Assembly (NCBI RefSeq): GCF_001050375.1
Contig: NZ_KQ130486.1
Location: forward strand, 1 to 60,616
From: Catenovulum maritimum
GTDB taxonomy: Bacteria; Pseudomonadota; Gammaproteobacteria; Enterobacterales; Alteromonadaceae
Length of the DNA stretch: 60,616 bases
Direction: 5' to 3'
Each line of letters opens with the position of its first letter. Position 1 is the stretch's first letter. Positions 1 through 60,616 of the stretch are shown here, one piece after another. The position numbers and the translations under genes were made by a program. A model generated the notes under the pieces. That model saw nothing but the letters and a program-made list of their open reading frames with translations. It was not told the origin of the DNA and did not search any database.

Positions 1-94
1 TGTAATTAAATTAAAACCAACCAATTGATTGCTTAAAAAGCACACAGAAAGTTTAAATTTAAAGCTATTTTCTATTTATACCGCCCTAAAAAGT

Positions 95-126
95 AAAAAA
101 GCCCAGTTTCAATCACTGAGCTTTTT
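95..126 (-). terminator. Terminator of pssA
   Basis: Read on the minus strand, an imperfect stem (AAAGCTCAGT / ACTGGGCTTT) closes a short loop and is followed by a run of T. It lies about 30 bases past the pssA stop. Bases 1-94 upstream show no gene. Confidence 0.7.
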
Positions 127-153
127 AGCTGGATAAATAAAGATTAAACTAAT

Positions 154-909
154 CTATTGATTTTCGTCACTGGCTTCTTTTGCTTTTAGCTCTTTAATCG
201 ATCTGTATGTAATTATAGGGCCTGAAATCGCGTATAACGAAAATATGCTGAATAATACTAAAGCAGGTTCTGTTGCGACAACAACAAAAGCTAACACAAT
301 AATTAGAATACTAATAAAAGGTACTTTTTGTTTCCACTTAACTTCTTTAAACGAACTATATCTAAAGTTACTTACCATTAGTAAACCACATAATACTGTA
401 ATGACAGTTGCGACAATGCCAAAACTAGACAAATCAATATTATATTCTGTTCCAACCCAAACCATACCCGCAACAATGGCAGCAGCGGCAGGACTAGCTA
501 AACCTTTAAAGTATCGTTTATCTGCAGTGTCAACTGTCGTATTAAATCTAGCTAGCCTAAGCGCAGCTCCCGCTGTATATATAAATGCAGCTAACCAGCC
601 AATTTTACCTAAATCCGCAAGCGCCCAGTTATAAGCAACTAAAGCGGGGGCTATACCAAAAGATACCATATCCGCCATACTGTCATATTCTGCGCCAAAT
701 GCACTTTGAGTATTTGTCATTCTCGCTACACGGCCATCTAATGCATCAAAGATCATCGCGATGAAAATAGCAACAGCCGCACTTTCAAATTGATTATTCA
801 TTGAAGCAATCACAGCGTAAAAACCTGAAAACAAGCCCGCTGTGGTTAAAAGATTTGGGAGTAGAAAGATCCCTTTTGATTTTTGTTTTTCCGAAGATAT
901 GTCAGTCAT
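154..909 (-). CDS. pssA: CDP-diacylglycerol--serine O-phosphatidyltransferase
   Basis: Makes phosphatidylserine, the precursor of phosphatidylethanolamine, from CDP-diacylglycerol and L-serine in the inner membrane. The 251-residue protein carries the CDP-alcohol phosphotransferase signature D-x2-DG-x2-AR-x8-G-x3-D-x3-D at about residues 55-81, where the Asp residues bind the metal and the CDP. Several hydrophobic segments follow it. It is the short, integral-membrane type found in Bacillus and many marine bacteria, not the E. coli phospholipase-D-like PssA. It has its own terminator and is separated from clpB by another, so it is probably a single transcription unit. Confidence 0.9.
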   Translation of the reverse strand: MTDISSEKQKSKGIFLLPNLLTTAGLFSGFYAVIASMNNQFESAAVAIFIAMIFDALDGRVARMTNTQSAFGAEYDSMADMVSFGIAPALVAYNWALADLGKIGWLAAFIYTAGAALRLARFNTTVDTADKRYFKGLASPAAAAIVAGMVWVGTEYNIDLSSFGIVATVITVLCGLLMVSNFRYSSFKEVKWKQKVPFISILIIVLAFVVVATEPALVLFSIFSLYAISGPIITYRSIKELKAKEASDENQ

Positions 910-936
910 AAATACCTAGTAAGAGTATGAATAAAT

Positions 937-970
937 AAGTGCGGTTTAATCTAGAACGAAAACCGCACTT
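937..970 (-). terminator. Terminator of clpB
   Basis: A perfect 11-bp inverted repeat (AAGTGCGGTTT / AAACCGCACTT) lies 15 bases past the clpB stop. The minus strand is AT-rich after the stem. It separates clpB from pssA. Confidence 0.7.
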
Positions 971-984
971 TATAAGTTTTGTCA

Positions 985-3567
985 TTATGCCCTAGATTTA
1001 AATACTAATTTATCATCTTTTGCATCAACAACAATGGTTTTTTCTGTCGGTAGGCGATTAGACAGAATAGCTTGGGCCAATGGATTTTCAATTTCTTGCT
1101 GAATTGAACGTTTAAGTGGTCTAGCGCCAAACACGGGATCAAAGCCAACCTCTGCCAATTTAGACAAAGCATTATCCGTTACATCAAAGCCATAACCTTT
1201 CTGTTCTAATCTAGCTTGTAAATGAGTCAATTGAATCCGCGCAATCTGTTTAATATGTTCAGACAATAACGGATGAAATACAACTGTTTCATCAATTCTA
1301 TTAATAAACTCAGGTCTAAATTGAAGACCCACGACATCCATAACTAATTTTTTCAGCCCTTCCATAGATTCATTTTTCGCCATATGATCTTGAATAACAT
1401 CCGAGCCAAGATTAGAAGTCATTATGATCACTGTATTCTTAAAATCTACCGTTCTGCCTTGCCCATCAGTTAAACGTCCATCATCCAAAAGCTGTAACAA
1501 GATATTGAAGACATCTGGATGTGCTTTTTCTATTTCATCTAATAAGATGACGGAATAAGGCTTTCTTCGAACCGCTTCTGTTAAATATCCACCCTCTTCA
1601 TAGCCTACGTAACCAGGAGGCGCACCAAGTAACCTAGCGACTGAATGTTTTTCCATAAACTCAGACATATCAATTCGAACCATTGACGACTCAGAATCAA
1701 ACATTAAATTCGCTAATGCTTTACATAGTTCCGTTTTACCTACACCAGTTGGACCTAAAAAGAGAAATGAACCAATCGGTTTGTTAGGATCAGACAAGCC
1801 TGCCCTTGAACGCCTAATCGCATTAGCGACTGAACTTACTGCTTCATCCTGCCCAATTACACGCTTATGTAAATCTTTTTCCATATGCAGAAGTTTATCT
1901 CTTTCTCCTTCGAGCATTTTAGCAACAGGTATACCTGTCCACCTTGACAGCACATCGGCAATTTCAACATCTGTCACTCTATGTTTCAATAAACTCATAT
2001 CTTGCATTTCTGCTTGAACAGCTAGATCCAGTTGACGCTCTAATGCTGGGATTTTTCCATATTGTAACTCTGACATTCGATTCAAATCAGAGGCTCTTCT
2101 TGCAATATCAAGATCTTGTCTAGCTTGCTCTAGCTCAGTTTTAATATTTTGAGTACCTTGTAGTGCAGCCTTTTCAGCATTCCAAATTTCATCCAATTCT
2201 TGGAATTTATCATTAATCGTTGCAAGTTCATCTTCAATAATGGCTAGACGTTTTTTACTTGCCTCGTCCCGTTCTTTTTGTAGTGCTCTTTGTTCCAATT
2301 TAAGCTGAATACTTCTACGTTCGAGTTTATCTAATTCTTCTGGTTTAGAATCGATCTGCATTCTAATACTCGAAGCCGCTTCATCAATTAGATCGATCGC
2401 TTTATCTGGTAATTGTCGATCGGAAATATAACGATGTGATAACGATGCAGCTGCAACAATGGCAGGATCAGTAATCTCAACTGAATGGTGAAGTTCATAC
2501 CTTTCTTTTAAGCCACGTAAAATAGCAATGGTATCTTCCACACTTGGTTGATCGACTACAACCTTTTGAAAGCGTCTTTCTAGGGCTGCATCTTTTTCAA
2601 TATATTGGCGGTATTCATCCAAAGTCGTCGCGCCAACACAATGGAGTTCGCCTCTTGCGAGTGCTGGTTTTAACATGTTACCGGCATCCATGGCACCCTC
2701 ACCTTTACCTGCGCCAACCATAGTATGCAATTCGTCTATAAATAAAATGACTTGACCTTCTTCTTTTGCCAATTCACTCAAGACAGATTTAAGCCGTTCT
2801 TCGAATTCACCTCTAAATTTAGCGCCAGCAACTAAAGAGCCCATATCTAACGACAAAACTCTTTTGCTCTTTAGACCTTCAGGCACTTCTCCATTAATGA
2901 TTCGCTGAGCTAAACCTTCAGCTATCGCAGTCTTACCAACACCTGGCTCACCAATTAAAACTGGGTTGTTTTTAGTCCGACGCTGTAAAACTTGGATGGT
3001 TCGCCTAATTTCATCATCACGACCAATAACAGGATCTAACTTACCTTGCTCCGCTTTTGCTGTTAAATCTAAAGTGAACTTCTCAAGTGCTTGCCTTTTT
3101 TCTTCTGCATTTGGATCATCAACACTTTGCCCACCACGAACAATTTCTATCGCTTTTTCAACTGACTCTTTAGAGGCGCCCATTCTTCTTAAAATAGAGC
3201 CTAATTCTCCACTATCTTCAACTGCAGCTAAAATAAATATCTCAGATGAAATAAATTTGTCTTTTCGCTTTTGCGATAATTTATCTGACATATTGAATAA
3301 GGCAATCATGTTGCGAGATAACTGAACATCAGCTTCTATGCCGTCTACTTTAGCAATTTTATCTAAAGCCTCAGACAAAGCAGAGCGCAACTCTGTGATA
3401 TTAATTCCGGAGTGATTTAATACATTACGGATAGAACCGGAACTTTGGTTTAACAAAGCATACATTAAGTGAGTTGGTTCTATATATTGATGATCTCTTC
3501 CGAGCGCAAGCGATTGCGCATCTGAAATCGCAATTTGAAATTGGCTGGTTAATCTATCTAATCTCAT
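985..3567 (-). CDS. clpB: ATP-dependent disaggregase ClpB
   Basis: Hexameric AAA+ chaperone that pulls aggregated proteins apart together with DnaK. Two nucleotide-binding domains are visible: Walker [14 protein letters not shown] in the first third and [14 protein letters not shown] in the last third. Between them lies the long charged coiled-coil M domain typical of ClpB. The N-terminal Clp-N repeats are present. The start is set at the ATG giving MRLDRLTSQ, which matches the usual ClpB N-terminus; a longer frame adding five residues upstream is less likely. Length is about 860 residues, as usual. A sigma-32-type promoter lies just upstream. The pgeF and rluD genes precede it on the same strand, a conserved gammaproteobacterial order. 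Confidence 0.97.
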
Positions 3568-3601
3568 CGTCACTACCCACAATAAAAATTTCTATAGTGT
3601 C

Positions 3602-3631
3602 TAAATGGGATTTGAAAAATTAAATATCAAG
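3602..3631 (-). promoter_or_regulatory. Sigma-32 (heat-shock) promoter of clpB
   Basis: On the minus strand CTTGATA is followed, after 15 bases, by CCCATTTA. This is close to the sigma-32 consensus CTTGAAA-N13-17-CCCATNT. The -10 element ends about 35 bases before the clpB start. The spacing and the target gene both fit; no transcription start was measured. Confidence 0.7.
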
Positions 3632-3654
3632 TGATGCTAAGAAAATTAATAAAA

Positions 3655-4377
3655 TTATTCGATCCAGATCAAACTGGCTTGACGACCTGTTACTGTTTCA
3701 CGACGGTACGAAAAATATTTCTCAGTTTGAGAAAAAGTACATTCGAAGTCGCTACTAATCTGCTGCACGCCAAGTTTGTTCAATTCGATTTGTGCTAATA
3801 AATAAATATTCGCTAAAAATTTACTATCATCCTTGGCAAGAAATGCAGATTCATACTCAGTTGATATTTGCGTAAAAGCGCTTTTGACTTCTTCACCAAC
3901 TTCAAAAGCTAACTCGCCAATTGCTGGTCCTAACCATACTTGAACATTACTAAGGTTATTAGGGTTAATCACTGCTAAACTTTTACTAATCAATCTTTGC
4001 TGAAGACCCCGCCAACCACAATGAATTGCAGCCACAAACGATGCTTGCTTGTCAGTGATAAGTATCGGCAAACAGTCAGCTGTCATAACAGCGCAAACTA
4101 ATTGTTTTTCGCGAGTAAAAACTGCGTCCGCAACGACTGGCTGAATGGAGAAACTATTAGGAGTTAGCTCATGTATCGTATCGCCATGCACTTGCTCTAA
4201 CCATTGGATAGGTTGAGGCGCTTTAATTAACCTGCGATTCTGACTCACCACATGTTCAGAGTCGCCAACATGATTACCTAAATTTAGACTATCGTAAGGT
4301 GCACGACTAAAACCACCCTGTCGAGTGGTTTGTAATGACTTTACTTGGTTAGGAACTTGCCAATTTGGGACAAACAT
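3655..4377 (-). CDS. pgeF: Peptidoglycan editing factor / purine nucleoside phosphorylase (YfiH, DUF152)
   Basis: The DUF152 (multicopper polyphenol oxidase/laccase-like) fold protein encoded beside rluD in many gammaproteobacteria. The E. coli homologue is described as acting on misbuilt cell-wall precursors, and family members have purine nucleoside phosphorylase activity. Visible motifs are CAVMTADCLPILI and AIHCGWRGL, which carry the conserved Cys and His metal-site residues. At 240 residues the length is normal. It lies 17 bases downstream of rluD and probably shares its transcript. Confidence 0.9.
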   Translation of the reverse strand: MFVPNWQVPNQVKSLQTTRQGGFSRAPYDSLNLGNHVGDSEHVVSQNRRLIKAPQPIQWLEQVHGDTIHELTPNSFSIQPVVADAVFTREKQLVCAVMTADCLPILITDKQASFVAAIHCGWRGLQQRLISKSLAVINPNNLSNVQVWLGPAIGELAFEVGEEVKSAFTQISTEYESAFLAKDDSKFLANIYLLAQIELNKLGVQQISSDFECTFSQTEKYFSYRRETVTGRQASLIWIE

Positions 4378-4394
4378 ATTTTGGCTTAACTTAA

Positions 4395-5369
4395 TTAGAG
4401 CTCATTTAAGCCATGTTCACGCGTATCTTGCCGTAAAATTTCAGCAATTTTAACCATATCTTCTGGCACAGGTGCTTCAAATTGCATCCATTCACCAGTC
4501 GCAGGATGTTCTAACTCAAGAATCACAGCATGCAAAGCTTGGCGTCTAAATTGACGTAATGCTTCTCTTAACTCTTCGCTTGCACCTTTAGGTGGTCTTG
4601 CTTTACCACCATATATTAAATCCCCCACAAGTGGGTGCTTCATGTTTGACATGTGTACACGAATTTGGTGTGTTCGCCCCGTCTCTAAACGCAATCGAAT
4701 ACGAGTATGTGCACGATATTTTTCTGCGACACGATAATGTGTTACTGCTGGTTTTCCATCAGCTACAACAGCTTGTAGAATACGCTTAGTTGGATGACGT
4801 CCAATTGGCTCATCAATCAGACCACCCGCAGTTAAATTACCTAAAACAATAGCTTCATATTCTCTAGTTACAGTTTTATCTTGTAGTTGAGAAACCAAAG
4901 AAGTTTGTGCAATCAAATTTTTAGCGACAACCATTAATCCTGTTGTATCTTTATCTAAACGATGAACAATACCCGCTCTTGGCACTTGTTCTATTTCAGG
5001 GTAGTGATGCAGCAATGCATTTAAAATTGTGCCATCTTTATTCCCTGCGCCAGGATGAACCACCAAATCCATTGGTTTATTAATAACAATAATATCATCG
5101 TCTTCGTATACTATATCTAACGCAATATTCTGAGCTTGAGCTTCTACTTCTACGGTAATTTCAGCTTCAATTTCAACCTGCTCGCCGCCGTAGACTTTTT
5201 CTCTTGGCTTAGTAGCAACCTCACCATTAATTTTGATATGCCCTGCTAATAACCACTCTTTTATACGTGATCTTGAATATTCAGGGAACAAATCGGATAA
5301 AGCTTGATCTAAGCGATGACCAGTAGAATGTTCTGCTATGGTTCCTGATAGTGAAATATGCTCTAACAT
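4395..5369 (-). CDS. rluD: 23S rRNA pseudouridine(1911/1915/1917) synthase RluD
   Basis: Converts three uridines in helix 69 of 23S rRNA to pseudouridine. The 324-residue protein has an N-terminal S4 RNA-binding domain (about residues 15-75), then the RluA-type catalytic domain with the HRLDKDTTGLM motif. The Asp in HRLD is the catalytic nucleophile. It is divergent from bamD, as in E. coli, where the two genes overlap in regulatory space. It heads the rluD-pgeF pair. Confidence 0.95.
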   Translation of the reverse strand: MLEHISLSGTIAEHSTGHRLDQALSDLFPEYSRSRIKEWLLAGHIKINGEVATKPREKVYGGEQVEIEAEITVEVEAQAQNIALDIVYEDDDIIVINKPMDLVVHPGAGNKDGTILNALLHHYPEIEQVPRAGIVHRLDKDTTGLMVVAKNLIAQTSLVSQLQDKTVTREYEAIVLGNLTAGGLIDEPIGRHPTKRILQAVVADGKPAVTHYRVAEKYRAHTRIRLRLETGRTHQIRVHMSNMKHPLVGDLIYGGKARPPKGASEELREALRQFRRQALHAVILELEHPATGEWMQFEAPVPEDMVKIAEILRQDTREHGLNEL

Positions 5370-5552
5370 TAAGTATCTCTAGCTGTAATTTTGAAAAATA
5401 TGGCAAAAATGAACTTAGAACGAGTGCAATTCATTTATTGAATTTGAATAAACGGTGCAACTTAGCTAACCCTAGGTTAGAATGCCCAAATAAGCTAATT
5501 GTACCTTGTTACAACCGTAACTCACATAATTATTTAAACAAGAGGAAGTGAA

Positions 5553-6311
5553 GTGAACTTCAAACAAACAATTATAGCGGCAGTTTTTTCTATTTTATTT
5601 ATATCTGGATGTTCTTCTGCACCCGATGAAATCGTCGTTTCAGAACAATCAGCAGTAGAAGCGCAATACCTTGAAGCTAAAGACTTATTAAAGCAAGGTA
5701 ACTACGTAAGAGCCGCAGAGATATTAGCTGCACTGGATGCCAGTTTTCCATTTGGTCCTTATTCACACCAAATTCAATTAGATTTAATCTATTCTTATTA
5801 CAAAACTGACGATACCAGCCAAGCATTAGCTTCTATCGATAGATTCATTCGTTTAAATCCGAATCATACAGACATTGATTATGCTTATTACATGCGTGGA
5901 TTAACCAATATAAAAGCCGCGAGTAATGCTTTACAAGAAATGGTTGGCATTGATAGGTTTGACCGCGATATTACTGAGCATAGAGAAGCATTTAACGACT
6001 TTAATACCATAGTAACTGATTTCCCAAATAGTAAATATGCCAACGATTCTAGAAAAAGAATGATTTATGTAAAAGACTTCATGGCGAAAAGCGAATTGGC
6101 AGTTGCAGAATACTACATGCGCCGTGGGGCTTATGTAGCAGCAGCAAATAGAGCCAAATACGTTGTTGAAAATTTTGATAAAACACAACAAATGGAAACA
6201 GCATTAGAAATGATGTTAGAAAGCTATAAACAGTTAGAATTACCTGACATGGTAGAAAATACTTATAAAGTATTGAAATTAAACTTCCCGAATAACCCAT
6301 CGGTAAACTAA
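5553..6311 (+). CDS. bamD: Outer-membrane assembly lipoprotein BamD
   Basis: Essential lipoprotein of the BAM complex, which inserts beta-barrel proteins into the outer membrane. The N-terminus is a lipoprotein signal ending at the lipobox ISGC near residue 20. The rest is TPR-like helical repeats. Motifs such as YYMRGL and the ...NYVRAAEIL... segment are typical of BamD/ComL. At 252 residues the length is normal. A good ribosome-binding site (AGAGGAAG) lies just before the ATG. It is transcribed divergently from rluD. Confidence 0.95.
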   Translation: MNFKQTIIAAVFSILFISGCSSAPDEIVVSEQSAVEAQYLEAKDLLKQGNYVRAAEILAALDASFPFGPYSHQIQLDLIYSYYKTDDTSQALASIDRFIRLNPNHTDIDYAYYMRGLTNIKAASNALQEMVGIDRFDRDITEHREAFNDFNTIVTDFPNSKYANDSRKRMIYVKDFMAKSELAVAEYYMRRGAYVAAANRAKYVVENFDKTQQMETALEMMLESYKQLELPDMVENTYKVLKLNFPNNPSVN

Positions 6312-6334
6312 TCACTAAGTTCAACAAGTTATTT

Positions 6335-6360
6335 AGTCCTGTAAACTTCATTACAGGACT
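6335..6360 (+). terminator. Terminator-like hairpin after bamD
   Basis: A perfect 10-bp stem AGTCCTGTAA / TTACAGGACT with a 6-base loop begins 24 bases after the bamD stop. It lacks a clear T-run. A second short inverted repeat (GGGC...GCCC) follows immediately. Confidence 0.5.
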
Positions 6361-6444
6361 GGGCTTGTTATTTACAACGCCCCTCTGAACATATCATCAC
6401 CGCGTCAAAGCGCTTGCAGCCATTTTACAGTAAGCAGGTCATGT

Positions 6445-7170
6445 TTACTTTTTTTTATTCAAGTGATAACGCGTCATACTCAAGCCGTCCACTAGTGTTT
6501 TGAGTGAACGTGACGCAAATTCACGAATGTATAAAATCCTAACCACAACTAACGCTAAGAAAACAAATAATAACGGGTGAATAAACCAACCAACGACTGA
6601 AAGGGTAAAATAGTACGAACGCATCCCACTATTGAAGTTATGTTGTGCTTGATCGATTAATTTACCTGCATTTAATGCAAAAGTAGACTTCATGTCTTCA
6701 GTTGCGTCTGTATCATCTATATTTGGTGCTGCACCTATCATGACAGAAGCAAAGCCATACTGACGTAAAGACCAAGTAAACTTAAAAAAAGCATAAATCA
6801 AAATAACAATAATCACCAAAACTTTAAATTGAATAATATGGATTGATTGCGGCCATACCCAAGGCACTATTTGTACAATTTCATGAATCGACTTTGCCGA
6901 GGTAAGGGCTGTTAATGCACCAGCAATAATGAGCAGGGTTGTTGATGCAAAAAAATTAATGTTTTTTTCCAAATTTCCCATTAAAGCAGCGTCTAAAATT
7001 CGGTTTTCTCTTTCAATCAGCCGATTCATCCACTCAATTCTAAAAATAATCAAGACACTAGACAAAGACTCTGTTTTTTTCGCCATTTTCTTTGCAAATA
7101 AAGCATAGCCAAACCACACACTGACAAAAATGACCGAGCTTAAAATATCAATTTGTTCGGGATTAAACAT
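6445..7170 (-). CDS. DUF599 family membrane protein
   Basis: Integral membrane protein of unknown function. The 241-residue sequence has about four hydrophobic segments (near residues 10-27, 75-95, 105-128 and 190-210). It also has the family-typical FNSGMRSYYF segment, preceded by a loop rich in Asp and Thr. No catalytic residues can be proposed. It stands alone between bamD and a small secreted protein gene. Confidence 0.75.
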   Translation of the reverse strand: MFNPEQIDILSSVIFVSVWFGYALFAKKMAKKTESLSSVLIIFRIEWMNRLIERENRILDAALMGNLEKNINFFASTTLLIIAGALTALTSAKSIHEIVQIVPWVWPQSIHIIQFKVLVIIVILIYAFFKFTWSLRQYGFASVMIGAAPNIDDTDATEDMKSTFALNAGKLIDQAQHNFNSGMRSYYFTLSVVGWFIHPLLFVFLALVVVRILYIREFASRSLKTLVDGLSMTRYHLNKKK

Positions 7171-7327
7171 ATGAAACCTAAATATTTTTTATAAAAAAAT
7201 TATTGTGACTTAAAACCAATTTTCAGCCAAAACTATTACAGCGCTACCGTTATTCTGTTACACTGAACCAAACTCGTCGTAAATACTCAAAGCTAATTAA
7301 TTTACACTTTAACCCTATGGTAAAGAA

Positions 7328-7696
7328 ATGAAAAATCTAATTGCATTATCGTTAATAACCTTAGCGTTTTTAAATACAGCTAATGCCCAACAGAAAATAT
7401 TACCACCTTCTCAACAATTTACTGAGTCATCTGAGTTCCAGAACATAAAACAAAGGTACTCTCAATGTGCACTGACTAAAGCACTAGAGTTTAGTCAAGT
7501 AACAGACTTAGATACAGCATTTAAATATGCACCAACCGCTTGTAGACGTGATTTATTGCAAATCAAAAAAATGTTAATTGGTGGCCCATACAAAATGGAT
7601 GTTATCGACCAGTTAGTTGAATCTGTACAAGAAGGCGTTGAGATAGATATGGTTAATTACGTGTTGAGAGAAAAATTAAAACAATTAAATAAATAA
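7328..7696 (+). CDS. Small secreted protein of unknown function
   Basis: A 122-residue protein with a clear Sec signal peptide (MKNLIALSLITLAFLNTANA, cleavage after ANA). The mature part is mostly helical and contains two Cys residues that could form a disulfide in the periplasm. No known domain was recognised. It is monocistronic and is followed by the structured repeat element at 7713. Confidence 0.65.
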   Translation: MKNLIALSLITLAFLNTANAQQKILPPSQQFTESSEFQNIKQRYSQCALTKALEFSQVTDLDTAFKYAPTACRRDLLQIKKMLIGGPYKMDVIDQLVESVQEGVEIDMVNYVLREKLKQLNK

Positions 7697-7712
7697 TTCT
7701 ATCCGATTAAAT

Positions 7713-7976
7713 AGAGCTAAATCAATATAAATTGCGAGTATCAGAGCCATCACAGACAGTTCAATTCAAGGCGTATCATTGCAGGAATGTAGGCACCTTT
7801 CAAAATGATACAACACAGAAGTGAGCTGCCTGTGAGGCTCCTAAAAGGCTGGGCTAAAAGCCATTTATTCTGCGTTAAGTTGGCTTAGCATAGAACCACT
7901 ATGCCTGTGCCAACTTGCCTTGCCTAAATGGCTTTTATCTCCAGCTGATTATCGCTATTTATATTAATTTAGCTCT
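7713..7976. repeat. Structured 264-bp repeat element (MITE-like)
   Basis: The ends are inverted copies of a 24-base sequence beginning AGAGCTAAAT, matching at 22 of 24 positions. Inside, one hairpin has GTATCATT / AATGATAC arms. A larger nested hairpin runs from AAAAGCCATTTA to TAAATGGCTTTT and contains AAGTTGGC / GCCAACTT and GCATAG / CTATGC. No open reading frame fills it. The structure suggests a non-autonomous mobile repeat. A second copy was not found in this window, so dispersal is unproven. Confidence 0.6.
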
Positions 7977-8001
7977 AAGCCTTGAGATTTGCTCAAGGCT
8001 T
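7977..8001 (-). terminator. Terminator-like hairpin after pilU
   Basis: Perfect 10-bp stem AAGCCTTGAG / CTCAAGGCTT with a 5-base loop, ten bases past the pilU stop. There is no strong T-run because the repeat element abuts it. Confidence 0.5.
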
Positions 8002-8010
8002 AACATCTTC

Positions 8011-9123
8011 TTAATCAAAATCGACTGTCACACCGTCAAAGAAACCAGAACCTTTTTGCTGTTCACTCTGTAATTTAATTTTTAACCTTAAATCATTTGG
8101 TGAATCTGCATGATGAAGTGCATTCTCTAATGTAATTTTACCTTGTCGGTATAAATCAAATAAAGCACCATCAAAAGTTTGCATACCGAGCTCTTTCGAT
8201 TTTTCCATCACCTCTTTAATCCCGCCTAAATCATTTTTAGCGATTAAATCTGAAATTAAAGGAGAATTAAGCATAATTTCGATTGCAGCAACTCGGCCAT
8301 TACCATCAACTGTAGGGACCAATTGTTGCGCCACAATTGCTCTAAGATTTAAGGACAAATCAAACAATAGCTTTTCTTTCATATCCTTAGGAACTAAGTG
8401 CATGATACGGTCAATTGCCTGATTCGCATTATTCGCATGGAGCGTTGCAACACATAAATGCCCTGTTTCAGCAAAAGATAAAGCGTATTCCATAATTTCA
8501 GCAGAACGTATCTCACCTATCATAATTACATCTGGCGCTTGTCTTAACGAGCTTTTAAGCGCAGCATCAAAAGAATCAGTATCAACCCCTACTTCTCTTT
8601 GAGTAATGATAGATTGCTCATGTTCATGTACAAATTCAATTGGATCTTCTATCGTTAAAATGTGGCCTCGAGAGTTTTTGTTACGGTGTCCAATCAGGGC
8701 AGCAAGCGCAGTAGATTTACCAGTACCGGTTGCACCAACATATAAAAACAACCCGCGCTTTGCCATAATGACATCTTTTAAAATAGGCGGTAGGCCCATT
8801 TTATCTGCGTCTGGTATATCAACATTGATTTTACGAATAACCATACCGACTTGTTCACGTTGAACAAAAGCATTACACCTATAACGACCAATACCATCTA
8901 ACGCAATAGCATAGTTACATTCTTTAGTTTCTAAAAACTCTTCTTTTTGTACCAGAGTCATAGTGTCTAAAACATATTCTTTTGCTTGCTCTAGACTTAA
9001 ATCAACATCCGATAACTCTGTCATTTCACCATTAATTTTAGCGCAGGCTGGACGTCCAACAGTTAAAAATAAATCCGAACCGCCTAGCTGGCTCATTTTT
9101 TCTAAAAACGGTCTAATCAGCAT
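8011..9123 (-). CDS. pilU: Type IV pilus twitching ATPase PilU
   Basis: Accessory retraction ATPase of the type IV pilus, acting with PilT at the inner-membrane base. It has Walker A GATGTGKSTALAA, the Asp box around EDPIEFVHEHEQ, Walker B around PDVIMIGEIR, and the His box ETGHLCVATLHANN. The start is set at the ATG giving MLIRPFLEK, because an AGGTGA ribosome-binding site sits just upstream. The GTG three codons earlier is part of that site. It follows pilT by a few bases and is cotranscribed with it. Confidence 0.93.
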   Translation of the reverse strand: MLIRPFLEKMSQLGGSDLFLTVGRPACAKINGEMTELSDVDLSLEQAKEYVLDTMTLVQKEEFLETKECNYAIALDGIGRYRCNAFVQREQVGMVIRKINVDIPDADKMGLPPILKDVIMAKRGLFLYVGATGTGKSTALAALIGHRNKNSRGHILTIEDPIEFVHEHEQSIITQREVGVDTDSFDAALKSSLRQAPDVIMIGEIRSAEIMEYALSFAETGHLCVATLHANNANQAIDRIMHLVPKDMKEKLLFDLSLNLRAIVAQQLVPTVDGNGRVAAIEIMLNSPLISDLIAKNDLGGIKEVMEKSKELGMQTFDGALFDLYRQGKITLENALHHADSPNDLRLKIKLQSEQQKGSGFFDGVTVDFD

Positions 9124-9132
9124 TTTAATCAC

Positions 9133-10167
9133 CTAAAATTGTTGCTTATTCACAGCTTTACTTTGCGCAACTTGACGAGTCACCAATCCACGACTGACCA
9201 AATCCAGTAAACACTGATCCATAGTCTGCATCCCATGCTGCATACCAGTTTGTATCGCTGAATACATTTGCGCGATTTTATCCTCACGGATTAAATTGCG
9301 GATAGCAGGCGTACCCACCATAATTTCATGCGCAGCAACTCGGCCACCGCCCGATTTTTTAAGTAAAGTTTGAGAAATTACCGCTTGTAACGACTCAGAT
9401 AACATTGAACGCACCATAGGTTTTTCTGCCGCTGGGAAAACATCCACAATTCTATCTATTGTTTTTGGTGCTGAAGTCGTGTGCAAAGTGCCAAAGACTA
9501 AATGCCCAGTTTCAGCTGCTGTCATAGCTAACCGTATAGTTTCTAAATCTCGCATTTCACCGACTAGGATTACATCTGGATCTTCACGAAGTGCTGAGCG
9601 CAGCGAATTGTTAAACGACTTGGTATCTCGATGTACTTCCCTTTGATTAATCAAAGACATTTTATTTTGGTGAACAAACTCGATTGGATCTTCTATGGTT
9701 AAAATATGATGGTGCTTATTCGCATTAATGTAATCAACCATAGCAGCTAAAGTGGTACTTTTACCTGAACCTGTCGGCCCGGTTACTAAAACTAAACCTC
9801 TCGGCTTTTCAGATAACTCCCTGAATATAGACGGCGCATTGATATCTTCTAACGATAAAACTTCACTCGGAATCGTTCTAAACACAGCTGCAGCGCCTCG
9901 ATTTTGGACAAATGCATTTACCCTAAATCGAGCTAAATCAGGGACCTCAAACGAAAAGTCAGCTTCCCAATTTTCTTCGTAATCTTTTCTCTGCTTATCA
10001 TTCATTATGTCATAAATAAGCTGATGGACTTGTTTATGGTCCAAAGCGGGAATATTAACTTTACGCACGTCGCCATCAACCCTGATCATAGGGGGTACGC
10101 CAGCAGAAAGATGTAAATCAGAAGCCTTGTGATCAACGCTAAAAGCTAATAGTTCGGTAATATCCAT
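9133..10167 (-). CDS. pilT: Type IV pilus retraction ATPase PilT
   Basis: Hexameric ATPase that depolymerises the type IV pilus, driving twitching motility and DNA uptake. The 344-residue protein starts MDITELLAFSVDHKASDLHLSAG, typical of PilT. It has Walker A GPTGSGKSTTLAA, Walker B PDVILVGEMRDLETI, and the C-terminal region containing AIRNLIREDK, which resembles the AIRNLIRE motif needed for retraction. It heads the pilT-pilU pair and is divergent from yggS. Confidence 0.96.
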   Translation of the reverse strand: MDITELLAFSVDHKASDLHLSAGVPPMIRVDGDVRKVNIPALDHKQVHQLIYDIMNDKQRKDYEENWEADFSFEVPDLARFRVNAFVQNRGAAAVFRTIPSEVLSLEDINAPSIFRELSEKPRGLVLVTGPTGSGKSTTLAAMVDYINANKHHHILTIEDPIEFVHQNKMSLINQREVHRDTKSFNNSLRSALREDPDVILVGEMRDLETIRLAMTAAETGHLVFGTLHTTSAPKTIDRIVDVFPAAEKPMVRSMLSESLQAVISQTLLKKSGGGRVAAHEIMVGTPAIRNLIREDKIAQMYSAIQTGMQHGMQTMDQCLLDLVSRGLVTRQVAQSKAVNKQQF

Positions 10168-10409
10168 AATGATAACTCCAAGTTGTAAACTTAATTATTA
10201 TTTTGATTTGTATAACATAGCAGAAAACACTTTTTTCGCACGTCTAATGCCACTTAAAATAGTCTAATAGTGCACAATAATTAGATGATTATCATAACCT
10301 TATTGAAAATTGGATAAATATTAAACGGTTAAAATAAAAATGATCTTAGTCGGCGAATTCATTATTATGATTACACAATTAAAAATGAATAGATAAAACT
10401 CAGTTTATA

Positions 10410-11084
10410 ATGTCTAAATTAACTTCTAACTTAGCAAATATTAAAAACCAGATAGCCGCATGCTCACCATCTAATCACAATGTCCAATTACTAGCGGTTA
10501 GTAAAACTAAACCATTAGACATGATAAGAGAAGCGTATCACTCTGGGCAAAGACTATTTGGGGAAAACTATGTACAAGAAGCTATTGAAAAGATTCAAAG
10601 TGCAAGCGATTTAACCGAGATAGAATGGCACCTAATTGGCCCACTGCAATCGAATAAAACTAAGCAAGTTGCGGAGCATTTTGATTGGGTGCAATCTATT
10701 GATAGATTTAAAATAGCGCAGAGACTAAACGACCAAAGACCCGACAATTTACCGGTTTTAAATGTCTGTATCCAAGTTAATATATCAAATGAAGCCTCTA
10801 AGTCTGGTTTAACTTCCGAAGCAGTGTGTGAACTAGCAGCACAAATTTCCGCCTTACCAAATTTACGCCTACGAGGCATAATGGCGATTCCTGCAAAAAC
10901 AAAAGATGAACAAGAACTAGATCAAGCTTTTAGCCAGTTATTTGAAATATACAAAAATTTGCAACAAGAATATTCAAGTGTGGACACTTTATCTATGGGG
11001 ATGAGCCAAGATATGGCGCAAGCAATTAAAAACGGTAGTACAATGGTGCGCATAGGCAGTGCGATATTTGGTCAAAGGACATAG
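10410..11084 (+). CDS. yggS: Pyridoxal-phosphate homeostasis protein YggS
   Basis: PLP-binding protein (PLPBP family) that buffers vitamin B6 and amino-acid pools; no enzymatic activity is established for the family. The PLP-binding Lys lies in LLAVSKTKP near residue 33. Other family motifs are FGENYVQEA, WHLIGPLQSNK and the C-terminal MGMSQDMAQAI with VRIGSAIFG. At 224 residues the length is normal. It is followed by proC and yggT, a conserved order. Confidence 0.93.
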   Translation: MSKLTSNLANIKNQIAACSPSNHNVQLLAVSKTKPLDMIREAYHSGQRLFGENYVQEAIEKIQSASDLTEIEWHLIGPLQSNKTKQVAEHFDWVQSIDRFKIAQRLNDQRPDNLPVLNVCIQVNISNEASKSGLTSEAVCELAAQISALPNLRLRGIMAIPAKTKDEQELDQAFSQLFEIYKNLQQEYSSVDTLSMGMSQDMAQAIKNGSTMVRIGSAIFGQRT

Positions 11085-11172
11085 CAAGCTTGCATTTTAA
11101 CTTTAGGTGATTTTGATTCTACTCAGACGCTTAAGTCCCCCTAATATATAAACAAAATTTAAAGAGAGAAAC

Positions 11173-11994
11173 ATGACACAAAAAACAATTGCTTTTATTG
11201 GCGCAGGAAACATGTCGGCAAGTATCATTGCTGGCTTAGTAAAAAATGGTTACCCAGCAGATAATATTATCGCGAGTAATCCTTCTACGCCAAAATTAGA
11301 TGCACTCTCTGCTCAGCATTCTATAAAAACAACGACAGATAACAACCAAGCGATTGAACAAGCTGATGTCATCATTTTGTCCGTCAAACCACAAATGATG
11401 GCCGGCATGTTAGGCGACCTTTCAATTGATAAGTCCATTTTTAGTCATAAGCTATTCATTTCAATTGCAGCTGGTTTACCCGTTTCTCGTTTAGAAGAGC
11501 TATTGGTAACGCCAACAGCAGTGGTTCGTACTATGCCTAACACACCTAGCTTATTAGGACTTGGCATGACTGGCTTATATGCGTCAGCTGCAGTTTCAGC
11601 AGAGCAAAAGCAAGTAGCAGAAGAAATTATGCAAGCCGTTGGTAAGACAGTTTGGGTAGAAGAAGAATCGGGCATAGATAAAATTACAGCATTAGCTGGA
11701 AGTGCACCGGCTTACTTTTTCTTATTTATGGAAGGTATGGAATCTAAAGCGATTGAATTAGGCTTCTCACCAGAAGCGGCCAGAGAGATAGTGAGTCAGG
11801 TCGCAACAGGCTCTACAGAAATGGTCCGACAAAATGACATTAGTATCGCTCAGTTAAGAACAAATGTAACCTCTAAAGGTGGTACAACTGCAGCGGCACT
11901 CAATAGCTTTAACGATTCTAATTTAACCGGAATAACTGCAAAAGCGATGGACGCAGCGATTGCTAGAGCAGAAGAAATGGCTAAAACGATTTAA
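11173..11994 (+). CDS. proC: Pyrroline-5-carboxylate reductase
   Basis: Catalyses the last step of proline synthesis, the NAD(P)H-dependent reduction of pyrroline-5-carboxylate. The N-terminal Rossmann motif FIGAGNMSASII is clear. The C-terminal dimerisation domain contains the signature region around TSKGGTTAAAL. At 273 residues the length is normal. A GAGAG ribosome-binding site precedes the ATG. It is cotranscribed with yggS, or separated from it only by a short AT-rich gap. Confidence 0.96.
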   Translation: MTQKTIAFIGAGNMSASIIAGLVKNGYPADNIIASNPSTPKLDALSAQHSIKTTTDNNQAIEQADVIILSVKPQMMAGMLGDLSIDKSIFSHKLFISIAAGLPVSRLEELLVTPTAVVRTMPNTPSLLGLGMTGLYASAAVSAEQKQVAEEIMQAVGKTVWVEEESGIDKITALAGSAPAYFFLFMEGMESKAIELGFSPEAAREIVSQVATGSTEMVRQNDISIAQLRTNVTSKGGTTAAALNSFNDSNLTGITAKAMDAAIARAEEMAKTI

Positions 11995-12034
11995 ATATCA
12001 ATTTTAGTCCCCATAATAAACAACTAAGATTAGG

Positions 12035-12082
12035 GCGTGTTTGATTTTATGTTCAAACAAACATTCTTAACAATCAACACGC
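12035..12082. repeat. Inverted repeat between proC and yggT
   Basis: GCGTGTTTGATT pairs with AATCAACACGC across a 25-base centre, with one bulged T. It lies in the proC-yggT gap and has no T-run. It may be an intercistronic processing or attenuation hairpin. Confidence 0.35.
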
Positions 12083-12119
12083 GCGAAAGTACTCATTTAA
12101 ATTTAAAGTGGAACTAACA

Positions 12120-12650
12120 ATGCAGGCGATTAATTTTCTGATTGATACACTATTTGGCTTATTTTTAATGGTGGTTGTACTAAGGTTTTGGCTTCAGGCC
12201 GTTAGAGCTGATTTTTACAACCCAATTTGCCAATTCATCGTTAAAGCAACCAATCCAGTCTTAAAACCGTTACAACTATTTTTACCTTCTGCTGGTAAAT
12301 TTAATGTCGCGGCTTTAGTTTTAGCTGTCATCGTCAGCTTTACTAAATTAATCGTATTGTACTTAGTCAATAACCAAGCGCCTAACCCTGTCACTTTGTT
12401 AATCGTGAGTTTATTTGATGTTGCTAGAGAATTCCTTAACTTAGCGTTTTGGATTTTAATTATTCGAGCTATTTTAAGCTGGTTTAGTCAAGGCTATAAC
12501 CCAGCAGAAATGCTATTGCACCAATTAACAGAGCCATTCTTAAAGCCTATCAGAAAATTATTACCTGATATGGGCGGCTTAGATTTATCTTTACTGGTTG
12601 CCATTATCGCAATTCAATTTTTTAAAATATTATTAAGCGGTTCTATCTAA
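12120..12650 (+). CDS. yggT: YggT family membrane protein
   Basis: Inner-membrane protein with two YGGT repeats, each a hydrophobic pair with the pattern ...VLRFWLQ... and ...IIRAILSWF.... Family members are linked to osmotic or ion stress and to cell-division and membrane homeostasis, but the precise role is not settled. The start is the ATG giving MQAINFLID. An upstream in-frame GTG at 12108 overlaps the probable ribosome-binding site and is less likely. The stop codon overlaps an ATG of the next frame. Confidence 0.88.
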   Translation: MQAINFLIDTLFGLFLMVVVLRFWLQAVRADFYNPICQFIVKATNPVLKPLQLFLPSAGKFNVAALVLAVIVSFTKLIVLYLVNNQAPNPVTLLIVSLFDVAREFLNLAFWILIIRAILSWFSQGYNPAEMLLHQLTEPFLKPIRKLLPDMGGLDLSLLVAIIAIQFFKILLSGSI

Positions 12651-12679
12651 TGGGCACACCGTCTATTTGTGAGCTAAAT

Positions 12680-13123
12680 ATGAATATATTAAAACGTTTA
12701 AGCATCATTCTATGCTTTATTAGTTTTGGGGTAATGGCTAACGAAAACCCCAACCAAACTATCAGGGGCAATTGGGAAATCAACCATATCGCTTTCCCTT
12801 CAACCTTTATTCAAGCGAGTACGGCAAAAGCCTTAAAATTAACTCGGGCCAACAATAGAGCCCTTGTCAATATCAGCGTCATCGATATAAGTAACCAGAC
12901 TCGAATCCCAGTTAAAGTAAAGGTGACAGGAAAAATACAGAACCTAGTGGGTACAAATAAATCTCTAGATTTTGTTGAAGTTGACGAAAAAGACGCTATC
13001 TATTATTTAAGCCAGCTAAAATATGCCAATGAAGAAACATTTCGCTTCTTCATCCAAATTAAAGACCCTAAAACAGGTAGAATTGAAGAAATAAAATTCT
13101 TACAAAAAATGTGGGTCGATTAA
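12680..13123 (+). CDS. DUF4426 family periplasmic protein
   Basis: Secreted protein of unknown function, belonging to the DUF4426 family found downstream of yggT in many marine gammaproteobacteria. The start chosen gives a standard signal peptide (MNILKRLSIILCFISFGVMA). An ATG at 12650 overlapping the yggT stop is in frame and could allow coupled translation with ten extra residues. The mature part is about 125 residues, predicted beta-rich, without Cys. In relatives yggU usually sits between yggT and this gene; here it is absent. Confidence 0.75.
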   Translation: MNILKRLSIILCFISFGVMANENPNQTIRGNWEINHIAFPSTFIQASTAKALKLTRANNRALVNISVIDISNQTRIPVKVKVTGKIQNLVGTNKSLDFVEVDEKDAIYYLSQLKYANEETFRFFIQIKDPKTGRIEEIKFLQKMWVD

Positions 13124-13186
13124 TTCGAGCTAGCTCAAATTAAAATGTGAACTTTAGTAAAAGATAATCAACTAAATTGAATTTCA

Positions 13187-13220
13187 GCCTTGTTTTTATT
13201 AGCCAATCATTAAACAAGGC
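13187..13220 (+). terminator. Hairpin after the DUF4426 gene
   Basis: GCCTTGTTT pairs perfectly with AAACAAGGC across a 16-base loop. It stands between the DUF4426 gene and the next regulator gene. The T-run is weak, so termination is only a suggestion. Confidence 0.4.
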
Positions 13221-13319
13221 ACTATCATTACAATAAGATAATAACTCAAAGGATACTGTTAGTTATTTTTCAAGTTCTTTGGTTATTAAAACTTCAAGTT
13301 TAAATCCATCAGGAACATT

Positions 13320-15548
13320 ATGAGCCTAAGTAGTTTTGACGATGTACTTCTTTTTGCCGATGATGATGACGATTCATTAGATATTCATGTGGAACAAGAT
13401 CCTGCAAAGAGTTGGCATATTTTAATTGTCGATGATGACGCAGAAATTCATTCAGTTACCCAACTCGCCTTGTCTGGGTTAAAAGCTTTAAATAAAGACC
13501 TCTATTTCGGCCACGCCTATTCTGGTGAAGAATCGATTAACTACGTAAAACAAAACCCTGATATTGCAGTTATCCTAATGGATGTTGTAATGGAGCATGA
13601 AAATGCTGGTCTAGACGCGGTTAAATATATTAGAGAAGAACTCGGACAAAATGATGTTCGAATCATACTCAGAACAGGTCAACCTGGTTATGCTCCTGAA
13701 GAAAAAGTAGTTCAAACCTATGACATTAATGATTACAAAACAAAAACGGAGTTAACACGTAGCAAGCTAGTAACGACTCTAATATCTGCTATACGTGGTT
13801 ACGAACAAATACGCATAATCAACAAAAGCAAATATCAGCTTGAAAAAATAATCGATGCTGGCTCGGAAATCCAACGACAGCAACAACCACAAGTATTTGG
13901 CCAAACCGTTTTACATCAAACCAATGCTCTACTCGGCATCCAAGCGAATGGGATTATTTGTGTTCAAAGTCTGGATGACGACTCCAAACTTTGTAATAAA
14001 GTATTAACAGGTATAGGTGAATTTGAAAACCTCGCTCAAGTTAATTTAGAAAATTTAGACAATGGACGAATCATTAACCAAGTTTCTAAAGTGTTCAATT
14101 CGAAAACTCATCTTTTAACTGGCCCTGATTCTGCTTTCTATATTAAAGGCAGTAAATCAAAGGCAGTAATTTATTTAGATGAAAGTTTTGAGCAAACCGA
14201 ACTTTCAGAACAAATGCTAGATATCTTTTTAGCCAATATAGCCGTCAGCCTTGAGAATGTAAGCCTGTTCCAAAAGATTAAAGAAGCGGCCTATACAGAT
14301 AAATTAACTCAACTTTTTAACCGAACCAATTTTACCCGGCACTTAGACAAATATATAAAAGATAACAGTTTAGGCGATGTAGTCGCTTTATTAGATATAG
14401 TGCACTTTGCCGATATCAATGACGGCTTAGGCCAGGAAATGGGCAATGAATTACTCAAAGCCTGTGCCCAAAGACTGCAAGAAAAATTTGGTAACAGTTG
14501 TATCCTTGCCAGAGTAAGCCCCGATGTATTTGGCATTATTGGCCACCAGTTACTCGTCAATCCTGAACAAATTTTAGACTTATTTAGCTACCCACTCAGA
14601 GTTACAGAACAAAGAATGTCTGTTAATTTTAATATGGGTTTTTGTCACAGAAGTACAGTTGAGAAAACAGGCCTTGATGTATTGAAACATGCGGATATTG
14701 CGCTTAATCAAGCCAAGCAAAATGTTCAACTAAAATATGCCGTATACTCTGATGTAATGGAGCAAAAAACAGCTTGGCGGCTTGGTATGGTTCACCAACT
14801 ACAAGAAGATTTTGCTGCCAATCGCCTGCAAGTTTGGTTTCAACCGCAACTTGCGATTAACTCGCATCAAATAATTGGTTTTGAAGCTTTACTGCGCTGG
14901 CCGAAAGCCAATGGTGATATGATATCTCCAGAAGTTTTCGTTCCTTTAGCTGAGTATTCAGGTCTAATCGTAGACATAGGCACTTGGGTCATAGAAGAGT
15001 CTTGTCGCCAGTTAAAACAGCTTGAAGAAAAAGGTTTAACTAAAGTAAGAATTTCAATTAATGTTTCTATGGCTCAGTTTAAAGATCCTAAATTTGTACT
15101 AACAACCATAGATACGATAAAGCGATTCGGTATAGATCCTGTTCATATTGAATTAGAAATTACCGAATCTGTACTGATGAACAACCCTCAAACTGTCATT
15201 GATGCCCTTAACTTATTAAAAGCGGAAGGTATTCAAGTTGCATTGGATGATTTTGGTACTGGCTTCTCATCACTAAGCTATCTACATAAATTGCCACTTG
15301 ACCGAATGAAAGTTGACCGTGCATTTATTAATGATATGCAGCATAAAAATGGTGAAGTTATTGTAGAAACAGTTTTGTCGCTTGGGCAAAAACTCGGTCT
15401 ACATACAATTGCAGAAGGAGTCGAAAACCTAGAACAGGAAAATCGACTTGTGAATATGGGATGTGAGGAAGTACAAGGTTTCCTTTACGCTAAAGCACTG
15501 CCATCCAATCAACTTCAGGAATTTGTATTACAACACAAACCGGACTAG
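13320..15548 (+). CDS. Response regulator with DUF3369, degenerate GGDEF and EAL domains
   Basis: Predicted cyclic-di-GMP phosphodiesterase controlled by phosphorylation. Order: receiver domain (about residues 30-155, with LIVDDDAEIH and the phosphoacceptor Asp in VILMDVVME), DUF3369 sensory domain (about 170-310), GGDEF-like domain (about 320-470), EAL domain (about 485-735). The GGDEF motif itself is replaced by SPDVF in RVSPDVFG, so diguanylate cyclase activity should be lost. The EAL domain keeps EALLRW, ELEITES, DDFGTGFSS and AEGVEN, consistent with hydrolysis. An AGGAAC ribosome-binding site precedes the ATG. No partner kinase lies nearby. Confidence 0.92.
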   Translation: MSLSSFDDVLLFADDDDDSLDIHVEQDPAKSWHILIVDDDAEIHSVTQLALSGLKALNKDLYFGHAYSGEESINYVKQNPDIAVILMDVVMEHENAGLDAVKYIREELGQNDVRIILRTGQPGYAPEEKVVQTYDINDYKTKTELTRSKLVTTLISAIRGYEQIRIINKSKYQLEKIIDAGSEIQRQQQPQVFGQTVLHQTNALLGIQANGIICVQSLDDDSKLCNKVLTGIGEFENLAQVNLENLDNGRIINQVSKVFNSKTHLLTGPDSAFYIKGSKSKAVIYLDESFEQTELSEQMLDIFLANIAVSLENVSLFQKIKEAAYTDKLTQLFNRTNFTRHLDKYIKDNSLGDVVALLDIVHFADINDGLGQEMGNELLKACAQRLQEKFGNSCILARVSPDVFGIIGHQLLVNPEQILDLFSYPLRVTEQRMSVNFNMGFCHRSTVEKTGLDVLKHADIALNQAKQNVQLKYAVYSDVMEQKTAWRLGMVHQLQEDFAANRLQVWFQPQLAINSHQIIGFEALLRWPKANGDMISPEVFVPLAEYSGLIVDIGTWVIEESCRQLKQLEEKGLTKVRISINVSMAQFKDPKFVLTTIDTIKRFGIDPVHIELEITESVLMNNPQTVIDALNLLKAEGIQVALDDFGTGFSSLSYLHKLPLDRMKVDRAFINDMQHKNGEVIVETVLSLGQKLGLHTIAEGVENLEQENRLVNMGCEEVQGFLYAKALPSNQLQEFVLQHKPD

Positions 15549-15570
15549 TTTCATCTAGTTTAATACAAGC

Positions 15571-15597
15571 AAAGGCTTATCAAATGGATAAGCCTTT
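15571..15597 (+). terminator. Terminator after the EAL regulator
   Basis: Perfect 11-bp stem AAAGGCTTATC / GATAAGCCTTT with a short loop, followed by ATTTTAT. Placed 23 bases after the stop. Confidence 0.75.
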
Positions 15598-15646
15598 ATT
15601 TTATCTATCGGCTGAAAATTTTATAGCCTAGCTCATCAGTTAACAG

Positions 15647-17308
15647 TTAAAAATCGTTAGGCTTACGCTTTAACTCTCTATCTAATAATCCCGAGAATTG
15701 TTTAAGGCGTATTTTATAATCCGGACGATTCGCTAAATTAGTTAATTCAAGCGGGTCTTGAATTAAATTATATAACTCTTGATCACCGTTGCGAAAACGT
15801 ATGTATCTATACTCATTAGTCCTTAACGCGTGGTTACCTTGCTGGAAAGTATTAAGGACAGCTTTAGTCCACTGAGTATTTACATCTTTAACTAATGGCG
15901 TTAAATCGTATCCATACACAGCCTGATTTTTAGGTAGCTCAGCCATCGCCATAATACTGGGGTAAATATCCTGTAAGCTAACAGGCGCATTAACTTGTTT
16001 TCCATGCTGGCCTGGCTGCCTTGGATCCGCAATAATTAGATTAGCCCTGTTCGCTGCCTCCCACAGACTAGTTTTACCCGTCCAATTTTTATCACCCAAG
16101 TGATAACCATGGTCGCTCCACAGCACAACAACTGTATTATCTTTTTGAGGATTGCGATTAATGGCATCCAATAACACACCTATGGTGCTATCGGCGTATG
16201 CGACTGTAGCCAAATAAGCTTGGAATATGGCTTTCCACGCATTTACATCCCCTGTTTGACCATCCAAACTGACACCATAATCAAGCAAATCAGTAAAATG
16301 AGTACTAGCAGTCATCTTTTGCCCATGTTTTGACATATCCGTTAAATCAGCTCTAACCCAAGCAAGCAAATCTTTATTTATTGCCATCTCTGATTGTGGA
16401 AACATGTCATAATATTTTTGCTCAACCACCCAAGGTAAGTGAGGCGCAAAAATACCGGCAGCTAAAAAATAAGGTTTATCATTAGCTAAGGTCACACTAT
16501 GCTTTTTGCCGCGAACATCATTAATCTCGGAGCGGCCCGTCAAGATGAGCTGAGCAATATGCTGAGCATTAACATAGTCATTTGAGAATTCAGTAGGTAT
16601 GCTTGTTACCCCAAATCGACTAAAGTTTTTACTTTTGTCACCTGGGTTATCCCAATATTTTGATACCTGCTCCTGCTTAGTAATCATCGCTTCAACTTGG
16701 CTACTGGTTCCTACATTGCGTTCAACCCAATGATCCCAAGAAAACAATTGATCTGGCCAGTCACTAAAATATCCCCTGTCTAAATAGGATCGTCCTTTAT
16801 GAAACACTTTACCTATGCCAGAAGTATAGTAGCCATGCTGCTTTAGATACTGAGGTAAAGTAGTGACATTGGTTAAGGTTTCATATGCTCTAAAATGTCG
16901 ATCGTGTTTGTAATAACCAGATATATGTGGTGGGACCCCTGTCATCAAAGCTGTTCTGGAAGGACCGCATAAAGGTGAAGCGCTATAAGTATTACGAAAA
17001 CTCACCCCTTGCTTAGCTAACTTAGCTAAGTTCGGCGTTAATTTATCTATGACTTGCTGACGCAACTTATCATCAGGATAAACTTTGCGTAAAAAACTCC
17101 CCGCCTCATCACCTAAAATTGAATTGTATATATTCAAGTCATCGACTGCGATAAAGACAAAGTTAGGTTTTCTCGAATTAGTATCAGCCTGATTTGAGAT
17201 AGCACTTTTAGGTAACAATGCCGAACAAGCAGTCGTACACATAACCAAGACAAAAACCAAGATGGTTAGTAAATTTCCAGTTGAGTTGAATGATTTAAAT
17301 AACTGCAT
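15647..17308 (-). CDS. Sulfatase (iduronate-2-sulfatase-like), probable lipoprotein
   Basis: Removes sulfate esters, probably from algal or host polysaccharides in this marine setting. The catalytic signature CGPSRTALMTG (Cys114, in C-x-P-S-R) is the site converted to formylglycine. The metal-binding VAVDDLN-like segment (AVDDLN) follows the N-terminus, and WSDHGYHLGDKNWTGK supplies further active-site residues. The N-terminus is a signal sequence with a possible lipobox at TTAC (Cys28). At 553 residues it fits the family. No formylglycine-generating enzyme, carbohydrate transporter or TonB receptor lies beside it. Its real substrate cannot be told from sequence. Confidence 0.88.
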   Translation of the reverse strand: MQLFKSFNSTGNLLTILVFVLVMCTTACSALLPKSAISNQADTNSRKPNFVFIAVDDLNIYNSILGDEAGSFLRKVYPDDKLRQQVIDKLTPNLAKLAKQGVSFRNTYSASPLCGPSRTALMTGVPPHISGYYKHDRHFRAYETLTNVTTLPQYLKQHGYYTSGIGKVFHKGRSYLDRGYFSDWPDQLFSWDHWVERNVGTSSQVEAMITKQEQVSKYWDNPGDKSKNFSRFGVTSIPTEFSNDYVNAQHIAQLILTGRSEINDVRGKKHSVTLANDKPYFLAAGIFAPHLPWVVEQKYYDMFPQSEMAINKDLLAWVRADLTDMSKHGQKMTASTHFTDLLDYGVSLDGQTGDVNAWKAIFQAYLATVAYADSTIGVLLDAINRNPQKDNTVVVLWSDHGYHLGDKNWTGKTSLWEAANRANLIIADPRQPGQHGKQVNAPVSLQDIYPSIMAMAELPKNQAVYGYDLTPLVKDVNTQWTKAVLNTFQQGNHALRTNEYRYIRFRNGDQELYNLIQDPLELTNLANRPDYKIRLKQFSGLLDRELKRKPNDF

Positions 17309-17500
17309 TTTTAATTATTTTATCCATTTATTCACGATTCATTCATGATAGATAATTGAGTTCCAGATAAAACAGAATTTACATGACTTAACCAAAATGC
17401 TGTTTCATTTACACAAAGCGTTACAAAACCAGCAAACCAAGGAAATTAAGCCCAAAATTCGAGAGAAAACTAAGGATTTTGAGGCTTAGTACAATTAAAT

Positions 17501-17529
17501 TTGACATAGGCATCAAATCTCGTGAAAAT
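17501..17529 (+). promoter_or_regulatory. Promoter of the leu leader and operon
   Basis: A perfect -35 TTGACA is followed after 17 bases by GAAAAT as a weak -10. Transcription would start about 45 bases before the leader peptide ATG. The stretch 17309-17500 upstream holds no gene that I can see. Confidence 0.55.
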
Positions 17530-17579
17530 ACCGCCATACGCGTATTTTACGCAATGGTAAAACTTAGGATTTGGACTAA

Positions 17580-17657
17580 ATGAAGTCATTATTACTCTTA
17601 ACAAGCCTGCTAAGCCTCACTCATTATGGAGTGCGGGAGGATTTGTTTCGAGTTTAA
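17580..17657 (+). CDS. leuL: leu operon leader peptide
   Basis: A 25-residue open frame in which eight residues are Leu: four in a row at positions 4-7, then 10, 11, 13 and 22. The Leu codons include the less common CTC, CTA and TTG. It ends 28 bases before an intrinsic terminator and about 120 bases before leuA. Ribosome stalling at these Leu codons when charged tRNA-Leu is scarce would favour the antiterminator. The arrangement is that of leuL in enterobacteria, although the sequence differs. Confidence 0.82.
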   Translation: MKSLLLLTSLLSLTHYGVREDLFRV

Positions 17658-17718
17658 CTCAACCTAAGTAAAAGATTTCGAAGCAAAAAACCCGTGCTCT
17701 AACCAGCGCGGGTTTTTT
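17618..17718 (+). promoter_or_regulatory. Transcription attenuator of leuABCD
   Basis: Four mutually exclusive segments can be read. Segment 1 CACTC (17618-17622) pairs with the start of segment 2 GAGTGCGGG (17629-17637). Segment 2 also pairs along all nine bases (two G-U) with segment 3 CCCGTGCTC (17691-17699). Segment 3 with its preceding A-run pairs with segment 4 (GCGCGGGTTTTTT) to form the terminator at 17685-17718. This is the classic pause/antiterminator/terminator set. The pairings were found by eye, not by folding software. Confidence 0.8.
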
Positions 17719-17779
17719 GTTAGATTCGCGCTGTAGCTGACCCTCAGCATAGAGCCGAATTTAAAACAGGAGCAACATT

Positions 17780-19339
17780 ATGTCAGATCAAGTAATCATT
17801 TTTGACACCACTTTGCGTGATGGCGAGCAAGCCTTATCTGCGAGTTTATCTGTGCGTGAAAAATTACAAATCGCCTTAGCACTTGATCGTTTAGGTGTAG
17901 ATGTAATGGAAGCGGGTTTCCCTGTTTCTAGCCCAGGTGACTTTGAATCAGTAAAAACCATAGCACAAAACTTAAAACATGCGATTCCATGCGGTTTATC
18001 TCGTGCGGTAGAAGGCGACATAGACGCCTGTGCACAATCATTAAGTGTTGCTGAGCGTTTTCGTATTCATACTTTCATTTCTACTTCAACAATTCATGTT
18101 GAACAAAAATTAAAACGTAGTTTTGATCAAGTATTAGAAATGGGCACAAAAGCCGTACAATATGCGCGTAAATTTACAGATGATGTAGAGTTTTCATGTG
18201 AAGATGCTGGCCGTACACCAATTGACAACTTATGTCGCATGGTCGAAGCTGCGATTAAAGCAGGCGCAACTACAGTCAATATTCCTGATACAGTTGGCTA
18301 TACCATACCAAGTGAATTTGGCGGTATCATTCAAACCTTATATAACAAGGTGCCTAATATTGACCAAGCCGTTATTTCTGTTCACTGCCACAACGATTTA
18401 GGCTTAGCCGTTGCAAACTCAACTGCTGCAGTATTACACGGTGCACGTCAAATTGAATGTACTATAAACGGTATTGGTGAACGTGCTGGTAACTGTTCAC
18501 TTGAAGAAGTGGCCATGATATTAAATACCAGAAAAGACTTATTTAATGTCACAACAAATATCAATACTAAAGAAATTTACCATACCTCTCGTTTAGTCAG
18601 TCAGTTATGTAACATGCCTGTTCAGCCTAACAAAGCGATTGTTGGTGCGAATGCATTTAGCCATTCTTCAGGTATCCACCAAGACGGTATGTTAAAAGCC
18701 AAAAATACTTATGAAATCATTACACCAGAGAGCATAGGTAAGAGCACAAACGATTTAAATATGACATCACGCAGCGGTCGTCATGTTATTAAACACCGTA
18801 TGGGCGTGCTAGGTTACACCGAAGATGATTACGATTTAAGCGAGTTGTACGCTAGTTTTGTAAAATTAGCTGATCGTAAAGGCCAAGTATTTGATTACGA
18901 TTTAGAAGCTTTGTTGTACTTTAATCAACAACAAATGGATAAACAACATTATCAATTAAGCTACTTAGCTGCAGTTTCAGGGACTGACGAAACAGCAACA
19001 TCTGGCGTAAAATTAAAAGTTGGCGATGAGATTATTTCAGGTTCAGCTTTAGGTAATGGTCCAGTTGACGCGACCTACCGAGCTATTTTAAGTATTTTAG
19101 ATTTAGATGTTGAAGTGGTTGATTATGCAATTGGCGCTAAGACAGGTGGTGAAGACGCACAAGCTCAAACCGATATCGTGGTCAAATACAAAGGTAAAAA
19201 ATACCGTGGTATGGGACTTTCAACCGATATAGTTGAAGCTTCAGCTCAAGCATTAATCCATGTATTAAATTTAACTTATAGAGCTGACCAAATAGAATTG
19301 CAAAAACAAGCAAAACAAAACGAACAAAGCTCGAAGTAA
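17780..19339 (+). CDS. leuA: 2-isopropylmalate synthase
   Basis: First committed step of leucine synthesis: condenses acetyl-CoA with 2-ketoisovalerate. Motifs are [12 protein letters not shown] at the start and the metal-binding [13 protein letters not shown]. The C-terminal regulatory domain, which confers leucine feedback inhibition, is present, for a total of 519 residues as usual. Ribosome-binding site AGGAG precedes the ATG. It heads leuABCD behind the leader peptide and attenuator. Confidence 0.97.
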
Positions 19340-19349
19340 AGCAAAGTAA

Positions 19350-20471
<1,122 letters not shown>

Positions 20472-20504
20472 TTTAATAACAGCACACAAATCGAAATGAG
20501 TAAA

Positions 20505-20523
20505 ACTGGCGTTAAACGCCAGT
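20505..20523 (+). repeat. Hairpin before leuC
   Basis: A nearly perfect palindrome, ACTGGCGTT-A-AACGCCAGT, ends just before the leuC ribosome-binding site (GGAG). It may tune leuC translation or stabilise the upstream leuB message. Confidence 0.5.
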
Positions 20524-20534
20524 TGGAGTAACTA

Positions 20535-21944
20535 ATGAGCAAAACGCTTTATCAAAAAATTTATGATGCGCATATCGTTCGCGCAGAAGAAGGTGAAACA
20601 CCTTTAATTTATATTGATCGCCACTTAGTACACGAAGTAACCTCTCCGCAAGCTTTCTCTGGCTTACGTGAGAAAAACCGCCCTGTTCGAGCGGTACATA
20701 AAACTTTCGCAACTATGGATCACAACGTTTCAACTAAATCATTAGCTGTCGATGCTGCCAGCCCTATGGCGCAAATCCAAATGCAAACTTTAGCGCAAAA
20801 CTGCGAAGAATTTGGTGTGCCTTTATACAAAGTTGGTGATTTACGCCAAGGTATAGTTCATGTTATTGGCCCAGAGCTTGGCATTACTTTACCAGGTACA
20901 ACGATTGTTTGTGGTGACTCTCATACTGCAACTCATGGTGCCTTTGGTGCACTTGCATTCGGTATAGGTACATCAGAAGTTGAACATGTTTTAGCAACTC
21001 AAACGCTTAAGCAAAATACAGCTAAAACAATGAAAGTTGAAGTCAATGGTGTATTGCCATTTGGCGTAACTGCAAAAGATATTATCTTAGCCATTATCGG
21101 TAAAATCGGTATGGACGGCGCAACTGGTCATGTTATGGAATACACAGGTAGTGCGATTGAAGCATTATCTATGGAACAACGCATGACGATATGTAACATG
21201 AGTATTGAAGCTGGCGGTAAAGCTGGTTTAGTTGCACCAGATCAAACGACTATCGACTACTTAGAAGGCCGTGAGTTCTCACCTAAAGGTGATGCTTGGG
21301 TTGAAGCAGTTGAATACTGGAAAACATTAAAATCAGATCCAGATGCACAATACGATACGGTTGTAACCTTAAAAGCAGAAGAAATTGAACCGCAAGTTAC
21401 TTGGGGTACTAACCCAGGTCAAGTAATTGGCGTAAACCAAGCAGTCCCTTCTCCAGATGATTTTTCAAATGCAGTAGAAAAAGCCTCAGCTCAAGCTGCG
21501 CTTGACTATATGGGGATGACAGCAGGTCAATCTTTAAAAGATTTAAGCGTAGACAAAGTATTCATTGGTTCTTGTACCAACAGCCGTATTGAAGATTTAC
21601 GTGATGCGGCAGCAGTTGCTAAAGGGCGACAAGTTAAACCTGGTATAGAAGCGATTGTTGTACCTGGTTCAGGCCAAGTTAAAAAACAAGCTGAAGAAGA
21701 AGGTTTAGACAAAATTTTTGTTGAAGCTGGATTCGAATGGCGTTTGCCTGGCTGCTCTATGTGCTTAGCTATGAATGATGACAAATTAGGTTTTGAAGAG
21801 CGCTGTGCATCAACCTCAAACCGTAACTTCGAAGGCCGTCAAGGCCGCGGCGGACGTACCCACTTAGTAAGTCCGTCTATGGCAGCTGCTGCTGCAGTTG
21901 AAGGTCATTTTGTTGATGTTCGTGATTTAATGGAGGCTAAATAA
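20535..21944 (+). CDS. leuC: 3-isopropylmalate dehydratase, large subunit
   Basis: With LeuD, isomerises 2- to 3-isopropylmalate using a 4Fe-4S cluster. Cluster-binding Cys residues are visible in [11 protein letters not shown] and in GCSMCLAMN. The aconitase-family motif [23 protein letters not shown] is present. At 469 residues the length is normal. Third gene of leuABCD; its stop overlaps the leuD start by one base. Confidence 0.97.
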
Positions 21945-22546
21945 TGTCTGGTATTACTACAATTACAGGTAAAGTCGCACCATTAGACAAATCAAATGTC
22001 GATACAGATGCAATCATACCTAAACAATTTTTACAAAAAGTTGACCGCACTGGTTTTGGCGTTCACTTGTTTCACGATTGGCGTTACCTTGACGAAGCTG
22101 GTACACAAGACAACCCAGAATTCGCGTTAAACAAACCTGAATATGCAGGTTCAAACGTTTTATTATCTCGTGAAAACTTTGGTTGTGGTTCAAGCCGTGA
22201 ACATGCTCCATGGGCAATTAAAGACTATGGTTTTGATGTAGTCGTGGCAAGCAGCTTTGCTGATATCTTCTACGGCAACTGCATGAACAACCAAATTTTA
22301 CCGATTAAATTATCAGATACAGAAGTTGAAGAACTTTTCCAAGCTGTAACTGCTGATGCAAATGTAAAATTTGAAGTAGATTTACCAGCACAAACCTTAA
22401 CGGTTGCAGGTAAAGCTTACAGCTTCCCTATCAATGACTTCCACAAGCACTGTTTAGTTAATGGCCTAGATTCAATTGGCTGGACATTACAGTTTGCTGG
22501 CGACATTGACACATACGAAGCAAAATTACCAAGCTGGTTAAAATAA
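21944..22546 (+). CDS. leuD: 3-isopropylmalate dehydratase, small subunit
   Basis: Swivel-domain partner of LeuC. The 200-residue protein has the motifs [12 protein letters not shown] at the start and [14 protein letters not shown] in the middle, which contribute to substrate binding. Translational coupling with leuC is likely because the stop and start codons overlap (TAATG). Last gene of the operon, followed by a strong terminator. Confidence 0.97.
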
Positions 22547-22589
22547 AAGGCAATTTCAAGATTTGCCGTTTATCTAAACGATAACAGGA

Positions 22590-22627
22590 GCCAGTTTAAG
22601 TCTAACGATTTAAACTGGTTTTTTTTT
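22590..22627 (+). terminator. Terminator of the leuABCD operon
   Basis: Stem CCAGTTTAA / TTTAAACTGG with an 8- to 9-base loop, followed by nine T. A textbook intrinsic terminator. Confidence 0.88.
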
Positions 22628-22646
22628 ACAAATAAGAATATACACA

Positions 22647-23411
22647 ATGACACAATTTAATCCTGAACAAGCAGCAACAGAACTACTTAAGCGTCGACAA
22701 AATCATCTATCATCTGAGCCTCTAGCCCCTAGCTTAACACCCTCAAATTTAGCCCAAGCTTTAGCCGTTCAGAGTCAACTAATCAAACTTAGTGATAGCC
22801 AGGTTTCAGGCTGGAAATGTTTATTACCTATCGGCCCAGAACAAGAAATACTAGGTCCTATCTTTTCCTCAGCAACTTTTGAGCAATCCCCCTGCCCTGT
22901 TGTCTCTACCAATGGAATCGCGAAAATCGAACCTGAGATAGCCTTTGTTTTTGCGAAAGACTTACCCGCTAAATCTGGTGGCTATACAGAGCAAGAAATA
23001 GATGATTCAATTAAAAGCTGCCATATGGCACTTGAACTATTACATAATAGATTTAATCAAGATGTCGAATTTCCACAAAAACTAGCTGATTGCTTAGTCA
23101 ACCAAGGCTTATTTATTGGTCCTGAAATCAGTAAAGAACAAGCTTATAATGCAGCTGAAATAGCGATTCAAATTAGTGACGGCACTACAACTCAAAGCTT
23201 TGACGGTAAACACCCAAATGGCTTAGCACAAAAACCGCTTTATTGGTTAGTAAACCGCTTGAGCGAATTAGGAATTGATATTGCAAAAGGCCAAGCCATG
23301 ATAACAGGCTCTTATGCAGGCGTAGTCGAAATCGAGATCAACAAAGAATATAGCGTAAGTTACCAAGGAATCGGTGAATACAGCATTGAGTTTTCATCTG
23401 CTAATGAATAA
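22647..23411 (+). CDS. 2-keto-4-pentenoate hydratase-like protein (FAH fold)
   Basis: Member of the MhpD/fumarylacetoacetase superfamily, which hydrates or decarboxylates 2-keto acids using a divalent metal. The family motif KIEPEIAFVFAKDLP is at about residues 90-105, and the Glu pair there is expected to bind the metal. The C-terminal segment ...ITGSYAGVVEI... matches the usual ITTGS...G...V pattern. At 254 residues the length is right. No aromatic-degradation genes are adjacent, so the substrate is unknown. It starts directly after the leu terminator. Confidence 0.72.
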   Translation: MTQFNPEQAATELLKRRQNHLSSEPLAPSLTPSNLAQALAVQSQLIKLSDSQVSGWKCLLPIGPEQEILGPIFSSATFEQSPCPVVSTNGIAKIEPEIAFVFAKDLPAKSGGYTEQEIDDSIKSCHMALELLHNRFNQDVEFPQKLADCLVNQGLFIGPEISKEQAYNAAEIAIQISDGTTTQSFDGKHPNGLAQKPLYWLVNRLSELGIDIAKGQAMITGSYAGVVEIEINKEYSVSYQGIGEYSIEFSSANE

Positions 23412-23448
23412 GTGCTAAATAAAACAAGCAGCAAGTACATGCTTGCTG

Positions 23449-23742
23449 CTACCTTTCTAACAATAAATGACTTAACTCGGAAATCGATTTTGACGGCAAA
23501 AACTCGGTAATTTCGTAATCGGCAAGCTGATGTATGTAAAAAGGATCTTGTTGAATAATTTGCTCTAAACTGGCTAAGTTTTGAGCCTTAGCTAAAATAA
23601 TCCCCCCCGTTCTAGGCTGCTTACGCCCAGACATAATAAACACACCTGCTGCATAAAACTTTGTCAAAAAAATTCGATGTGAATCAATATATTTATCAAC
23701 TTCAGCATTCGATTGTTTATAAGTCAGCGAAATAATAAACAT
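23449..23742 (-). CDS. YciI family protein
   Basis: Small ferredoxin-like alpha/beta protein (97 residues) of the YciI/YCII family. It has the typical SHRIFLTKFYAAGVFIMSGRK segment and DPFYIHQLADYEITEF near the C-terminus, where the conserved His and Asp-Pro-Phe lie. The biochemical role of the family is mostly unknown; a few members act as dehalogenase- or isomerase-like enzymes. Convergent with the hydratase gene and standing alone. Confidence 0.82.
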   Translation of the reverse strand: MFIISLTYKQSNAEVDKYIDSHRIFLTKFYAAGVFIMSGRKQPRTGGIILAKAQNLASLEQIIQQDPFYIHQLADYEITEFLPSKSISELSHLLLER

Positions 23743-23922
23743 GCTGCATCCTTTTTAAAAATAACTTATTGATAAAGAAAGATGAATAACACCAAATATT
23801 TCATTTTTTTAATAATTCAATAATAGCTTAGAACAAGCTCGCTAAAGAGCCACTAAAATTAAGATAAATTCAGCCGAATAAAACTAGTTAAAGCTTAATC
23901 AACTAACCTATTTAACAACATG

Positions 23923-25074
23923 CTAAGGTTGCTGATTAAAAAAGCTTTGTAACCATTCAGTTAAACTGGGTTGAAGCTGATAGTAATCTTGCTCGATCAA
24001 ACTCAGATACTCATTATCCGCCATTGCCGAACACTTATCTTTGGCTTCAGCTTGCAGCAGCCGAGCTAAAATATCAGCTTGCCTTCTATACTTCATCAAA
24101 TGAGCAGCCGTGTAAAAGGAGCTAAGATATAAGTTGCTTCTTTCCTTGGTATTCCACTGCTGATTTGACGTTGCTAACTGATTAACATCCATTATTTCAT
24201 CAACCCGCTTTGGTTGAGGCAGTAAATAAACATTCGGTTTAGATTCATTTTCAGCTAAAACAATCGTTTCAAAATATTCAGCTAAGCCTTCATTAAGCCA
24301 TCTTGCTGTGAAACCAACAAAAAAATGATTAATTGTGTGCACCGCTTCATGCAGCGCTGTACGCACCACTTGTTGCTCATCTTTCATTTCCACAAAAGCA
24401 TGATTGGCATAATACAAATACATACCTTGGCTATAGCTTGCATCTATAGATAAATTAGCCATTAAATCTAAATATTGAGTTCGGTTAGGGAGAATTAAAA
24501 TATTAATGCTTTCTGGTTGGGTTAAATGCAAGCCAAAGCTAGATTCATAGCTGTGCATAATTATCTCCAACTTTGCTTTAAACTCCTCGATAAATCCCCT
24601 AGGTAAATGAGTAAAGACAAGATTGACGGTCAAAAAAGGCTCTAATTCTAACTTACGGTGGAAAATGGTCTCACCAGCAGACACAATCGCCTGAAAATTT
24701 TCATTAATTAATGCAACAGCGTCTTCGTTAACGGGTATTTCGCAGCGGTGAACTGGGCTTAAATTAAATAAACTACCTGGTTTTTTTGTCTTTTTAGCCA
24801 CTGATTTAGCTGGAGTCTTAATTGGCTTTTGGGCTTGCTCAAAAGTACGACATCTAGAGTTAGGAGAACACTCAGCACTCGATGCTAAAGCAAATGGATT
24901 AAAAATTTCGGTTGGAACCACGGCTTGGTTGCTAGATTCAACAGAAACTAAATTATCTTTCTCAATATCTGAATCTGGTAAATCAACCAATTGAAACAGC
25001 ATCCATATAATAAAAATCAATACCGCAATGGCAAGTCCGTATTGAAAATTTGTCCAGGTCGATTTCTTTTTCAT
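23923..25074 (-). CDS. Membrane-anchored HExxH metallopeptidase-like protein
   Basis: Unnamed protein of 383 residues. Residues about 10-30 form a membrane anchor, then a low-complexity linker and a C-terminal domain. That domain contains ALHEAVHTINHFF (HExxH zinc motif) followed by WLNEGLAEYFE, in which the Glu is the third ligand expected of a gluzincin (MA clan) peptidase. The catalytic domain probably lies in the periplasm. Cys residues at CSPNSRCRTF and RCEIP may form disulfides. Substrate unknown. It is divergent from the DUF2956 gene. Confidence 0.7.
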   Translation of the reverse strand: MKKKSTWTNFQYGLAIAVLIFIIWMLFQLVDLPDSDIEKDNLVSVESSNQAVVPTEIFNPFALASSAECSPNSRCRTFEQAQKPIKTPAKSVAKKTKKPGSLFNLSPVHRCEIPVNEDAVALINENFQAIVSAGETIFHRKLELEPFLTVNLVFTHLPRGFIEEFKAKLEIIMHSYESSFGLHLTQPESINILILPNRTQYLDLMANLSIDASYSQGMYLYYANHAFVEMKDEQQVVRTALHEAVHTINHFFVGFTARWLNEGLAEYFETIVLAENESKPNVYLLPQPKRVDEIMDVNQLATSNQQWNTKERSNLYLSSFYTAAHLMKYRRQADILARLLQAEAKDKCSAMADNEYLSLIEQDYYQLQPSLTEWLQSFFNQQP

Positions 25075-25236
25075 TTTACCAACATGTATTAAGACTGGGA
25101 GTAATGTAAACTAAGCGAGCCGAAGGCCTGTTTATCTTTAATTATAATTCGAGCTTATTGAATAATTTTCTTAAATAGCACAGGAATAATACAAAGATTA
25201 CGCGCCCTAGTTTATACCCAAACAATAAGAAAAAAT

Positions 25237-25557
25237 ATGAAACAATCTATCTCAACAGAAATTCAAAATGAAGCACAAAGAGTTGCAAAAGCGACGCAAA
25301 GACCAGGGCAGACGAAAGAACAAACAAAACTAATTGCTCAAGGTATCGAAAAAGGGATTGCTGAATACAAGAAGCAACAGAAAGCAAAGGCCAGAGAAGC
25401 GGATAAAGCGAAAAAACAAAAGATTAAACAAAAATCTGAACAAAAAGATGTAATAACAGCAACCAATCCCAATAAAGCCCCAGCTAACCAAAAGCTAGCT
25501 TGGGGATTATTAGGATTAAGTTGGTCTCTATTTGGACTCTATTTTTTACTTCAGTGA
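25237..25557 (+). CDS. DUF2956 family protein
   Basis: A 106-residue protein of unknown function. The N-terminal 80 residues are strongly charged, rich in Lys, Gln and Ala, and likely helical. The C-terminus is a single hydrophobic segment (LAWGLLGLSWSLFGLYFLL) that would anchor it in the membrane. The family is found in Vibrio, Shewanella and Alteromonas relatives. Its last seven bases overlap the end of the convergent cydB. Confidence 0.75.
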   Translation: MKQSISTEIQNEAQRVAKATQRPGQTKEQTKLIAQGIEKGIAEYKKQQKAKAREADKAKKQKIKQKSEQKDVITATNPNKAPANQKLAWGLLGLSWSLFGLYFLLQ

Positions 25558-26552
25558 TATTTTAGTTCAGTCGCTTTACCACTAAAGACCTTATACGAGA
25601 ATATTGTGTAACCAATAATCACAGGAATAACAATCACGGCTCCGACAAAGATAAAACTCAGAGCTTCAGGCGCACTAGCAGCTTGCCATATTGTCAACTG
25701 GTTCGGCACTATGTCAGGAAAAAAGCTAAAAGCTAGGCCAGAAAAACATAAAATATAAATACCGACAGCAATGATAAAAGGGACAGCTGCATGCTTATCA
25801 TTTGCTCTAGGCAAGCGATTGAGCAAAACTTCCAAACCAACAAAAAGCAGTAAACAAGCAAGCGGAATCAAGAGCACAAACATCACTAAGGGGTAGCTAA
25901 ACCATTTATGATAAACACTCGGGTTTAGCCAAACATTGACCAATGAAATAAGTACAACAACAATTGCTGTTAACCTCGCCATTTGCTGAGTTTTTAAAAT
26001 GGCAAAGACTTGTAGTTCACCTTCTGTTTTCATGACAAGCCAAGCTGCGCCAATAAAACTGTAAGCTGCGATCACCCCGAATCCAGTTAAGACAGAGAAA
26101 AGTATAGTAAAGAGACTTTGCTCAAATCCTGTTACATACATACCCAGCATATAGCCTTGAGTAAAACTGGTTAACCAAGAACCAAATTTGAAAATAAAGT
26201 CCCAGTTTTGCTTATAATCAATCGCAGCTTTAGCTCTAAAATCAAACGCAACACCGCGTAAAATAAGGCCTATAAGCAAAATCGCAGTCGGCAGATACAT
26301 ATGATACAAAATAATGCTATGAGCATGCGGAAAAGCGATTAGCAGCAAACCAACGGCTAAAACAAGCCAAGTTTCGTTCGCATCCCAAAATGGTCCAATC
26401 GAAGCTATCATAGTATCGCGGTTATGCTCTGAATCTTTTAGCGGCAACAAAATACCAACGCCCAAATCATAACCATCCAAAATCGCATACATTAAAATCG
26501 CCAGCGCCATTAAGCCAGCAAAAATAACCGGCAACCAATCTGGATTAATCAT
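25551..26552 (-). CDS. cydB: Cytochrome bd-type quinol oxidase subunit II (cyanide-insensitive type)
   Basis: Subunit II of a bd-family terminal oxidase, which reduces oxygen to water with quinol. The N-terminus MINPDWLPVIFAGLMALAILMYAILDGYDLGVG and the GPFWDANETWLVL segment are diagnostic of the family, and the FDFRAKA region matches the CIO/CydB group. About eight membrane helices. It overlaps the end of cydA by four bases, so the two are translationally coupled. No small CydX-like subunit frame follows. Confidence 0.93.
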   Translation of the reverse strand: MINPDWLPVIFAGLMALAILMYAILDGYDLGVGILLPLKDSEHNRDTMIASIGPFWDANETWLVLAVGLLLIAFPHAHSIILYHMYLPTAILLIGLILRGVAFDFRAKAAIDYKQNWDFIFKFGSWLTSFTQGYMLGMYVTGFEQSLFTILFSVLTGFGVIAAYSFIGAAWLVMKTEGELQVFAILKTQQMARLTAIVVVLISLVNVWLNPSVYHKWFSYPLVMFVLLIPLACLLLFVGLEVLLNRLPRANDKHAAVPFIIAVGIYILCFSGLAFSFFPDIVPNQLTIWQAASAPEALSFIFVGAVIVIPVIIGYTIFSYKVFSGKATELKYH

Positions 26553-27928
26553 AATTTAACTCCTTGCTCTAAGTTTTCGACTTGAGTTAGATTCCCAGCT
26601 AATTGCGGCTCTAGGGTTTCAAATTCATCAATCGAAATCGCTCGTTTGGCCATGACAAATAAAGTATGCAAATAAGCAATAATTAAAAAAGCATAAATCA
26701 ATAAATACAGGCTCAGGGACAAGGCAACATTGGTTGGCGCTATCTTGGTCACGGCTTCTGCTGTGGTCAAAATACCCGTGACTAAATAAGGCTGACGTCC
26801 TATCTCTGTGACATACCAACCCGCTAACACAGCGACCCAACCGGCAAATGTCATTAACACATATAAATGTAAAACTCGCTTACTCACCTCGCCTCGGCGA
26901 AGCAACTGATAGCAACCCAGCCAAGCTGAAAATAGCATCATGAGTCCTACAGCTAACATAATTCTAAAACTCCAAAACACAGGGGCAACTGGCGGATGTT
27001 TATCGCCAAACTCATTAATCCCCTTAATTTCCCCGTCTAAATCATGCGTCAAAATTAAACTAGCAAGTTTAGGGATCGCCAACTCAAAATGATTTTTCTG
27101 CAGAGTTTGGTCTGGAATCGCAAATAACAGTAACGGCGCACCTTTTTCAGTTTGCCATACCCCTTCAATGGCAGCGACTTTAGCGGGCTGATGTTCCAGT
27201 GTATTTAAACCATGCATATCACCAACAAAAGCTTGTAAAGGCGCTAATACCGCCGCAATTATCAGAGCAGTTTTTAACGTCACCCTAGGTGCTTGTTTAG
27301 TATCCCCTTTTAATATTCGATAAGCAGATATACCAAGCATAAAGAAAGCAGCGGTTAAGCCAGAAGCAATCACAACATGAGTTAATCTATATGGAAAAGA
27401 AGGGTTAAAAATAACAGCAAACCAATCCGTAGGAAACACCACACCACCTCTTAACTCATATCCAGCTGGAGTATGCATCCAAGAATTAAGGGCAAGTATC
27501 CAAAACGCTGACAAACTAGTGCCAACCGCAACCATAAAAGTCGCAAATGTATGAACTTTACTAGAGACACGATTAAAGCCGAACAACATTATGCCTAAAA
27601 AGGTCGCCTCCAGAAAAAAGGCCGTTAGCACTTCATAGCCCAGCAGCGGACCTGCTATGTTGCCGACTTTTTCCATAAAACCAGGCCAATTGGTGCCAAA
27701 TTGAAACGACATAGTGATGCCGCTAACAACTCCGAGTGCAAAAGTTAAAGCAAAAACTTTGACCCAAAATCGATAAGCACGCATCCAAACTGGATGCTGA
27801 GAAATATCAAATCTGATTTTAAAATAAACCAGAATCCAACACAGAGCGATGGTAATACTAGGAAACAAAATATGAAAACTAATATTGGTCGCAAACTGTA
27901 TGCGAGACAGAACTAAGGTATCTAACAT
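26549..27928 (-). CDS. cydA: Cytochrome bd-type quinol oxidase subunit I (cyanide-insensitive type)
   Basis: Haem-bearing subunit of a bd oxidase. Haem-ligand candidates are the His in NISFHILFPS near the N-terminus and the conserved Met and His residues further on. GWYVTEIGRQPY and the rather short quinol-binding loop place it in the CIO (CioA) subgroup rather than the E. coli CydA-long type. Length is 459 residues with the ATG start preceded by AGGTGG. An in-frame GTG three codons upstream is part of that site. CIO enzymes withstand cyanide and sulfide, and in many bacteria work at low oxygen or in stress. Confidence 0.92.
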   Translation of the reverse strand: MLDTLVLSRIQFATNISFHILFPSITIALCWILVYFKIRFDISQHPVWMRAYRFWVKVFALTFALGVVSGITMSFQFGTNWPGFMEKVGNIAGPLLGYEVLTAFFLEATFLGIMLFGFNRVSSKVHTFATFMVAVGTSLSAFWILALNSWMHTPAGYELRGGVVFPTDWFAVIFNPSFPYRLTHVVIASGLTAAFFMLGISAYRILKGDTKQAPRVTLKTALIIAAVLAPLQAFVGDMHGLNTLEHQPAKVAAIEGVWQTEKGAPLLLFAIPDQTLQKNHFELAIPKLASLILTHDLDGEIKGINEFGDKHPPVAPVFWSFRIMLAVGLMMLFSAWLGCYQLLRRGEVSKRVLHLYVLMTFAGWVAVLAGWYVTEIGRQPYLVTGILTTAEAVTKIAPTNVALSLSLYLLIYAFLIIAYLHTLFVMAKRAISIDEFETLEPQLAGNLTQVENLEQGVKL

Positions 27929-27947
27929 GACAACCACCTATTGATAA

Positions 27948-28017
27948 AATATATACCCAAGTTGCTTACCCATTGTTCATGGAGATAAAAACAACCCAAG
28001 TAATTTGGGTATATATT
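27948..28017. repeat. 70-bp inverted-repeat element before cydA
   Basis: Perfect 13-bp terminal repeats (AATATATACCCAA / TTGGGTATATATT) bound a 70-bp element between the regulator gene and cydA. Internally ACCCAAGTAATTTGGGT forms a second palindrome. It occupies the leader of cydA, so it may be a terminator of the regulator gene, a regulator site or a dispersed repeat. Confidence 0.6.
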
Positions 28018-28043
28018 CGAAGGCTTAGCCGGTGATAACCAAC

Positions 28044-28592
28044 TTACTTTTCAGAATTAGAAAACTTATTTTTAAACTCTAAAACTTTAGTCACACCTGC
28101 ACCTAACTTCATAACAGACTGTAAGGTTTCCGGCTTAAGTGAATTCAGGCTAGCAGACCACTGAGTTAGCATTTCAATCAAATCATGTATCTCTTGCATT
28201 TGTTGCAAAGCGTAAGCTTCTTTATCATTGTCGGCTGAATCCATTAATTGAGATCTCAATAAAGAAAGTGTTGGCTCAACTTCTCTTTTCATTCGCTCCT
28301 CAAACACAGTTCTCGCCATTTGCCATAAATCACCAACCGTGGTGTAGTAATCTTTTCTATCACCTGGTATATGCTGTACTTGGACTAAACGCCAAGATTG
28401 CAATTCTTTAATCCCCATACTGACATTGCCTCGGCTAATGGATAGAGCTTCGGCTATTTCGTCTGCGCTCAAGGCTTTTTCGTGGATCACCATAAGTGCA
28501 ATCATCTGACCAACAGTTCGGTTAAAGCCCCACTTGCTGCCCATCTCACCAAAATGCATAACAAAGCTTTGTGTTTTTGTAGATAATTTCAT
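28044..28592 (-). CDS. GbsR/MarR-family transcriptional regulator
   Basis: A 182-residue winged-helix regulator of the GbsR type. The recognition-helix region is ALSADEIAEALSISRGNVSMGIKELQSW (about residues 38-67), followed by a wing (HIPGDRKDYYTT). It lies upstream of cydAB on the same strand. A perfect palindrome overlaps its promoter region, which suggests it represses its own gene and perhaps the oxidase. Its ligand is unknown; GbsR relatives respond to choline, others to stress. Confidence 0.85.
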   Translation of the reverse strand: MKLSTKTQSFVMHFGEMGSKWGFNRTVGQMIALMVIHEKALSADEIAEALSISRGNVSMGIKELQSWRLVQVQHIPGDRKDYYTTVGDLWQMARTVFEERMKREVEPTLSLLRSQLMDSADNDKEAYALQQMQEIHDLIEMLTQWSASLNSLKPETLQSVMKLGAGVTKVLEFKNKFSNSEK

Positions 28593-28608
28593 GATTGTTT
28601 GATCTATA

Positions 28609-28638
28609 TTAAAGTTTCAGTAAATTCTGAAACTTTAA
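28609..28638 (-). promoter_or_regulatory. Probable operator of the GbsR-type regulator
   Basis: A perfect 12-bp inverted repeat, TTAAAGTTTCAG / CTGAAACTTTAA, with a 6-base centre. It ends 17 bases before the regulator ATG. Size and symmetry fit a dimeric winged-helix protein. Confidence 0.65.
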
Positions 28639-28701
28639 TAACAAAAGATCAAGTGTTTTAAGAAATTAATTTAATAAGGGTAATATTACAGAATATTGAA
28701 G

Positions 28702-28728
28702 ATGGAGCTCTACAATGCAAAGCTCCAT
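28702..28728 (-). terminator. Hairpin after the small lipoprotein gene
   Basis: ATGGAGCT pairs with AGCTCCAT (8 bp) across an 11-base loop just past the stop of the lipoprotein gene. No T-run follows on the minus strand. Confidence 0.45.
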
Positions 28729-28752
28729 TTACTGGAGGATATTTGTCGCTCG

Positions 28753-29061
28753 TTATTCGATGGATTCAATCACCATGATGCCATTAACATTTTTTACTAA
28801 GAAGGTTTTATCTGCTAGCTCAGTTAATTGAAAGCCTTGTATTTTAAGCAGTCCGCCGACACTGACGCCTTTACCTAAAGTAACGCCCTGAGCTTGGAGG
28901 TTAACTTTAGGTGTGAATTGCTTGTTTTGTACTGAATCGAATAACAACTCAAATTTTACTTTAACCGCGTCACCGGATTCTGGTAGTTTTTCACTGGTAT
29001 CACTGCAACTTACAAGATTGAAAAACACGACAAATAAGGATAATTTATACAAATATTTCAT
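28753..29061 (-). CDS. Small lipoprotein of unknown function
   Basis: About 102 residues with a lipoprotein signal ending in LVSC (start set at the ATG giving MKYLYKLSLFVVFFNLVSC). The mature part is mainly beta-strand, with the repeated word GVTLGKGVSVGG and no Cys besides the lipid Cys. An in-frame upstream start would add nine residues but weakens the signal peptide. Function is not recognised. Divergent from rlmG. Confidence 0.6.
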   Translation of the reverse strand: MKYLYKLSLFVVFFNLVSCSDTSEKLPESGDAVKVKFELLFDSVQNKQFTPKVNLQAQGVTLGKGVSVGGLLKIQGFQLTELADKTFLVKNVNGIMVIESIE

Positions 29062-29198
29062 AATCATAACTAATATTTTGAATTTCAATAAATATAGCAG
29101 ACATCTTTAAGGTCTGTTGATCTTAATAAATTTTCATGAATGTTTGGGGTTTACGTGCAGTCTGTTACAATCGTTTTTTTACGTTTTGGAACAAGCAA

Positions 29199-30338
29199 AT
29201 GCAAAATAACCACCTATACACTATCAATGATTCTGAATCATTAACCTTATGGCGATTTCCAAAACAGGCCGACGATTCTCCGTTGCAAGCTTGGGATACG
29301 GCAGATAAATTACTGGCTGAATATGTATTAAGCAACATCGCAGAAAAAGACAGATTAAACTCAGCATTAATCGTGAATGACAATTTTGGCGCAGTAACGT
29401 GTCACTTAAACCAAATCAGCCCAAGCGTCTTCACAGACTCCAAAGTAAGTGAATTAGCAACAACTAAAAATATTGAGTTAAATAACCTAGCGCCAGTCAA
29501 GATAGAAACAGACACTGAAGCATTAAAGAATTACCCTCTCGTTTTAGTTAAACTGCCAAAAAATCTGGATTTTTTACAATTTATTTTGCAGCAAGCACAT
29601 CAGAGCCAATTTCAGGATGTGGAGATCATTGCCGTTGCCAAAGCGACGGATATCAATAAATCTGTGGTTAAGTTATTCAATCGTTATTTCGAAAATGTGG
29701 AAGTGAGTTTAGCCAAACGTAAATCAAGAACAATTAAAGCTAGTGGTAAACAAAAGTCTCCGTATACATCCTTTCAAGCTTGGCAAAAGTGGCAACATAA
29801 TGAGCTTGATATTTATAATGCTTCAAATGTTTTCTCCCGTTCAAGCTTAGATCTAGGTGCTAGTTTCTTACTAGATTACATCCCAAATACAGCAAACAAA
29901 GATGTAATCGACTTAGCTTGTGGTAATGGTATTTTAGGTTTGTCGATTTTAAAAACCCAAACACCGAACTCAGTCATATTTAGTGATGAATCCCATATGG
30001 CGATAGACTCAGTCACCAAAAATCTCAATAGTAATGGCTTCGAAAATTCTAATATTAAAATTTCGACCATTTGGCAAGATTGCTTAACAGAAACTGAAGA
30101 TGAGTCCGCAGATATCATAATCTGCAACCCACCATTTCATCAGCAAAAAACGATAACTGACCATATCGCATTACAAATGTTTAATGATGCGCAAAGAGTG
30201 TTGCGTAAAGGTGGAGAGCTCAGGTTAGTCGGAAACCAACATCTAGGTTATTTCCAAAAATTACTAACCATATTTGACGATGTGAAAGTACTAGCAACCA
30301 ATGATAAATTTGTTATTATTTCGGCCACTAAAAATTAG
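29199..30338 (+). CDS. rlmG: 23S rRNA (guanine1835-N2)-methyltransferase RlmG
   Basis: Methylates G1835 of 23S rRNA using S-adenosylmethionine. It has two tandem methyltransferase-like domains: a degenerate N-terminal one and an active C-terminal one with VIDLACGNGILGLSIL and the NPPF motif (IICNPPFHQ). The N-terminus ESLTLWRFP...PLQAWDTADK matches RlmG rather than its paralogue RsmC. The start is the ATG at codon 22 of the open frame, which aligns with the family start. Confidence 0.88.
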   Translation: MQNNHLYTINDSESLTLWRFPKQADDSPLQAWDTADKLLAEYVLSNIAEKDRLNSALIVNDNFGAVTCHLNQISPSVFTDSKVSELATTKNIELNNLAPVKIETDTEALKNYPLVLVKLPKNLDFLQFILQQAHQSQFQDVEIIAVAKATDINKSVVKLFNRYFENVEVSLAKRKSRTIKASGKQKSPYTSFQAWQKWQHNELDIYNASNVFSRSSLDLGASFLLDYIPNTANKDVIDLACGNGILGLSILKTQTPNSVIFSDESHMAIDSVTKNLNSNGFENSNIKISTIWQDCLTETEDESADIIICNPPFHQQKTITDHIALQMFNDAQRVLRKGGELRLVGNQHLGYFQKLLTIFDDVKVLATNDKFVIISATKN

Positions 30339-30350
30339 TAGGTTATAACA

Positions 30351-30944
30351 ATGAAAAAAATACTTTTACTTATCATTGGCTTATCAGTCAGTTTTTTCTC
30401 TTACTCTGCAGATAATAAACTCGATACCCAAGAAAATGTATTATTCCCTCGTGTTCAGTTTGAAACAAATATGGGGAACTTTATCGTAGAGCTTAATCGT
30501 TCTAAAGCCCCGATAACAGTGAAGAATTTTCTAGATTATGCTGTGGCGGGTGAATATGACGGTACGGTTTTTCATCGAGTTGTAAGCGAGTTTGTCGCAC
30601 AAGCAGGTGGTTACGAAGCTGATTTTACGCCTAGAGATTCAAAAGAGCCTATATACAACGAAAGTGGTAATGGCCTTAAAAATAGTCGAATGACAATCGC
30701 AATGGCAAGAATGAACAAACCTCATTCAGCCACCCGACAATTTTATTTTAATCTCTCTAATAACAAAAACTTAGACCCTGGTCGAAACTGGGGATACTGT
30801 GTTTTTGGCTATGTCGAATCAGGTGAAGAAGTGCTAGAAAAAATCGGCGAAGCCGCAACTGCTTTCAACCCCGATTTTGGCGCTGCAGATGTCCCTGTTG
30901 AAACAATTTTAATAAAAAAGGTTACATTACTACCACGCTCGTAA
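30351..30944 (+). CDS. Periplasmic peptidyl-prolyl cis-trans isomerase (cyclophilin)
   Basis: Cyclophilin that speeds proline isomerisation during protein folding. A Sec signal peptide (MKKILLLIIGLSVSFFSYSA) exports it. Motifs are FVIELNRSKAPITVKNFLDY (FIVELNRSKAP...), TVFHRVVSEFVAQAGG, and ATRQFYFNL. It resembles E. coli PpiA (exported) more than PpiB. It is 12 bases downstream of rlmG and likely cotranscribed. Confidence 0.9.
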   Translation: MKKILLLIIGLSVSFFSYSADNKLDTQENVLFPRVQFETNMGNFIVELNRSKAPITVKNFLDYAVAGEYDGTVFHRVVSEFVAQAGGYEADFTPRDSKEPIYNESGNGLKNSRMTIAMARMNKPHSATRQFYFNLSNNKNLDPGRNWGYCVFGYVESGEEVLEKIGEAATAFNPDFGAADVPVETILIKKVTLLPRS

Positions 30945-30948
30945 TTGC

Positions 30949-30970
30949 CGTCTATACTGAATTGTAGACG
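30949..30970 (+). terminator. Short hairpin after the cyclophilin gene
   Basis: CGTCTA pairs with TAGACG across a 10-base loop, just after the stop. Stem is short and the T-run absent. Confidence 0.35.
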
Positions 30971-30991
30971 TTGTAGCAAGGTTGTTTATCT

Positions 30992-31315
30992 ATGAGAGTG
31001 AACCAATTTATCGATTTAAAGGCAAAACAGCTCGTTTACTATGTGCGAGCTTTTTTGGTTAGAACTATCGACTATTCTGAACTAGATATTTTTATTTGGG
31101 ATACGCTGGAAGAATGGGGACAAGTCACTGTTTCAAAAAACGAAAGCTACTCAGAAAAAGAAAGAGTGTTTTGGCACCTAGTTCACCAAATCAGCTTTTG
31201 GGAAAAAGAAACCCTACTAAACGATACCTTATTGATAAACGAACTCAATATTTGCGTTGAATACATCGACGGCAATGGTTGTTTTCCTATGGATTGCATA
31301 GGAATACGCCCATAA
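30992..31315 (+). CDS. Hypothetical protein
   Basis: A 107-residue soluble protein, acidic, with several Trp residues (IWDTLEEWGQV, FWHLVHQISFWEKE) and no signal peptide or membrane segment. It follows the cyclophilin gene on the same strand. I did not recognise a family. Codon use and length support it as a real gene. Confidence 0.6.
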   Translation: MRVNQFIDLKAKQLVYYVRAFLVRTIDYSELDIFIWDTLEEWGQVTVSKNESYSEKERVFWHLVHQISFWEKETLLNDTLLINELNICVEYIDGNGCFPMDCIGIRP

Positions 31316-31418
31316 ATCTACAAATACACCTTAGCTAAGTTTTATCTCGGACTAAAATCACTTTAGAAATTACCCCAATCTGTTAACCTATCTTTATTTT
31401 CCCTTATATTATAATTAT

Positions 31419-32714
31419 ATGCGCTGGTTATCTGTTTATAGCAACCCCAAAGTTGTCAGTTTGTTTTTTCTTGGATTTTCTTCAGGTTTACCCTTACTTC
31501 TCGTTTTTTCTACCCTCTCTTTTTGGTTAAGAGAAGCTGGAATCGATAAAGCCAGTATCGGTATGCTAAGTTGGGTCGCACTTGCCTACGCTATAAAATT
31601 CCTTTGGTCACCATTAATCGACCAATTTAAACTCCCTCTCCTTAATAAACTATTTGGCAGACGAAGAAGTTGGATGCTTACCTCGCAAATCGCCATAATG
31701 TTAAGCTTGTTTGCTATGGGTCTCGCTAACCCTTCGGAATCCCTATTTATTTTTGCTCTACTCGCTGTGGTAGTGGCATTTAGCTCAGCAACGCAAGATA
31801 TAGTGATAGATGCCTATCGAATTGATGCTGCGCCAACCGATTTACAGGCGGCCATGGCTGCAACCTATTTAGCCGGTTACCGCATTGCCATGATAGTTTC
31901 CGGCGCAGGTAGCTTAGTTATCGCAGCTTGGCTCTCACCAAGTATTGAAGAATACAGCAACCAAGCTTGGCAACAAACCTATCAAATTATGGCGTTTCTA
32001 TTATTACCCGGCCTTCTAACCACTTTATTAGTGAAAGAACCAGAAGCAGTCACCAGTTCAGAAAATAACAAAGCAAAAACTTTCATCCAGCATTTTACTC
32101 ACGCATTTTGGCAACCAGTATCAGATTTCTTTATTCGCTACGGAAAAATTGCAATCCCTCTAATCTGTCTCATCTCACTCTACCGGCTTTCTGATGTTGT
32201 CATGGGCGTTATGGCAAATCCATTTTATATAGATACAGGTTTTAATAAGACAGAAATTGCCTCTATCGCTAAAGTTTATGGGGTCATAATGACCTTAGCA
32301 GGTGCTGCAATCGGAGGTATTATTCTAAAGCAAAAAGGCACTTTATTCGGACTATTCGTCGGCGGTTTATTAGCGGCTTTAACCAACGTATTCTTTGTCA
32401 GCTTGTCGATGGTTGGTCCAAACCTGACCTTATTGACTGCCGTTATCTCGATTGACAATTTAAGTGCAGGTATTGCAACCGCTGCCTTTATCGCATTTTT
32501 AAGTGGCTTAACCAATAAAGAATTTTCAGCAACACAATATGCTATATTTAGTTCAACTATGTTGTTGCTGCCTAAATTTGTAGCTGGCTTTTCAGGGTTC
32601 GCAGTCGAAGCATACGACTACACAGCCTTCTTTATCGGCACTGCTGTGTTAGGTTTACCAGCATTAGGGCTCATTATTTACTTAGCGAAACATAAAACAA
32701 AAATAAATTTGTAA
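31419..32714 (+). CDS. AmpG-like MFS transporter
   Basis: Major-facilitator permease of 431 residues with about 12 membrane helices. The N-terminus SVYSNPKVVSLFFLGFSSGLPLLLVFSTLSFWLREAG is characteristic of AmpG/PAT-family permeases, as is ATQDIVIDAYRID. AmpG imports anhydro-muropeptides for cell-wall recycling. anmK and a mepM-like gene lie about 7 kb away and could act in the same cycle, but a role for a related substrate is not excluded. Confidence 0.85.
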   Translation: MRWLSVYSNPKVVSLFFLGFSSGLPLLLVFSTLSFWLREAGIDKASIGMLSWVALAYAIKFLWSPLIDQFKLPLLNKLFGRRRSWMLTSQIAIMLSLFAMGLANPSESLFIFALLAVVVAFSSATQDIVIDAYRIDAAPTDLQAAMAATYLAGYRIAMIVSGAGSLVIAAWLSPSIEEYSNQAWQQTYQIMAFLLLPGLLTTLLVKEPEAVTSSENNKAKTFIQHFTHAFWQPVSDFFIRYGKIAIPLICLISLYRLSDVVMGVMANPFYIDTGFNKTEIASIAKVYGVIMTLAGAAIGGIILKQKGTLFGLFVGGLLAALTNVFFVSLSMVGPNLTLLTAVISIDNLSAGIATAAFIAFLSGLTNKEFSATQYAIFSSTMLLLPKFVAGFSGFAVEAYDYTAFFIGTAVLGLPALGLIIYLAKHKTKINL

Positions 32715-32723
32715 GGATAAGAG

Positions 32724-32900
32724 ATGATTAGATTATTTGCACTTTTGCCTTTAATCACCTTTGGCTTATGGTGGTTATATTTAAATCATAACGGCTGGAG
32801 TTTAAAACAAGGTAAAAGTGGGTTTATAAAAATATTTATCTTCAATGTTGTCGTACTAGGATTTTTTGCGATTATGCACTTGGTTACCCAAGTTGAATAA
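32724..32900 (+). CDS. Small membrane protein (58 aa)
   Basis: Open frame directly behind the transporter gene, only nine bases from its stop and preceded by AAGGATAAGAG, a good ribosome-binding site. It encodes two hydrophobic segments (residues about 3-20 and 38-53) separated by a short Lys/Gly-rich loop. It probably shares the transporter transcript. No known family recognised. Confidence 0.6.
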   Translation: MIRLFALLPLITFGLWWLYLNHNGWSLKQGKSGFIKIFIFNVVVLGFFAIMHLVTQVE

Positions 32901-32928
32901 GATTAAACAAATTACGGGAGCATAAATT

Positions 32929-32952
32929 AAAAAGCCTCGAATGAGGCTTTTT
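32929..32952. terminator. Bidirectional terminator between two small genes
   Basis: AAAAAGCCTC / GAGGCTTTTT with a 4-base loop, with A-runs and T-runs on both sides. Serves the plus-strand small membrane gene and the minus-strand 49-residue gene that converge here. Confidence 0.8.
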
Positions 32953-32957
32953 AGGTA

Positions 32958-33107
32958 TTACTGTTTTGTGCTTTCCTTCGCGACTGTTGCTTCATCGTAA
33001 TTTTCAGATAAATCACCGTTTGCAGCATTAAATAACGCAGAAACAGCCATTACTAAAACGACGAGCGCAATAGTTGTCAAGTTAACTCCATGAGAAGCTT
33101 TTTTCAT
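32958..33107 (-). CDS. Small membrane protein (49 aa)
   Basis: Open frame of 49 residues, MKKASHGVNLTTIALVVLVM..., with one membrane segment (about residues 9-28) and an acidic, Lys-ended tail. It faces the neighbouring small gene across a terminator. The coding potential rests on the membrane pattern and clear start, not on a known family. A bigger frame in this stretch is absent. Confidence 0.5.
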   Translation of the reverse strand: MKKASHGVNLTTIALVVLVMAVSALFNAANGDLSENYDEATVAKESTKQ

Positions 33108-33455
33108 TCGCTTTGCACCAAAATTTCAAATCAACGCATTATTATTATTTTTATCAACAGCTATAACCAACCTAGCTACTGAATGGCACTCATATTAGCT
33201 CAATTATTCACCAGTCACAATACTAATCACTTAATAATATTGCAGTTTTTTTGCAAAAAATTTTCCGATCTTTATCCACTGTCATTTAATCCAATACGCT
33301 TATTAATAATTACGTCATATAAATCATTTATACTGATAAGAAAAATAATTTAAAAACAAACAGTTAAAATTAAAATACCGGTTTAACCTAATTCCATTTT
33401 AAAAATTAAAAAAATGCCACATAATAAGCTCATCTCAACATCAAGAGTCACTTGG
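33108..33455. other. Intergenic stretch without a gene
   Basis: AT-rich stretch before the alkaline phosphatase gene. A possible -10 TATACT lies at 33329-33334. Fragments resembling a Pho box (CTGTCAT at 33279, GTCATATAAA at 33314) occur but neither is a full match. No open frame of interest. Confidence 0.5.
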
Positions 33456-34745
33456 ATGCAATTTAACCTATTAAGAATAAAAGCTTGCTTAATCTGCCTA
33501 GTTTTTTTTACCTCTTTTTCTGCTTTATCTCAAAATATTATTTACATGATAGGCGATGGTATGGGGCCTAATTATTTAACGGCTTACCGCTACTGGTTAC
33601 AAAAGAACCCAAACAAACAAATAGACCAAACGATTTTTGATGAACTTTGGACAGGAATGGCTAAAACGCATCCAGACGATAACACATTTATCACGGATAG
33701 CGCCTCTGCAGCAACGGCATTAAACACACAAGTGAAGAGTTACAATGGCGCAATTTCTGTAACAGCTGACCAAACACCACTTACAACCATTTTAGAAAAA
33801 TCTAAAAAACTTAATTATACAAATGCCATTGTTGTCACATCTCAAATTACGCATGCAACACCCGCAGCATTTTACGCTCATCAAGAATTGCGTAAACAAT
33901 ATCCACAAATTGCCGATCAGATTGTTGATAACAAGATCAATAATCAGCCAATCTTAGATTTAATGCTGGGTGGCGGCATTAAAGATTTGATTAGAGACGA
34001 CAGAAATATCCTCGCCGAATTACAGCAGCTGGGCTACCAGACACAAGCAGACTACGCCAAACTGGATCAGCTTAACAAACTACCTGCCGCGGGTATTTAT
34101 TTCGATAAGGGTTTTCCATCGGCAATAGACGAGTACCCAAACCGCTTAGCCGATATGACAGAAAAAGCGCTATCATTGCTAGCGAGTACCAATAAATTTT
34201 TCTTGATGGTTGAAAGCAGCCAAATCGACTGGTGTGGGCACTCAAATGATATCGCCTGTGCTTTGGCTGAAATGAATGATTTTGCCAAAGCGATAAAAAT
34301 AGCAAAACATTATGTTGATACCCACCCAGATACTCAGCTTGTTATCACAGCAGATCATGAAACTGGTGGCTTATCCATTGGTTCTGATGGCGTTTATAAG
34401 TGGCAAACTCAATATATAGATCAAACAAAATCGAGCATTAGAGTCGCCAGTAAAGCCTTATTTTCAGCAAAAAGCTTAGCGAAAACCTGGTCTAAATATT
34501 TTCAATTTGAGTTAGAAGAGACAAACTTACAAGCGTTAACTAAGTTGCAAAAAGCAGGCGACGAAAAGCAATTTAAGCAAAAACTAACACAGTACATAAA
34601 TGAAAAAAGCTTCACGGGTTGGACCTCTGGCGGCCACACAGCGGCTGATGTCCCAATATTATCCTATGGCAAGCATAGCCAGTTATTTTCTGGCTTTATG
34701 GATAATACAGAGATAGCCAAAAAACTAGATAGTTTGTTAAGATGA
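33456..34745 (+). CDS. Alkaline phosphatase (PhoA-type fold)
   Basis: Secreted phosphomonoesterase. The start at ATG giving MQFNLLRIKACLICLVFFTS yields a clean Sec signal peptide ending at ALSQ; the longer open frame begins 14 codons upstream. Metal- and substrate-binding motifs include MIGDGMG (Asp), the nucleophile Ser in TDSASAATA, ESSQIDWCGHSND, and ITADHETGGLS. About 429 residues. It releases phosphate from organic esters in the periplasm. The phosphatase gene behind it lies only 30 bases away. Confidence 0.9.
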   Translation: MQFNLLRIKACLICLVFFTSFSALSQNIIYMIGDGMGPNYLTAYRYWLQKNPNKQIDQTIFDELWTGMAKTHPDDNTFITDSASAATALNTQVKSYNGAISVTADQTPLTTILEKSKKLNYTNAIVVTSQITHATPAAFYAHQELRKQYPQIADQIVDNKINNQPILDLMLGGGIKDLIRDDRNILAELQQLGYQTQADYAKLDQLNKLPAAGIYFDKGFPSAIDEYPNRLADMTEKALSLLASTNKFFLMVESSQIDWCGHSNDIACALAEMNDFAKAIKIAKHYVDTHPDTQLVITADHETGGLSIGSDGVYKWQTQYIDQTKSSIRVASKALFSAKSLAKTWSKYFQFELEETNLQALTKLQKAGDEKQFKQKLTQYINEKSFTGWTSGGHTAADVPILSYGKHSQLFSGFMDNTEIAKKLDSLLR

Positions 34746-34775
34746 TAACCACGCTGGTTAAAATTAAGATTTGCA

Positions 34776-36698
34776 TTGCAAGAGAATAACTTACGAATAT
34801 TAGCTGGGCCCATAATTAGAAAAATTACGCCAAATCAAGTTACGATTTGGCTGGTTAGCTCTGTGCCAGTAAAAATTGAGTTAGCACTTTGCTATCATGA
34901 TTCAAAATTAAGATTCGATTTATCTCAGCAACGGGCAATCCATTCTATCAAGGTGGCTGAGCACTATCATGTTCATCTAATCAACCTGGGTTTAGAACAA
35001 GCCTTGCCCTATGATTGCTTAATTCAATATCAACTTAAGTTTTTCCATGGCAGTACAGATAGCCCGAGTTATTTAACCGATTTAATACCCGATATCTGTT
35101 ATCCGCAACAAACTAAACCTGCTTTTGTTATTCATAGCCAGGTTAAGAAAATTCTGCATGGCTCCTGTAGAAAACCACATTTTGAACTAAAAGCCGATTC
35201 CAGCGATGGCTTAGTCATTGCAGATCAATTTTTACAACAGCAGTTAACTAAACCAGAAGATTGGCCTAGCTTACTCATCATGTCTGGCGATCAAATTTAC
35301 GCAGATGATGTTGCAACACCTATGTTGGTTGCAACCCACCAAATTTGCAACCAACTTGGATTTAGTGAAGAAACCTTTGCAGCATCTAAAGTGAGTAATT
35401 CAACAGACCTTCACACCGGCCAAGCTTTTTACAACAATAGAGAAGCGATATTACCGGCAGATAAAGAGAGTACACAAATTAAAATATCCCTTTTTGAAGG
35501 AGTGAAAAAGCCGATATTTACCTCTGATAACGCTCATAATCATTTGATTTCTGCAGCTGAAGTCATGTCTATGTACTTATTATCTTGGTCACCTGAAGCT
35601 TGGGAATTAACAGACCAAAGCATGCCCTCAGGCTTGAGCGCTGCAGAAAAAATACAATATCATAAGCAACTACAAGCCATAGAATGTTTTAAAAAAGGCT
35701 TACCCAATGTCAGAAGACTGCTCGCTCATATGCCAACAGCTATGATGTTTGATGACCATGATGTAACCGATGATTGGAATTTAACCGCTGCTTGGCAAAC
35801 TAATTCTCAGCAGCATGATTTTTCTAGACGAATCCTAGGCAATGCATTAATCGGCTACCTAATCTGCCAAGGCTGGGGTAATGAACCAGCCAAGATCCCA
35901 GAGCAACTTTTAACACTTAGCCAGCAAAGTTTTGATGATTTAGGCTCGCAGGCACACCAAGAGCTAATCAACCAAGTCTTCAAGTTTGAACAATGGCATT
36001 ATGAGTGGCAAACCAAACCTAAACTCATTGTATTAGATACTCGAACTCAAAGGTGGTGGTCAGAGTCCAACCCTAACAAACCATCTGGCTTAATGGATTG
36101 GGAAGCCATTACTGATTTACAACAAAATTTAATCGGCGAACAAGCTGTGATTTTAGTCTCACCAGCACCTATATTTGGGGTTAAATTAATTGAATCGGTA
36201 CAAAAGATCTTTACTTGGTTTGGCAAACCATTAATGGTTGATGCCGAAAACTGGATGGCGCATAACGGCAGTGCAAACTCCATTTTAAATTTATTTTGTC
36301 ATCCCAAAACACCCCAAAATTTTGTGATTTTGTCTGGTGATGTGCATTACTCTTTCGTCTCTAAAATATCAATTAAACGCCGAAAAAACAGCCCAGATAT
36401 TTGGCAAATCACCAGTAGCGGCTTGCGTAACCAGTTCCCGAAACAACTGCTAAACTGGTTAGATAGATTAAATCGTTGGGTTTATGCACCATGGTCACCT
36501 TTAAACGCCTTTACCAAACGTCGTAAAATGCGAGTTTCGCCGTTAAAACCCAGTACAGCTTCAGCTGGTGAGCGTTTAGTTAACGAATCAGGTATCGGAT
36601 TAGTTGAATTAGATAGTGAAGGTAGACCGAGTCGAATCACCCAACTGACCCAAACCTCGCAAATAGAATTTTTAGAAGATAAAATCAATCAGGAATAA
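34776..36698 (+). CDS. PhoD-like phosphatase (alkaline phosphatase D family)
   Basis: Metallophosphatase of the PhoD-like superfamily, 640 residues, with an N-terminal beta-domain (about 1-120) and a C-terminal metallophosphoesterase part. Metal-site motifs are HGSCRKPH, LIMSGDQIYADD, MMFDDHDVTDDWN, and ILSGDVHYSF. The best start is a TTG (giving MQENNLRILAG) with no ideal ribosome-binding site, so the true start may be slightly different. No signal peptide is visible, unlike secreted PhoD. Probably cotranscribed with the PhoA-type gene. Confidence 0.82.
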   Translation: MQENNLRILAGPIIRKITPNQVTIWLVSSVPVKIELALCYHDSKLRFDLSQQRAIHSIKVAEHYHVHLINLGLEQALPYDCLIQYQLKFFHGSTDSPSYLTDLIPDICYPQQTKPAFVIHSQVKKILHGSCRKPHFELKADSSDGLVIADQFLQQQLTKPEDWPSLLIMSGDQIYADDVATPMLVATHQICNQLGFSEETFAASKVSNSTDLHTGQAFYNNREAILPADKESTQIKISLFEGVKKPIFTSDNAHNHLISAAEVMSMYLLSWSPEAWELTDQSMPSGLSAAEKIQYHKQLQAIECFKKGLPNVRRLLAHMPTAMMFDDHDVTDDWNLTAAWQTNSQQHDFSRRILGNALIGYLICQGWGNEPAKIPEQLLTLSQQSFDDLGSQAHQELINQVFKFEQWHYEWQTKPKLIVLDTRTQRWWSESNPNKPSGLMDWEAITDLQQNLIGEQAVILVSPAPIFGVKLIESVQKIFTWFGKPLMVDAENWMAHNGSANSILNLFCHPKTPQNFVILSGDVHYSFVSKISIKRRKNSPDIWQITSSGLRNQFPKQLLNWLDRLNRWVYAPWSPLNAFTKRRKMRVSPLKPSTASAGERLVNESGIGLVELDSEGRPSRITQLTQTSQIEFLEDKINQE

Positions 36699-36707
36699 AC
36701 TAGAAAA

Positions 36708-36731
36708 AAAAGCCCTGAAAAATCAGGGCCT
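36708..36731 (-). terminator. Terminator of tyrS
   Basis: GCCCTGA / TCAGGGC stem. Read on the minus strand it is followed by eight T, making it the tyrS terminator. It may also stop plus-strand transcription weakly. Confidence 0.82.
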
Positions 36732-36752
36732 TTGGGTTTTATCAGTTATAAC

Positions 36753-37949
36753 TTAAGCTAAAGTTATTTTAGCAAACTTACGTTTACCAACTTGGAAAAC
36801 TGCTGTCGTGCCTAATTCAACCTCTGATTTAGGGTCCGCAACTTTTTCACCGTCAATTTTAACAGCACCTTGTTTAACCATACGCATAGCTTCACTTGTG
36901 CTCGCAACTAATCCTGCTTCTTTTAATAAAGCAGCTAAACCCGTATTTTCACCCGTTGTAATTGTCACTTCGTCGATATCATCTGGAATCGCATTTTTCT
37001 GGAAACGCTGGATAAAATCTTGATGTGCAGCTTCTGCAGCAGCATCATCGTGAAAACGTGCAATTAGCTCTTTCGCTAGTTCAATTTTAACGTCTCTTGG
37101 GTTTTTACCTTCTTCGATTGCTTGCTTCAAACCTTCAATTTCATCAATTGGACGGAAGCTCAATAAATCATAATAGCGCCACATTAACTCATCAGAAATC
37201 GACATCACTTTGCCAAACATATCGTTTGGTGCGTCCGTAATCCCTATGTAGTTATTTAGCGACTTAGACATTTTTTGTACGCCGTCTAAACCTTCTAATA
37301 ATGGCATCATAAGTACAGTTTGAGGTTTTTGACCTTCTTCTTTTTGTAACTCACGACCCATTAATAAATTGAATTTTTGGTCTGTTCCGCCAAGCTCAAC
37401 ATCAGATTCTAATGCCACAGAATCCCAACCTTGAACTAATGGATATAAAAATTCATGTAACGCAATTGGCTGACCACCCGCATAACGTTTTTTGAAGTCA
37501 TCTCTTTCAAGCATACGAGCAACTGTTTGACGAGCCGCTAATTTAATCATGCCAGCTGAACCAAGTTTTTCCATCCACTCTGAATTGAAAACAACAGTTG
37601 TTTTAGCTGGATCTAAAATTTTAAAAACTTGTTCTTTGTATGTTTCAGCATTCGCTAAAACATCTTCTTTAGACAATGGCTTACGAGTTACGTTTTTACC
37701 GGTAGGGTCGCCAATCATGGCAGTAAAGTCACCAATCAAAAAGATAACTTCATGACCTAATTGCTGAAATGCTCTTAATTTATTGATTAAAACTGTATGG
37801 CCTAAATGTAAGTCAGGCGCTGTTGGATCAAAACCAGCTTTAATTTTTAATGGTCGATTCTCTTTTAATTTTTCGACTAGCTCTTGTTCTACTAATATTT
37901 CTTCTGCACCGCGCTGGATTTCAGCAAGTGCGTTTTGTACATCGACCAT
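36753..37949 (-). CDS. tyrS: Tyrosyl-tRNA synthetase
   Basis: Charges tRNA-Tyr. The 398-residue class Ic enzyme has the HIGH-like motif LHLGHT in the N-terminal Rossmann fold and KMSKS. An S4 RNA-binding domain is at the C-terminus. The sequence matches the TyrS type found in Pseudomonas and many marine gammaproteobacteria. A minus-strand terminator follows the gene. Confidence 0.95.
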
Positions 37950-38204
37950 TACTTACCTATTTAAAATTATTCAGTCTCAAATATTGTCGAGACAGTTTAT
38001 TGATGAATTCGATTTAAAAACCGATTGTATATGAAACTTCTAACCAGATCTTATGTCTTTAGCAAACTTAATCAGTTTTTTAGCTAAAATAACAAAAAAC
38101 CTTAATTCTAAAGGTCATTGACTCTAATTTAAAGCGCCATTTGCTGGTAAATTAAGCGAAAAATGTTTATCCTGAGCAAGATTCAAAAAAGGGCAAGTAT
38201 TAAA

Positions 38205-39614
38205 ATGCAAAAAGTTTCAGGTTACTGGAATGAATTTCCAAAACTGCACAAGATTTCTATCGTTAGTATTGTTGCGATTTTAACTCTATTTTTAATACTG
38301 CCGTCGGACGACGCCAATGCATCTAAACAAAGCGATGCCACCCCTTTCCAATTAACACCTGGTGTTAGATTATCTGTTGATTTATCCGCACAACAAGTCG
38401 AAATTGTTGAGCCGACGACTAACGAAAATGAACCAGCTTCAGCTCCAGTAGTAGAGACACCTGCGCCAAAATTTTCTGAGATAAAAACCGAGCCTGAATT
38501 AGCCAGTGTTGCAGAAGTTGAAGCCGTTCAATACCAATGGAAAAAAGTTAAAGTTCTAAAAAATGATAGCTTAGCAAACATTTTTGAACGGAATAAAATT
38601 TCAGCTAAAACCTTATTAGCAGTAAGCAATAGCGGTAAGCCAGCAACAGAAATGATAAAACGCTTGCGTCCTGGTCAAATTATTGAGCTTGGGTTTTTAG
38701 ATAATTCGCTTGCTAAGATCAACTACCCAATTAGTAAAACTCACTCAATTGAAGTCTCTAAAATAGACCAAGGCTTTGTCGCAAACGAACTTCACAAACC
38801 CGTTGAAAGTCGAAATCATGTTGCAGCAGCAATTATCAAATCAAACTTCTGGAATGCAGGTTTACAAGCTGGACTAAACGACACTCAAATTATGAACCTT
38901 GCCAATATTTTTGGTTGGGACATAGATTTTGCATTAGATATTCGAAATGGTGACAGCTTTTCAGTTGTTTATGAAGAACTATATGCAGAAGGTGAGCATG
39001 TTGGATTTGGCAATATTTTAGCCGCAGAATTTACCAATAATGGCGATACTTTTATCGCAATTAGACATACAGACGGACAATACTATACCCCTGAAGGCCG
39101 CAGCATGCGTAAAGCCTTTTTACGTGCCCCAGTTAACTTTAAATATATTAGCTCTAGCTTTAATCCAAGACGCCTTCATCCAGTAACAGGTAGAGTTAGC
39201 GCCCATAGAGGGATAGATTATGCAGCGCGCACTGGCACGCCTGTTGTATCAGCTGGCGATGGTAAAGTAATTAAATCTGGTAGAAACTCACTTAATGGAA
39301 ATTATGTCTTTATCCAACACGGTAAAGAGTATGTCACTAAGTACCTACATCTACACAGACGCTATGTAAAAGCAGGACAAAAAGTTAAACAAAATCAAAA
39401 AATTGGTACTGTAGGGGCAACGGGTCGAGTGACAGGCGCACATTTACACTATGAGTTTTTAGTTAATGGCGTGCACAGAAACCCTAAAACCGTTAAATTG
39501 CCTAAAGCCCAGCCACTTAATAGCAGTGAAAAAGCTGAGTTTATGCAAACAGCGCAACTCATGCTAGATACTTTAGACACAAATAAACGCGTCATTTTAG
39601 CGATCAACGATTAA
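38205..39614 (+). CDS. mepM: M23 peptidoglycan DD-endopeptidase (MepM-like)
   Basis: Cleaves cross-links in peptidoglycan to let the wall grow. The start at the ATG giving MQKVSGYWNEFPKLHK aligns with the E. coli MepM N-terminus; the open frame extends 14 codons further. An N-terminal membrane anchor (about residues 18-36) is followed by a LysM/OapA-like region (about 120-180). The C-terminal M23 domain has HRGID, LHLHRRYVKAGQKV and GAHLHYEF, which supply the zinc ligands. The last base of its stop overlaps the anmK start (TAATG). Confidence 0.9.
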   Translation: MQKVSGYWNEFPKLHKISIVSIVAILTLFLILPSDDANASKQSDATPFQLTPGVRLSVDLSAQQVEIVEPTTNENEPASAPVVETPAPKFSEIKTEPELASVAEVEAVQYQWKKVKVLKNDSLANIFERNKISAKTLLAVSNSGKPATEMIKRLRPGQIIELGFLDNSLAKINYPISKTHSIEVSKIDQGFVANELHKPVESRNHVAAAIIKSNFWNAGLQAGLNDTQIMNLANIFGWDIDFALDIRNGDSFSVVYEELYAEGEHVGFGNILAAEFTNNGDTFIAIRHTDGQYYTPEGRSMRKAFLRAPVNFKYISSSFNPRRLHPVTGRVSAHRGIDYAARTGTPVVSAGDGKVIKSGRNSLNGNYVFIQHGKEYVTKYLHLHRRYVKAGQKVKQNQKIGTVGATGRVTGAHLHYEFLVNGVHRNPKTVKLPKAQPLNSSEKAEFMQTAQLMLDTLDTNKRVILAIND

Positions 39615-40711
39615 TGTATTTCATCGGCTTAATGTCTGGCACCAGTGCAGACGGTGTCGATGCCAGCTTACTAAAATTTGAGCACAATGAATTTAGCTGT
39701 GTTGATAATATAGGGATAGATTTTAGCCCTGAACTTAGAAACCAAATACTTGCACTCTATACCAGCTCAAATGACGAAATTGAACAACTAGGTTCAGTTG
39801 CTAGTCAGCTTGCAGATGTATATGCACAAGCCTGCTTGGCGCTATTAACCAAAGCCAAGCTAACCCCTGAGCAAATTCAAGCAATCGGCTGTCATGGCCA
39901 AACCATTCGCCACAGACCAGATAATGAACTGCCTTTTACAATACAAATTGCGGATTATGCAAAACTGGCAGAGTTAACACAAATCGATGTAATAGGTGAT
40001 TTCCGTACGGCAGATATAGCTGCAGGCGGCCAAGGCGCACCTTTAGTACCCGCATTTCACAAATCATTATTTATTGATCAAACAGCAGATCTCAGCGTGA
40101 TTAACATTGGTGGCATTGCCAATATCAGCTTTTTACCCGCACAAGCTAACCGCGCGATTTTAGGCTTTGATACTGGCCCAGGCAATGCATTAATGGATGC
40201 TTGGATAAGCTTAAAATTAGGCAAAAATTTTGATAAAAATGGACAATGGGCTAAACAAGGCCAAGTCATTCCTCAGTTATTAAATCAATTATTAGCTCAT
40301 CCCTACTTTAGCAAAGCAGCGCCCAAAAGCACGGGGCGAGAAATTTTTAACCTTGATTGGTTAACGCCTTTTTTAACAAACGAAATGAAGGCCAAAGATA
40401 TTCAAACCAGCTTAGCGCATTTGACCTGCCAAACAATCTGTCAGCAAGTAAAAAAGCTACAAACCTCTGGTCGAGTTTTAATTTGTGGTGGAGGTGCTTT
40501 TAATCTATTTTTGCTCGAATTAATCCAAACTGAATTAGGCCAAAATTTTCAGGTATTCAGTACTGAAAAATTAGGTATTGATCCAAATTGGATAGAGTCT
40601 CAATGCTTTGCTTGGCTCGCATATCGTTTTACCCAAAGGCTACCGGGCAATTTACCTAGTGCAACAGGCGCAACAAAAGCTAAGGTATTAGGCTGCTTAT
40701 ATCCGGCTTAA
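39614..40711 (+). CDS. anmK: Anhydro-N-acetylmuramic acid kinase
   Basis: Phosphorylates anhydro-MurNAc recovered from the cell wall, giving MurNAc-6-phosphate. The 365-residue protein starts [18 protein letters not shown] and has [35 protein letters not shown] and ICGGGAFN, which bind ATP and substrate. Translationally coupled to the MepM-like gene, so turnover and recycling of the wall are linked. Its 3' end overlaps the end of the convergent phhB by 32 bases. Confidence 0.95.
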
Positions 40712-41009
40712 CGCTTTCAACGGCTTGTTCAATTAAACCAGCTAACTCAAAGTCTTTAGTCGAAATTCCACCCGCATCGTGCGTCTTCAGTTCAATTTTC
40801 ACTTTGTTGTAAACATTGAACCACTCAGGGTGATGATTCATTTTCTCAGCATATATAGCAACTTTAGCCATAAAACCAAAAGCATGGGTAAAGTCAGAAA
40901 ATTTAAAGGTTTTGGTTAGTTTTTCGTTTTCGATGACCCAAGCTGACTTAGTTTTTTGATTTAACGCTGCTAAAGCTATATCTATCTCTTTAGAATCCAA
41001 TTTACTCAT
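40680..41009 (-). CDS. phhB: 4a-hydroxytetrahydrobiopterin dehydratase (PCD/DCoH)
   Basis: Pterin-4a-carbinolamine dehydratase that restores the pterin cofactor after phenylalanine hydroxylation. The motif [30 protein letters not shown] contains the catalytic His-His and His residues. At 109 residues the length is normal. The partner phenylalanine 4-hydroxylase gene is not in the window. Its end overlaps the end of anmK by 32 bases. Confidence 0.92.
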
Positions 41010-41100
41010 ATTCGTTTTCTCCTGTTTAACCTAATTTGATGAGCAAACCACTCACCCGCCTCAAACTAGCTTAGTTTAAATTTTCAAGCGCGAAAAGAAA

Positions 41101-41123
41101 CAAGCCAGCAATCAGCTGGCTTG
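41101..41123 (-). terminator. Terminator of the SDR gene
   Basis: Perfect 9-bp stem CAAGCCAGC / GCTGGCTTG with a 5-base loop, followed on the minus strand by TTTCTTTT. Confidence 0.78.
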
Positions 41124-41145
41124 AAACACAATCACGTCCTACAAA

Positions 41146-41856
41146 TTAGCAAAAATTTTCTTCAGCTGGTGGCCGGATGACTAACTCGTGAATATGCGTA
41201 TTCGCATCTGTGTCGATTTGATTCAATATGGCTTTGGCAACTGCATCTGCGGTTAAATATTGCGGCCTTTCAGCAGCTCTAAATTCAGTATCTACGCCAC
41301 CAGGATAAACAGATAAAAACTTAATATTATCTGCTCTATGTTCTTTCCTCATTACCTTGGTATAACCGTCTAACGCCATTTTAGACGCTGTATAAGAAGA
41401 GATACCTGCATTAGCAAATAAGCAAACCGTCGATAACACATTAACAATACAACCTTGTTTAGCCGCAAGCATGTCTGGTAATACAGACTTGATTAACTCG
41501 ATTGGCGCATAACAGTTAATCTTCATCATCCAATCTAACGCTTCAATTTCGGTTTGATAACCTAAAGTCCGTACGTTATTTAAGCCAGCACAATTGATCA
41601 ATATATCAATATCCCCATTTGCTTGTTTAGCTTTAGCGCTAAAGGCTTGAATTGACTGACTGTCAGACACGCAAAAACAATCGCTTAACACATTTTCCAT
41701 ATTCAACTCAAGCTCTGACAGCATAGCTAAAGTTTGGTCCATTTTTGCTTGGCTACGGCCACACAGGCTTAACTTGTAACCTAATTGATGCGCTTGGATA
41801 GCTAAGGCTCTACCAATGCCGGATGTCGCACCGGTTAAAACAATATGTTTAGTCAT
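41146..41856 (-). CDS. Short-chain dehydrogenase/reductase
   Basis: NAD(P)-dependent oxidoreductase of 236 residues. TGATSGIG at the N-terminus binds the cofactor, NCAG replaces the usual NNAG, and the catalytic Tyr and Lys are in SSYTASKMAL. The substrate is not predictable. It lies between its own terminator and that of htpG, so it is probably a single unit. Confidence 0.87.
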   Translation of the reverse strand: MTKHIVLTGATSGIGRALAIQAHQLGYKLSLCGRSQAKMDQTLAMLSELELNMENVLSDCFCVSDSQSIQAFSAKAKQANGDIDILINCAGLNNVRTLGYQTEIEALDWMMKINCYAPIELIKSVLPDMLAAKQGCIVNVLSTVCLFANAGISSYTASKMALDGYTKVMRKEHRADNIKFLSVYPGGVDTEFRAAERPQYLTADAVAKAILNQIDTDANTHIHELVIRPPAEENFC

Positions 41857-41907
41857 ATCAAATCCTATTATTATTAATTTAACCTAAATTCAGGATAAGT
41901 TAGAAAC

Positions 41908-41935
41908 AAAAACGGGCGCTAAAGCGCCCGTTTTA
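41908..41935 (-). terminator. Terminator of htpG
   Basis: Strong GC stem AAAACGGGCGC / GCGCCCGTTTT with a 4-base loop, followed by T on the minus strand. Located 26 bases after the htpG stop. Confidence 0.85.
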
Positions 41936-41960
41936 TATTGTGTTGTTAATTACTTAAGTC

Positions 41961-43877
41961 TTAAGCTTTTAGTAATAAACGATTTAAGCGAGCAACAAAG
42001 CTAGCCGGATCTTTTAATGAACCGCGCTCTGCTAAGGTTGCTTGCTCAAGTAACATCTCAACCCACTCTTTAAACATTTCTTCATCTGCTTCATCTGCAG
42101 CGCGTTTAACAAGTGCATGCTCTGGGTTTACTTCAAAAATTGGCTTGCTTTCAGGTGCAGCTTGACCAGCAGCTTCTAATAACTTAGCCATTTGTGTATT
42201 CATATCGAACTCACCTGTTGTAATAACAGCAGGAGATTCTGTTAAACGATGTGATACTTTAACTTCTTGAACTTTATCACCTAAAGCTGTTTTAGCGCGC
42301 TCAACAAAGCTAGCAAACTCTTTTTCAGTCTCTTCATGCGCTTTCTTCGTTTCTTCATCATCTAAGTCAGATAAATCGATATTCGCTTTAGAAACATGCT
42401 GGAATTTCTTCTCGCTGTATTCAGTTAAGTGAGACATCATCCACTCGTCGATACGCTCAGCCATTAATAAAACTTCGATACCTTTCTTACGGAATACTTC
42501 TAAATGCGGGCTGTTTTTAGCTGCTTCAAAGCTGTCTGCCGTAATGTAGTATATTGTATCTTGGCCTTCTTTCATGCGGCTGATGTAATCATCTAAGCCA
42601 ACACATTGCTCAGATGTATCTTTGTCAGTTGACGCAAAGCGGAATAATTTTGCAATTTTTTCTTTGTTTGCAAAATCTTCTGCTGGGCCTTCTTTTAACG
42701 CATTACCAAACTCTTTCCAGAAAATTGCATAATTTTCTGCATCGTTTTCAGCCATGCGAGTTAATGTTTGTAAAATACGTTTTACGTTGCCGCTACGAAT
42801 AGACTGAGTAACCTTGTTATCTTGTAAAATTTCACGCGATACGTTTAATGGTAAGTCATTTGAATCAACTAAACCTTTTACAAAACGTAAGTATGTCGGC
42901 ATGAATTTTTCAGCGTCATCCATGATGAATACGCGCTGTACATATAGCTTAATACCGTTTTTAGTTTCGCGGTTCCACATATCAAATGGCGCGCGTTTTG
43001 GAATGTAAAGTAAGCTAGTGTATTCAGTTTTACCTTCAACTTTGTTGTGAACCCACTTTAATGGCTCATCAAAGTCATATGTTACTGATTTATAAAATTC
43101 TTTATATTCTTCATCTGAAATGTCTGACTTATCACGAGTCCATAGTGCTGAACCGTCATTAATCGCTTCCCATTCACCTGGAATAGCAGCAATTTTCTCG
43201 CCGTCTTCACCTTCTGATTCTGGAACTTCATCTTTCCACATTTGTACTGGTAAGCTTAAGTGCTCTGAGTAACGTGAAATGATAGAGCGAACTTTCCATG
43301 CATCTAAGAATTCTTTTTCTTCTTCTTTTAAATGCAAGATAATGTCTGTACCGCGAGTAGTTTTTTCGATATCTGCAACTGTGAAGTCACCTTCACCTTT
43401 TGATTTCCACTCAACGCCGCGATCTGCAGTTTCACCTGCAGCACGAGTTAATACAGTTACTTCATCAGCAACAATAAATGAAGAGTAAAAACCAACACCA
43501 AATTGACCAATTAACTGTGAATCTTTCGCATCATCACCGGTTAATTTACTGAAGAAATCTTTAGTACCAGATTTAGCAATTGTACCTAAATGCTCAATCA
43601 CTTGGTCACGCGTCATACCAATACCATTATCAGAAATAGTAATAGTCCCTGCGTCTTTATCAACTGAAACTCGAACGCGGATTTCACCGTCATCTTCAAA
43701 TAAAGCATTGTTTTCTAACGCTCTGAATCTTAATTTGTCAGCTGCATCAGAAGCATTTGAAATTAGCTCACGTAAGAATATTTCTTTATTTGAATATAAA
43801 GAATGGATCATTAACTGTAGAAGTTGTTTAACTTCTGTTTGAAAACCATGCGTTTCTTGATGGGCAACTTCGCTCAT
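41961..43877 (-). CDS. htpG: Chaperone HtpG (bacterial Hsp90)
   Basis: ATP-dependent Hsp90 chaperone. The 638-residue protein has the GHKL ATPase domain at the N-terminus: [17 protein letters not shown] (catalytic Glu and Asn), DNGIGM, and GQFGVGFYS. The middle and C-terminal dimerisation domains follow. A good ribosome-binding site (AGGAGA) precedes the ATG. A near-consensus sigma-32 promoter lies upstream. recR lies upstream on the same strand, across a gap of about 230 bases in which I see no gene. Confidence 0.97.
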
Positions 43878-43958
43878 TAATTGAGTCTCCTACTAGTTCA
43901 TCATTTTGGTTGTACAAAAATAAATTTGATAATCGAACCTGATTACCGCTGTCAAACT

Positions 43959-43986
43959 AGATGGGGTTAGGCAAATTTATTTCAAG
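43959..43986 (-). promoter_or_regulatory. Sigma-32 (heat-shock) promoter of htpG
   Basis: On the minus strand CTTGAAA is followed after 13 bases by CCCCATCT, a near-perfect match to the sigma-32 consensus. It ends about 80 bases before htpG. The same type of element precedes clpB. Confidence 0.8.
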
Positions 43987-44107
43987 GATAAATTTTGAGA
44001 AAAGCGCTTAAATAAGAAAAATAGAGTGAAGAAAGGCAATTTAAACCCGAAAACCACCCAACTAAGATACAAATAAGCTAAAGGGTTTAACGGGCCATTT
44101 TTGGGGA

Positions 44108-44716
44108 TTAGGACTGCTCAATAAATTTACGACCACTAAATGCGTGCCCGAGTGTGCGCGAATCTATGTTAGAAATATCGCCTCCCATAGGCACACCTTG
44201 AGCTAACTGACTTACTTTCGCCGTTGTATCTTTAGCCATATCAGTAATGTAGTAAGCTGTCGCATCGCCTTCTATACTTGGTGGCGTTGCTAAAATAAGT
44301 TCGCTAATTTGTCCGGCGCTCAGTTGCTGAGCAAGTAAGTCCAGCCCAAGCTCTTCTGGACCGACACCATCTAGCGGCGATAACAGCCCCATTAAAACAA
44401 AATATCGGCCGTGATAATGCCCGGTTTCTTCAATCGCTAATACGTCAGATGGCGTAGCAACGACACAAACTTGCCCACTTTCTACCCGAGTTAATTCGCT
44501 ACAGACAGGACAATTTTCTTGCTCGGAAAAATTTCGGCAGATTTTGCACTTACAAATACCAGATAAAGCGGTTTGCAATGCTTTAGCTAACCTTGCAGCC
44601 CCTGTTTGGTTTTGTTCAAGTAGTTGAAATGCCATACGCTGTGCGGATTTAGGACCAACACCAGGCAAAATTTTAAACGAGTCAATCAACTCTTGAATCA
44701 AAGGGGTAAATTTCAT
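44108..44716 (-). CDS. recR: Recombination protein RecR
   Basis: Works with RecO and RecF to load RecA on gapped DNA. It has a helix-hairpin-helix (FKILPGVGPKSAQRMAF), a C4 zinc finger (CKCKICRN...CPVC), and a Toprim domain. At 202 residues the length is normal. In many gammaproteobacteria recR follows ybaB directly. Here the two are separated by the 3.8-kb block 44954-48569 that includes genes on the other strand. Confidence 0.96.
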   Translation of the reverse strand: MKFTPLIQELIDSFKILPGVGPKSAQRMAFQLLEQNQTGAARLAKALQTALSGICKCKICRNFSEQENCPVCSELTRVESGQVCVVATPSDVLAIEETGHYHGRYFVLMGLLSPLDGVGPEELGLDLLAQQLSAGQISELILATPPSIEGDATAYYITDMAKDTTAKVSQLAQGVPMGGDISNIDSRTLGHAFSGRKFIEQS

Positions 44717-44953
44717 ATTTATTTCCGTTACAACACCATTAGCCGAGCGAGGCTTTATTATTCATAACTACCGCCAGTAATAAAGCTATTTTTACATTTT
44801 CGCCTACCTAGCAAAACATCAACATAACAGTTACAAATAAAAAACAATGACAAAAACAACTTTACATTAGTATTACTTTATTACTATCATACAAATAAAT
44901 CGTAATTGAAACATTTTTGCAACATCCATTTAATTAAAAAGAAAAGGCTACTT

Positions 44954-46813
44954 ATGCAACTAAAACAAAGCGTTCAATTAACCACCACAGCAATCATAAT
45001 GAGTTCAACACTAAGCCTACCCGCCAATGCGCTTACAAACGGAACTTATATAATTAAAAATAACTACAGTGGTAAAGTCATGGATGTTGCTGGTGCTTCT
45101 GTAGCAGATGGTGCGAACATATTACAATACCAACAAAATGGGGGGGAAAATCAACTATGGGATGTAACCGATAGAGGGAATGGTAAATACTCCATTGTCT
45201 CGGTTAAAAGTGGTAAAGCCATTGAGGTATATAACTTCGACTCGTCCGATGGCGCAAATATAGTACAGTGGACCTATTGGGGAGCAGACAGTCAGTTATG
45301 GCAATTAGATGACCTACAAAATGGCTACTACGGCTTAATTAATAGTTTTACCGGCGGAGCAGCTGAAGTTTACAATTTTGACTCAACAAACGGTGCCAAC
45401 ATATTACAATGGTCTTACTGGGCAGGCACACCGCAGCAGTGGTCATTTGAGCACCCTAGCTATACAAACCCAACAGCGCCAAGTAATGTTCAGTTTACCG
45501 ATATATCAGTCCACGATCCTTCGGTTTATCAAACCTCAGTTAATGGTCAAACAACTTATTATATCTTCGGTTCTTTTTTAGCGTCAGCCAAATCAACAGA
45601 TTTAATGAATTGGACATCAGTCTCAGACGGCGTAAATAATAATAACCCTTTATTTAATTACAATGTAACCAATGAACTTGCCGAGGGATTTGCTTGGACA
45701 GGTGAACAATCACTTTGGGCGGCCGATGTGGTTCAACTCAGTAACGGTCAATTCGCTTATTATTACAATCAAAGCATAATGACAGCACCACGTGGTTACA
45801 CTGGAGTGGCAACCGGTAATAGTATTGAAGGTCCATTTTATAACCAAGGCATACAATTAAAATCTGGCATGTGGGGCGAAGAAAGCGAAAATGCAGGCGA
45901 GATTTATGACCCAACTATACATCCAAATGCAGTAGACCCACACACTTTTTATGATAAAAATGGCAAATTATGGATGGTGTACGGCTCATATTCTGGCGGG
46001 ATTTTTATCTTAGAAATGGACGATACCACAGGCAAGCCACTGGCTGGTCAAGGGTATGGTAAACACCTGTTAGGTGGCGATCACAGTCACATTGAAGGCG
46101 CATTTATTTTACACACTCCAGATTCACCCTATTATTACATGTTTACGTCTTTTGGCGGTTTAGCCGCTGATGGTGGGTACAATATCCGAGTTTCAAGAGC
46201 AACATCGCCAGACGGCCCCTACTATGACGCTCAAAACTACAACATGGCAAATGTGGCGGGAAATAGATCATCAATTGCCCCTTATGGTGTGAAATTAATG
46301 GGGGGATTCGAGTTTGCAGGCGAATATGGTTATTTGTCTCCAGGTCACAACTCAGCTGTACATAATGCCGCCACTGGACAAAATTTCCTTATATTCCACA
46401 CCCGCTTCCCTAACACAGGCGAATATCACTCGGTTCGTGTACATGAAATGTTTATAAATTCAGAAGGTTGGCCTGTTGTAGCACCGCAAAGATATGTTGC
46501 ACTCAATGGCGAAAATAAAGTCGACTTTAACGATCTCTTAGGTAGCTACAAATTTATTAATCATGAAAAAGATATTAATTCTACGGCTAAACAATCAATT
46601 AATATTCAATTAAATAGTGACAATTCCATCTCTGGTGACATCTCTGGCACTTGGTGGTTACAAAGTGATAATAAAATCCAACTTAACATCAATAATCTAG
46701 GCTCATTTAATGGCGTGGCAAGTTGGCAATGGAATTCAGCGACCAATAAATTAGTCCCAACATTTAGCGCGCTTTCTGCTGCTGGAATTGCTGTTTGGGG
46801 TAGTCAAAATTAA
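44954..46813 (+). CDS. Secreted GH43 arabinanase with ricin-type carbohydrate-binding domain
   Basis: Predicted endo-alpha-1,5-L-arabinanase, acting on arabinan outside the cell. The start giving MQLKQSVQLTTTAIIMSSTL has a ribosome-binding AAAAGG and a Sec signal (cleavage near ANA); an upstream in-frame ATG is less likely. A RICIN/CBM13 domain (about residues 30-155) carries three QxW repeats (NQLW, SQLW, PQQW). The GH43 propeller follows with candidate catalytic Asp in HDPSVY, Asp in VDPHTF and Glu in SHIEGAFI. A C-terminal beta-domain (about 545-619) is typical of arabinanase relatives. Confidence 0.88.
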   Translation: MQLKQSVQLTTTAIIMSSTLSLPANALTNGTYIIKNNYSGKVMDVAGASVADGANILQYQQNGGENQLWDVTDRGNGKYSIVSVKSGKAIEVYNFDSSDGANIVQWTYWGADSQLWQLDDLQNGYYGLINSFTGGAAEVYNFDSTNGANILQWSYWAGTPQQWSFEHPSYTNPTAPSNVQFTDISVHDPSVYQTSVNGQTTYYIFGSFLASAKSTDLMNWTSVSDGVNNNNPLFNYNVTNELAEGFAWTGEQSLWAADVVQLSNGQFAYYYNQSIMTAPRGYTGVATGNSIEGPFYNQGIQLKSGMWGEESENAGEIYDPTIHPNAVDPHTFYDKNGKLWMVYGSYSGGIFILEMDDTTGKPLAGQGYGKHLLGGDHSHIEGAFILHTPDSPYYYMFTSFGGLAADGGYNIRVSRATSPDGPYYDAQNYNMANVAGNRSSIAPYGVKLMGGFEFAGEYGYLSPGHNSAVHNAATGQNFLIFHTRFPNTGEYHSVRVHEMFINSEGWPVVAPQRYVALNGENKVDFNDLLGSYKFINHEKDINSTAKQSINIQLNSDNSISGDISGTWWLQSDNKIQLNINNLGSFNGVASWQWNSATNKLVPTFSALSAAGIAVWGSQN

Positions 46814-46850
46814 TTTAACTGCATTATCTACAAGCATTTATAACTGAAAT

Positions 46851-46883
46851 AAAGTAAGGGCTACAACAAGCAGCCCTTACTTT
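46851..46883 (+). terminator. Terminator after the arabinanase gene
   Basis: Perfect 12-bp stem AAAGTAAGGGCT / AGCCCTTACTTT with a 9-base loop. AT-rich after the stem but no T-run, so it may terminate best on the minus strand or act as an RNA 3' end. Confidence 0.55.
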
Positions 46884-47016
46884 AAAAAAATTACCCAGAG
46901 TTTATTGATTTGGTATTATTTTTTAATTCAATGACGAAAATAACTGACTAAGTTTGCTTGTTTGCTTAATTTGCACAAAAATAACAATAACTTCCGTTAT
47001 TTTTGAGTTTCAACGA

Positions 47017-47967
47017 ATGCAGACATTCTTAGCTAATTTATTATTTACGCTAAATATTACCTTACCCATCTTAATTGTATTAGCACTCGGGATTTGGCTA
47101 AAAAAGAGAAATGTAATCGACAGCCACTTTACCGAAATAGGTAATAAACTGGTTTTTAATGTTGCGCTCCCCTGCCTACTATTCGTTAAAATTGCTGATG
47201 CCCCTATCTTAAGCACACTAAACGCACAGTTTTTAGGTTTTGCGGCTGGGTTCACGATTTTATTAGTTGTTTTACTCACAGTGTTTTTGAATATTCTGAC
47301 CAAAAATAGCGAGAAAAGCGCTGTATTTGTCCAATCTGCTTACCGAGGTAATATGGGGATTATTGGCTTAGCGCTCATTTTTAATATTTACCCGAATGAC
47401 AGTGCGGCATTAGCAGAAGCCGCTGTTTACTTGGGCGTAATGACACTAGTGTATAATGTCGTCGCTATCTTTTTACTCCAACCAACAGATAAAATATTTT
47501 CGCTTAAGACAGTTAAAAACCTAATTTCAAACCCACTAATTATTGCCATTGTGCTCGCGAGTGTTTGGTCTATTTTGGGTATTCCATTGTTTTCAGCAAT
47601 AAAACAAACCGGAAACTACTTCGCCAGCTTAAGTTTGCCATTAGCCTTAATCTGTATTGGTGCCAGCTTAAAAATGAAGAGCCTGTATACAAACAAGCAT
47701 TGGGTTGTGTGGGCAAGTTTTGTAAAACTCGCTTTAATGCCAGTGTTAGCTGTGATAATCGCTTGGTACTTAGACTTTAGCCATACCCAAATTGCGATTC
47801 TATTTATTTATATGTGCACCCCAACTGCGGCAGCTAGTTATGTAATGGCCAAACAAATGACATCGCAAGCCGACCTAGCAGCAGAGACAATTGCAGTCAC
47901 AACCATCCTAAGCACGCTCAGTATCACTATAGGTATATTTTCATTAAAAAGCTTAGCGATTATTTGA
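47017..47967 (+). CDS. AEC-family transporter (auxin efflux carrier fold)
   Basis: Membrane permease of about 316 residues with ten hydrophobic segments in two halves. The start giving MQTFLANLLFTLNITLPILIV matches the family N-terminus; the open frame extends 21 codons upstream. Members export or import organic acids such as malate or malonate; the substrate here is unknown. It follows the arabinanase gene on the same strand and could handle a product of sugar catabolism, but this is only proximity. Confidence 0.85.
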   Translation: MQTFLANLLFTLNITLPILIVLALGIWLKKRNVIDSHFTEIGNKLVFNVALPCLLFVKIADAPILSTLNAQFLGFAAGFTILLVVLLTVFLNILTKNSEKSAVFVQSAYRGNMGIIGLALIFNIYPNDSAALAEAAVYLGVMTLVYNVVAIFLLQPTDKIFSLKTVKNLISNPLIIAIVLASVWSILGIPLFSAIKQTGNYFASLSLPLALICIGASLKMKSLYTNKHWVVWASFVKLALMPVLAVIIAWYLDFSHTQIAILFIYMCTPTAAASYVMAKQMTSQADLAAETIAVTTILSTLSITIGIFSLKSLAII

Positions 47968-47986
47968 TTGTTACAACTAGTGAATT

Positions 47987-48022
47987 AGCGAGCCTTAGGC
48001 GCAGAAGCGTAAGCTCGCTTTT
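47987..48022 (+). terminator. Terminator of the AEC transporter gene
   Basis: AGCGAGC pairs with GCTCGCT, followed by TTTT, 20 bases after the stop. Confidence 0.65.
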
Positions 48023-48133
48023 GAATTTGTAAACGTCGGCTAGTGATAATCAGATGTTTACCCAACTCAAATTTACCATATTTTTCGTTTGGGTAAGCCA
48101 GAGGCGCAGCCAAGGTTTTGGTATATTGGAAAA

Positions 48134-48162
48134 TGTTGGGATTCACTTCGTTCGACCCAACC
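48134..48162. repeat. Short hairpin repeat (GTTGGG...CCCAAC)
   Basis: GTTGGG and CCCAAC enclose ATTCACTTCGTTCGA. It resembles a dispersed repeat I associate with marine gammaproteobacteria. Only one copy lies in the window. Another inverted pair (TTTACCCAA / TTTGGGTAA) is just upstream, near 48060-48100. Confidence 0.4.
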
Positions 48163-48182
48163 AACGCGGGCTTGTATGCGTA

Positions 48183-48569
48183 TTATATTTTTAGAAAACG
48201 CTGATTAGTTATATCTTTGCCAGTAAACCAGCGATATATTTTTCGCATGCTTGGTACCGCATATTCTTGAGATGCTTGTACATGGCAACCATTACAGCTT
48301 GTGTAAACATACATTGCTCTAAACAGTGGGCGCTGCCTTGATTCAAAGTATAAAAATGGGTCTTCGCTAAATTGTATTTTATGAGATATGTTCTCACATT
48401 TTGGACAAACCGGTTTACAACCACCTCCAAGCAAATGTTTGATGGCAAATTCTCTGGCATCTAACTCCCAAGCTGTAGGTGTTGGACTAGCCCCACAGCT
48501 TTCGCACTCTTCAGCGTTTTGAGAATTAGCAATCCCGCAAGCTAGACATCTCCATTGATATTTTGGCAT
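48183..48569 (-). CDS. Zinc-ribbon protein of unknown function
   Basis: About 128 residues. The N-terminus is a RanBP2-type zinc ribbon (MPKYQWRCLACGIANSQNAEECESCG) with four Cys ligands. A second C-x2-C pair (PVCPKC) and a third (CNGC) follow, so it may bind more than one zinc. The start is set at the ATG preceded by AGAGGTGAAC. No enzyme domain recognised. It lies in the block that splits ybaB from recR. Confidence 0.68.
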   Translation of the reverse strand: MPKYQWRCLACGIANSQNAEECESCGASPTPTAWELDAREFAIKHLLGGGCKPVCPKCENISHKIQFSEDPFLYFESRQRPLFRAMYVYTSCNGCHVQASQEYAVPSMRKIYRWFTGKDITNQRFLKI

Positions 48570-48727
48570 GTTCACCTCTACACGTATAACGCTTGTTAAG
48601 GCTACCATATCTCCGCACCATCAGAATCAGCTATTACCACAACCTACGGTAATTGAAAAATGATGACGTTTAGAGGGCTTAAACTCGTAAGCAAACGCCT
48701 AATTGAAACATATTTAAGATCTGTTTT

Positions 48728-48757
48728 TCGCTCATAGCTGAAATCAGATATGAGCGA
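48728..48757. repeat. Inverted repeat after ybaB
   Basis: TCGCTCATA / TATGAGCGA with a 12-base loop, about 15 bases beyond the ybaB stop. No T-run on the minus strand, so its role as a terminator is doubtful. Confidence 0.4.
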
Positions 48758-48769
48758 CTAAAGCTTATC

Positions 48770-49099
48770 CTAGAAAGGCATTTTCATGCCTGGTGGTAAT
48801 TGCATACCGCCAGTTAATTCTGCCATTTTTTCTTGGTTTTGCTTTTCAACTCTGCGCACGGCATCATTTAATGCTGCTGCAACTAAGTCTTCTAACATTT
48901 CTTTGTCGTCTTCCATTAGGCTGTCGTCAATTTCGACACGACGAACGCTATGGTTGCCTAGCATAGTTACTTTAACCATGCCTGCACCGCTCTCGCCTAC
49001 TACTTCTAATTTAGCTAAGTCTGCTTGCGCTTTTTGCATTTTTTCTTGCATTTGTTGCGCTTGCTTCATCATGTTGCCTAAGCCGCCACCTTTAAACAT
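48770..49099 (-). CDS. ybaB: Nucleoid-associated protein YbaB/EbfC
   Basis: Small DNA-binding protein forming tweezer-like dimers. The start giving [22 protein letters not shown] is the family start; the open frame runs 19 codons further into the dnaX gap. Ends ...[13 protein letters not shown]. It lies just after dnaX on the same strand, a strongly conserved pair; recR normally follows but is displaced here. Confidence 0.95.
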
Positions 49100-49130
49100 A
49101 TTTACTACCTTTTTTCTTAATCGATAAAAA

Positions 49131-52076
49131 CTATAAAGGTTTAATTGAACCTTCAACTATACTGCCAGAAAAAGCCTCAAGTAGAGTTTGAACTTTTTCA
49201 TCTTGCTGAATGAGCTCTTCAGCGTAATCTTGCCTAGAAGCATCAATTGAGCGTTGGATTTGAAATGGCGTATCTTGAATTTTACCTTCAATTGTCACTT
49301 CAAGTTCAACATCTAATTGTAAAACTTCTTTAATTTTAGATTTTAAAATTTGTCTATTATGCTCTGTATCTAAATGCTTTTGACCTTCGTCTAGCTTTAA
49401 ATTAATTTTATTCGCTAAGTTTGTACAGCTAGAATGCAGTGCAAACTGTCTTTGTAACCCCATTAAGCCAAGCGATTCAACTAACCTAGCCCATTCATCA
49501 ATTTCAAACGACTTGCGTACGCCTTGCCTAACTTGCTCTGCGAGTTCATTACCCGAAATTGGCGTTTCAGCTAGCGGCTGATTTAAATTGTCTGGGCTAA
49601 AATTTTCTACTGGCTCGACAGTTTGAGTCGCTAAGCTTTCTGTTGCCGTTTGCATTGGTGTTGATGATAGCGTTTGTGGTTCTACTTCGGCTACCTCAGG
49701 GTTAGCTGAGTTCTCTATCGGCTCAGCTGGAATTGCTTGTTCATCGCCAAATAAATTACCTGAAAAGTGATCAACCCAAGGCGGCGCGTCGTCTTCGAGT
49801 TCGTCTGCTTGGCCTGTTTCACCAAATCCGCTAATCGGCTGAGCAGGCAAATCATCTAATCCGTAAGCTGGTGTGATTTCTGCTTGAGGCGTTAGCTGAG
49901 GCGTTGCGCTTGCCTCAGTTTGCTCTGTATGTGCAGCGGTATTTACTGCTGTTGTCACATCTGTGTTCGCTTCGTTATTGGCTTCAGTCGTGGTTTCTTT
50001 AGCAATAACTGGCGCTGCAAATTCAGTTGTACCAGATTGAGCTTTATCTATTTCAGCGCTTTTCTGCTGGCGCTTATTTCTAAGCCCTTGCATAACGTCC
50101 AGCATAGACATAGTGACTTCAACCTGTTCACTACTTTCGGCCTCGGTTGGTAATTTTGCTACTGCAGCTTGTGTGTCGCCGAATAAGTCTGTCGAATCGG
50201 CCATTTCTTCATCGTCAGACTCGACTTGGTATGCATAATCTGCATATTCGTCGTATTCAACCGAAGCGACAGGCTCAGCTTGCGCGCCTTGCTGATTTGG
50301 CTGAGTGGTTTCCGTTTCAACCTGTGTATCTTGAGCTACTGCAACGTCATCTGTTTGTGCAATTTCAGTAATTTCTTCTACGTCTTGCGAAATGGTTTGT
50401 TTTGCTGATTCAGCTGGATTTGGTGATGTAACCAGTGCTTGACCTTGGGCAACTTCTTGACCCTCTAGCGGCGCTTTCTGTTGCGAATCATTTTCAACTA
50501 ATTTGTTTTGGTGTTGCGATTCAGCTAAATCTAAAATCTGTGCCTGCTGTGCTTCTAATTCGGCTGCCGATATCGGCTGAGTTTCGCTCGTTTCTGGCGC
50601 TGGAGCTAATTCGTCAACGGCTGTCTCAGATTCAAGCTGAGGTTCTGGTTCAATCTCTGATTTTAACTCTGGTTTTAACTCTGGTTTTAACTCTGGTTCA
50701 GAGCGAGATTCCATCGCTTGTTCTGGTTGGGCTTCAGTCTGCTGAGTTGCTTCTGCTGCTGTATCAGTTTGGCTTTCTTCGCCTTTCTGAGTTTCAGATT
50801 TTTCAGCTTTTGCAGTTTTTTCAACGGCTTCAGTGCTCGTTAATTCGATTGATTCTGAGGCGGTTTGCTCGGCAATTCTATCTGCTTGGATTGTATCCGG
50901 TTTTGAAGTTTGCTCAGCTGGATTCACTTCGTCGGTATTTTCAATTAGCAGTTCAGACTTTTTTGCTTTAAAAACCTCTACTCGTTCTGTGCTGACAGGC
51001 GAAAATGCAAGCATTCGCATTAATGTCATTTCGAGCCCAACTCTAGGGTGTGCTGCAAAAGCCAGATCGCGTCTGCCTTTTAAGCAAACTTGGTAATAGA
51101 GTTGAATTTGTTCTGCAGGTAGGGTTTCTGCAGCTTGAGTTAATATTTCCGCAATGGATTCGTTCATTAATGCAAAGCTTGGTAAGTTTTGTACCAAGGC
51201 AATTTGGTGAAAGCAATTCATTAACTCAATTAAGACTTGCTCTGGATCGACAGCTGCGTGAGATAGCTCAGCAATAGCCTCCATGACTTGTTCTAAATTA
51301 TTATTCAGTACAGCTTTGAGCAGTTTGCTAATGTGCTGTTCTTCAAGTAGGCCCAGCATATTTCTAACGGTTTCTGCTGATAGCTGGCCATTACCTTGTG
51401 CAATCGCTTGATCTGTTAAACTTAACGCGTCTCGCATGCTGCCATTGGCCGATTTAGCGAGCTGAACTAAGGCTTTCGCTTCAAAACTAATTTTTTCTGC
51501 ATTTAAAATTTTATCGAGCTGGGTTTGTATTTGCTCAAGCGACATGGCTTTTAAGCTAAATTGTAAACAGCGCGATAGAATCGTCACAGGTAGTTTTTGT
51601 GGATCAGTTGTCGCAAGCAAAAACTTAATATGCGGTGGTGGCTCTTCTAAGGTTTTTAACAAGGCATTGAAAGAGTGACGTGACAACATATGCACTTCGT
51701 CAATTAGATAAACCTTGTAACGACCTTGAGTCGGTCTGTATTGGACGTTATCTAAAATTTCGCGAGTGTCTTCTACCTTGGTTCTAGATGCCGCATCCAC
51801 TTCGACTAAATCAACAAAGCGTCCTTCATCTATCGCGACACAGTTTTTACACTGGCCACATGGCTCAGCACTTACGCCATCGGCGCAGTTTAAACTCTTT
51901 GCAAAAATGCGTGCTATTGTCGTTTTACCTACCCCACGAGTTCCCGTAAATAAGTAAGCGTGGTGTAACCTGTCGTTAGATAATGCATTTGTTAAAGCCG
52001 CAACAACATGCTCTTGGCCCATTAATTGAGCAAAGATTTGTGGTCGCCACTTTCTAGCCAGCGCTTGATAACTCAT
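49131..52076 (-). CDS. dnaX: DNA polymerase III subunit tau (dnaX)
   Basis: Clamp-loader ATPase that links the polymerase cores and helicase. Walker A is [12 protein letters not shown], with the zinc module [16 protein letters not shown] and DEVHML. The ATPase part ends near residue 370. The C-terminal domain (from about residue 860, [33 protein letters not shown]) binds the alpha subunit. Between them lies a very long, acidic, Gln/Glu/Thr/Ser-rich linker, so the protein (981 residues) is much longer than E. coli tau (643). An internal -1 frameshift site would also give the short gamma form. Confidence 0.96.
50659..50698. repeat. Short tandem repeat inside dnaX linker
   Basis: Three copies of a 12-bp unit (GGTTTTAACTCT on the plus strand), encoding KPEL repeats in the tau linker. 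Being a multiple of three, slippage here would change the linker length without breaking the frame. Confidence 0.75.
50953..50979 (-). promoter_or_regulatory. Programmed -1 frameshift site in dnaX (gamma subunit)
   Basis: On the minus strand the slippery heptamer A AAA AAG (50964-50958) lies in frame after codon GCA (residue 371). An AGAGG Shine-Dalgarno-like stimulator stands exactly ten bases upstream. After a -1 shift the ribosome would read GTC then the stop TGA (ending 50953), giving a gamma form of about 374 residues. E. coli dnaX has the same heptamer and an upstream stimulator. No downstream stem is obvious. Confidence 0.82.
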
Positions 52077-52084
52077 ATATTAAT

Positions 52085-52633
52085 TTACTCGCCTTCAAAT
52101 GAAACTAAACTAAAAGGCTCTATGTTTAGCTGCTTTAATTTATCTTCTCCGCCTAAATCAGGTAAGCTGATAACAAAAGCAGCGTGATTTACCTTGGCGC
52201 CTAACGAACGAACTAGCTTAACTGAGGCTTCTATCGTCCCGCCAGTTGCGATGAGATCATCAACTAGCAATATGACATCATTTTCGTCCAGTGCATCTTT
52301 ATGTATATGGAGTTCATCTTCGCCATATTCAAGTTGGTATGATTGACTGATAGTTTCTCTTGGTAGTTTGTTTGGTTTGCGCGCTAATACGAAGCCGCAA
52401 CCCAGTTTATTAGCGACAGCAGCTCCAAAGATAAACCCTCGCGCTTCGGCACCCACGACTTTAGTAATCCCCATATTTTTATATGGTTCAACTAAAGCAT
52501 CGACAGATTTAGCAAATGCGTCGCCATTTTCGACTAATGAAGTCACATCTCTAAATTGAATACCGGCTTTGGGATAGTCAGGAATTGTTTTTATACTGGC
52601 TTTTATTTCCGCCAAGATTTTACTGTCTGTCAT
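52085..52633 (-). CDS. apt: Adenine phosphoribosyltransferase
   Basis: Purine salvage: adenine plus PRPP gives AMP. The PRPP-binding motif [22 protein letters not shown] is in the last third, and [15 protein letters not shown] earlier. The start is the ATG giving [14 protein letters not shown]; an in-frame GTG three codons upstream coincides with the ribosome-binding site. It is 9 bases upstream of dnaX on the same strand; apt-dnaX-ybaB-recR is a conserved order. Confidence 0.95.
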
Positions 52634-52740
52634 TTCAAACACCGTAAAAGAAATTAAGAAAGGAATTAAAACAAACTATGGCAGAAATGCAATAGGGATC
52701 AGCGAATGAAAAACAATAAAGGAAGTTAGAATAATAAAAC

Positions 52741-52762
52741 GCAGCTTAAAAAATTAAGCTGC
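52741..52762 (-). terminator. Terminator overlapping the end of the CheY-like gene
   Basis: GCAGCTTAA / TTAAGCTGC with a 4-base centre, then CGTTTTATT on the minus strand. The left arm is inside the last codons of the response-regulator gene. Confidence 0.72.
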
Positions 52763-53122
52763 ATCTACGACGAGTGTCTGATTAATAAAATCTTCAATCG
52801 ATTTTCGATTAACCGGTTTAGCAAGCCAATTAATCGCTAATGATTTAGCCTTATTTTTAAATTCATGGCTGTTGTCTGTCGTCAGCAATAAAATCTGCTC
52901 TGCTTGGTAATCTAAACTGTTTTCTAGATTATCAATTAACTTTAAGCCATCGATATACGGCATTTTATAATCAGTTATAACTATGTCGTACTTATCTGAT
53001 TTAGCTTTATTAAAGGCTGTAAGGCCATTTTCAGCTTCATCGATCTGAATTGGAAATTGACTTAAATAACTCGCAATTTCAGCTCTAACTTGAGCGTTAT
53101 CTTCAACTAATAATAATTTCAT
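52754..53122 (-). CDS. Stand-alone CheY-like receiver protein
   Basis: A 122-residue single receiver domain with no output domain. The acidic pair is in LLLVEDNAQV, the phosphoacceptor Asp in VITDYKMPYIDG (near residue 51), the Thr in LLLTTD, and the conserved Lys in LAKPVN. No histidine kinase or methyl-accepting receptor is nearby. It lies downstream of the HvfABC-like cluster on the same strand, separated by an inverted repeat, so a functional link is open. Confidence 0.85.
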   Translation of the reverse strand: MKLLLVEDNAQVRAEIASYLSQFPIQIDEAENGLTAFNKAKSDKYDIVITDYKMPYIDGLKLIDNLENSLDYQAEQILLLTTDNSHEFKNKAKSLAINWLAKPVNRKSIEDFINQTLVVDAA

Positions 53123-53245
53123 ATTTCTACCCTGAATTACTTTTCAGACTTAGCACCACTTTGACCTATGGTAATCTGAAAAAGTTTCAATTTAGCTAAG
53201 CTAAATTCCTTATTGTAATTTTGTTTATATTTTTCTAATGATTTT

Positions 53246-53281
53246 GAATATTTTATCTAAAACTAGTTAGATAAAATATTC
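53246..53281. repeat. Perfect 15-bp inverted repeat at the end of the 41-aa gene
   Basis: GAATATTTTATCTAA / TTAGATAAAATATTC with a 6-base centre (AACTAG) that contains the stop codon region of the small gene. Its AT-rich arms and position suggest a bidirectional terminator, but it could also be a protein-binding site for the CheY-like gene promoter. Confidence 0.65.
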
Positions 53282-53388
53282 AACCAACCTAAAATTGCTG
53301 GTAATAACGGTAAAGCAACAGTCACAACAGCAGCTAATAATAGATGCGTGATGTTTTCGTTTCCGCCTTGTTCATCATGATGAGACAT
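53263..53388 (-). CDS. 41-residue His-containing membrane peptide
   Basis: Short open frame with a strong ribosome-binding site (GGAGTATTTT then ATG). The protein begins MSHHDEQGGNENITH, followed by one membrane segment (about residues 16-35). It lies in the same orientation, 125 bases downstream of the DUF2063 gene of the HvfABC-like cluster. The His-His-Asp start could bind metal, but this is only a sequence impression. No known family recognised. Confidence 0.5.
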   Translation of the reverse strand: MSHHDEQGGNENITHLLLAAVVTVALPLLPAILGWLNILSN

Positions 53389-53512
53389 AAAATACTCCTA
53401 TTTTTGATGGCGCGTATTCTAGACAATGCCACTTAAAAAGCCAAATATTATTATGTTATAGTTTAAATATCTGCAAAACAGATCAACTACAAGCAGAAAG
53501 CTTTTGCGTAAA

Positions 53513-54238
53513 TCAGTTCCAATTCAAGATGATACCGAGCGAGCTCAGCGTATCTAAATTTTCTTTTAATCCGGTTTTTATCTGCATTTCACCAACTTGC
53601 GGTAGTGCCTGAAGCATACAACTTAATAACGAGTCAAAACTGGTCGCAATATCTTTTTCAATTAAATCTAGCATATACACACTGGCTGAATTAATTTGCA
53701 AAAATTTCACCTCATATCCCTCATCTCGATAAACCACAAGATAAACAGGATCGGATGGTGCTTGCGGTTGGAAATCTTGAGATATTTGATGCACTGGGTA
53801 TGGGTAAGAAACGATACTTGCTAATGCTGAAACTTGTAACTTGCTTGTATCAATCCCTTGCTCTGCTGAATCTTGTCTAATGGATACGTCTAGCTCTAGC
53901 CATTCGTAATGAGCTAACTCCCGCATGAAGATAGGATCGCTATCACATAATTGATATTCGTCTGTAATAAAAGCTAAAAACTCTTGGGGGATCTCAGAAA
54001 ATATCGGCGTTTCGCTAGCATGCTGAATAAAAAATTGTCTCATTAACTTTTGCCAGTTCGCTTCTGAGTAGAGGCTTTTCAATACAGGGAAAGTATTTTC
54101 AATAAACCCTGAGACATTGTTAATAAATAAATCTTGATAAATTTTGAGTCGTCGAGCTTCCAGTTCACTACATAAACCAGACTCAGCTTGTCTAATTGCG
54201 TTAGCAAACTCAATTTGCTTTTGTTTAAAATCCGACAT
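53513..54238 (-). CDS. DUF2063 partner protein of a RiPP-modifying MNIO (HvfC/BufC-like)
   Basis: A 241-residue protein of the DUF2063 family, which accompanies DUF692 (MNIO) enzymes and is thought to bind the precursor peptide and present it to the enzyme. The N-terminal domain (QIEFANAIRQAE...RRLKIYQDLFINNVSGFIENTFPVLKSL) is the conserved helical part. A C-terminal mixed domain follows. It begins directly at the stop codon of the DUF692 gene (TAG-ATG, no gap), so the two are tightly coupled. Confidence 0.85.
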   Translation of the reverse strand: MSDFKQKQIEFANAIRQAESGLCSELEARRLKIYQDLFINNVSGFIENTFPVLKSLYSEANWQKLMRQFFIQHASETPIFSEIPQEFLAFITDEYQLCDSDPIFMRELAHYEWLELDVSIRQDSAEQGIDTSKLQVSALASIVSYPYPVHQISQDFQPQAPSDPVYLVVYRDEGYEVKFLQINSASVYMLDLIEKDIATSFDSLLSCMLQALPQVGEMQIKTGLKENLDTLSSLGIILNWN

Positions 54239-55063
54239 CTACTTCTCCAAATGCTGAGCTTGGATAGTGTGAATTCGGTTCATCTCTTTAATTAAATCAG
54301 CGACCGATGGTATGTTAAAATCTCTTTCGAGCAGAGTTGGAAACACGCCGTGCGTTTTATAAGCATAATCAAGAAGCTGCCAAACCGGTTCAATGACATC
54401 TGCACCATGGGTATCAACTATTAGGTCATCCGCTTCATTGTAATGCCCTGCAATATGACCATATACAATTTTTTCACTTGGCATCGCAGCTATAAAATTT
54501 TTAGCATCATAATTATGATTAATCGAATTTACATAGACATTGTTTACATCTAATAGCATTAATGCACCAGACTTTTTAAGTATGCTTTGAGTGAATTCTA
54601 TTTCGCTAATTTCTTGCGACAATGGTGTGTAATAAGAAACATTTTCTAACACTAGAGGCCTTTGTAGTATGTCTTGGACTCTTTGTATTCTTGCTACAAC
54701 ATAATCCACAGCCTGGTTAGTGAAAGGAATTGGCATCAGGTCGTACATGTGACCATTTGCAGAACAAAAACTTAAGTGCTCTGAGTAATAAAGGATTTGG
54801 TATTCATCTAAAAAAGATTTTACTTGTTGGACAAATTTTTCATCTAACTCGTCTGGACTACCAATAGATAAAGATAAGCCATGGCAAACAAATTTATGCT
54901 GTTGAGCTAGGCGTGAAAAGTTAGCATGATAACGTCCGCCTAATGTCATCCAATTTTCTGGGGCGACTTCCATAAAATTGATGCTGTCAGGCACTTGCGA
55001 AATAAAGTCATCTAAAAAATCGCGTCTTAAACCTAAACCTGCGCCATAAAAATTGTTCTGCAT
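54239..55063 (-). CDS. DUF692/MNIO enzyme (HvfB/BufB-like), predicted Cys-modifying iron enzyme
   Basis: Member of the multinuclear non-haem iron-dependent oxidative enzymes. Relatives convert Cys in precursor peptides to oxazolone-thioamide or similar copper-binding groups. Metal-ligand residues are visible in CHGLSLSIG, YYSEHLSFC, LVLENVSYY, LLDVNNVYVNSINHN, VYGHIAGH, VDTHG and LLERDFN. The start giving MQNNFYGAGLGLRRDF is preferred because GGATTAAGA stands before it; an upstream ATG adds six residues. About 274 residues. It acts in the cytoplasm before the precursor is exported. Confidence 0.87.
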   Translation of the reverse strand: MQNNFYGAGLGLRRDFLDDFISQVPDSINFMEVAPENWMTLGGRYHANFSRLAQQHKFVCHGLSLSIGSPDELDEKFVQQVKSFLDEYQILYYSEHLSFCSANGHMYDLMPIPFTNQAVDYVVARIQRVQDILQRPLVLENVSYYTPLSQEISEIEFTQSILKKSGALMLLDVNNVYVNSINHNYDAKNFIAAMPSEKIVYGHIAGHYNEADDLIVDTHGADVIEPVWQLLDYAYKTHGVFPTLLERDFNIPSVADLIKEMNRIHTIQAQHLEK

Positions 55064-55090
55064 TCTTAATCCATCGTTCATTTAAAACAG

Positions 55091-55120
55091 AAAATAAAAA
55101 AGGTGACTGAAGCCACCTTT
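55091..55120 (-). terminator. Internal terminator/attenuator between precursor and MNIO genes
   Basis: AAAGGTG / CACCTTT with an 8-base loop; on the minus strand the stem is followed by six T and then ATTTT. It lies in the 84-base gap between precursor and enzyme gene. Partial read-through would make much more precursor than enzyme. Confidence 0.72.
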
Positions 55121-55147
55121 AATCTTTATCTATCCAAATACATTAGT

Positions 55148-55639
55148 TTATTTGGCACCACACTTGCCTTCACCACATTTAGCTTCTTTGGCTGCTTTAC
55201 CGCCACATTTGCCTTCACCACATTTAGCTTCTTTGGCTGCCTTACCGCCACATTTGCCTTCACCGCATTTTGCTTCTTTGGCTGCTTTACCGCCACACTT
55301 GCCTTCACCGCATTTTGCTTCTTTATCTGCTTTGCCGCCACATTTGCCTTCGCCGCATTTAGCTTCTTTATCTGCTTTTCCGCCACATTTGCCTTCGCCG
55401 CATTTAGCTTCTTTATCTGCTTTGCCGCCACATTTGCCTTCACCGCACTTAGCTTCTTTATCTGCTTTACCGCCACATTTGCCTTCGCCGCACTTAGCTT
55501 CATGAACGAGCACTTCATAACCCGTCGATAACGCTTGCACAGAAAAAGGTGAAGCATTTGCAACGTTAGTCATAGATAAAGAACCAACCACTACCGCACC
55601 AAGTGTTGCTGCCATTGTATTTTGTTTTAAATTTTTCAT
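55148..55639 (-). CDS. Secreted Cys-rich repeat precursor (HvfA/bufferin-like RiPP)
   Basis: A 163-residue protein, start giving MKNLKQNTMAATLGAVVVGS, preceded by an AGGA ribosome-binding site. A Sec-type signal ends near ANA-S (about residue 29). After about 17 residues, eight repeats of EAKCGEGKCGGKADK (last four units AAK or truncated) fill the rest. Each has two Cys in the pattern E(A/G)KCG. EGKCG is the motif modified by MNIO enzymes in HvfA. Predicted role: copper buffering or protection. The enzyme genes follow at once. Confidence 0.85.
   Translation of the reverse strand: MKNLKQNTMAATLGAVVVGSLSMTNVANASPFSVQALSTGYEVLVHEAKCGEGKCGGKADKEAKCGEGKCGGKADKEAKCGEGKCGGKADKEAKCGEGKCGGKADKEAKCGEGKCGGKAAKEAKCGEGKCGGKAAKEAKCGEGKCGGKAAKEAKCGEGKCGAK
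55151..55501. repeat. Tandem 45-bp coding repeats in the precursor gene
   Basis: Seven full 45-bp units and a 36-bp last one. Units 1-4 (high coordinates) end in ADK; units 5-7 end in AAK. DNA identity between units is high, with mainly third-base changes, so copy number is likely to vary between strains. Confidence 0.92.
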
Positions 55640-55742
55640 AATTTTAATCCTAAGCAATCATAAAATAAGTTCATTACCTTTAAAGACCTTGGAATATTTT
55701 TTTAAATTTCATTGAAACTAAATTTTATAATAAATAATTTAT

Positions 55743-55756
55743 TTGACGTAAATCAT
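55743..55756 (+). promoter_or_regulatory. FNR-like site upstream of the TraR/DksA-type gene
   Basis: TTGACGTAAATCAT matches the FNR/CRP-type consensus TTGAT-N4-ATCAA at 8 of 10 defined positions. It ends 57 bases before the zinc-finger gene. It also lies between that gene and the divergent HvfA-like gene, so either could be controlled. Purely a sequence match. Confidence 0.4.
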
Positions 55757-55813
55757 TATCGGGCAAACCTAAATAAGTAGACTAGTCCAACCTATTATTA
55801 ATGGACTGAGACT

Positions 55814-56176
55814 ATGACATCATACGAGCATACAGCTAGATTAAATCAATCGGCTCTATTTAAAATAAGAAGTCAGGTTTTTAATAATCTTATTTTACAG
55901 CTACTTAACTCTGACAATTTATCAGATAAACAAACCGCTTTACAGTTATTAGGTATTAATAATGATGAGCAATTAGAGTTGTTAGAGAAAGAGTTTCATT
56001 CTCGATTTGAAGATAAGATAGAACTACTTGAAAAAATTGAAGCTTCTATTAGTCAGATAGAGATAGGTTTATACGGTACTTGTGCCAAATGCGACGAAAA
56101 TATTGAGCAGAGTATTTTAAATCAACACCCATATGCTCAATATTGTCAAAGCTGCCAATCTGAAGATACGCATTAG
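55814..56176 (+). CDS. TraR/DksA-family zinc-finger protein
   Basis: A 120-residue member of the DksA/TraR superfamily, proteins that bind the RNA polymerase secondary channel. The C4 zinc finger CAKCDENIEQSILNQHPYAQYCQSC is at the C-terminus, with the typical IEIGLYGTC lead-in. The coiled-coil is shorter and lacks the clear DxxDxA tip motif of DksA, so a DksA function is uncertain. It is divergent from the HvfA-like gene. Confidence 0.8.
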   Translation: MTSYEHTARLNQSALFKIRSQVFNNLILQLLNSDNLSDKQTALQLLGINNDEQLELLEKEFHSRFEDKIELLEKIEASISQIEIGLYGTCAKCDENIEQSILNQHPYAQYCQSCQSEDTH

Positions 56177-56203
56177 TCGGCTTCAGATATCAAAGCAGAC
56201 TAA

Positions 56204-57049
56204 TTAGCTAGGTTGGACTAACCACTCTAGCTTATGATAAGCCGCAGCATCTTGAGCCATAGTCTGAGTTAAGCTAGGCAATATCTGCTCTAATTGCTTA
56301 TCAAGTTGATAAGGTGCATTGATAATTGCCATACCTGAACCATGCATACCGAATTCGGTTTCTTGCTCAGACACACACATCTCACTAATCAGTAAATTCT
56401 TCACAGGTAATTCAGCAAGTTTGCGGGTTAACCATTCGCTGCGGTCTCGCTCTGCAGCTAAAATTGGATACCAAATCGCAAATATCCCAACCGGCCATTT
56501 TGCGACACTTGATGCGACCGCTTTTACAACTTGAGCATAATCGTCTTTCACTTCATATGCAGGGTCAATTAGAGCTAAGCCTCGAGCTGGCTTAGGTGGT
56601 GTTATGGCGACTAAACCTTCGAACCCATCTCGATGATGAATTGATACCCTGTCGTCACCGCGCATGTTTCTTTTTAGTTCGCGGATCTCGTTATTATGTA
56701 ACTCGATTAGATTTAATTGATCTTGAGATCTGAGTAGCTCTTGAGCAAGTTTAGGCGAGCCTAAATAAGTCTGGCTTGCTAAACCACTTTTCACTAACTC
56801 TAAATAAGGCGCAATAAGTGGAATTTCAGCTATTGTAGATTCTGATAAGCTGACTATGCCTGATTGGTATTCTTGAGTTTTATTGGCTTCATCAGAAGTT
56901 AAATCATAAATCCCTGCCGCGCTATGAGTATCGATATAACTAAAAGGTTTGTCTTTCTGTTTAAGTTTTTCTATTAACAAAAACAAAACAATATGTTTTA
57001 ACACATCTGCGTGATTGCCAGCATGAAAGCCATGTTTATAACTTAACAA
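56204..57049 (-). CDS. rlmJ: 23S rRNA (adenine2030-N6)-methyltransferase RlmJ
   Basis: Methylates A2030 of 23S rRNA. The N-terminus MLSYKHGFHAGNHADVLKH and the catalytic motif LIDPAYE (DPPY-like, here DPAY) are typical of RlmJ. SAM-binding residues are around THSAAGIYDL. At 281 residues the length is normal. Stands alone on the minus strand; the stretch 57050-57241 upstream holds no gene. Confidence 0.93.
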   Translation of the reverse strand: MLSYKHGFHAGNHADVLKHIVLFLLIEKLKQKDKPFSYIDTHSAAGIYDLTSDEANKTQEYQSGIVSLSESTIAEIPLIAPYLELVKSGLASQTYLGSPKLAQELLRSQDQLNLIELHNNEIRELKRNMRGDDRVSIHHRDGFEGLVAITPPKPARGLALIDPAYEVKDDYAQVVKAVASSVAKWPVGIFAIWYPILAAERDRSEWLTRKLAELPVKNLLISEMCVSEQETEFGMHGSGMAIINAPYQLDKQLEQILPSLTQTMAQDAAAYHKLEWLVQPS

Positions 57050-57241
57050 AATTTAAATTCTCAAAAATTAGTCTTGTGTTAATTGTACCTAACCAACAAA
57101 CTAAAACCAATGAAAGGCTTAAACTAAAAGGGTTTAGCACTAAAAATCATACAAAATGATAAAAAATGAGCGAAACTTACAAAATTTATACACTTTATAC
57201 ACTTATTTACATAAAAATGATGGAACTTTCTCTTAATAAGA

Positions 57242-57270
57242 TTGACTAAACATGAAACAAATTGTTAACA
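57242..57270 (+). promoter_or_regulatory. Promoter of the small secreted protein gene
   Basis: TTGACT, 17-base spacer, TTAACA: a good sigma-70 pair about 35 bases before the start codon. Confidence 0.55.
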
Positions 57271-57304
57271 TGTCGTTAATCTCAAGAAAAAAAGGTGGCT
57301 TATC

Positions 57305-57811
57305 GTGAAAACGAATTCAAATAAACTATTCGGAAGCTTAGCTCTGATGTTTTTATTGCCATTTAGCAGTCAAGCTGAAGAACAAACATCAAGCTCAAGT
57401 GAATTATCTGTTGATGATGATACAGTTAAATTAGCACTCAAAGTAAATAAAAAGCTAATTGAGCAAGATTTAATAGAAGTAGAAAAATTACCAGCTTTAG
57501 ATCTGCAAAATTTATCCGCTTATCAAAATCATTTGGAGTACTACTTTCAAGAGTACCTACCTGTCACTAAAAATGAAGGTGAACCAGTTAATTTATCAAT
57601 TAAATCTGCTGCTGTTGAAGGTGAAAGTTTAGTGTTTAATCTTGAAGCACCACTTGCTGATGCAGATAGCTTAAGTATTAACAATCGTATTTTATTTGAT
57701 ACTAATTCAGATCAGGTAAATAAAGTATCAGTTTCTGACAATCAATATACCTTTACTAACATAGTTGATGAGCCATTAATGGTATGGCAAAAAGGTGCAG
57801 ATATTAGCTAA
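57305..57811 (+). CDS. Secreted protein of unknown function
   Basis: A 168-residue protein with a Sec signal (MKTNSNKLFGSLALMFLLPFSSQA, cleavage near QA-E). The mature part is acidic, rich in Ser and Leu, with no Cys. An AAGGTGG ribosome-binding site precedes the ATG. It ends at the shared terminator facing lysC. No family recognised. Confidence 0.62.
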   Translation: MKTNSNKLFGSLALMFLLPFSSQAEEQTSSSSELSVDDDTVKLALKVNKKLIEQDLIEVEKLPALDLQNLSAYQNHLEYYFQEYLPVTKNEGEPVNLSIKSAAVEGESLVFNLEAPLADADSLSINNRILFDTNSDQVNKVSVSDNQYTFTNIVDEPLMVWQKGADIS

Positions 57812-57844
57812 CAAATTAGCCGCAAGGTGAAACATTAGCTAAAT

Positions 57845-57873
57845 AAAAAAGGCTTCAATTTGAAGCCTTTTTT
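57845..57873. terminator. Bidirectional terminator between the secreted-protein gene and lysC
   Basis: AAAAAAGGCTTCA / TGAAGCCTTTTTT, nearly perfect, with A- and T-runs on both sides. Serves both converging genes. Confidence 0.9.
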
Positions 57874-57895
57874 GTATTCGATGGTTTGCTACAGT

Positions 57896-59248
57896 TTAGA
57901 TACTATCAAACAATTGCTCGTGTAAATGTTCCACAATTTTTGGCGCTTCTGCTGTTTTCGTTAAGAAACAGAAGTTATGCGGGCTAGCACCTTGACATAT
58001 CATACGTAAGCTAAAGTTTTCTAACGCACTCAATAATTTACCGCCTACACCAGAACTCGCTTGTAAATGGTTACCAATAACAGCCACAAGAGATAAATCT
58101 TCTTCTACTGTCACTTCACAGAATTCTTCTAATTCAGCAATAACAGATTTACTTAAACCACCTAGTGTTGCATTAGAAGGGTTATCCAATGTTAACGCAA
58201 TTGAAATTTCTGACGTTGTGATTAAATCAACACTGATTTTGTTTTTTGCTAATATAGCAAAAACTTTAGCTAAGAAGCCGCTTGCAAGTAACATGTTAGG
58301 GCTTTTAACTGTAACTAAGATTTGCTCTTTTCTCAAAGCGATTGCGCGATAAGCTGGCTTATTATCTACTTGGTTTAAAATCCAAGTGCCACCATCTTTT
58401 GGTGCACGGCTACTACCAACAAACACGCCTATACCTTTACGAATAGCTGGAATTAAAGTCGCTGGGTGTAATATTTTTGCACCGAATGTCGCCATTTCAG
58501 CTGCTTCATCAAAGCTAATTTCAGGAATAGGACGAGCTGCTTGAGTTAAACGAGGATCTGTTGTGTAAATACCTGTTACATCTGTCCAAATTTGTAAGGT
58601 TTCAGCGCTTAAAGACTCAGCGATTAATGCAGCACTGTAGTCACTGCCACCACGACCTAGTGTCGTTGTATATCCATTTTCATCAGAGCCGATAAAACCT
58701 TGGGTGATAAAAACAGTACCTTCAAGCTCTGGCGAAATTAACTTTTCAGCTTGCAGACGCGTTTGTTCGATATCAGGTTCAGCCTTGCCATAATTGCTAT
58801 CTGTTTTAAGCACTTGGCGAATATCGAAATTAACTGCGTGAACCCCACGCTGACGCATGATTTCTGCAAACAACAAAGAAGACATTTGCTCGCCATAAGA
58901 TTGAATTTGATCTTTAAGGCGCATTGAGCCAACTAAGTTTTCAGAATTAGCTGTCGCTTTAAGTTCATTTAATAAATTATCTAGTGCTAGTGTTACCCAC
59001 TCAGGACGTCCTAACTGCTCGATAATTTTATATTCTGTGGCGCGAATGTCCGCTAAGATTTGATCTCGCTCTTCTTGAGTTACGTCTAGCTGAGTCAATC
59101 TAACAAGTTTGTTTGTCACACCAGATTGTGCAGAAACAACAACAACACGTATATTAGAGTCTGATTGAACTAAATCAGCACAACGTGACATAGCTTCAAA
59201 ATCGGCGACGCTTGTACCGCCAAATTTAGCAACAGTAAGATTTTTCAT
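57896..59248 (-). CDS. lysC: Aspartokinase III (lysine-sensitive)
   Basis: Phosphorylates aspartate in the first step to lysine, threonine and methionine. The N-terminal VAKFGGTSVADFEAMSR and the GRGGSDYSAALIA region are diagnostic; ACT domains follow at the C-terminus. At 450 residues the length matches E. coli LysC. It is the lysine-feedback type, and a lysine riboswitch upstream fits that control. Confidence 0.95.
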   Translation of the reverse strand: MKNLTVAKFGGTSVADFEAMSRCADLVQSDSNIRVVVVSAQSGVTNKLVRLTQLDVTQEERDQILADIRATEYKIIEQLGRPEWVTLALDNLLNELKATANSENLVGSMRLKDQIQSYGEQMSSLLFAEIMRQRGVHAVNFDIRQVLKTDSNYGKAEPDIEQTRLQAEKLISPELEGTVFITQGFIGSDENGYTTTLGRGGSDYSAALIAESLSAETLQIWTDVTGIYTTDPRLTQAARPIPEISFDEAAEMATFGAKILHPATLIPAIRKGIGVFVGSSRAPKDGGTWILNQVDNKPAYRAIALRKEQILVTVKSPNMLLASGFLAKVFAILAKNKISVDLITTSEISIALTLDNPSNATLGGLSKSVIAELEEFCEVTVEEDLSLVAVIGNHLQASSGVGGKLLSALENFSLRMICQGASPHNFCFLTKTAEAPKIVEHLHEQLFDSI

Positions 59249-59252
59249 GAAA

Positions 59253-59265
59253 TATCCCCGGGATA
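59253..59265 (-). promoter_or_regulatory. Small hairpin over the lysC ribosome-binding site
   Basis: A 13-base palindrome (TATCC-CGG-GGATA on the minus strand) includes the GGGGA ribosome-binding site 5-8 bases before the lysC ATG. It could hide the site when the riboswitch is closed. Confidence 0.45.
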
Positions 59266-59309
59266 AAATATTATCTTTAGGGAAAGCAAAGGCTGAAGAT
59301 ATTAGTTGG

Positions 59310-59500
59310 ATTTAATAACACTGCCGAAAGCTCTCCACCCTTAATTGGTGACAATTGCAAGGATTCAACCTCAACAACCGAAGTAATATGTCCTAAGCAT
59401 ATTAACTCCTCGGCGATCACTCCCCTCGCTAATTATCTTCAAAGCTTAGACTTTTCCAATTAACTACCTGAGTTTCGCACCTCTTCCGATCTTAAACTAA
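59310..59500 (-). ncRNA. Lysine riboswitch (L box) upstream of lysC
   Basis: Minus-strand sequence holds the conserved L-box words in order: GGAAGAGGTGCGAAACTC, then AGCGAGGGGAGTGATCGCCG, and at the 3' end GGTGGAGAGC with CGGCAGTG. The total span of about 190 bases fits the family. It sits directly before lysC, the usual target. Boundaries are approximate because I did not fold it. Bound lysine would lower lysC expression, here likely at translation since no terminator is evident before the ATG. Confidence 0.86.
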
Positions 59501-59748
59501 GCCATTATTTGACTAAAATTCATTTAAAAAAATGAACAGCCGCTTAAGATTCGCGCGCATTAAAAAGCATATAGATGAAAAAATCAACTGTTATTAATAA
59601 TAAATCCTTGGATGGCGGTTTTTCATTCTGTTTTTAACAAAATAGCTACCATATTGCTTAAATTCAGCTAAAGTTTGTATATTAGAGACAGATAAATAGT
59701 TATCTCATATTTATTTAATTTTTCAGTATTCCGAAATCATCTATATCC

Positions 59749-60616
59749 ATGACTGATAATAAAAAAACTCCAAATTCAGAATCAACAAAGCCGATTGCGA
59801 GCAAAGCTATTGCTGAAGATTTTGATCTACCAGAATTAGAATTATTAGATGATGATGAGTTATCTTTTACCAAAGCCGGTTTAGTATTACCTCATGACGA
59901 TGAAGAAGTTGTTGAGTTACCTGACGATTTTGAATTTGAACTCAATGATATTGATATCTCTGAAGACAATTCTGCACTATCGGATGATTTATCAGAATAC
60001 GACGAATCTGAACTCGCTGTTATTGACGACTTGCTTAGTGAAGATTCTTCCGATCTCAAGTTACAACTTACCGAAGTCAGCTTAGATGAAATAACACCGA
60101 GTGATAGTCATTTAGCGCAAGCATTTATGGATGACTTAGATGATGAACTTCCAGATGCCCCAGCGGATTCTGCAACTCCAAATCTTATCGAAAGACATGC
60201 CCAGCATATAGAAAACACCAATAATATTGAAGATGAAATCAGCCTAGATGTCGAGTTAGAGTTAGATGATGAATTTGACGTCGAAATAGAAATGGATTCG
60301 GAGCCTGCACCTGAACTTTCGCTGGACATAGAAGCTGATGCAGATGATGAGTTAGACGTCGAACTAGACATCGACTTAGAAATAGATTTGGAACTTGCAC
60401 CAGAGCTAGCGCCGGACATAGAAGTTGATGCAGATGATGCGTTAGACGCCGAACTAGACATCGACTTAGAAATAGATTCTGAACCTGAGCTAGCGCTTGA
60501 TGTAGAAGCAGATACAGATGATGAATTAGACGTCGAACTAGACATCGAATTAGAAATAGATTCTGAACCTGAGCTAGCGCTTGATGTAGAAGCAGATACA
60601 GATGATGAATTAGACG
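59749..60616 (+). CDS. Highly acidic repeat protein, N-terminal part only
   Basis: The open frame begins MTDNKKTPNSESTKPIASK and is still open at the window end (289 codons seen). Most residues are Asp, Glu, Leu, Ile and Ala. From about residue 165 on, units of 28-30 residues repeat (ELDVELDIDLEIDSEPELALDVEADTDD-like). No signal peptide is visible. Such acidic stretches occur in large adhesins, cation-binding and scaffold proteins, but no domain is recognisable here. Divergent from lysC. Confidence 0.75.
   Translation, partial: MTDNKKTPNSESTKPIASKAIAEDFDLPELELLDDDELSFTKAGLVLPHDDEEVVELPDDFEFELNDIDISEDNSALSDDLSEYDESELAVIDDLLSEDSSDLKLQLTEVSLDEITPSDSHLAQAFMDDLDDELPDAPADSATPNLIERHAQHIENTNNIEDEISLDVELELDDEFDVEIEMDSEPAPELSLDIEADADDELDVELDIDLEIDLELAPELAPDIEVDADDALDAELDIDLEIDSEPELALDVEADTDDELDVELDIELEIDSEPELALDVEADTDDELD
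60241..60616 (+). repeat. 84-90-bp coding repeats in the acidic protein gene
   Basis: The word TTAGAC recurs at 60352, 60442, 60526 and 60610, so the spacing is 90, 84 and 84 bases. Nucleotide identity between the last two units is very high. The repeat array continues beyond the window. Confidence 0.88.

Follow-up and report, generated by a model that had tools for sequence, protein, structure and literature searches.

An hvfABC-type operon of Catenovulum maritimum with a sixteen-cysteine precursor and a hairpin between its precursor and enzyme genes

The DNA analysed here, a 60,616-nt stretch of the Catenovulum maritimum genome (hereafter the window), contains on its minus strand three consecutive genes encoding a cysteine-rich repeat protein, a DUF692 enzyme and a DUF2063 protein. 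The locus raises the question of which kind of peptide-modifying cluster this is, and whether its precursor, which a first-pass annotation described as unusually regular, sets it apart from known relatives. Our answer is that the locus is, with a probability of about 0.9, a chromosomal hvfABC operon (captophorin, oxazolin or Buf_EGKCG) with a copper-sequestering product; this figure excludes the attenuation considered in the last section. The operon is an ordinary, well-kept member of the known HvfABC/captophorin kind, to which a hairpin and an unlinked HvfX gene are modest additions.

Table 1. Features of the hvf locus and of related genes (window positions unless stated otherwise)
Feature	Position	Strand	Description
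hvfA-like precursor	55148..55639	(-)	163 aa; NF050137 KCGExKCG_twice 112.6 bits (cut-off 19.5)
Terminator-like hairpin	55099..55120	(-)	9 pairs, TTCA loop, then TTTATTTT tail; in 66-base hvfA-hvfB gap; possible attenuator
HvfB-type MNIO (DUF692; multinuclear non-haem iron enzyme)	54239..55081	(-)	280 aa; NF003818 423 bits (cut-off 360); PF05114 343.6 bits; 3BWW E 3.1e-67
HvfC-type DUF2063/RRE partner	53513..54238	(-)	241 aa; NF050145 257.4 bits (cut-off 142); PF09836 and PF22106; 3DEE E 1.3e-11
Conserved membrane ORF of 41 aa with one helix (by eye)	53263..53388	(-)	downstream of hvfC; belongs to apt-dnaX block, not to operon
HvfX-family DoxX gene	L144 5109-5738 (G000 contig C22)		beside phosphate-transporter-like protein (by eye); away from sole MNIO match

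Gene content and family of the operon

The genome (4.55 Mb in 47 contigs) contains a single MNIO match, that of the operon. The stop codon of hvfB directly abuts the start codon of hvfC, with no base between them, as the first-pass annotation had noted for the DUF692 enzyme and its DUF2063 partner, and the placement of the genes in the HvfABC family is borne out by the HvfB, HvfC and KCGExKCG_twice models, all of which score above their cut-offs (Table 1). The narrower equivalog model for HvfA sensu stricto (NF050188) gives the precursor 54.5 bits, below its cut-off of 95, unlike the oxazolin HvfA of nontypeable Haemophilus influenzae (PMC13419390). Relatives are also encoded by 354 plasmid records, all of them with <60% identity; a plasmid origin or spread finds little favour, as the position ahead of apt-dnaX is stable in most of the genus.

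The remaining half of the name first given to the cluster, bufferin, deserves separate consideration. The BufB model matches the MNIO at E 3.8e-80, and the enzymes of the bufferin and EGKCG groups were not separable in the landscape analysis of PMC12452194, so that a Buf1/Buf2 bufferin might be considered in place of an HvfABC/EGKCG cluster. However, the BufB match reaches only 269 bits against a cut-off of 310, whereas the HvfB model passes. In addition, the precursor carries KCGExKCG repeats and, since a Pfam scan of it at E 0.001 gave no match, no DUF2282. A bufferin proper is therefore very improbable.

The catalytic residues lead to the same family. Across the rows of an MNIO alignment (the window's sequence and 62 from loci L006-L067, duplicates kept), residues H67, H102, E146, D178, N180, N181, H209, D223, H225 and E252, which we take to be the metal ligands, are present in 63 of 63 cases, and the same motifs occur in 3BWW, a solved structure matched by the MNIO (3DEE being that matched by the partner protein). 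As judged by motif, N180 or N181, D223 and H225 match the experimentally tested N175, D242 and H244 of HvfB (PMC13419390). The Arg-Arg and Asp-Phe active-site residues of Lys-Cys MNIOs are present as well: R19, R20, D254 and F255 are kept in 63, 62, 63 and 62 of the 63 rows, and from their motifs we infer that they are the equivalents of FonB Arg15 and Arg16, which confer selectivity, of Asp249, the base, and of Phe250, also an active-site residue (PMC13097082).

Clusters combining an MNIO with PME1 occur in about half of the Pseudomonadota reference genomes (PMC13097082), and several described systems resemble the present one. Fontiphorin FonABC of Fontimonas thermophila likewise consists of an MNIO, a PME1/DUF2063 protein and a Lys-Cys repeat precursor, although FonA has seven sites (PMC13097082) and the window precursor has sixteen with a strict 15-residue period. 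The oxazolin operon HvfABC(X) of H. influenzae shares the HvfB and HvfC families, the paired KCG motifs and, as far as can be judged by eye, the signal peptide, whereas its HvfA has six cysteines in three AEGKCGEGKCG motifs (PMC13419390). The mmrABC genes of Microbulbifer encode, as here, two-cysteine cassettes, an MNIO and a DUF2063 protein, and four hydrogens are lost per cysteine in that system; the mmr precursors contain five to eight cysteines, again compared with sixteen here, and the word DoxX is absent from the main text of that report (PMC12538549). The Buf_EGKCG/oxazolin group, mostly from Pseudomonadota, shows a varying number of two-motif repeats and reaches 58 cysteines; its repeat spans 17 residues with two EGKCG motifs (PMC12452194), in contrast to 15 residues with one EAKCG and one EGKCG in the window.

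The precursor array and the fate of its cysteines

Behind a putative Sec-type signal peptide, judged by eye from its basic N-end, hydrophobic stretch and ANA-S, the precursor continues with a SPFSVQALSTGYEV stretch and eight EAKCG-EGKCG pairs. These eight EAKCG and eight EGKCG motifs account for all 16 cysteines, and none is found elsewhere in the protein. The array had been described as eight 15-residue units, each with both motifs; the motif pairs were counted correctly, but only seven units are full, the eighth being shortened to 12 residues (EAKCGEGKCGAK). At the DNA level, Tandem Repeats Finder reports a period of 45 with 7.6 copies, 93% matches and a score of 541, and a KCGEG-encoding pattern matches the genome eight times, always inside this array. 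Comparison of adjacent units over their entire length gives 17 synonymous and 3 nonsynonymous codon changes, and in the ten core codons the 28 unit pairs together show 70 synonymous and no nonsynonymous differences, a zero that is partly due to construction because the units were chosen by their exact core peptide. As the eight chosen units contain all 16 cysteines, no diverged unit was missed. This pattern of synonymous-only core differences points to selection acting on the peptide.

We then place the array among its relatives in 60 genomes (own genome included); 43 of them gave an MNIO match at E 0.001 and 29 an HvfC above cut-off. A precursor ORF with KCG repeats is present at 59 of the 63 MNIO loci (L005-L067, own locus included, not de-duplicated), yielding 54 distinct precursors; the four exceptions are L007, L031, L034 and L059, the first two of which are located at a contig end or close to one. 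The 54 distinct precursors commonly carry paired KCG motifs, with the pairs mostly spaced by 15-28 residues, and 217 of their 268 adjacent motif pairs are EGKCG-EGKCG and 40 are EAKCG-EGKCG. The EAKCG motif is found in all seven distinct Catenovulum precursors (eight genomes; none was read in G005), and strict EAKCG/EGKCG alternation is seen at the Catenovulum loci L005, L009 and L010/L035. Within the genus, L008 has one ESKCG, L027 ends with an EGKCG pair, and L006 and L011/L036 are irregular; outside it, EAKCG also comes first at a Psychrosphaera locus (L061). The alternation is, as far as these sequences indicate, a habit of the genus Catenovulum, and the claim of unusual regularity is not supported by the comparison. 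As the relatives typically share this regularity of the precursor and studied peptides come close to it, the find is sound but ordinary.

The region after the signal peptide is also conserved in a loose manner: phenylalanine, four to seven residues, L/M/V and then G with Y, F or S occur in 54 of 54 distinct precursors, the pattern ending in GY except at L038 (GF) and L066 (GS). HvfBC was reported to act preferentially on full-length peptide that still carries the signal sequence (PMC13419390). An AlphaFold2 model of the precursor, based on an 8-row alignment, had a mean pLDDT of 41 and a pTM of 0.21, with all 163 residues below 50, and thus speaks neither for nor against a published beta-helix model. 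The unequal motif spacing inside single precursors appears to fit badly with the fixed rung length of such a helix, because spacings such as 16, 16, 16, 22, 28 and 26 occur at locus L017.

By analogy with published relatives, HvfA would be made with its Sec signal peptide and gripped by HvfC via the RRE domain, and HvfB, an iron-dependent MNIO, would oxidise every Lys-Cys-Gly cysteine to a 5-thiooxazole with a loss of four hydrogens each. Up to 16 rings could thus be formed on HvfA, corresponding to a total loss of approximately 64 Da, and the modified product would reach the periplasm and sequester copper there.

Whether both motif types are substrates, a question raised by the first-pass annotation, is already answered in print for FonA67-80 (SGEAKCGEGKCGEK), a segment of FonA in which EAKCG is followed by EGKCG: both cysteines are modified, with 8 H lost, or 4 Da per Lys-Cys motif, and non-proline substitutions at position 2 are tolerated (PMC13097082). 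MmrA similarly loses 4 H per cysteine across three two-cysteine cassettes (PMC12538549). EAKCG and EGKCG are therefore both very likely to be modified in the window precursor too. A mixed chelator, in which the EGKCG cysteines alone are modified and the EAKCG cysteines are left as free thiols or disulfides, could be argued from the far greater frequency of EGKCG (531 versus 52 EAKCG in the 54 distinct precursors). This reading is nevertheless improbable, given the modification of both motifs in FonA67-80 together with the tolerance at position 2 (PMC13097082), the share of EAKCG-EGKCG among the adjacent pairs given above, and the constancy of the core peptide in the window array despite many synonymous changes.

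Neighbouring genes and the location of HvfX

A DoxX-type membrane protein, often linked to such operons, had been reported as not seen. This is true locally: phmmer searches with three DoxX proteins found no DoxX ORF in window positions 50001-60616 or in ten stretches from relatives (L068-L077). For the genome as a whole the remark is misleading, because a whole-genome search found three DoxX genes, one each on C2, C21 and C22 (C5 being the contig of the operon), and the gene on C22 is an HvfX (235.2 bits; cut-off 80), with those on C2 and C21 scoring below the cut-off. The operon is thus of hvfABC rather than hvfABCX composition, with HvfX on another contig, in contrast to H. influenzae, where HvfX, termed uncharacterized, lies within the operon (PMC13419390).

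HvfC and HvfX both exceed their cut-offs in 24 of the 60 genomes (own included), with HvfC alone in 5, HvfX alone in 9 and neither in 22 (Fisher P 3.3e-5, uncorrected for shared descent). This co-occurrence is only suggestive, because of the uncorrected descent and because HvfX also adjoins other MNIOs, for example in G014 (HvfX at 1495519, MNIO at 1496638). In 16 of the 24 genomes with both, the two genes are on separate contigs, and in the other 8 the distance between them is 226 kb or more; different contigs of a draft genome are not strict proof of distance, and here hvf lies approximately 53 kb inside a 233.5-kb contig. Three of the five genomes with HvfC only belong to the genus (G001, G002 and G007), and a search for HvfX in the near-complete G007 gave no match, which limits models in which HvfX is essential.

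The position of the hvf locus before apt-dnaX is kept in most of the genus, and between hvfC and these genes lies an unannotated ORF of 41 codons, conserved before apt-dnaX in Alteromonadales (seen at L068-L073, L075-L077 and L108-L123) and with a His-rich N-terminus (M.HH) in the genus. Five members of this ORF gave no match in Pfam and none above cut-off in NCBIfam; matches to it occur in 45 of the 60 genomes at E 0.05 and in 42 at 1e-5 or better. It follows hvfC at 48 of 62 loci (L006-L067, not de-duplicated), as would be expected of a fourth operon component replacing DoxX/HvfX. However, in all 16 additional stretches fetched, which were selected by a match to the ORF and derive from genomes without HvfC above cut-off (15) or from G007, whose hvf locus is elsewhere, the ORF precedes apt-dnaX, and a receiver-domain gene often separates the two. 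In G007, it is missing from the hvf locus (L074) and present beside apt (L108), and nine of the 17 genomes without an MNIO match contain it at E 1e-5 or better; the fetched stretches include those of seven of these nine. Of the 14 hvf loci without the ORF, L018, L022 and L061 are still beside the receiver gene or apt, and at the other 11 apt is absent from the often short stretch that was read; L028 has the ORF and no apt within its short stretch. A role as fourth component was therefore rejected as very unlikely, the ORF preceding apt-dnaX even without hvf nearby, and the ORF is an apt-dnaX neighbour.

Other genes in the vicinity were also recorded. A stand-alone CheY-like receiver protein (52754-53122, minus strand) is encoded between the 41-aa ORF and apt, and it is found there in further Catenovulum genomes and in some other genera as well. 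The precursor gene is closely preceded by a divergent gene for a DksA-like zinc-finger protein (55814-56176, plus strand), in place of which six other genomes of the genus have an ORF of 424-427 aa with ExbD-like ORFs (ExbD by eye). Farther away are a signal-peptide-like protein with a DUF6702 match (57305-57811, plus strand; 37.7 bits, cut-off 24) and a tandem array with a period of 84 and 3.4 copies (60329-60616) that reaches the end of the window.

A recurrent hairpin between hvfA and hvfB

The gap between hvfA and hvfB contains a terminator-like hairpin (Table 1), in a window region where five terminator-like sites were found against 2.7 (sd 1.5) expected, a mild excess. Its recurrence was examined with a rule demanding a single hairpin with a folding energy of at most -8 kcal/mol and at least five T in the next eight bases. 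For relatives, each gap was measured from the stop codon of the precursor gene as far as the MNIO's GxGLG motif and so includes a few hvfB codons. A KCG frame was present at 60 of the 63 loci by a looser test, which admitted L031; L029, L065 and L066 had no MNIO start and were dropped, leaving 57 gaps, 54 of them distinct and 8 shorter than 60 nt.

The rule is satisfied by 37 of the 46 distinct gaps of at least 60 nt (own included), or 37 of the 54 of any length, many of these loci being from Alteromonas and not independent. In 20 shuffles (dinucleotide-preserving, with a plain fall-back), by comparison, 0-3 gaps scored, and same-length controls gave 4/46 and 1/46 inside hvfB and 4/45 upstream of hvfA. 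The antisense strand of the gaps scored in 15 of 46 cases because hairpins are symmetric. With a narrower start pattern and a threshold of -6 kcal/mol, the count had been 26/36. Hairpins with differing stems are present at loci of Catenovulum, Paraglaciecola, Pseudoalteromonas (L042 and L044), Shewanella and Psychrosphaera. The hairpin is absent from 17 of the 54 distinct gaps and thus cannot be essential; these include five of the seven gaps of the genus (L008, L009, L010, L011 and L027), four of which measure only 17-29 nt by this definition. It was not found at the Pseudoalteromonas luteoviolacea loci L053-L056 and L058.

Partial termination behind a precursor gene occurs in other peptide operons, and the sequence here suggests that such attenuation may act behind hvfA. 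The hairpin would halt a part of the transcripts and leave the precursor in excess of the enzyme, an excess that fits one enzyme pair working many sites in turn. The stem and T tail equally resemble a standard terminator, and the hairpin could instead be a full terminator followed by a separate hvfBC promoter, or serve only to protect the 3' end of hvfA. This alternative is possible but less likely, as the gap is only 66 bases long and a scan limited to the sigma-70 consensus found no promoter-like site on its minus strand.

Attenuation at this junction can be extended, tentatively and at slightly less than even odds, to a general proposal: in EGKCG-type MNIO operons of several Alteromonadales genera, a recurrent partial terminator between hvfA and hvfB, whose stem turns over and whose place is kept, may set the precursor-to-enzyme ratio on which arrays of many cysteines would depend. 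Neither PMC12452194 nor PMC13097082 uses terminator, attenuat, hairpin or stem-loop in its main text, and a literature search judged by title found no paper on terminators or read-through in MNIO operons.

The operon adds a clean sixteen-site example to the class of copper-binding peptides and indicates that HvfX need not sit in the operon. The recurrent hairpin, in turn, offers a simple idea of how the dosage of precursor and enzyme may be balanced in this family.
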